Shown here piece by piece: positions 1 to 25,285 of a stretch of DNA of 25,285 nt (its first letter is position 1; each line of letters begins with the position of its first letter). Under the pieces are notes generated by a model. The model was given only the letters and a program-made list of their open reading frames with translations, was not told the origin of the DNA and did not search any database. This DNA comes from a virus, in IMG/VR virus record IMGVR_UViG_3300044971_000596, positions 1-25,285 of that record; one strand, written 5' to 3'. The translations under genes and the position numbers were made by a program.

Positions 1-885
1 TACCCCCTGTCGCCCATCGTCGCGATCATTCCGCAGATGGACGATGTGAACAGCCACCTGCGAAACATGCGCTATGGCGCCAGCGCCTACAAGCGGCTGA
101 TCGCCGTTGATAGCCGTAACCCCAAGTTGGCGCAGGACATCCGCGATCAGAACGATCTGTTTGTCGTGCTTGCCGATGGCATCGACGCATCACAGGTGGT
201 TCCGATCGAGGTAGGCGGCATCACTGCTCAGCAGGTCAACTATGCGCAGTTGGCGCAGGAGCGACTTGACCGAGTGTCTGGCATCCATGACGCCATGCGA
301 GGCAATGTGAAGGGGTCTGCTACCGCCACCGAGGTGGCTGTGGCCGAGTCTTCGGCTGGCCTGCGCATGGCACACATCAAGCGGCAGTTTCAGGAGAGCG
401 TGAACAACGCCCTGAAGACAGTGGCTTGGTACATGTTCCACGATTCCAAGGTCGAGTTCCCGCTGGGCGCAGATGGAATCCCGCTGCTTGGCGCCAGCCC
501 GGAGCCGGTGTTCAGCGCGGCGGCTATGGTCGGCGCGTTTGAGGATCTGGATCTGGACATCGAGGCCATGAGCATGGAGCGGGTCAGCGAGCAGATGGTC
601 CAGCGCCGCGCCCTTGAGGTGCTTCAGATCGTTGGAAACCTGAGCGCGGCGGTCATTCAGGCTCCGCATGTGAAGTGGAAGGATGTGATGAGTCTGGTCG
701 GTGATGCCATGAACATCCCGAACCTTGGCGACATGATCGATGTCAATGCGGGACAGAAGATGCAGCAGCAGATGGCGCAGGCGCAGGCCGCGCCGCCGTC
801 CGCAGCCCGATCTGGTGTCATCACCCCGTCATCGCAGGAGACGCAAGCGCAGCCAGCCGGTAGGTTCCGGCGAGGCAGTTTGTAA
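1..885 (+). CDS. Portal protein, C-terminal part (5' end outside window)
   Basis: The frame is open from the first base, so only the last 294 residues are present. The portal is the dodecameric ring at one capsid vertex through which DNA is packaged and ejected. The visible part has the late-portal pattern known from podovirus-type portals: a segment about recognising 'RVSGIHDAMRGNVKGSATATEV', seen here as RVSGIHDAMRG followed by a Gly/Ser/Ala turn and ATEV, then a long helical region (VAESSAGLRMAHIKRQFQES). The C-terminus is Gln/Ala-rich and disordered-looking (QKMQQQMAQAQAAPP), as is common for portal tails. Position directly before a small gene, an acidic scaffold and the major capsid protein agrees with this role. 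The terminase genes would be expected upstream, outside the window. The family call is by sequence pattern only. Confidence 0.85.
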   Translation, partial: YPLSPIVAIIPQMDDVNSHLRNMRYGASAYKRLIAVDSRNPKLAQDIRDQNDLFVVLADGIDASQVVPIEVGGITAQQVNYAQLAQERLDRVSGIHDAMRGNVKGSATATEVAVAESSAGLRMAHIKRQFQESVNNALKTVAWYMFHDSKVEFPLGADGIPLLGASPEPVFSAAAMVGAFEDLDLDIEAMSMERVSEQMVQRRALEVLQIVGNLSAAVIQAPHVKWKDVMSLVGDAMNIPNLGDMIDVNAGQKMQQQMAQAQAAPPSAARSGVITPSSQETQAQPAGRFRRGSL

Positions 886-892
886 TCCAGAT

Positions 893-1186
893 ATGCCGCT
901 ATATCCTTTCATTGACGAGTCTGGCGAGGTGCAGGAATTCATGTTCAGCATGAAGGAAGCGCCGAGCATCGGAACAACCGTCACAATCGATGGGAAGGAA
1001 TGGATTCGGGTCGCGAGCGACTTCACGGTCGATCCCGGCACGAATCGATCCCAGTACCCCTATGTGTCCAACGCGCTTCCGCGCAATCTTGCCGGATGCC
1101 CGACGAACAAGCAGGGGAAACCCGTCATCATGTCGCGGCGACATGAACGCAACATCGCCGCAATGCACGGTTACGCAAAGGATTAG
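893..1186 (+). CDS. Small head-region protein, FmdB-like N-terminus without the zinc-ribbon cysteines
   Basis: This 97-residue protein starts at the ATG at 893, 7 bases after the portal stop. An open frame reaches back to 740 inside the portal, but the 893 start is preferred because it avoids a 146-base overlap. The N-terminus (MPLYPFIDESGEVQEFMFSM) resembles short FmdB-like zinc-ribbon proteins that phages often carry in the head region ('MPxYxF...G...E....M'), followed by a central IDGKEWIRVASDF strand pair. It has only one cysteine (in AGCPTNK), so a zinc ribbon cannot form. The C-terminus is basic (MSRRHERNIAAMHGYAKD). No strong ribosome-binding site precedes the start, so translational coupling to the portal gene is likely. 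The function is unknown. Its position between portal and scaffold suggests a head or packaging role. Confidence 0.7.
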   Translation: MPLYPFIDESGEVQEFMFSMKEAPSIGTTVTIDGKEWIRVASDFTVDPGTNRSQYPYVSNALPRNLAGCPTNKQGKPVIMSRRHERNIAAMHGYAKD

Positions 1187-1192
1187 GACACG

Positions 1193-2110
1193 ATGAGTGA
1201 ACCCGATATCCAAGATGATGTCGAGACGCCGGAAGCGGCGTCGGAGACTGTTCAGGCAAGCACCAACGACGCCGAAGAGGATGCAATCCTCGATCGGCTT
1301 CTGGGCGGCAACGAGGAGACTTCCGTCTCCCCGAAGTCCGTTGAGAAGAAGTCGGAAGCGCCTGCCGCACCTTCTCCTGCACCGGCAAACCCGGCGCGGG
1401 AGAAGGCTATCGCTGTTCTCAAGCGAGACGGCGTTCCCGAGTCTGTGATCGCATCAGCCAGCGACGAACTTATTGCCGAGTGGGCCGACAAGGCTTCCAA
1501 GCGTCAGAAGGATGTCGATGGCTATGCGAACAAGATGAAGGAGTTGGAGAAGAAGGTCGCAGCATCCAGCAAGACAGCAGACGAAGACGATGATGTCATC
1601 ATCGAGGACGGCGAAGACGCCGAACCCTCTCTGACTGATGACGATTCCAATGAGTCTGTGAACGACGAGCAGACGGATGGTGACGAACCTGAGAGCAAGC
1701 CCAAGTCCATCAAGAAGATGGAGTCGGAACTTGCCGAACTGCGGAAGGCCCAACAGGACTTTCAGCAGCAATCGTTGCTGTATCAGGTGGAAGTGGCCGA
1801 TGCCGCTTTCCGTCATCTCTACGGCGAGAAAGCCCCAGAGCGGGATGCAATCGTCGCAGAAATGAATCGACTTGGTACGGCGAAACCCGGTTCTTATCAA
1901 ACGATGATGCAACTGGCGGAAGAGGCTTATACCAACCTCGCTGGCCCAATCAAGAAGCAGAATGCCCGCAAGGCTACTCAGCCAACGGCTGCGACCAAGG
2001 TGTCTCGTGTTGAGCGCCCTGTCTCGCAGGCGGATGCTGAGGATGCAATCTTGGACGCCATCATGGACGGTAAGTCTCCGCTAGAGGCTCGTCAATCCAT
2101 CAGAAAGTGA
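1193..2110 (+). CDS. Putative capsid scaffolding protein
   Basis: This 305-residue protein is very acidic, with dense Asp/Glu runs around residues 1-45 and 120-170 (for example DEDDDVIIEDGEDAEP). A helical, coiled-coil-prone segment (MESELAELRKAQQDFQQQS) lies near residue 180, and the last 35 residues end in a more basic stretch. Scaffolding proteins are characteristically acidic, helical and poorly conserved, and end in a basic helix that touches the coat protein. They are encoded immediately before the major capsid gene, exactly as here. An AGGA ribosome-binding site lies 4 bases before the ATG. The motif EEDAILDRLLGG near the N-terminus recurs in similar form near the C-terminus (AEDAILDAIMDG), so the protein has an internal short repeat. 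The call rests on composition and gene order, not on a recognised domain. Confidence 0.75.
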   Translation: MSEPDIQDDVETPEAASETVQASTNDAEEDAILDRLLGGNEETSVSPKSVEKKSEAPAAPSPAPANPAREKAIAVLKRDGVPESVIASASDELIAEWADKASKRQKDVDGYANKMKELEKKVAASSKTADEDDDVIIEDGEDAEPSLTDDDSNESVNDEQTDGDEPESKPKSIKKMESELAELRKAQQDFQQQSLLYQVEVADAAFRHLYGEKAPERDAIVAEMNRLGTAKPGSYQTMMQLAEEAYTNLAGPIKKQNARKATQPTAATKVSRVERPVSQADAEDAILDAIMDGKSPLEARQSIRK

Positions 2111-2118
2111 GTTGAATC

Positions 2119-3420
2119 ATGGCTGGTACTCCCATCCAGACCTTCAATGACTTCATGAATGCGACTGGTCCCACCTACCTGACCAGCGCCGATGCTGTCA
2201 TCAACGAGGCTGTCAAGAACACTTACGCACTGTCTCGTCTCCTCAAGGACAAGACCAGTGAGGCCACAATTCAGGGTGGTAACTCGATCAAGGATGTCAT
2301 CATGTTTGATGACTCCTCGACCTACGATCACTACCTCCCGAACGACACCTTCAACTGGCGCAACGCGCAGGTGCTTGACACGATCACCTGCAACTGGCGT
2401 TTCAGCATCGACCACATGGCGTGGACTGACCACGAGGTCGAACTGAACGCTGGCGAGGGTGCTGGCCGCGACTATGTCAAGGCTCAGTACAAGCGCCTGA
2501 AGCGGTCGAAGGAGCAGCGCATGTGGACGAGTCTCCTCAATGGCTTTGAGGATGACCTGTGGCGCACCACCTTCGGCAACAGCAGCGAGATGGAGTCGTC
2601 TGGCGGCAAGTTGCCGTTCAGCATCCCGGCTTTCATCACCGAGGCTCCTGACCTGAGCAACCCCTACGGCCTTCGCGGCGGTATGCCGCTTGGCTGGAAC
2701 ACGGTGATGGGTCTGGCGAACGGCAGCAGCGGCGAGCGTCGTTGGACGAACCAGATTTCGTACTACGATCCCGGCGCGACTGACCCGAACCTCGCACTCT
2801 CGACCAAGAATGGCATCGAGAGCATCACGGACGGCAGCACGACCTACAGTGCTGAAGTCGGTGGCCTGATCACTGCCTTTGATGACATGTTCCTCAAGGT
2901 GCAGTTCACGCCCCCCTCGACCCGTCAGGAGTACTTCGAGAAGCCCAGCCTGTCGCGCCAGATGATTCTCTGCTCGCGTCTTGGTCTGAACCAGTACAAG
3001 CAGGCGCTGCGCGCCAGCAACGACACCCTCGTGTCGTATCAGGACGCTGCCTACAACGCTCCGGCGTACAGCGGCATCGAACTGATGTACTGCTCCAACC
3101 TTGACACGGCGGCGATCTTCCCGCGCGTTTCCAGTGGCAGCGTTCGCACGGCTCACGATGGCGCCATTTCGGCGGCATCGACCACCGCCGGTGCTGTTGA
3201 GAGCAGTTCCAACACCATCGACAGTGGCGCGCGTTACTTCTGGGTCAACGGTAACTACCTGACCCCGATCTATCACGCTCGCCGTTACTTCGAGAAGCAC
3301 GAGGTCATGCGTCATCCGAATCAGCCCTTCACCTATGTGCAGGTGGTGGACTGCTGGTGGAACCTGTTCTGCAACAGCCGTCAGCGGATGGGCATCGTCG
3401 CTCCTCTGAACCTCGCCTGA
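2119..3420 (+). CDS. Major capsid protein
   Basis: At 433 residues this has the usual length for a phage coat protein and sits directly after the scaffold gene. The sequence shows the expected mix: an N-terminal helical arm (FNDFMNATGPTYLTSADAVINEAVKNTYALSRLL), a beta-rich middle with many aromatic residues (FNWRNAQVLDTITCNWRFS), and a C-terminal region with RRYFEKHEVMRHPNQ. Codon choice is strongly biased to C-ending codons (AAC, TAC, CTC, ATC), more than in neighbouring genes, as expected for the most abundant virion protein. The ribosome-binding site is weak (GTGAG upstream), so coupling to the scaffold stop 8 bases away may matter. An HK97-type fold is assumed from family knowledge and is not visible directly. 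A 451-codon frame on the opposite strand is a codon-bias shadow. Confidence 0.85.
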   Translation: MAGTPIQTFNDFMNATGPTYLTSADAVINEAVKNTYALSRLLKDKTSEATIQGGNSIKDVIMFDDSSTYDHYLPNDTFNWRNAQVLDTITCNWRFSIDHMAWTDHEVELNAGEGAGRDYVKAQYKRLKRSKEQRMWTSLLNGFEDDLWRTTFGNSSEMESSGGKLPFSIPAFITEAPDLSNPYGLRGGMPLGWNTVMGLANGSSGERRWTNQISYYDPGATDPNLALSTKNGIESITDGSTTYSAEVGGLITAFDDMFLKVQFTPPSTRQEYFEKPSLSRQMILCSRLGLNQYKQALRASNDTLVSYQDAAYNAPAYSGIELMYCSNLDTAAIFPRVSSGSVRTAHDGAISAASTTAGAVESSSNTIDSGARYFWVNGNYLTPIYHARRYFEKHEVMRHPNQPFTYVQVVDCWWNLFCNSRQRMGIVAPLNLA

Positions 3421-3426
3421 ACCGAA

Positions 3427-3453
3427 TGGGGGGTGGGCTAGTCCCACCCCCTA
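3427..3453 (+). other. GC-rich stem-loop after the major capsid gene
   Basis: The arms GGGGGTGGG (3429-3437) and CCCACCCCC (3443-3451) pair perfectly around a CTAGT loop. The stem can be extended by a G-T and a T-A pair to 3427/3453. No T-run follows, so a classical intrinsic terminator is not supported. It could slow polymerase, act as an mRNA 3'-end or processing barrier, or protect the capsid message. It shares the core GGTGGG...CCCACC with the stem-loop at 4039-4066. Confidence 0.7.
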
Positions 3454-3480
3454 CTCTCAACACAGAAAGGAAACACACAC

Positions 3481-4020
3481 ATGTTTCTCGCTCCCACCTC
3501 TGGACCCATCGGCATTCAGCCTCACGGCACGACTGCCAAGGTCATGAACCGCCACAGCAGTGCTGTTGCGGTTGGCGATGTCGTGATCACTTCGTTCGAT
3601 CACACCAGCGCCGCGTACTCGTCCGCTCCGGACAACGATGCCGCTCTGCGTCTTTCTCCGTTCTCGTGCGTCAAGTTGGCCGATGGCAACGACGGCGCCG
3701 CTACCGGCGATGGCACTCACTCGCAGGCTGGCTATCTGGGTGTCGTGATCGGTCTTGGCTCGCAGGCTGGCGCTGCGGGTACTGAGATCGATGTTCAGTT
3801 CGGCGGAATCGCCAAGGCCAATGTCAATCCCGACACCAACAACGCGGTGCTGGGATCGAAGTTGTTCCTCAGCGATACTGCTGGTCAACTGACGAACGAG
3901 GGCGGAAGTTCTTCGCCTGACACGACCGTCGCTATCGCGCTGGAGACGAAGGCTGCTGGTTCGGCTGGACTGATCAATGTCCTGCTGTTCAACGGCCCGA
4001 TCGACTGCACGACTCAGTGA
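3481..4020 (+). CDS. Putative capsid decoration (head-stabilising) protein
   Basis: This 179-residue protein has no predicted membrane segment or enzyme motif and is rich in Gly, Ala, Ser, Thr and Asp. It is beta-strand-like throughout (TAKVMNRHSSAVAVGDVVIT, AGYLGVVIGLGSQAGAAGTE, NVLLFNGPID). The pattern of an early 'AVAVGDVV' strand, a 'GYLGVVIG' centre and a late 'LINVLLF' strand is like small beta-barrel decoration proteins that cap capsid threefold or quasi-threefold sites. The position just after the major capsid protein and the strong C-ending codon bias, shared with that gene, suggest a highly expressed virion protein. An AAAGGA ribosome-binding site is present about 9 bases before the ATG. 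A head-fibre or other accessory head protein is the main alternative. Confidence 0.65.
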   Translation: MFLAPTSGPIGIQPHGTTAKVMNRHSSAVAVGDVVITSFDHTSAAYSSAPDNDAALRLSPFSCVKLADGNDGAATGDGTHSQAGYLGVVIGLGSQAGAAGTEIDVQFGGIAKANVNPDTNNAVLGSKLFLSDTAGQLTNEGGSSSPDTTVAIALETKAAGSAGLINVLLFNGPIDCTTQ

Positions 4021-4038
4021 CACTGACACTGAACTGAA

Positions 4039-4066
4039 CCTCTGGTGGGCGAAAGCCCACCAGAGG
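4039..4066 (+). promoter_or_regulatory. Perfect 12-bp hairpin with GAAA tetraloop that pairs the adaptor gene's ribosome-binding site
   Basis: The arms at 4039-4050 (CCTCTGGTGGGC) and 4055-4066 (GCCCACCAGAGG) are exact reverse complements around GAAA, a GNRA-type tetraloop that is unusually stable in RNA. The only good Shine-Dalgarno match for the next gene is GAGGA at 4063-4067, 5 bases before its ATG, and four of its five bases lie inside the 3' arm. The structure would therefore hide the ribosome-binding site unless it is melted or cleaved. No T-run follows, so a plain intrinsic terminator is unlikely. Confidence 0.8.
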
Positions 4067-4072
4067 ACTTCC

Positions 4073-4813
4073 ATGCCTACCTTCGCAGAAGTCAAGAATC
4101 ACGCGATCCTCGCTGTCGGCGGGTATCCATCGCTTGCGCCGAATCAGACTCGGGCAGAGCGTCTTGCTGAGATTGTGAATCAGGCTGGCAATCACCTGTT
4201 CTGCCGCCCGTGGCGATTCCGAGAGCGCACGACGAAGTACATGAATCTGGTGGCAAGCCAGTCATATGTGGCACTTCCAAGCGATGTCGAGGAACTGCTG
4301 TCGATCATTTCGACGCAGTCGCTTGGCTATCTGATTGAGATGGTCACTCCGGATCACATGGAGCAATTGCGTCAACTTGGGCTGACCATGACTGGCCCAA
4401 GCGTCACCCACGCCTGCTTCACGCGCACAGAACCAGCCGCTGGCGATGCACTTCCGGCAGTTCGGCTTGATATCTACCCGACTCCCACGGCAGCAGTTAC
4501 GGATGCAATCGCGGTTCGCTATCGAGCGAACTGGGTAACAATTGCAAGCGGAGCCGCCGACTCTTATCAGATTCCGATTCCGAAGTATGTCGATGCTCTG
4601 TTCATCGCCTATGTTCGGGCGTTTGCTCAGGCATACGAAGACGAAGGTCTGTCTCAGCGGATTGCCGAGATCGAGGCCGGTCCTCTACTCGCTACCGCGC
4701 AGACCAAAGACGGAATTCTTCAGCGCGATCTTGGACGCATTCGACCCAACAGACCAGCCACCTCGCTCAATTGGACGCGGCCTGATTATGGCTATGTCCA
4801 GAATCCGAACTGA
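4073..4813 (+). CDS. Putative head-to-tail adaptor (tail tubular protein A / gp11-like)
   Basis: This 246-residue protein starts at the ATG at 4073, just after the hairpin. The open frame extends upstream to 3977, but that stretch overlaps the decoration gene and has no plausible start signal. The N-terminus is helical (FAEVKNHAILAVGGYPSLAPNQTRAERLAEIVNQAGNHLF), followed by a beta-rich middle with YVALPSDVEELLSI and VRLDIYPTPTAA. A helical C-terminal part (YVDALFIAYVRAFAQAYEDEGLSQRIAEIEAG) ends near TKDGILQRDLG. The helical-beta-helical plan and the 'LDIYPTP' strand are typical of T7 gp11-like adaptors, which form a ring between portal and nozzle. In T7, gp11 directly precedes nozzle gp12. 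Here fibre and lysis genes separate them. Confidence 0.65.
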   Translation: MPTFAEVKNHAILAVGGYPSLAPNQTRAERLAEIVNQAGNHLFCRPWRFRERTTKYMNLVASQSYVALPSDVEELLSIISTQSLGYLIEMVTPDHMEQLRQLGLTMTGPSVTHACFTRTEPAAGDALPAVRLDIYPTPTAAVTDAIAVRYRANWVTIASGAADSYQIPIPKYVDALFIAYVRAFAQAYEDEGLSQRIAEIEAGPLLATAQTKDGILQRDLGRIRPNRPATSLNWTRPDYGYVQNPN

Positions 4814-4815
4814 CC

Positions 4816-5673
4816 ATGCGATTTAGAGGCCAATACAACCCAGATTTCGTCTACATGACCAATGACATCGTCCTTGCGGATGGATGCTCTTGGGCAGCGT
4901 CAAAGGTCATCAGCATCAATTGCCCTCCGCCGAGCGACGGGTGGATTCTGTGCGCAGCCAAGGGCCGCGACGGATCTTCCGGTCGCGATGGCCGAGATGG
5001 ATCGGAAGGAAAGACTGGCCCCGGTGTGCCTGTTGGAGGCACCGGCAATCAGGTGCTTGTGAAGCAGTCTGATTCCGATTACGACTCCCGATGGGGAAAC
5101 TTGACGCCAAGTCAGATCGGAGCGGCAAAGGAACGACACCAGCACGGCATGGACGATGTTGTTGGCCTTCAGTTTGCGATTGGTGCGATGGCTTCTCGAC
5201 ACCACATCCACGCCATGTCGGATGTTGGCGGCCTTGGAGAGGCGCTTGATACCAAGGCAAACGCCAATCACAGGCACATTCCAGAAGACATTGCGATTGG
5301 CGATTTGACCATGCGGTCAATGGTCCTTTCTAACTCGGAACCGACCATCACCCTTCGTAGCAATGAAAGCGGAGAGATGTCCACGATCAAGCAGACGATT
5401 GGTGGAAACATGGAGATCGTCTCGTCTGGGGGTCTTTCCATAACAATGGGAGATGTCACTGTCCTGCGGGCGACAAGCAATGGCATGTCTGTGTCCGGAA
5501 CTGTCATGGCAACTGGCATCAATGCTGGACCAAGCGGTCTGATTATTTCTGGACCCGTCACTCCGAAAAACGGAAATGGCGATAAAGGCCAACTTTGCTG
5601 GGACAGTGAATACCTGTACCTGTGCATCGGTAAGGGAATTTGGAAGAAGATCCGACTGGAGGAACTGGAATGA
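4816..5673 (+). CDS. Collagen-like tail fibre / host-contact protein
   Basis: This 285-residue protein has several recognisable parts. Residues 1-46 look like a small carbohydrate-binding-type fold seen at phage fibre N-termini (Y..DFVYMTNDIVLADGCSWAA...PPSDGW). Residues 50-70 are a collagen-type Gly-X-Y run (GRDGSSGRDGRDG and on to GPG). Next comes GVPVGGTGNQVLVKQSDSDYDSRW, a fibre linker common in aquatic phages, then a repeat unit (HQHGMDDVVGLQFAI, HHIHAMSDVGGLGEAL, NHRH). The rest is beta-rich, ending in GDKGQLCWDSEYLYLCIGKG, a terminal motif I know from fibre tips. Trimerisation through the collagen-like part is inferred. The start codon lies 2 bases after the adaptor stop, with no clear ribosome-binding site. 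Confidence 0.75.
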   Translation: MRFRGQYNPDFVYMTNDIVLADGCSWAASKVISINCPPPSDGWILCAAKGRDGSSGRDGRDGSEGKTGPGVPVGGTGNQVLVKQSDSDYDSRWGNLTPSQIGAAKERHQHGMDDVVGLQFAIGAMASRHHIHAMSDVGGLGEALDTKANANHRHIPEDIAIGDLTMRSMVLSNSEPTITLRSNESGEMSTIKQTIGGNMEIVSSGGLSITMGDVTVLRATSNGMSVSGTVMATGINAGPSGLIISGPVTPKNGNGDKGQLCWDSEYLYLCIGKGIWKKIRLEELE

Positions 5674-6209
5674 CTTACTACCATCAGAATGTTCTCGCTC
5701 AACTGAAGACAGATCCGGATGATCTGACTCTTGCATCGACAACCAATGCCACCGTTACATCCAGCACGGTGAGCATTCTGGCATCGACAACCAGACCAAC
5801 CGCATCTGGGCGCGGAGCATCACAGTGGATTCAGACGGAGCGTCTGAACTACCTGAAGATCATTCCGTTCATTCAGAACACCGGAGGCAACACTGTCACC
5901 AATCCGTCTCTGCGGGTGATCGGATGGAATCAGAATGTCTCGACCGGACTTTGGATTCCGATCACCTTGTGCGATCTGACGATTACGCTTCACGCCACAG
6001 ACACGACGATCAACTCCGTGTCCATGCGTCAGGCTCGATCATTTACAAAGAATCAGGGAGACGCCAAGTTATTCAACAGCGACTCAACGCATCTTTCTGG
6101 CGCAGGGTTTATTGTTGACACCATCGGATGCCAAATCATGGAGATTGCATACCGAGCAACCTCCGTTAGCGGAAGTCCTGCAGCAACCTCTTTCCACTCA
6201 AGCATCTAA
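5670..6209 (+). CDS. Beta-rich virion protein of unknown function
   Basis: The ATG at 5670 overlaps the preceding TGA (ATGA), with an AGGA-type site just upstream in the end of the fibre gene. An in-frame ATG at 5640 is less likely because it lies inside that gene. The 179-residue product is Ser/Thr-rich at the N-terminus (TLASTTNATVTSSTVSILASTTRP) and then alternates short strands (LNYLKIIPFIQN, LRVIGWNQNV, WIPITLCDLTITLHA, GCQIMEIAYRATSVSG). I recognise no catalytic motif, signal peptide or membrane span. Its place between two host-contact proteins suggests a fibre-associated or tail-tip structural component, but no family is assigned. Confidence 0.7.
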   Translation: MTYYHQNVLAQLKTDPDDLTLASTTNATVTSSTVSILASTTRPTASGRGASQWIQTERLNYLKIIPFIQNTGGNTVTNPSLRVIGWNQNVSTGLWIPITLCDLTITLHATDTTINSVSMRQARSFTKNQGDAKLFNSDSTHLSGAGFIVDTIGCQIMEIAYRATSVSGSPAATSFHSSI

Positions 6210-7093
6210 TGCACAGGAATCGAACATGGTCTATGTCGATTCCGGAGTTGCGTGTTCGCAACCGTGTTCTTCCTATTGATGGATCAACTTCATATCAAGC
6301 AGAAGTCTTGATCGTTGCTGGTGGCGGTGGTGGCGGAGCAGCACCAGCAATAAACATGGGCGGCGGTGGTGGTGGCGGAGGATTTAAGTCTTTGACCTTC
6401 ACGCTGACTCCGGGAACTGCATACACCGTGGTCGTTGGCGGTGGTGGTGCTGGTGCAACCACAAGTGCAGCGGGAGCATCTGGTTCCACATCATCATTCG
6501 ATTTGACATCTTCGACAGGTGGAGGCGGCGGCGGTTCCTCTGGTGCTAGTGCAAACGGAGTTGCTGGCGGCTCTGGTGGTGGCGCCGGATCAAACAATGT
6601 TTCGGCAACAGGTGGTGCTGGCACATCTGGACAGGGAAACAACGGAGGCAGCAATACCGTTGTTCTCAATGCCGGATCTGGTGGCGGTGGTGCTGGCGCT
6701 GTTGGTGCTGGCGCTACAGGCGTCAACAGTCCAGCGACGAGTTGCGTTGCTGGCAACGGCGGAAACGGATCGACATTCACACCGAATAGCACACCATACG
6801 CTGGTGGCGGTGGTGGCGGAAATTTCTACAACACTGGCGTACTTGGTGCTGGTGGAACTGGCGGGGGTGGTAATGGAGAACGCAGATCGTCTGGTGTAGC
6901 CGTTGGGAATGGTGTAACGAATACCGGCGGCGGCGGCGGTGGTGGATTCAATGCAGGAGGCAATGGAGGCAGCGGAGTCGTGATTATTGCCTACATTGGT
7001 GGCCTGCGAGCATCTGGCGGAAATACTTCTACTTCTGGAAGTTATACGCTTCATGCGTTTGAATCCACCGGAACATTCACATACACAGGCTGA
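6209..7093 (+). CDS. Glycine-rich phage adhesin
   Basis: This 294-residue protein is dominated by polyglycine blocks between roughly residues 35 and 260. It opens with AEVLIVAGGGGGGAAPA and closes with GGSGVVIIAYIGGLRASGG...YTLHAFESTGTFTY. That frame ('VLIVAGGGG' to 'GSGVVII...GY..y.F..sGtftf') is a common glycine-rich tail-adhesin domain. In related adhesins such as T-even gp38 the glycine runs form packed polyglycine-II helices and the variable loops between them bind the receptor. The start at 6209 overlaps the previous TAA (TAATG) and lacks a ribosome-binding site. An in-frame ATG at 6233 is an alternative. The repetitive GGN DNA may be hard to sequence and prone to length change. Confidence 0.8.
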   Translation: MHRNRTWSMSIPELRVRNRVLPIDGSTSYQAEVLIVAGGGGGGAAPAINMGGGGGGGGFKSLTFTLTPGTAYTVVVGGGGAGATTSAAGASGSTSSFDLTSSTGGGGGGSSGASANGVAGGSGGGAGSNNVSATGGAGTSGQGNNGGSNTVVLNAGSGGGGAGAVGAGATGVNSPATSCVAGNGGNGSTFTPNSTPYAGGGGGGNFYNTGVLGAGGTGGGGNGERRSSGVAVGNGVTNTGGGGGGGFNAGGNGGSGVVIIAYIGGLRASGGNTSTSGSYTLHAFESTGTFTYTG

Positions 7094-7096
7094 CCT

Positions 7097-7435
7097 ATGG
7101 CACACTTCGCTGAAATCGATGGCAACAACATTGTGCAGCGAGTGATCGTGGTGCCAGACGCCGAGGAGGCCAATGGAGCCGCGTGGTGCGCAAGCCTGCT
7201 TGGCGGAACATGGATTCAGACTTCGTACAACGGTCGAATTCGCAAGAATTACGCAGGAGTTGGGTACATCTATGATCCCCAGCGCGATGCATTCATTGCA
7301 CCTAAGCCATATCCGTCTTGGTTGCTCAACGAGCAAACATGCAGATGGGAAGCGCCTGTTCCAAGTCCATCAAATGGCTTTTGGTCTTGGAATGAAGAAC
7401 TTGGTCAATGGATTGAAGAGGAAGTGGCAGAATGA
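7097..7435 (+). CDS. Small conserved phage protein of the cyanophage/pelagiphage 'MAHFAxxD' family
   Basis: This 112-residue protein matches a family I know from many marine and freshwater phages: MAHFAEIDGNNIVQRVIVV at the start, GAAWCASLLGGTWIQTSYN in the middle, then AGVGYIYDPQRDAFIAPKPYPSWLLNE and W.AP.P.P at the C-terminus. The family's function is unproven. It is usually encoded beside tail-fibre genes and is treated as a structural or tail-associated protein. Here it sits 3 bases after the glycine-rich adhesin and its stop overlaps the start of the next gene (ATGA). The acidic tail (GQWIEEEVAE) follows a Trp-rich stretch. Confidence in the gene is high. Confidence in any role is low. 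Confidence 0.85.
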   Translation: MAHFAEIDGNNIVQRVIVVPDAEEANGAAWCASLLGGTWIQTSYNGRIRKNYAGVGYIYDPQRDAFIAPKPYPSWLLNEQTCRWEAPVPSPSNGFWSWNEELGQWIEEEVAE

Positions 7436-7638
7436 CACTGGAATCAAACAACGCGACAGTTCACCTGTCGGTGCGTGATTGGGTCGCGATCGCATCCGTT
7501 GCATTCACGATTATCGTAGCCGTTCTAACTTCATACCTGCACCACGATAGATTGCTGGTGCAGGTTGCAACTCAGCAGCAAGCAATGTCCCAGCGCCTCG
7601 ACCGTATCGAGGCCAATCTTGATAGGAACAACCCATGA
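7432..7638 (+). CDS. Small membrane protein with periplasm-side coiled coil (lysis-cassette candidate)
   Basis: This 68-residue protein has a short polar N-terminus, one transmembrane helix at about residues 18-37 (VAIASVAFTIIVAVLTSYL) and a C-terminal heptad-like segment (LLVQVATQQQAMSQRLDRIEANL). This topology fits an inner-membrane spanin subunit or a holin-associated protein. It overlaps the previous gene by 4 bases (ATGA) and the next one in the same way, so the three genes are translationally linked. Its size and single span are also seen in small phage holins. Immediate proximity to a two-span holin-like gene and a lipoprotein-like frame supports a lysis role by context only. Confidence 0.7.
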   Translation: MTLESNNATVHLSVRDWVAIASVAFTIIVAVLTSYLHHDRLLVQVATQQQAMSQRLDRIEANLDRNNP

Positions 7639-7850
7639 CGAATGCACTCTTTGGCGGCAGTTGGAAGACCACGGGCGCCGGAATCGGCGCGATCCTGATC
7701 GCTGTTGGCTCCGCAATTGCGGCCCTGACCGACAATGACCCGGCCACGACGATCGACATCGGCGCACTGTCTGCGGCGCTGGTCGCCGGTCTTGGCCTGA
7801 TCTTCGCCCGCGACAACGACAAGAGCAGCAAGTCGCTCAAGGTGAAGTGA
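7635..7850 (+). CDS. Two-TM holin-like protein
   Basis: This 71-residue protein has two hydrophobic segments, about residues 13-32 (GAGIGAILIAVGSAIAALT) and 43-58 (GALSAALVAGLGLIFA), joined by DNDPATTIDI, with a charged C-terminus (ARDNDKSSKSLKVK). The pattern WKTT.AGIGAIL...G.A...L.D.DPAT...D......L.AGLGLI.ARDN is a recurring small phage membrane family often annotated as holin-like. A class II holin would form inner-membrane lesions that trigger lysis. The start overlaps the preceding stop (ATGA). The end carries an AAGGTGA ribosome-binding site serving the two frames that follow. Membrane topology and the holin role are inferences. Confidence 0.75.
   Translation: MTNALFGGSWKTTGAGIGAILIAVGSAIAALTDNDPATTIDIGALSAALVAGLGLIFARDNDKSSKSLKVK
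7839..7845 (+). promoter_or_regulatory. Ribosome-binding site shared by two starts in different frames
   Basis: AAGGTGA lies 4 bases before the ATG at 7850 and 9 bases before the ATG at 7855. The first opens the lipoprotein-like frame and the second the 64-residue frame. One site could therefore feed both products, with 7855 at the better spacing. Confidence 0.55.
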
Positions 7851-8164
7851 TGCCATGCTTCAGTCTGTCATCCAAGCGATCCTGTCCGTGTTCGCGGGTA
7901 TCGCAGAACGGCTATTGCGAGAAGGCAAGAAAGCGAAAGACGCTGACAGCGACCATCGCCTTCTTCGCCGCGCTGGTGGCAGGATTAGAGACTGGATGCA
8001 CACGCGCGGTTCTGGTTCCGGAAAGCAGTCCGGTCAGGATCGGGCCTGAAGTAAGGTGCCGCATTTACCTGCTGGAGAACGGCGAGTGGGTGATCAGTGA
8101 CAACGAGATTCTGCTTCCAGAGGGTTGGTATTGTGTTCCGCCCTCCTATGTGGAGGAAAAGTAA
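7850..8164 (+). CDS. Lipoprotein-like protein, Rz1-type position (start uncertain)
   Basis: The frame encodes a basic stretch (KARKRK), a hydrophobic segment (TLTATIAFFAALVAG) and then LETGC, an imperfect lipobox with the Cys at base 7997. The mature part (TRAVLVPESSPVRIGPEVRC, then ENGEWVISDNEILLPEGWY) matches a small phage lipoprotein family of the form 'VLVP...PV.....V...V....GEWV.S.N...PEGWY.LP'. It lies out of frame over a small membrane-type gene, as Rz1 outer-membrane spanins do over Rz. With the ATG at 7850 the Cys is residue 50, long for a signal peptide. There is no ATG, GTG or TTG closer to the basic stretch, though a CTG occurs at 7943. The start is thus unresolved. Its TAA overlaps the ATG of the next gene. 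Confidence 0.65.
   Translation: MPCFSLSSKRSCPCSRVSQNGYCEKARKRKTLTATIAFFAALVAGLETGCTRAVLVPESSPVRIGPEVRCRIYLLENGEWVISDNEILLPEGWYCVPPSYVEEK
7855..8049 (+). CDS. Small amphipathic protein overlapping the lipoprotein frame
   Basis: This 64-residue protein has a hydrophobic, amphipathic N-terminus (MLQSVIQAILSVFAGIAERLL) followed by a charged segment (REGKKAKDADSDHRLLRRAGGRIRDW) and a low-complexity Gly/Ser tail. Similar short proteins with a 'LLRRAG.RI..W' core occur after holin genes in other phages, so I take this to be a real gene and not a shadow. Its start has the well-spaced AAGGTGA site. The reading frame overlaps the lipoprotein-like frame over its whole length. Beyond the Trp near residue 47 the sequence looks constrained by the other frame. 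The role is unknown. It may be membrane-associated and take the place of an inner-membrane spanin. Confidence 0.55.
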   Translation: MLQSVIQAILSVFAGIAERLLREGKKAKDADSDHRLLRRAGGRIRDWMHTRGSGSGKQSGQDRA

Positions 8165-9510
8165 TGCCTACAACGATTCAAATTCGACGCGCTCCGGCAG
8201 CAAGTTGGTCTGCGGCAACCGTGCTTTCTGATGGAGAATTGGGATACGAAACTGATACCGGAAACTTCAAAGTAGGTGACGGTTCTACGCAGTGGAGCAG
8301 CCTTGCATATCAACTGCCATATTCAAATGGACTTGGCAATAGATCCAGCACGGCAACAAGCACACTTGCCATCGATCATCAGTCTGACCGTGTTGGAATC
8401 GGAACAACGACTCCATCCGAAACGCTTGATGTTGTTGGAAATGCTGAATTCAACGGCAACGCAACAATTTCTGGAACTCTTGGAGTAACTGGAAATACTA
8501 CGCTGTCCGGTGATTTGGCCGTGAATGCGTCAACCAGCGCAGATATCACGACAACCACGACTACGGCAACTGTCTTCAATACGAATGCCACGACATTGAA
8601 TGTCGGAGGCGCAGCGACAACGATAAGCGTTGGAGCGGCTACTGGAACCGCGACAATCAATAATGCGACAACCGCAATCATCGGAAATGCGACCGTTGGC
8701 GGGACGCTTTCGGTAACTGGAAATTCAACTCTTTCAGGAACTCTGTCGGTCACCGGAAACACGACCATGACTGGCGATCTCGCCGTCAATGGTGGTGACA
8801 TTACGACAACTGCGACTGGAACCGCAACGGTGTTCAACACGAATGCCACGACGCTGAATGTCGGTGGGGCTGCAACAACTGTTGCGCTTGGCGCAGCAGC
8901 GGCAACCGTAAGCATCGGAAACCTGTCGATGAATGCCGGGTACGGCTCAATCGCACCCGTGTATGGATGTCGTGGTTGGGTGACATGGAACGGAGCAACT
9001 ACGACAACGACATGCCCGTGGGGCGGCGGTGGAACTGCAACGGTGTCTCGTCCATCCGGATCGAACACGGCCACGATCACCACATCAGCGAACCACAATA
9101 TGCTGTCTGGTCATCGTGTATATGCAACATCGGCAATCGCAACGGATTCCTACACCATCACCGTTACTGCACCAAATCAATTCACGGTAACTACAGCGGA
9201 AAGTACACTGATTTCTGCTGGCACAGCAATCACATTGCAGTGGTACACAATTCAGGCATCAGGCAATGTCCATAGTGTGTCAGATGACACCTATGTTGGC
9301 CGTGCTTATTTGAATTGGGCAACTGGATTCCCAGATGCCAACTATTCCGTTCATGTAACTAGTACGCGATCTGGATCTAGCACGACTCCATTGATTGCTG
9401 GAACTATTGGTTCCGATGCGCCAACGACAACGGCATGTCCAATACTCGTAATGGAATACAACAGTAATCCAAATACGGGCGGGTTCACTTCCGTAACCGC
9501 GTTTAGGTGA
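8164..9510 (+). CDS. Tail fibre with Mtd-like N-terminal domain
   Basis: This 448-residue protein starts at 8164 behind a strong GGAGG site. A longer frame back to 8125 overlaps the lipoprotein gene and is not needed. Residues 1-50 (IQIRRAPAASWSA, LSDGELGYETDTGNFKVGDG) match the N-terminal attachment domain of the Bordetella phage tropism determinant Mtd. About residues 90-250 are Thr/Asn/Gly repeats (VTGNTTLSGDLAVN and relatives) that likely form a beta-helical shaft. The tip shares CRGWVTWNG...IQASGNVHSVSDD...GFPDANYSVHVTSTRSGS with a common fibre-tip domain in which that segment is normally 'RAWVNFNG...ASGNVSSITDN...MPDANY'. An extra beta module lies inside the tip (about residues 281-362). 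It likely binds the host surface. Confidence 0.82.
   Translation: MPTTIQIRRAPAASWSAATVLSDGELGYETDTGNFKVGDGSTQWSSLAYQLPYSNGLGNRSSTATSTLAIDHQSDRVGIGTTTPSETLDVVGNAEFNGNATISGTLGVTGNTTLSGDLAVNASTSADITTTTTTATVFNTNATTLNVGGAATTISVGAATGTATINNATTAIIGNATVGGTLSVTGNSTLSGTLSVTGNTTMTGDLAVNGGDITTTATGTATVFNTNATTLNVGGAATTVALGAAAATVSIGNLSMNAGYGSIAPVYGCRGWVTWNGATTTTTCPWGGGGTATVSRPSGSNTATITTSANHNMLSGHRVYATSAIATDSYTITVTAPNQFTVTTAESTLISAGTAITLQWYTIQASGNVHSVSDDTYVGRAYLNWATGFPDANYSVHVTSTRSGSSTTPLIAGTIGSDAPTTTACPILVMEYNSNPNTGGFTSVTAFR
8563..8879 (+). repeat. Pair of 59-base coding repeats with only synonymous differences
   Basis: Copies at 8563-8621 and 8821-8879 lie in the same frame, 86 codons apart. They encode the same peptide (starting TATVFNTNATT and ending NVGGAATT) yet differ at 10 bases, all synonymous. 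They form part of the fibre shaft repeat. Confidence 0.85.
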
Positions 9511-9547
9511 GAGAATCAGAAGTCTTAATTAGCAGTAGCAGCCAACA

Positions 9548-11737
9548 ATGCCCTATCTGGAAGGAAAATTGCCATACCGTGGATGGATCACGGATTGTCC
9601 CTACACGAATGTTCCGGATGGGTATAGCGTCGATATGCTGAATGTGCTTCCTGCAGATCCATTCCGAAGGCGGGTAAGGCTTGGCACTAGACCGGCAATG
9701 AACCGAGTCTATGACTTCGGATCAGGAGTGAAGATCCAAGGGATGTTTCGTTGTATTTCATACAACGATCCGGCTAGTCCAGTCCGCAAGGATCGCGTAT
9801 TCATCATTGCTAGTGGCAAGGCATATTACATGGACGCAACATCCGTTGCGCCTGTGCAAATCACAAGCATCAATGGCGTTACAAGCACATCCGCATTTAT
9901 GACGACGACCTCGCGTGTGTGCGGAGTCCAACTGGGACGGTATCTATATTTGGTAGATACCGGATTTACATCAACAACTGCAGGAAGCACGACAACGCCA
10001 TCCGCGTATTGGAAGATTGATCTGCTGTCTGCTTCGCTTGCGATTACATATTGGCACCACCAGACGGGAGGTGGTAACCAGAATGGCCCAGAGGATCTTG
10101 TCCGGAATCAGCCAAATGGAGCAGGAACCGCGTATCACTACGCCCAAACAATGTGCCGTTATGGCGCTCGTATAGTTCTCGGCGGGATCAAGGGCATCGA
10201 GAATGTCTGGTTTATGTCAAAGATTGGTGATCCTGATCTGTGGGATCCGGGAACAATCGGTGACGGCGAAGCAATCGCTGGAAACACCGCAACAACCACG
10301 ATTGGACCAGCCGGAGATGAGATTGTTGCATGTCTTCCAATCGGAGATCAGGGCGTATTGTTTGCTGGAAAGAGAACGCTTACATACCTGACCAATGATC
10401 CCGCTGTGGATTTGGCAACATCGCGACTTGCCGTGATGTCTAACACAATCGGAATTGTTGGACCGAAGGCGTGGTGCGAAGGCCCAGAAAAAAGCGTTTA
10501 TATGCTTGGACAAGACGGTTTGTACCGACTTCGTCCAAACGACTTCAGCGTAGATCGAGGCAATCTAGTAAGCCTAAATAAGTTAGATTCGTGGTTCAAT
10601 CAATTGCGATTCGATCTGCTTGATGTGGCTCTGCATTACGATGTCGAGCGCAGGGGCGTTTGGATGTTTTTGAATAGAACGGATGGACCATCTAATTCAA
10701 CACATTTGTTCTATAGCGAACAAACAGATGGGTTCTTTCCAATCCAATTGCATGACCCGATGCTTCCGGGCGGGTCATACACAACACAGTCCGCGACTGC
10801 GGATGGTCGAAATCAAATTATGTTGTGTGCGTATGAACGGATGATTGGATTCTTCGATCAGCGTCTTGTTGGTGGAATAGACGGATACCCGGGAAGCGGC
10901 TATTCCGTTTCTGGACCAACGACAACTTCTGAAAAGCAGGACCAAAGAATTCAGGCGCACATGAGCATTGGTCCAATGCTGGCACAGCAACCATCTTTGG
11001 TAATGATCAAAGAAATTCAGGTCGAACTTGGAGTTGATGACTATCTGCCTTCATCGTCTGCATCTGGAATTGCGAATCGCCCATATGTGGAATTGCATTG
11101 CGCCGAAACGGCTATGGAATCAATTGCGCAAGATTCCAATTCTTTGCTGATTGAAGAGACATCGCAAATCATTGATGCCAACGAATCAGGCACTGCAATT
11201 GACTGCAATTCTGGATCCGATTGGTACGACTGCGGATATGCAAAGCGAGCCGCTGGCGTTTATTCGTCTCAAGATTCATTCGTTTCTCCAAGCGCCCGTC
11301 TTTTTTATAGCGACGATAACCAGTATGTTTTGGTTCGACAGACATTCGGCATTTCTCGCTGGGTGCTTCGGTTTGCCAATTCAGTAACTCTGAACGGGAC
11401 AACGGGTACTCCTGTGTTGTTCGCGCAAATGCCATCGTCCGGAGCCACAACTAGCGATGATCCAGAAATCGGCACATACAATGTTGTCGAAAACGGAGAT
11501 TCTTCGCGCATTACAACGGATGTCACGGCAACCGTTTCAAGAAACGATTTCGCTGGCGCAGACATCACAAATCTTGGATATCTGCGCGAGGGCATCAACA
11601 ATCGAATGCGCGTTCGCAAGCGAGCCGGTGGCGCGTATGTTCGTATTTCAACAGTCGGATATCCATTCGCAATCGAACGAGTTGCGGCACTCGTTGATCC
11701 GATCAGCACTCGCCGCGATGTGGTGGAGGTGACCTAA
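9548..11737 (+). CDS. Tail nozzle protein (gp12 / tail tubular B-like)
   Basis: This 729-residue protein opens with PYTNVPDGYSVDMLNVLPADPFRRRVRLGTRPAM, the 'N..P.D....R.R.GTRPG' opening typical of podovirus nozzle proteins. It continues as a long beta-propeller-like series of strands (MFRCISYN, RVFIIASGKAYYMD, RYLYLVDTGF, GVLFAGKRTLTYLT, SVYMLGQDGLYRL). Nozzle proteins form the hexameric tip of the short tail and close the DNA channel. Length and position (before the ejected internal proteins) fit T7 gp12. The ATG at 9548 is preceded by a 37-base gap with no strong ribosome-binding site. Codon choice is less GC-biased than in the capsid genes: 27 of 60 bases at 11101-11160 are G or C, against 35 of 60 at 2341-2400 in the capsid gene. 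Confidence 0.78.
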   Translation: MPYLEGKLPYRGWITDCPYTNVPDGYSVDMLNVLPADPFRRRVRLGTRPAMNRVYDFGSGVKIQGMFRCISYNDPASPVRKDRVFIIASGKAYYMDATSVAPVQITSINGVTSTSAFMTTTSRVCGVQLGRYLYLVDTGFTSTTAGSTTTPSAYWKIDLLSASLAITYWHHQTGGGNQNGPEDLVRNQPNGAGTAYHYAQTMCRYGARIVLGGIKGIENVWFMSKIGDPDLWDPGTIGDGEAIAGNTATTTIGPAGDEIVACLPIGDQGVLFAGKRTLTYLTNDPAVDLATSRLAVMSNTIGIVGPKAWCEGPEKSVYMLGQDGLYRLRPNDFSVDRGNLVSLNKLDSWFNQLRFDLLDVALHYDVERRGVWMFLNRTDGPSNSTHLFYSEQTDGFFPIQLHDPMLPGGSYTTQSATADGRNQIMLCAYERMIGFFDQRLVGGIDGYPGSGYSVSGPTTTSEKQDQRIQAHMSIGPMLAQQPSLVMIKEIQVELGVDDYLPSSSASGIANRPYVELHCAETAMESIAQDSNSLLIEETSQIIDANESGTAIDCNSGSDWYDCGYAKRAAGVYSSQDSFVSPSARLFYSDDNQYVLVRQTFGISRWVLRFANSVTLNGTTGTPVLFAQMPSSGATTSDDPEIGTYNVVENGDSSRITTDVTATVSRNDFAGADITNLGYLREGINNRMRVRKRAGGAYVRISTVGYPFAIERVAALVDPISTRRDVVEVT

Positions 11738-12822
11738 TGGAACCAACTACAGCAATGGCAATTGGTGGCGCCGTAATGGGCGGCGGAAGCATCTTGGGCG
11801 GTATTTTTGGCAAGAAGGCAGCGGATCAACAGAAACGCGCTCTTGAACAACTGAAGTCATATGCGGAACAGCAATATGGCAGATTGAGTCAATATGGACT
11901 TCGGCAAGGCGACAAGATTCTTCAGCAATTCATTTCGGAACGCCAACAAAACATCGGCCAATACAATCAGCAGTACGAATCGCTGATCGCTGACTTTGAT
12001 CGCAGATATGCCGAATCCCAAACTGCATATAGCGCAGGAATGCGGGATATTTATTCCGTTTGGGAAGGCGGAATGCGTGATCTTGAGCGGCAATACCAGA
12101 CCGGAATGCAGACGGCATATCAGACTGCTGCAACTGGTCGCGAAAACACCATTGCTGCAATTCGACAAGCAACTGCCGGAACGCTTGGAAGAACTCAGCA
12201 AATGCAGGCGCTTACTGGTATCGGCGGAACCACATTTGGACAAGCCGCTTTGGGCGCTATCGAACAAGAAGGCGCAATGCGCGAAGGTGTTGTTCAAGAA
12301 CAATATGCAAGTCAGTTGTCAGGAATTCAACAGGCGATGGCTGGCGGATTGACGCAACTCGGACAGGCCAGAGTTCGTGGACTGACTGATCTTGAGCGTG
12401 AAAGAATTTCCACAGAACAGCGATTGTCACTTGGACGAACGGCTGGCATTGTTGGGATGCGCGAAAATCTGGCTCAGCAGTTGCTTGCACAGCGTCAGCA
12501 GACTGCCGGTACGGCTGCTTCAATGCGAGAATCGACTCTTGGTCGATACATTGGAATGGAACAGGCAAGAATAGGCGCGGCACTAAATATCGGACAACAG
12601 CAGGCATCACAGGCTGGCGCTGGATGGGCTGCTGCATCAGGAGCGATGGGTGGAATCGCAAGTGGAATTGGTGGAAGTTTGCTGATGGGTGGTCTGATGG
12701 GAGCATTTGCTCCTGCGGCTGGCGCTGCTCCCGCAGCCGGTGCCGGTGCCGGGGCTGGCGGATTTACACTTCCACAAACTCCGCAACTCGGAGCATCACC
12801 ATTTGCTGGAATGACTTTCTGA
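11737..12822 (+). CDS. Internal virion (ejection) protein, Gly-zipper and coiled-coil type
   Basis: This 361-residue protein begins with a Gly-rich hydrophobic segment (AMAIGGAVMGGGSILGGIFG), like the membrane-inserting start of T7 gp14. A long Gln/Arg/Ala-rich coiled coil follows to about residue 270 (KKAADQQKRALEQLKSYAEQ, RDLERQYQTGMQTAYQTAAT). The C-terminus is another Gly/Ala-rich region (GGIASGIGGSLLMGGLMGAF, AGAGAGAGG). Proteins of this composition directly after the nozzle are normally packaged in the head and ejected into the host envelope with the DNA. The TAATG overlap couples it to the nozzle gene, and GGAGGT sits 6 bases before the ATG. The function is inferred from composition and order. 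Confidence 0.7.
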   Translation: MEPTTAMAIGGAVMGGGSILGGIFGKKAADQQKRALEQLKSYAEQQYGRLSQYGLRQGDKILQQFISERQQNIGQYNQQYESLIADFDRRYAESQTAYSAGMRDIYSVWEGGMRDLERQYQTGMQTAYQTAATGRENTIAAIRQATAGTLGRTQQMQALTGIGGTTFGQAALGAIEQEGAMREGVVQEQYASQLSGIQQAMAGGLTQLGQARVRGLTDLERERISTEQRLSLGRTAGIVGMRENLAQQLLAQRQQTAGTAASMRESTLGRYIGMEQARIGAALNIGQQQASQAGAGWAAASGAMGGIASGIGGSLLMGGLMGAFAPAAGAAPAAGAGAGAGGFTLPQTPQLGASPFAGMTF

Positions 12823-12829
12823 GGTCAAT

Positions 12830-13351
12830 ATGGCACAAAACACCGAACAATCCACTTTCTCTCAACTGCTTGGCCGATCGCTTCTTATGGCGATTCCCGG
12901 AACTCTTTCTGGCATTGGGCAGGGCATCGCTGCATCTGATCCTCGCCAACCCTATAAGGGTTTTGGTGTCGGCCTATCTACGGGAGCCGCACCTATGGCA
13001 AAGTTTGCAGGCTCTATGGTCGAGCGCGATCTTGCAAACGAGCAGTATGAGCAGGACACCGAAAGGCTCCTGAAACGGCAGCGCGCTGTCCGCAAGATGG
13101 GCCGCGAGGAACAGGCAGAAGACATCAGGGCCGCTCGCAATCTTGAGGCGGAACAGGCTGCTATGGATGCGGAGAGATTCCGAAAGATGGGCAAGCCTGA
13201 AACCTTGACCGGAATCAATCTTGGCATGAAGGGTCTTGACGATCAGGCAAAGATGTTTGCTGCGCAATTCGCGGCATCTCAAGCACTTCCGACACAAGCC
13301 ATGCGAATGTCTGGAATTCAAACGGCGCGGCAGATTCTTGGAGGCAAGTGA
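12830..13351 (+). CDS. Small helical internal virion protein (putative)
   Basis: This 173-residue protein has a Gly-rich hydrophobic N-terminus (LLMAIPGTLSGIGQGIAA), then a strongly charged helical centre (ERDLANEQYEQDTERLLKRQ and EEQAEDIRAARNLEAEQAAM), and a shorter C-terminal helix ending at QTARQILGGK. It lies between an internal protein and another virion protein and is followed by a TGATG coupling. A GAGG site lies 6 bases before the ATG. I do not recognise a family. It is most simply a third component of the ejection apparatus. Confidence 0.65.
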   Translation: MAQNTEQSTFSQLLGRSLLMAIPGTLSGIGQGIAASDPRQPYKGFGVGLSTGAAPMAKFAGSMVERDLANEQYEQDTERLLKRQRAVRKMGREEQAEDIRAARNLEAEQAAMDAERFRKMGKPETLTGINLGMKGLDDQAKMFAAQFAASQALPTQAMRMSGIQTARQILGGK

Positions 13352-14721
13352 TGATCGACAAACGACCACAGATCATGCCGATGGATGAAGACGAAGGCCG
13401 AGCCTTTGGACAGCAACCCATCGATACAAGCGCCATGCCTCGCGAAGTCAACAAGATGATTGACGAGGCCGATCGCGATTCATCGATGTACATGGGAAAC
13501 CCCCAGATTGCTGGTCAGCGTTCCTTTCGTATGGCTGTTGCTGGAATTGAAGATGGGGACTATCAGGGTCTAGAGCAGTTGGACTTTGGTTCAATTGACG
13601 GAACTCCGGCAGTTGCCTTTATCGATGAGGATGGACAGAGGCAGACATTCCGCCTGACCATGCCGCAATGGACTGCGGCACTTGAGACGAGGTCTCGGGC
13701 CAGAAAGCAACTGGAGCAGGAGTACAAGACAGATGCCCTGAAGAAGGCTCTTCGACCACAGTACGACATGCTTCTGAAGAATGTTCCCGGAGCGCAAGAT
13801 CCAGTTGCTCAGGCCGGTTGGCGGGAACTCTTTGAACTTGACCCAGACACCGCCTATGCGCTTGCTGGAGGCGCGCTTCGCAAGGACAGCAAGATGGAAG
13901 TCCTATACGGGCGCGAGCAGCCAGAAGGGTTTGTGGAAGCCACAAATGCGATGCTGAAGCAGCAGTACAAGCAGAAGATGGAACAGTTCCGGGTTCTGGA
14001 CAGCGGTACGGTGGACATCGCGACCAAGGGCGGTCTTGCTGCTGCGCAGGCGATGGTTCGCCCTCCGGAGGCTAGCCACCTGCCGCTGGAAATGACCCCT
14101 TCTGATTGGCTGTCGGTCAACAATGCGACCATACTTCCGATGGTCAATCTGATCCAGCAGGCGTCGATGCCTCTTGGTCTTCCCGGTATGGACAAGCCGA
14201 TCGTGGCACCGGCACCGGACATGGATGGCAACTACCGCGAGTCCACGGTTCGCAATTGGCTTGGTCAGTTCAACATGTCGGTGGTTCAGCCTTTGGGTTG
14301 GATGCCTTATGATTTCGACAATCCCGTTCACCAGCAGCAGATCATCGAGATGCTGAACGCATACAACAGCAACCGCACTGGCGCCATCACCCGTGGTGGC
14401 GTTCAGCAGACCGTTCAGCCTCGCCCGCAAGCGTCTCGCGATGCTGGTCTTATGTCGCAGGAAGAACCGCAGCAGTCCGCAAACAAGGCCATGTCATCTG
14501 CCGAGCAGTTCTTCCAGCGGTATGAGGACTTCGCGTTTGAGCGACCGGTCGTTTATGGCGAAAAGCCGAGTGATCCGAACGCCGCGACCCAGACCTCCGT
14601 TCAGGCTCTTCTTGACGCACACGAGGAGAATGAGCGACTCAAGGCTCAGGGCAAGGCTCCGAATAAGTATCCTCCGCCGCAGGAGTTGGCAGAGTTCTAC
14701 AAGGCCGTGACTGGAGGGTAA
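13351..14721 (+). CDS. Virion protein of unknown function upstream of the giant protein
   Basis: This 456-residue protein is taken from the ATG at 13351, which overlaps the preceding TGA and has GGAGG 6 bases upstream. The GTG three bases earlier is too close to that site. The sequence is mainly helical and hydrophilic. It has an early acidic segment (MDEDEGRAFGQQ), a small beta module (GTPAVAFIDEDGQRQTFRLT), a helical centre (ARKQLEQEYKTDALKKAL) and a Gln/Pro-rich linker before a last helical part (AEQFFQRYEDFAFERP, PPPQELAEFYKAV). I recognise no catalytic motif. Its position between two likely ejected proteins suggests it is also carried in the capsid. Confidence 0.65.
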   Translation: MIDKRPQIMPMDEDEGRAFGQQPIDTSAMPREVNKMIDEADRDSSMYMGNPQIAGQRSFRMAVAGIEDGDYQGLEQLDFGSIDGTPAVAFIDEDGQRQTFRLTMPQWTAALETRSRARKQLEQEYKTDALKKALRPQYDMLLKNVPGAQDPVAQAGWRELFELDPDTAYALAGGALRKDSKMEVLYGREQPEGFVEATNAMLKQQYKQKMEQFRVLDSGTVDIATKGGLAAAQAMVRPPEASHLPLEMTPSDWLSVNNATILPMVNLIQQASMPLGLPGMDKPIVAPAPDMDGNYRESTVRNWLGQFNMSVVQPLGWMPYDFDNPVHQQQIIEMLNAYNSNRTGAITRGGVQQTVQPRPQASRDAGLMSQEEPQQSANKAMSSAEQFFQRYEDFAFERPVVYGEKPSDPNAATQTSVQALLDAHEENERLKAQGKAPNKYPPPQELAEFYKAVTGG

Positions 14722-14724
14722 AGC

Positions 14725-17700
14725 ATGGACCCGTCTGCGTTTCAGAACGCCATCAACGAGCAGAGGCGCAAGCGGTCACTTACCCCATTTCAGTCAGCGA
14801 TTGAAGACATCAGGCTGAAGCGCCGAGAGGCGCAGTTGCCCGGTGGAGAAGAGGGAACTGCATCAGCCACGGCCAAGCAGTTGGGTGCCGGTGCTGGCGC
14901 TCTTGCCGTTGAACTGGCGATGTCTCCGTTTCAGGGATTGAGCGGACCTGTCGTTACGGAACTTGCAATGACCAAGGCGATCAAGCCGGAGCGGCTTGGT
15001 CAGTTGGCTGAACTGAGCGCACAGCAGACGGCAGACCGATCTGCCGCTGGAATCGTTTCACAGTTGGCTTACGGCGCAGTTACTTCTCTTGCGAGCGACA
15101 TTGCGTCAACCGCCCGTGGCGTTTCGATGGTCACTGCGCCGTACACGCCGGTCGAGGCATTTGCCCGTGGAGCGCAGCAGACAGCGCAGTCTCGCCTTGA
15201 CACTGTTCCGACCAACATCTCAAACGCGCTGACTCAGGGCGTGACGAGCATGGCGCTCATGGCTGGCACATCTGCCGCCGGTGTTCCTGCCGCTGCCCCA
15301 GCCGCCATGTTTGCCCGCAGCCTTGGCGCACAAGCGCAGGCATACGAGCAGGAGTTTTTGAGTGGAACGATGGGCCAGAACCTGTCTCAGGCAGACAGGT
15401 ACATGGCTGCTGGTCTTGGCGCTGCGGTCGAGGCTGGCATCGAATACGGCGGTGGTCGAATGATCATGGGCGCGGCCAAGAAGTTGGTTGGTCGATTTGC
15501 TGCTGGTCAGATCAAGAATCCGGTGTATTCGTTTGTGCGGACGGCTGCTGGTGGTGCCGTAGTTGAGGGTACTGAAGAGGCGCTTACCACCGGCATTACC
15601 GAACAGGGAGTGACGCTCCTCACCAAGCAGGAAACACCGACAGTCGGCAGCACACTTGGTCAGGCAACTGTTGACTTCATGTACGGCGCAATCGGTGGTG
15701 TCGGCGGAACGGTTACTGCGATGCCGTTTGCAGCCGCCGAACGCAAGGCTGTCGAGCGCAAGGTTGATGAGATTCTGCGAAAGTCGCAGACCGAATTTGC
15801 TAGCCCGGAGTTCTTGGAAAGGGCTACTGGCGGTCGAGTTCGCTCGATGGTGTCGATGACTCCAGATGAGCGTATTGCTGAAGTTGAGCAGCAGCGCGAG
15901 GCCGCTTTGTCTGCCCGTGGCACCTATGCGACAGCCGCGACAATGCACCAGAATCTTCTGGAGCAGCGCAAGAATCAGTCCGATGCACTGAAGAAAGCGC
16001 AGCGTCGAAAGGATGCTGCTGGCATCAAGACCGCAGAAGATGCGATTGCGGACCTGACATCCAAGATCGACACATCCGAGCAGGGGCTGATCCTTCTTGC
16101 CGCAGACGCCAAGTCTGCTGAGGCTGGGTACTTTGCGTCCGCCGCTTTCCTTGCCCGCAATTCAGATCCTGTCCAGTTGTCTGTCGATGATGTCCTTCGC
16201 CAGAACAACGCCGCGACTGCTTCGGCATCAACCGATGCAGATCGATCTGTCGAAAGCGAACTGAAGAACTTGGGTTACGAGGTCCAGTTCTACACGGGAC
16301 CGAACAAGGATCAGGTCGGCTTCTACGATCCGGCTGCTCCAAACACGATCTTTGTCCAATCCGGACAGACGAACGCGGCGGAGGCGATTGGCATTGGTTA
16401 CGAGGAAGGCGTTCACGGCATCCAGTATTCGGACGCTGCCCTGTGGCAGGCCATCCGCCAGATTCACAGCCCTCGCGCTGCGATCGACGCCGCCGTTCAG
16501 TATTTCACCCAGCGCACGAATCCAGAGGACATTGCCGCTCGTTCGGCAATCGAGGCTCTCAGCAACCCACAGCGCGGAGCAGTTGATGCTCGATCCGCTG
16601 TTGCCAATCGATTCGGAAGCACCCTTGTTACTGCCGAGGGCGTAGCCAATGACATCCGCGATGGCGTCCAAACCCTGTTCCGTACTGGTCAGGCTCCGGG
16701 TCTTCTTGGTCGAGTCATCACACGAATGGGCCTTCGTGGCCGTCAGGCTGCGACCGCCCTTCGCGTTCGCAACCTGATGATGGAGCGAGCATCGACTCGC
16801 CAGCGCGCAGGAATCTCCGAGTTCGGTAGGCGGATTCAGGAAGCCAAGGGTGGCATTCAGGCGATGTCGGCATTTGAGCAGGAGGTTGCGCGCCGTGCCG
16901 CTGCACCGGCTCCTGCACCTGCTCCTGCACCGGAACCAGCGCCAGCGCCAGTCCCTGCACCTATTCCATCTCCGGCGAATCAAGCCGCGCAGGATGCGGC
17001 AAAGTTGTTTGGAGGTTTGGCTGGAGGGGTTGGATCTGCGTTTGCAAATCAAGCAGCAACTAAATTGAATAAGGTGCTTGATGGGTCAATGACCTTCAAT
17101 GAATTCTTGGCCGATGTTGGATTCAAGGCTGGTGGAGTCAATGCGCAGACTGCACAAATTGTTCTTGATCGAGCAAAGGCTCAAGGACTGAAGAGCATTG
17201 ATGGCGCCACATACGACGCTCTTTCAAAGGACAGCGGATCTCTGTTCGCTCGCGCTCGCCAGCAGGCTGCTCGTGGACCCATCGAGTCAGCAAAGGCCAG
17301 CGTCGAAGAAAGTGGTCGCGTTGCCATTGCAGATGCAGACGAGTTCTTCAAGAACACATGGTCTAAGTTGCTGTCTGCAACGAAGCAGCAGGTCAAGGCT
17401 GTTCCGCAGAACTATCGAGAGGCCGCAAGGCGCGCGGTGTCTGACATTCGCGACTGGGTCAAGACAAACGAGCGATACGCGGATTACTACGCTAAGGACT
17501 GGAAACTTACTCGTCAGATCCTGAGCGACTACATCGGAAGGGACATCACGGAAGACGAGTTCCTGATGTACCGCACCATTGTTGGCCTTACATCGCCCAA
17601 CACGATGCTCCCATCCAACATCTCAGATTCGCTCGTGTTCTGGGATTACTGGATGCGCAACGGAAACTTCGACGCATTCACCCTTGGACCTAAGCCGCTG

Positions 17701-20700
17701 ACAGGCGCTCTGGTTGTATTTGAGTCTCCAGATTCGATTAGCGGAACCACCGGCAATACCAAGGTTCGCACTATCAAGATTGTTGAGCGTCTGGTCAAGG
17801 AGCAGGGTTCAGTTGCTGGCGCGATCAAATACCTGCAAGAAGGAATCTCAGTTACTGAACTGCACAAATTCAACCGACAGATGGGGTATTCCGGTCCTGT
17901 CGGAGACATCGGAAACATTCGCGATCTGGTCAAGCAGGCTACAGGTCAGGACAATCTGATTCCCCGAATGTTTATCTTTGGGCAGAAGGTTGGCGCATAC
18001 ACGCTGAATGCCTTGGGCGACCAGCAATACACGACGGTTGACATCTGGGAATCTCGTTTTATCCGCAGTTACTTCAAGGAACTGTTTGGCGAGAACATCG
18101 GACTGCCCGAGAACACTGACGAACACCAACTATTCACGAAGTTCGGTGAACTGTTCCGTGAGGAAATGCAGAATGCGACTGGGCGAGAGTGGACGCCAGC
18201 AGCGTTGCAGGCATTGCGTTGGTTCTATATCATCGACGCGGCCAAGCAGGCCGGATACACAAGGGCATCGACCAATGAAACCATCAGCCACTACACGAAC
18301 CGCCGACTCCAGCAAGCCTATGGATATCGAGCAACTGGCGAGACTCGCGGGGCAGAAGGCATCGGAACGGCTGAAGAAGGAGATCGCGGCGAACGCATTC
18401 AGCCGCAAGCCTTCAAGCGCGACCTCACCAACGACATCCCAGAGTCGATCACCGATGAGCGCCAGCGCAAGCGAATCGTCGATGAAGGATTCATCCGGTA
18501 TGCGCGATATCAGTCAAGCGTCGCTGGAGTCGGGTTCGGCTTTGACCAGCGAAGATTTGAATCTCCTCGACAGCATGGGGTACTGAGCGGGGTAACGGTT
18601 TCCGGCGAGTTCGTCGCGCAGCCGCGTCTTGCGGATGCGTATGGCTCCGCCGGTATTCCGATGCCGGTCATTCAGGAACTCGTGGTTGACGCCAACAGCG
18701 CCGAGGTCTATCGGTCGCTCGTCGTTGCCACCAACCAGAACAACCCATATGGCGCTGCCGTTTACGCATATCCGGCGAACGAATATCAGCAGAAGAGGCT
18801 GTTCGTTACCGCTGACGGCAAGGCCGGTATGGCTATTTCCGCAGATGGCGACATCGTTTCGGTGTTCAGCGAGGGCAAGAGCGGCTATGCGCGCGCTCTG
18901 CTTGCCGCAGCCGTGCAGGCCGGTGGCGTTCGTTTGGATTGCTTCGATACCGTGCTTCCGCAGTACTACGCGCCGCATGGTTTCCGCGCTGTTTCTCGAC
19001 TGAAGTGGAACGATCAGTTTGCGCCAGAGGGCTGGGACAAGCAGAAGTTCGCCAAGTTCAACAATGGTGAGCCGGATGTTGTGTTCATGGTCTTCGACCC
19101 GTCGTACTACAAGGCATACAAGCAGACCGATGGCGTTGTGTCTGAGTCGTACGACGATGCTGTCGCAAGGCAGGCAACTGAAGTTCGCAAGGTTAAGGCA
19201 ATCCAGACCGGCGGACGGGCGCTCGCTGCTCGTCAGCGCGCAGTTGACGAGGCCTCGTCTGATCAGGTTGATACACGCACGATGCCTGCGGAGTTCTACT
19301 CCGCGCTTGATCGCGCCATTGCTGGTCTGCCACAGAAGTCAATGAAGCCAGATGGCTGGATGCAGATGATGAATGGCCTTATCAACAAAGGCATCATCAA
19401 GAATGATGAATACTTCTGGTCTGGTTTGCAGCAGATGCTGGAGTTGCAGAAGGCAGAACAGCCCGATACTCCGCTTACCAAGGCTGATCTAGATGGCATG
19501 ACGGCGATGGGAATTGTTGTATCGAATAGGACTCTCATCGAACCAACAGAAATGGCTATGAAGAAGTACCTTCCGCCGGGATATTCGGTATCCGAAAGTC
19601 CAGAAGGTGGAGAGTACGCAGTTGATGGGCCTGAGTACGGTATTTCGATCGAACCGACTTTGCAATCCGCTGTTTCTCAGGCTTGGCAGCATTACAACGC
19701 GCTGCGCATTGCTGGAAAGCAACAGCCAGAGGTTCCCCCTGAAACTCCACAACCTACCCGCTATGGGCCGAATGTGTTTAAGACACAGACGCTGCCAAAT
19801 GCACAGAACTACAGAGAGAACATTCTCGTAGTTCAAAGAGAACTGCGCCCATCGATTTCTGCGAAGGTTGTCTATGAGCCGATGATCAACGGATTCCAAT
19901 CAAAAAGGCCGTGGATGGTTGTATCCGCAGATGGAGAAATCAATCTTCGTTTTGGAACAAGCGATGAAGCAGACAAGGGTTTGCAAAAAGTACTTGAAGC
20001 AAGCCGACAGGAAAACGCATTCAGGAAATCACATCACGAGGGTGTGGGCGGAGAAGTCCTGCTGCACTATCGAACCACCGACCGGGATGTTGGTGGCAAG
20101 AAATATCTCTTCATCGAAGAACTTCAGTCCGATTGGGCGCAGCAAGGTCGCAAAGTTGGATTCAAGGAATCGATCACGAAGAGCAAGGAGCAGGTTCGGA
20201 AAGAAGTTGATGATGCCTACAGAGTGGTTGCAATCGCTGGCAAGGAATTGATGAGTGTCTTTGCTTCTGAAACCACCGATGTTCGAGAGGACATCATTGA
20301 TTTCATTGACGGTCGCTTCATGGCGGATGTGGTCGATTCTCCAGAATTGATGGTTGAGAAACTGCGCCGCAAGTTCTTGTCTGTCAACATTGTCGATGCT
20401 GCTCCGCAGATCACTGCATACATGAATGCAAAAACAGCACTCAAGAATGCAATCAATGTTCGCAGGACGAAGGAAACAGGGCGCCCAACTGGCCCATTCG
20501 TAACAGCCACAGATCCTTGGGTCACGCTTGGACTCAAGCAGATTCTGATGCAGGCAGTGAACGAGGGTTACGACGGAGTTGCGTTCATCAACGGAACGCA
20601 AGAAGCAGCACGAAATGAACAGATCATTGGAGTTGATAGTGTTAGATACAAGACGCTTGGAGGCGGGCTGTATCGCGTAGTCGCATCGACTGGATTGACT

Positions 20701-23700
20701 ATGGAAGATGCGTCTTTGAATGACATTCGTTCTCAACTTGGAACGACTGTTGCCGGAATGATCGAAAAGAACGAGGGAGAAGATCAGGGCAACGATATTC
20801 GCTTGCTTGATCTTCGTGGAAAGAACATCGGAGCGGAGGCGATGCAGCGGTTCTACGAAGGAATCGTTCCATTGAACCTCAAGAAGTTGCTCAAGAAGTT
20901 GGGCGGTCCGGAACTGACCACGATCAAATTGGAGAACATCCCCAATCCGCAGGATCAGATTGCGCTCGACATCACTGACACCCTTGAGGCAAATGTCCGT
21001 AAGGGCTTGTCTCTGTTTGCCCGTCGCCGCGAGCAGCGTCAGGAGTCGCTGGCGTTCCAGATGGGTCGCCGTAGCGGACAGATCGCGGGAATGATGAAGG
21101 GCCGCGAGCAGGGTCTTCGCGAGGGCAAGGAGGAACAGCGGCGCAAGGATGTCGTTCGTCGCCGCGAGATGCGCGCCAAGTTTGCCGAGCGAGTCGCTGG
21201 ATTTGAGCAGCGCATCGAGAATGCTGCGCAGACGAACGCCGATCTTCGCCAGAGATTGAAGGACATGCGGGCGGCTGGAGTGGAGCAGCGAGCCGACCTC
21301 ATGGATCGCGCCCGCGTTCGTGTGCTGAAGGCGTGGTTTAGAGGCCAGCAGAAGGGTTCCAACGCTGGGTATGAGCAGGCTAAGAAGGACATGGTTGCGA
21401 TGCGGAAGGACGCATTGGCGATCATCAAGTTGCTTCCGCCGAGCATGCGCGGCGCATACGGCAACGCTCTTGCCACGATGAAGACTGTTGCTGGAATCGA
21501 CCGTATCTCTCGCCGCGTGGTTCAGGATCTCGCGACCGCAGACGCTATCGACATGGTGAACGCGATCAATCGAATGGATCGCCGCGCTCGCAAGGTCGGA
21601 CTGCGCACCGACACTCGCGATGAGATCATTGACATGCTGAACACGGCTCGTGGAATGCTTGCGTCTGGACGGAACAGGCTGCTTCCATTCACCAACACGA
21701 GCGATCTGTCTGGGCGAATCAATGCAGCAAATGATCTGCTGGCTCAGGCTGTTGCCATGTTTGAAGACGAGCGGGCTGAGTACCGCATGGAGCGCGATGC
21801 TCGCGCTGCTGAATTTGAGCAGGATGCATCCGACCTGTCGGCCACGCTGGCTGGCAAGAAGGGTCTTCCCCCAGAGCGTCTCGCATCGCAGGCTCCGCGC
21901 CGTGGCGTGTTCGGGCAATTGTTCAGCAACAACGCGAACATGGACATGTACACGATCATGGAGAGGCTGGAGGGTTCAGCGAGTGGTGTGCTGAACAAAC
22001 TCTGGAGCGGCCTGATCGCTGGCAAGAATGCGATGCTGAAGGATCGCCGCGATCTTGATACCCGAATTGATCAGGCTCTTCGCCGTGCTGGCTATGACGG
22101 CTACGACGGCTATGCCACTCGTGCAGCCGGTCTGTACGGCGATGCGACTGCTGAGACTGTCGAGGTCAAGATTGGCGGAGAGATGCGCCGGATCACGGTG
22201 GATCAGATGATGCATCTGGCGGCGTTGGATAACGACACCGTGGAACTGTTGACGGACGAGAATGATCCAGAGACGCGATCCAGCCCGATCGTGTTTGCTA
22301 CATATCGTTACGAGCAGCCCATCTATCTGACCAAGCAGGAGCATGCGGCTCTCGTTGCTGGTTTGACCCCGCGACAGACTGCGCTGATCAGCGAACTCAA
22401 GGCGATCCTTGAGGGTTCTGTGCAGCCCCGCGTGTTTGAGATTCACTTCCAGCAGCAGGGCAAGCAGCCGCCGCGTGTCGAGGGCTACTTCCCTCGATCC
22501 AGACTCAGCGATGAGGTCGGCGGCGAAGTGGTCGATCCAAACATGCAGCCGGGTCAGGTGCTGAACACCATGCTGACCAACGCTGGGTTCCTTCAGAAGC
22601 GAGTCCGTAGTTCTGCTCCGCTGGTGATCGGCGGCATGATGCGAACCTTCGACGGCCACATTGACGAGGCTCTGCGACTGATTCACCTCGCGATTCCCCT
22701 TCGTCATGCGATGACTGTGCTTCGCCGTCGCGGCGTTCGATCGAACATCGAGCGGATCATGGGTCGGGGCAGCAACGACGCCGTCCGAATGCTGGTTCTC
22801 AACGGTGTCGGACTGAGCGGAAAGCCGCAGGGTGATCTGGTCGAGATGGTGAACAGCAACATCAGCGGCGCCCTGCTGCTGATCAACCCGAAGACATGGC
22901 TCCGCCAGTATGGTGGAGCGTTCCGTCTGGTTACGGAGTTTGATGCCGACGCATGGGCGACTGGACTTGCATCGTCTTTGGCACTGACCCCATCGCAACG
23001 CGCGCAGCAGATCCAGCAAGTCGAAAGCACGAACGGATACTTCTACGAGCGCCACCGCCGTTCGCAGGTTGGACTGTTTGCCAATGTGCTTGGCGATCCC
23101 AGAACGGGACGCGAGCAGTTCGCGAACGGCATGCGAGCCGTTGGTCGCGCTCTTGCTACCGCTGGCGAGGACGCCGCTGCCGGTCGATGGCTACAGGCCG
23201 CGAACGATGTGCGTCAGGCGGTCACTGGTGTTGGCCGCATCATGCGGGCGGTTGACTTTGCTTTGCGAGGCGTGGACCGACAGATCATGCTGGTCGCATA
23301 CAACGCAGCACTCGCCCAGTTGCGCCAGACCAATCCTTCGATGACGAACATCGAGGATGCTGCGGCTGCGATGGCCGAGCGCGCATTCCGCAGGACGCAG
23401 AATGTCAGCGATCCAATGGATGACACGATGTACGCTGCCCAGCAGAAGTTCAGCCGTGGCGTTGGTCGCCTGATGTTCCCGTTCAGCAGCGATCCGCTGA
23501 AGGCATACAACCAGATGCGTCGCGCCTATGCGAGTGGAGACGCGACACGAATCGCCAAGGCTACGGCTGGAGTCGGAACAAACATTCTGGCTGGCGCTGC
23601 CGTGAATCCTCTGTGGGCTGCGGCTGGCCTTGCGATCGCGTCTGCATTCGATTCTGGCGATGATGACGAGGTGATCGCAGAGATGCTCCGCGAGAAGGAA

Positions 23701-24114
23701 ACCAACGCGGCGGCTCGACGAATCGCGTCAGATGTCATGGCAACAGCATTCGGAACCGCCGGTATGTTGGCGAGCGGAATCATCGAGGCAGCGGTTGGCG
23801 ATCCTCGTATGGCCGAGGATGTTGGAGAACCTCTGGCGATCCGCGCCCTTGGTGACCTTGCCACGGCCACTGCCACGGGCCAGTTCGGTCGCGCTGGCGG
23901 CATCGCTGCTCAGATGGCTGGTGTGCCGGTGGTTGCACCACTTGGCGCCATCACATCGACTGCTGCTGCTGTGCGGCCAAGCGACGAGAAACTGCTGACT
24001 GAGTACCGCAAGCGTCGGAAGGCTGGAACGCTGACGCCCCAGCAGGCTCGTCGCATGCGTGTTCTTGAGGCTTCAGAGCGACTGCGCAAGTTGCGCGAAC
24101 AATCTACCCAGTGA
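14725..24114 (+). CDS. Giant multidomain polyvalent-type ejection protein (3129 aa)
   Basis: One unbroken frame of 3129 codons starts with GGAGGG 7 bases upstream. Visible parts in order: 1-370, helical with Gly/Ala-rich hydrophobic stretches and the EGTEEALT motif; 375-520, coiled coil; 520-600, a zincin-like fold with EEGVH (560-564) in place of HExxH; 727-755, Ala/Pro hinge; about 875-1240, a helical domain with GLTSPN (954) and GQKVGAY...TVDIWESR (1086-1111), like helix-hairpin-helix glycosylases or DUF7178; about 1286-1483, a GNAT-like acetyltransferase fold; about 1516-2075, a phage polyvalent domain with FIEELQSDW (1796-1804); 2098-2370, coiled coil; then a helical end with YFPRSR (2588) and NPKTWLRQYGG. 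Such proteins are packaged and injected. Module functions are inferred from pattern only. Confidence 0.85.
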   Translation: MDPSAFQNAINEQRRKRSLTPFQSAIEDIRLKRREAQLPGGEEGTASATAKQLGAGAGALAVELAMSPFQGLSGPVVTELAMTKAIKPERLGQLAELSAQQTADRSAAGIVSQLAYGAVTSLASDIASTARGVSMVTAPYTPVEAFARGAQQTAQSRLDTVPTNISNALTQGVTSMALMAGTSAAGVPAAAPAAMFARSLGAQAQAYEQEFLSGTMGQNLSQADRYMAAGLGAAVEAGIEYGGGRMIMGAAKKLVGRFAAGQIKNPVYSFVRTAAGGAVVEGTEEALTTGITEQGVTLLTKQETPTVGSTLGQATVDFMYGAIGGVGGTVTAMPFAAAERKAVERKVDEILRKSQTEFASPEFLERATGGRVRSMVSMTPDERIAEVEQQREAALSARGTYATAATMHQNLLEQRKNQSDALKKAQRRKDAAGIKTAEDAIADLTSKIDTSEQGLILLAADAKSAEAGYFASAAFLARNSDPVQLSVDDVLRQNNAATASASTDADRSVESELKNLGYEVQFYTGPNKDQVGFYDPAAPNTIFVQSGQTNAAEAIGIGYEEGVHGIQYSDAALWQAIRQIHSPRAAIDAAVQYFTQRTNPEDIAARSAIEALSNPQRGAVDARSAVANRFGSTLVTAEGVANDIRDGVQTLFRTGQAPGLLGRVITRMGLRGRQAATALRVRNLMMERASTRQRAGISEFGRRIQEAKGGIQAMSAFEQEVARRAAAPAPAPAPAPEPAPAPVPAPIPSPANQAAQDAAKLFGGLAGGVGSAFANQAATKLNKVLDGSMTFNEFLADVGFKAGGVNAQTAQIVLDRAKAQGLKSIDGATYDALSKDSGSLFARARQQAARGPIESAKASVEESGRVAIADADEFFKNTWSKLLSATKQQVKAVPQNYREAARRAVSDIRDWVKTNERYADYYAKDWKLTRQILSDYIGRDITEDEFLMYRTIVGLTSPNTMLPSNISDSLVFWDYWMRNGNFDAFTLGPKPLTGALVVFESPDSISGTTGNTKVRTIKIVERLVKEQGSVAGAIKYLQEGISVTELHKFNRQMGYSGPVGDIGNIRDLVKQATGQDNLIPRMFIFGQKVGAYTLNALGDQQYTTVDIWESRFIRSYFKELFGENIGLPENTDEHQLFTKFGELFREEMQNATGREWTPAALQALRWFYIIDAAKQAGYTRASTNETISHYTNRRLQQAYGYRATGETRGAEGIGTAEEGDRGERIQPQAFKRDLTNDIPESITDERQRKRIVDEGFIRYARYQSSVAGVGFGFDQRRFESPRQHGVLSGVTVSGEFVAQPRLADAYGSAGIPMPVIQELVVDANSAEVYRSLVVATNQNNPYGAAVYAYPANEYQQKRLFVTADGKAGMAISADGDIVSVFSEGKSGYARALLAAAVQAGGVRLDCFDTVLPQYYAPHGFRAVSRLKWNDQFAPEGWDKQKFAKFNNGEPDVVFMVFDPSYYKAYKQTDGVVSESYDDAVARQATEVRKVKAIQTGGRALAARQRAVDEASSDQVDTRTMPAEFYSALDRAIAGLPQKSMKPDGWMQMMNGLINKGIIKNDEYFWSGLQQMLELQKAEQPDTPLTKADLDGMTAMGIVVSNRTLIEPTEMAMKKYLPPGYSVSESPEGGEYAVDGPEYGISIEPTLQSAVSQAWQHYNALRIAGKQQPEVPPETPQPTRYGPNVFKTQTLPNAQNYRENILVVQRELRPSISAKVVYEPMINGFQSKRPWMVVSADGEINLRFGTSDEADKGLQKVLEASRQENAFRKSHHEGVGGEVLLHYRTTDRDVGGKKYLFIEELQSDWAQQGRKVGFKESITKSKEQVRKEVDDAYRVVAIAGKELMSVFASETTDVREDIIDFIDGRFMADVVDSPELMVEKLRRKFLSVNIVDAAPQITAYMNAKTALKNAINVRRTKETGRPTGPFVTATDPWVTLGLKQILMQAVNEGYDGVAFINGTQEAARNEQIIGVDSVRYKTLGGGLYRVVASTGLTMEDASLNDIRSQLGTTVAGMIEKNEGEDQGNDIRLLDLRGKNIGAEAMQRFYEGIVPLNLKKLLKKLGGPELTTIKLENIPNPQDQIALDITDTLEANVRKGLSLFARRREQRQESLAFQMGRRSGQIAGMMKGREQGLREGKEEQRRKDVVRRREMRAKFAERVAGFEQRIENAAQTNADLRQRLKDMRAAGVEQRADLMDRARVRVLKAWFRGQQKGSNAGYEQAKKDMVAMRKDALAIIKLLPPSMRGAYGNALATMKTVAGIDRISRRVVQDLATADAIDMVNAINRMDRRARKVGLRTDTRDEIIDMLNTARGMLASGRNRLLPFTNTSDLSGRINAANDLLAQAVAMFEDERAEYRMERDARAAEFEQDASDLSATLAGKKGLPPERLASQAPRRGVFGQLFSNNANMDMYTIMERLEGSASGVLNKLWSGLIAGKNAMLKDRRDLDTRIDQALRRAGYDGYDGYATRAAGLYGDATAETVEVKIGGEMRRITVDQMMHLAALDNDTVELLTDENDPETRSSPIVFATYRYEQPIYLTKQEHAALVAGLTPRQTALISELKAILEGSVQPRVFEIHFQQQGKQPPRVEGYFPRSRLSDEVGGEVVDPNMQPGQVLNTMLTNAGFLQKRVRSSAPLVIGGMMRTFDGHIDEALRLIHLAIPLRHAMTVLRRRGVRSNIERIMGRGSNDAVRMLVLNGVGLSGKPQGDLVEMVNSNISGALLLINPKTWLRQYGGAFRLVTEFDADAWATGLASSLALTPSQRAQQIQQVESTNGYFYERHRRSQVGLFANVLGDPRTGREQFANGMRAVGRALATAGEDAAAGRWLQAANDVRQAVTGVGRIMRAVDFALRGVDRQIMLVAYNAALAQLRQTNPSMTNIEDAAAAMAERAFRRTQNVSDPMDDTMYAAQQKFSRGVGRLMFPFSSDPLKAYNQMRRAYASGDATRIAKATAGVGTNILAGAAVNPLWAAAGLAIASAFDSGDDDEVIAEMLREKETNAAARRIASDVMATAFGTAGMLASGIIEAAVGDPRMAEDVGEPLAIRALGDLATATATGQFGRAGGIAAQMAGVPVVAPLGAITSTAAAVRPSDEKLLTEYRKRRKAGTLTPQQARRMRVLEASERLRKLREQSTQ

Positions 24115-24117
24115 GTT

Positions 24118-24137
24118 GTTTGTGTCCGGTTTGTGTC
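24118..24137 (+). repeat. Two direct copies of GTTTGTGTC one helical turn apart
   Basis: GTTTGTGTC occurs at 24118-24126 and again at 24129-24137, an 11-base period. The pair sits just after the stop of the giant gene and upstream of the regulator promoter. It could be a binding site read on one face of the helix, since ribbon-helix-helix proteins can bind direct repeats. Chance is not excluded. Confidence 0.55.
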
Positions 24138-24191
24138 AAGACGGCTTCGATACCGTCGTGGCATGAACTTGCAGAAATACTCGTGCATGTA

Positions 24192-24221
24192 TTGGACATC
24201 AGCCGATGTGTGGTGTATGGT
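24192..24221 (+). promoter_or_regulatory. Candidate sigma-70-type promoter for the regulator gene
   Basis: TTGGAC (24192-24197) and TATGGT (24216-24221) are separated by 18 bases. Transcription would start near 24228, almost at the A of the ATG at 24229, so the mRNA would be leaderless. No Shine-Dalgarno sequence precedes that ATG, which agrees. The -10 element lies inside the 21-base palindrome. Confidence 0.5.
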
Positions 24222-24229
24222 ACACCACA
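24209..24229 (+). promoter_or_regulatory. Perfect 21-base palindrome, probable operator
   Basis: TGTGGTGTA (24209-24217) and TACACCACA (24221-24229) are exact reverse complements around TGG. The element covers the candidate -10 box and ends on the first base of the regulator's start codon. A DNA-binding dimer here would block transcription start, so autorepression by the adjacent ribbon-helix-helix protein is the natural reading. A short RNA hairpin is the alternative. Confidence 0.7.
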
Positions 24230-24456
24230 TGGCACGGAAAACGAAGTTCATCTACATCGGTCTTCACGAGGCTCTCGCTCGTCGCGTTCGCGATGCAGCG
24301 AAGGCCAGCAACACCCGCATCTCTGCATTCGTGCAGTCGATGCTTGATCAACACTACCCGGAGTCGCACAAGGCTGCTGACGAGGCTAACGAGCCGATCG
24401 TCATCACCGGCCAAGGCGACTACCAAACGATCGTTCGACCCACAGACATCGCGTGA
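24229..24456 (+). CDS. Ribbon-helix-helix transcriptional regulator
   Basis: This 75-residue protein has an N-terminal strand (TKFIYIGL), helix 1 (HEALARRVRDAAKAS) and helix 2 (TRISAFVQSMLDQHY). The short turn with N28-T29 between the helices completes the Arc/CopG ribbon-helix-helix pattern. These proteins dimerise through the strand, which enters the DNA major groove. The last 30 residues are polar and likely flexible. The frame stays open upstream to 24133 with ATGs at 24163 and 24217, but the family begins close to its strand, so 24229 is chosen. The gene follows the giant protein by 114 bases and is preceded by a promoter and a perfect palindrome. It probably represses its own transcription and perhaps the recombination gene downstream. 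Confidence 0.8.
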   Translation: MARKTKFIYIGLHEALARRVRDAAKASNTRISAFVQSMLDQHYPESHKAADEANEPIVITGQGDYQTIVRPTDIA

Positions 24457-24464
24457 TGTCTGTG
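24441..24464 (+). other. Perfect 10-bp inverted repeat over the regulator's stop codon
   Basis: CACAGACATC (24441-24450) and GATGTCTGTG (24455-24464) pair exactly around GCGT. The TGA stop at 24454-24456 lies across the loop and 3' arm. No T-run follows. It may be an mRNA-stabilising hairpin, a weak terminator or a second binding site. Confidence 0.7.
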
Positions 24465-24473
24465 AAATGAATA

Positions 24474-24506
24474 GGCCGCGTCAACATGGTCGATGCCGAC
24501 GCGGCC
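24474..24506 (+). other. Perfect 9-bp GC-rich inverted repeat before the nuclease gene
   Basis: GGCCGCGTC (24474-24482) and GACGCGGCC (24498-24506) pair exactly around a 15-base loop. The loop contains a further CAT/ATG pairing. It ends 6 bases before the nuclease's GGAG site and lacks a T-run. It may act as a terminator or barrier between the regulator and the nuclease. Confidence 0.7.
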
Positions 24507-24522
24507 CTGATTGGAGTCAATT

Positions 24523-25285
24523 GTGAAACTGTCAGAAATCAAGTGGCCGTCAGTGGTTAGTGATTTGCCAGCGGAAGTGTATCACGCCGTCGATGCACTT
24601 TCCGCTAGCCGTCTTCAGATTCTGAATACGGGTACAAACAAGCACCTTTCGCACAAGTTGTCGAACCCCGATGACAACGAGGATTTCGTTGTTGGTCGAG
24701 CGTTTCATGCTGCCGTGTTGCAGCCGGAGGTGTATGCCGCTGAGTTCGTTGCGATGCCGGATGGTCTGAAGCGCACGACCAAGGAAGGCAAGGCGGAGTA
24801 CGAGCGACTCATTGCAACCGGTAAGCAGGTGCTGACCGCATCGCAGGCGAAGCAGATCGAGGGCATGCGGCAAACCGCTCTGGAACACCCGGAGGCTCGA
24901 TACTTCCTGAACACACTTGCAGGAACTGCGGAGGTATCAGCGTTCGTGGAGTTCGATGGCTACCAGTGCAAGGGCGTGAAGTCCAAGGCTCGCTTCGATC
25001 GAGTTGTTGAGATCGATGGAGAGGTTGCGATCGTTGACCTGAAGTCGAGTCGAAGCGCATCTCGCGATGACTTTGAGCGTTCGATCTGGTCATACGGCTA
25101 CGGCACACAGTGCGCTGGATACCTGCGCGCCGCGCGACAGTTCTGGAATGTGCAGCACTTCGTGTTCGTGGTGGTCGAGAAGGAACCGCCGCATGTCACT
25201 GCCGTCTACCGCATGAGCGATACGGTGATCAAGGAGTTCAATCACAAACTCGATCTGCTGATCGATCGCTATCAGAACTACATCG
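24523..25285 (+). CDS. PD-(D/E)XK nuclease of the DUF3799 (RecE/RecB-like) type, 3' end outside window
   Basis: The frame opens with GTG at 24523, 6 bases after GGAG, and runs to the window end (254 residues seen). The first in-frame ATG comes only at residue 77, after conserved sequence. The pattern is that of DUF3799 phage exonucleases: YHA..ALSASRLQ near residue 20, GRAFHAAVLQPE (G58, H62), KRTTKEGKAEYE, then the nuclease core RFDRVV (D159), VAIVDLKSS (D172, K174) and QCAGY (Q196, Y200), and the strand FVFVVVEKEPPHVTAVY. Together H62, D159, D172, K174 and QxxxY are the usual RecB-family metal-binding and active-site set, so the enzyme looks intact. Such proteins process double-stranded ends for phage recombination, usually beside a RecT- or Erf-type annealing protein, which would be expected just outside the window. 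Confidence 0.85.
   Translation, partial: MKLSEIKWPSVVSDLPAEVYHAVDALSASRLQILNTGTNKHLSHKLSNPDDNEDFVVGRAFHAAVLQPEVYAAEFVAMPDGLKRTTKEGKAEYERLIATGKQVLTASQAKQIEGMRQTALEHPEARYFLNTLAGTAEVSAFVEFDGYQCKGVKSKARFDRVVEIDGEVAIVDLKSSRSASRDDFERSIWSYGYGTQCAGYLRAARQFWNVQHFVFVVVEKEPPHVTAVYRMSDTVIKEFNHKLDLLIDRYQNYI

Follow-up and report, generated by a model that had tools for sequence, protein, structure and literature searches.

Polyvalent proteins are known from phages and conjugative elements, and domain accretion and zincin processing have been proposed for them (Iyer et al. 2017; PMC5512222). DNA glycosylase modules are absent from that account, and in the text searched no description was found of whole-cassette replacement between near-identical phages. 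A second point of comparison is the virion RNA polymerase of N4, gp50, a 3500-residue ejected protein (PMC12633501) that is packaged unprocessed (PMC5512222). The third is the isolate Limnohabitans phage DC33 (PQ492659.1), a head-tailed phage (PMC12195039) that encodes a 3125-residue polyvalent protein (XLZ15523.1). The DC33 record is filed under Inoviridae, and this protein is annotated there as hypothetical.

The DNA analysed here, referred to as the window, is a 25,285-base stretch of an IMG/VR-type virus record. It contains one intact open reading frame of 3129 amino acids at 14725-24114 on the plus strand, as are its parts and the three upstream genes described below, preceded by a good ribosome-binding site (GGAGGG at 14713-14718, ahead of the ATG). 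Homologues of ~3050-3500 residues are found in the related records L001, L004/L007, L006 and L009. The end parts of the window protein, compared with the 3048-residue homologue in L001, have dN/dS values of 0.074 and 0.061 and are under purifying selection similar to that on the major capsid protein (0.066), so the giant frame is not a chance one, and the single 3129-residue protein proposed by the first-pass annotation is borne out. On the same strand, 5′ of the giant gene, lie portal-like, major head protein, tail and receptor-binding genes, which is the late structural context expected of phage-type polyvalent proteins. Immediately upstream, three genes (361, 173 and 457 amino acids; 11737-14721) encode helical or Ala/Gly-rich products that, by position and composition, are likely to be ejection partners. 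None of the three matched a Pfam family; the 457-residue protein recurs in the L001, L004, L006 and L009 records. The gene belongs to a tailed phage, probably a short-tailed one.

Like the polyvalent proteins described previously (PMC5512222), the giant is one late-region phage polypeptide with disparate enzyme-like modules, GNAT and zincin among them, and has ART-PolyVal in its orthologues; unlike the catalogued examples, it carries no named LPD domain. Scanned against Pfam both entire and in slices, the window protein gave no match over the cut-off, catalogued polyvalent domains included, whereas ART-PolyVal scores above it in the orthologues from L004/L007 and L006. We file the protein with this group, as it appears to work like a polyvalent protein and catalogued polyvalent domains are present in its orthologues. 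Several unrelated enzyme-like domains (GNAT, glycosylase-like and FIEELQSDW) occur in the one polypeptide, which supports the earlier description of a giant polyvalent-type protein with several enzyme-like modules at the end of a structural gene run. As with gp50 (~3500 residues), it closes a run of small, medium and giant genes (gp52-gp51-gp50 in N4), and the two are further alike in a likely membrane-spanning N-terminal part, a central enzyme, a large helical C-terminal part and an HExxH-type motif. Unlike gp50, the window protein has no RNA polymerase, and its zincin precedes the cargo on the N-terminal side. No sequence homology between the window scaffold and gp50 was detected, so the likeness is one of analogy. 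Gene order and the N4 precedent suggest that the giant is probably injected into bacteria together with the phage DNA.

The giant consists of two constant ends and a variable centre. The N-terminal constant part (residues 1-480; 14725-16164) contains an Ala/Gly-rich helical region followed by a coiled-coil-like stretch, and the C-terminal part (residues 2106-3129; 21040-24111) is a helical scaffold that found no match in a search of bacterial genomes. Residues 1-682 are 99% identical to L001 and 32-48% identical to L004/L006/L009; the corresponding values for the C-terminal part are 98% and 54-63%. Both ends are retained in L004/L007, L006/L008 and L009.

The L001 record (38,221 bases) reveals how the centre differs. 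Most structural genes shared with the window are 94-97% identical (97.4% from portal to capsid), and the N-terminal ~700 and C-terminal ~1020 residues of the giant are 98-99% identical. In blocks of 100 residues, identity is 98-100% over the first ~700 residues and 95-100% over the last ~1000, with 12-60% in the middle. DNA identity is 94-96% on both flanks, ending at 16,922 and resuming at 20,956, with only scattered short matches in between, which delimits an exchangeable central cassette at 16923-20955 (residues ~733-2077). Its 5′ edge is sharp, identity dropping from 29/30 to background at ~16,920 within an Ala-Pro linker of 12-base repeats (repeat family D1; 16891-16975) that carries the breakpoint (~16922), and its 3′ edge is graded across ~150 bases. 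The centre of the giant is replaced as a block between near-identical phages. In L001, the 4-kb centre holds a glycosylase-like domain of another family (22-25% identical), lacks the GNAT and has a diverged FIEELQSDW module, the two centres being 25% identical in the glycosylase region and 43% in FIEELQSDW. In the glycosylase region, L001 shares 58-63% identity with L006, L007 and L009, whereas the window shares only 22-25% with any of the four. Because the ends are 98-99% identical, yet the glycosylase regions group differently, recombination is the best explanation. The G+C fraction is 0.48-0.50 in the FIEELQSDW part versus about 0.57-0.63 in the constant ends. Several genes for tail appendages and receptor binding also differ between the window and L001 (47-71% amino acid identity); what varies is thus receptor recognition and the presumed injected cargo, on a particle that is otherwise largely constant. 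A receptor-binding candidate with an Mtd_N domain (8125-9510) is among the genes that diverge.

Scans recovered L004/L007, L006/L008 and L009 as further relatives, each with a different centre, and this layout of vehicle and cargo is common to five records. All of these, and L001 too, have a glycosylase-like domain of the DUF7178 type paired with an unnamed partner; DUF7178 scores above the Pfam cut-off among the L004/L006/L009 cargo. Pfam ART-PolyVal, an ADP-ribosyltransferase domain, occurs in the L004 and L006 centres, and by our reading of the sequences a further ART-like domain is present in L006 and L009, a second HEXXH-type domain in L009, which is without FIEELQSDW, and an unnamed HDxxGH-type domain of enzyme-like look in L004 (YADVDEDRGRRIAAAYEAMPNDP...HDAFGH, after the glycosylase-like partner), which has no Pfam match.

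Local profile searches confirm the module order read previously, namely zincin-like, glycosylase-like, GNAT, FIEELQSDW and a C-terminal helical part; the identities of the modules are of unequal strength. The zincin-like module (residues 482-682; 16168-16770) stands where it was placed in that order but is degenerate, with E560-E561-G-V-H564 (EEGVH, 16402-16416) instead of HEXXH. The intact motif is kept in orthologues, as HEALH in L004/L007 and HEVIH in L009, and EEGVH or EEALH is found in the window, L001 and L006. From the alignment, the window copy has lost one presumed zinc ligand, the first His, and the position of a candidate third ligand, E638, is invariant among orthologues. In the predicted model this part forms three short strands followed by the helix bearing the motif. 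A PDB profile search with the module gave no usable match.

The next module (residues ~894-1167; 17404-18225) resembles HhH-GPD DNA glycosylases, mainly in the register of its catalytic residues. K1088 (17986-17988) and D1106 (18040-18042), the candidate lyase-type Lys and catalytic Asp, are invariant in 25 diverged homologues (identity to the window mostly 15-25%) and lie 18 residues apart, matching K120 and D138 of Escherichia coli endonuclease III (Nth). A combined profile aligned to the endonuclease III family in the K120/D138 register with a score of 30.1 (P 0.0011), a match to which a probability of 20% is assigned. On its own, the window-type profile reached 22.5, and none of 40 column-shuffled controls scored above 17.2. 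DUF7178 matched the window domain at 17.2 bits, under its 27-bit cut-off. Unlike endonuclease III, the window copy carries a long insertion; no significant single-sequence match to that enzyme was found, and PDB profile searches returned no glycosylase, only repeat-helix artefacts or noise. The predicted model is poor in this part and did not yield a fold. The register, with a profile match of modest significance, supports but does not prove a HhH-GPD glycosylase/lyase at residues ~895-1167, so the earlier assignment of a glycosylase-like helical domain stands on its residues and not on its fold.

The GNAT acetyltransferase-fold domain (residues ~1294-1490; 18604-19194) is secure, on the evidence of both its sequence and a confidently predicted model. 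PHROG 2563 matches it at 1.6e-18, pLDDT is mostly over 90 in this part, and all 50 matches listed by VIA-align for the GNAT-bearing model are GNATs (Z 8.3-10.6). Foldseek returned NAGS and RimJ matches at probabilities of 0.5-0.98. The GNAT-like fold is thus confirmed as predicted, and structure prediction, suggested by the first-pass annotation as a check, excludes for this module a protein built only of helical scaffolding. As the VIA-align list was filled by the GNAT, it is uninformative on the zincin and glycosylase parts of the same model. The acetyl-CoA loop of GNATs (R/Q-x-x-G-x-G/A) usually begins with Arg or Gln; at the expected position the window protein has GKSGYA, in which the Gly and Ala fit and the first residue does not.

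The FIEELQSDW module, together with a conserved N-terminal helical part, spans residues ~1522-2106 (19288-21042; motif at 20110-20136). At least 120 viral contig stretches contain it, and 131 of the loci fetched carry it. Among 62 members scanned, no shared Pfam family was found and no Pfam polyvalent model matched, and a search under the motif retrieved no publication from the literature covered. What the first-pass annotation called the phage polyvalent domain is found in many phage giants, but no catalogued polyvalent (LPD) model matches it. The predicted model (pLDDT 84.9, pTM 0.81) has 24 BFVD relatives at E<=0.001; against the PDB, Foldseek gave no match at that threshold for either this or the GNAT-bearing model. 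VIA-align aligned it with GNAT-fold chains at Z 10.2, 8.7, 8.4 and 7.7, the top matches being the C-terminal domain of mycobacterial isocitrate lyase 2, which we take to be GNAT-like, SpNatD, NAA40 and CREBBP. The remaining rows are confined to a long helical hairpin (about 307-409 of the model), and every listed row that extends beyond it is a GNAT fold. A profile comparison with the window GNAT (hhalign) was not significant, and because unrelated models can attain scores close to Z 7-10, the fold stays a prediction: an enzyme of GNAT fold that has a large insertion and conserved polar residues of its own. H1770, R1783, P1924 and Y2044 are kept in all homologues aligned there and were not imposed by the search pattern, whereas the invariance of E1799, Q1801, S1802, D1803 and W1804 partly reflects the DNA pattern used to fetch the sequences. 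One Acetyltransf_1 match among the 62 members did not reappear when ten members were scanned again, and the ‘endolysin’ label of PHROG 7348 derives from a local match to part of a 2564-position profile and is no evidence of lysis. A short tag around [LM]F[SA]R is seen repeatedly where modules end, at residues 840 (before the glycosylase-like domain) and 2097 of the window protein and in L029, L031, L037 and L051. It is enriched in relatives (20 versus 4.9 expected, a count inflated by related sequences), but in large part it coincides with the C-terminus of the FIEELQSDW consensus, and we therefore downgraded its reading as a general cleavage site.

We consider it likely that the giant is a polyvalent ejection protein in which a conserved scaffold carries an exchangeable cassette of early-infection cargo. 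The N- and C-terminal parts would form the vehicle, serving head packaging, passage through the tail and assembly at the envelope, and the central cassette, once ejected and refolded, would be active in the cytoplasm early in infection. Three modules may make up the cargo: one resembling glycosylases/lyases of the base-excision type, a GNAT whose substrates would be proteins or small molecules, and FIEELQSDW, which would add another GNAT-fold enzyme of more elaborate build. With crossovers in the Ala-Pro linker on one side and shortly before the C-terminal part on the other, recombination would swap the cargo as a block, and near-identical particles could thereby deliver different early effectors, which may act on host targets and may bring an anti-defence benefit. 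A fuller reading, in which the cargo on a constant scaffold is exchanged as receptor-binding genes are, FIEELQSDW is a new class of GNAT-fold enzyme and a DNA glycosylase/lyase is injected, is put forward tentatively, as we regard it as slightly more doubtful than credible. In this fuller reading, H1770, H1781, R1783, E1799 and D1803 would form the putative active site of FIEELQSDW.

Other explanations fit parts of these data less well. The giant could be a polyprotein, cleaved at its linkers during assembly or after entry into free fragments of which perhaps only some reach the host. Zincin processing as proposed for polyvalent proteins (Iyer et al. 2017; PMC5512222) and the tag at module ends point in this direction, but the window zincin motif is degenerate, the tag is largely a domain end with a count raised by relatedness, and gp50 is packaged whole (PMC5512222), so we regard cleavage as unlikely. 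A little less likely still is that the modules are degenerate enzymes kept only as folds in a tape-like or structural ejection protein whose centre varies under weak constraint. The loss of the first zincin His in the window, L001 and L006 and the atypical start of the GNAT loop would agree with such decay; against it, K1088 and D1106 are invariant across widely diverged sequences, the FIEELQSDW homologues retain H1770, R1783, P1924 and Y2044, and centres are replaced by recognisable domains (ART-PolyVal, DUF7178) and not by drift.

That the difference between the window and L001 arose as a chimera of metagenome assembly is very improbable. Although all records are metagenomic contigs and the 5′ breakpoint falls in a repetitive Ala-Pro tract, neither reading frame is interrupted or shifted at either junction, and L006 and L008, from different metagenomes, hold an essentially identical giant with its cassette, within a layout seen in five records. 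The L001 cassette is only 58-63% identical in its glycosylase region to the other cassettes seen, and so was not copied from those contigs. If the giant is indeed an ejection protein with exchangeable cargo, its cassettes would form a natural catalogue, to be read from comparisons of near-identical phages, of what it pays a phage to deliver during the first minutes of infection, probably proteins directed against defences. Cargo exchange in a constant vehicle would also point to an ejection process that tolerates different domains, which bears on how giant proteins pass through the tail. For FIEELQSDW, common in viral contigs and absent from Pfam, the fold assignment offers a first testable function.

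The same modules are shuffled in other phage giants. In local profile searches across all fetched loci, the glycosylase-GNAT pair was found in 48 proteins and the helical part with FIEELQSDW in 88, these counts being occurrences that include partial and redundant contigs and not independent events; reversed module orders are also present. The glycosylase-GNAT-FIEELQSDW order recurs in three other phage proteins (L137, L134 and L055) and the glycosylase-GNAT pair in DC33, so the window combination is one arrangement of a shuffled set, and the suggestion that it is new is weakened. Among the loci examined, this N-terminal zincin joined to the set was seen only in the lineage of the window. The DC33 protein is like the window giant in size, in its glycosylase-like and GNAT pair (49-56% identical in the GNAT region) and in a short motif of the C-terminal constant part, which is common to the C-terminal regions of the DC33 and L137 giants. 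It differs in its N-terminal part, which has LPD22 and ART-PolyVal, and in having an intact HETAH motif, and FIEELQSDW was not found in it. In Microbacterium phage Barnstormer (L013), a minor capsid protein adjoining the portal carries a GNAT of the window type as a C-terminal fusion. A solo GNAT reading frame of 215 residues adjoins a FIEELQSDW-glycosylase giant in L179 and L180, so that the module occurs both free and fused in related loci.
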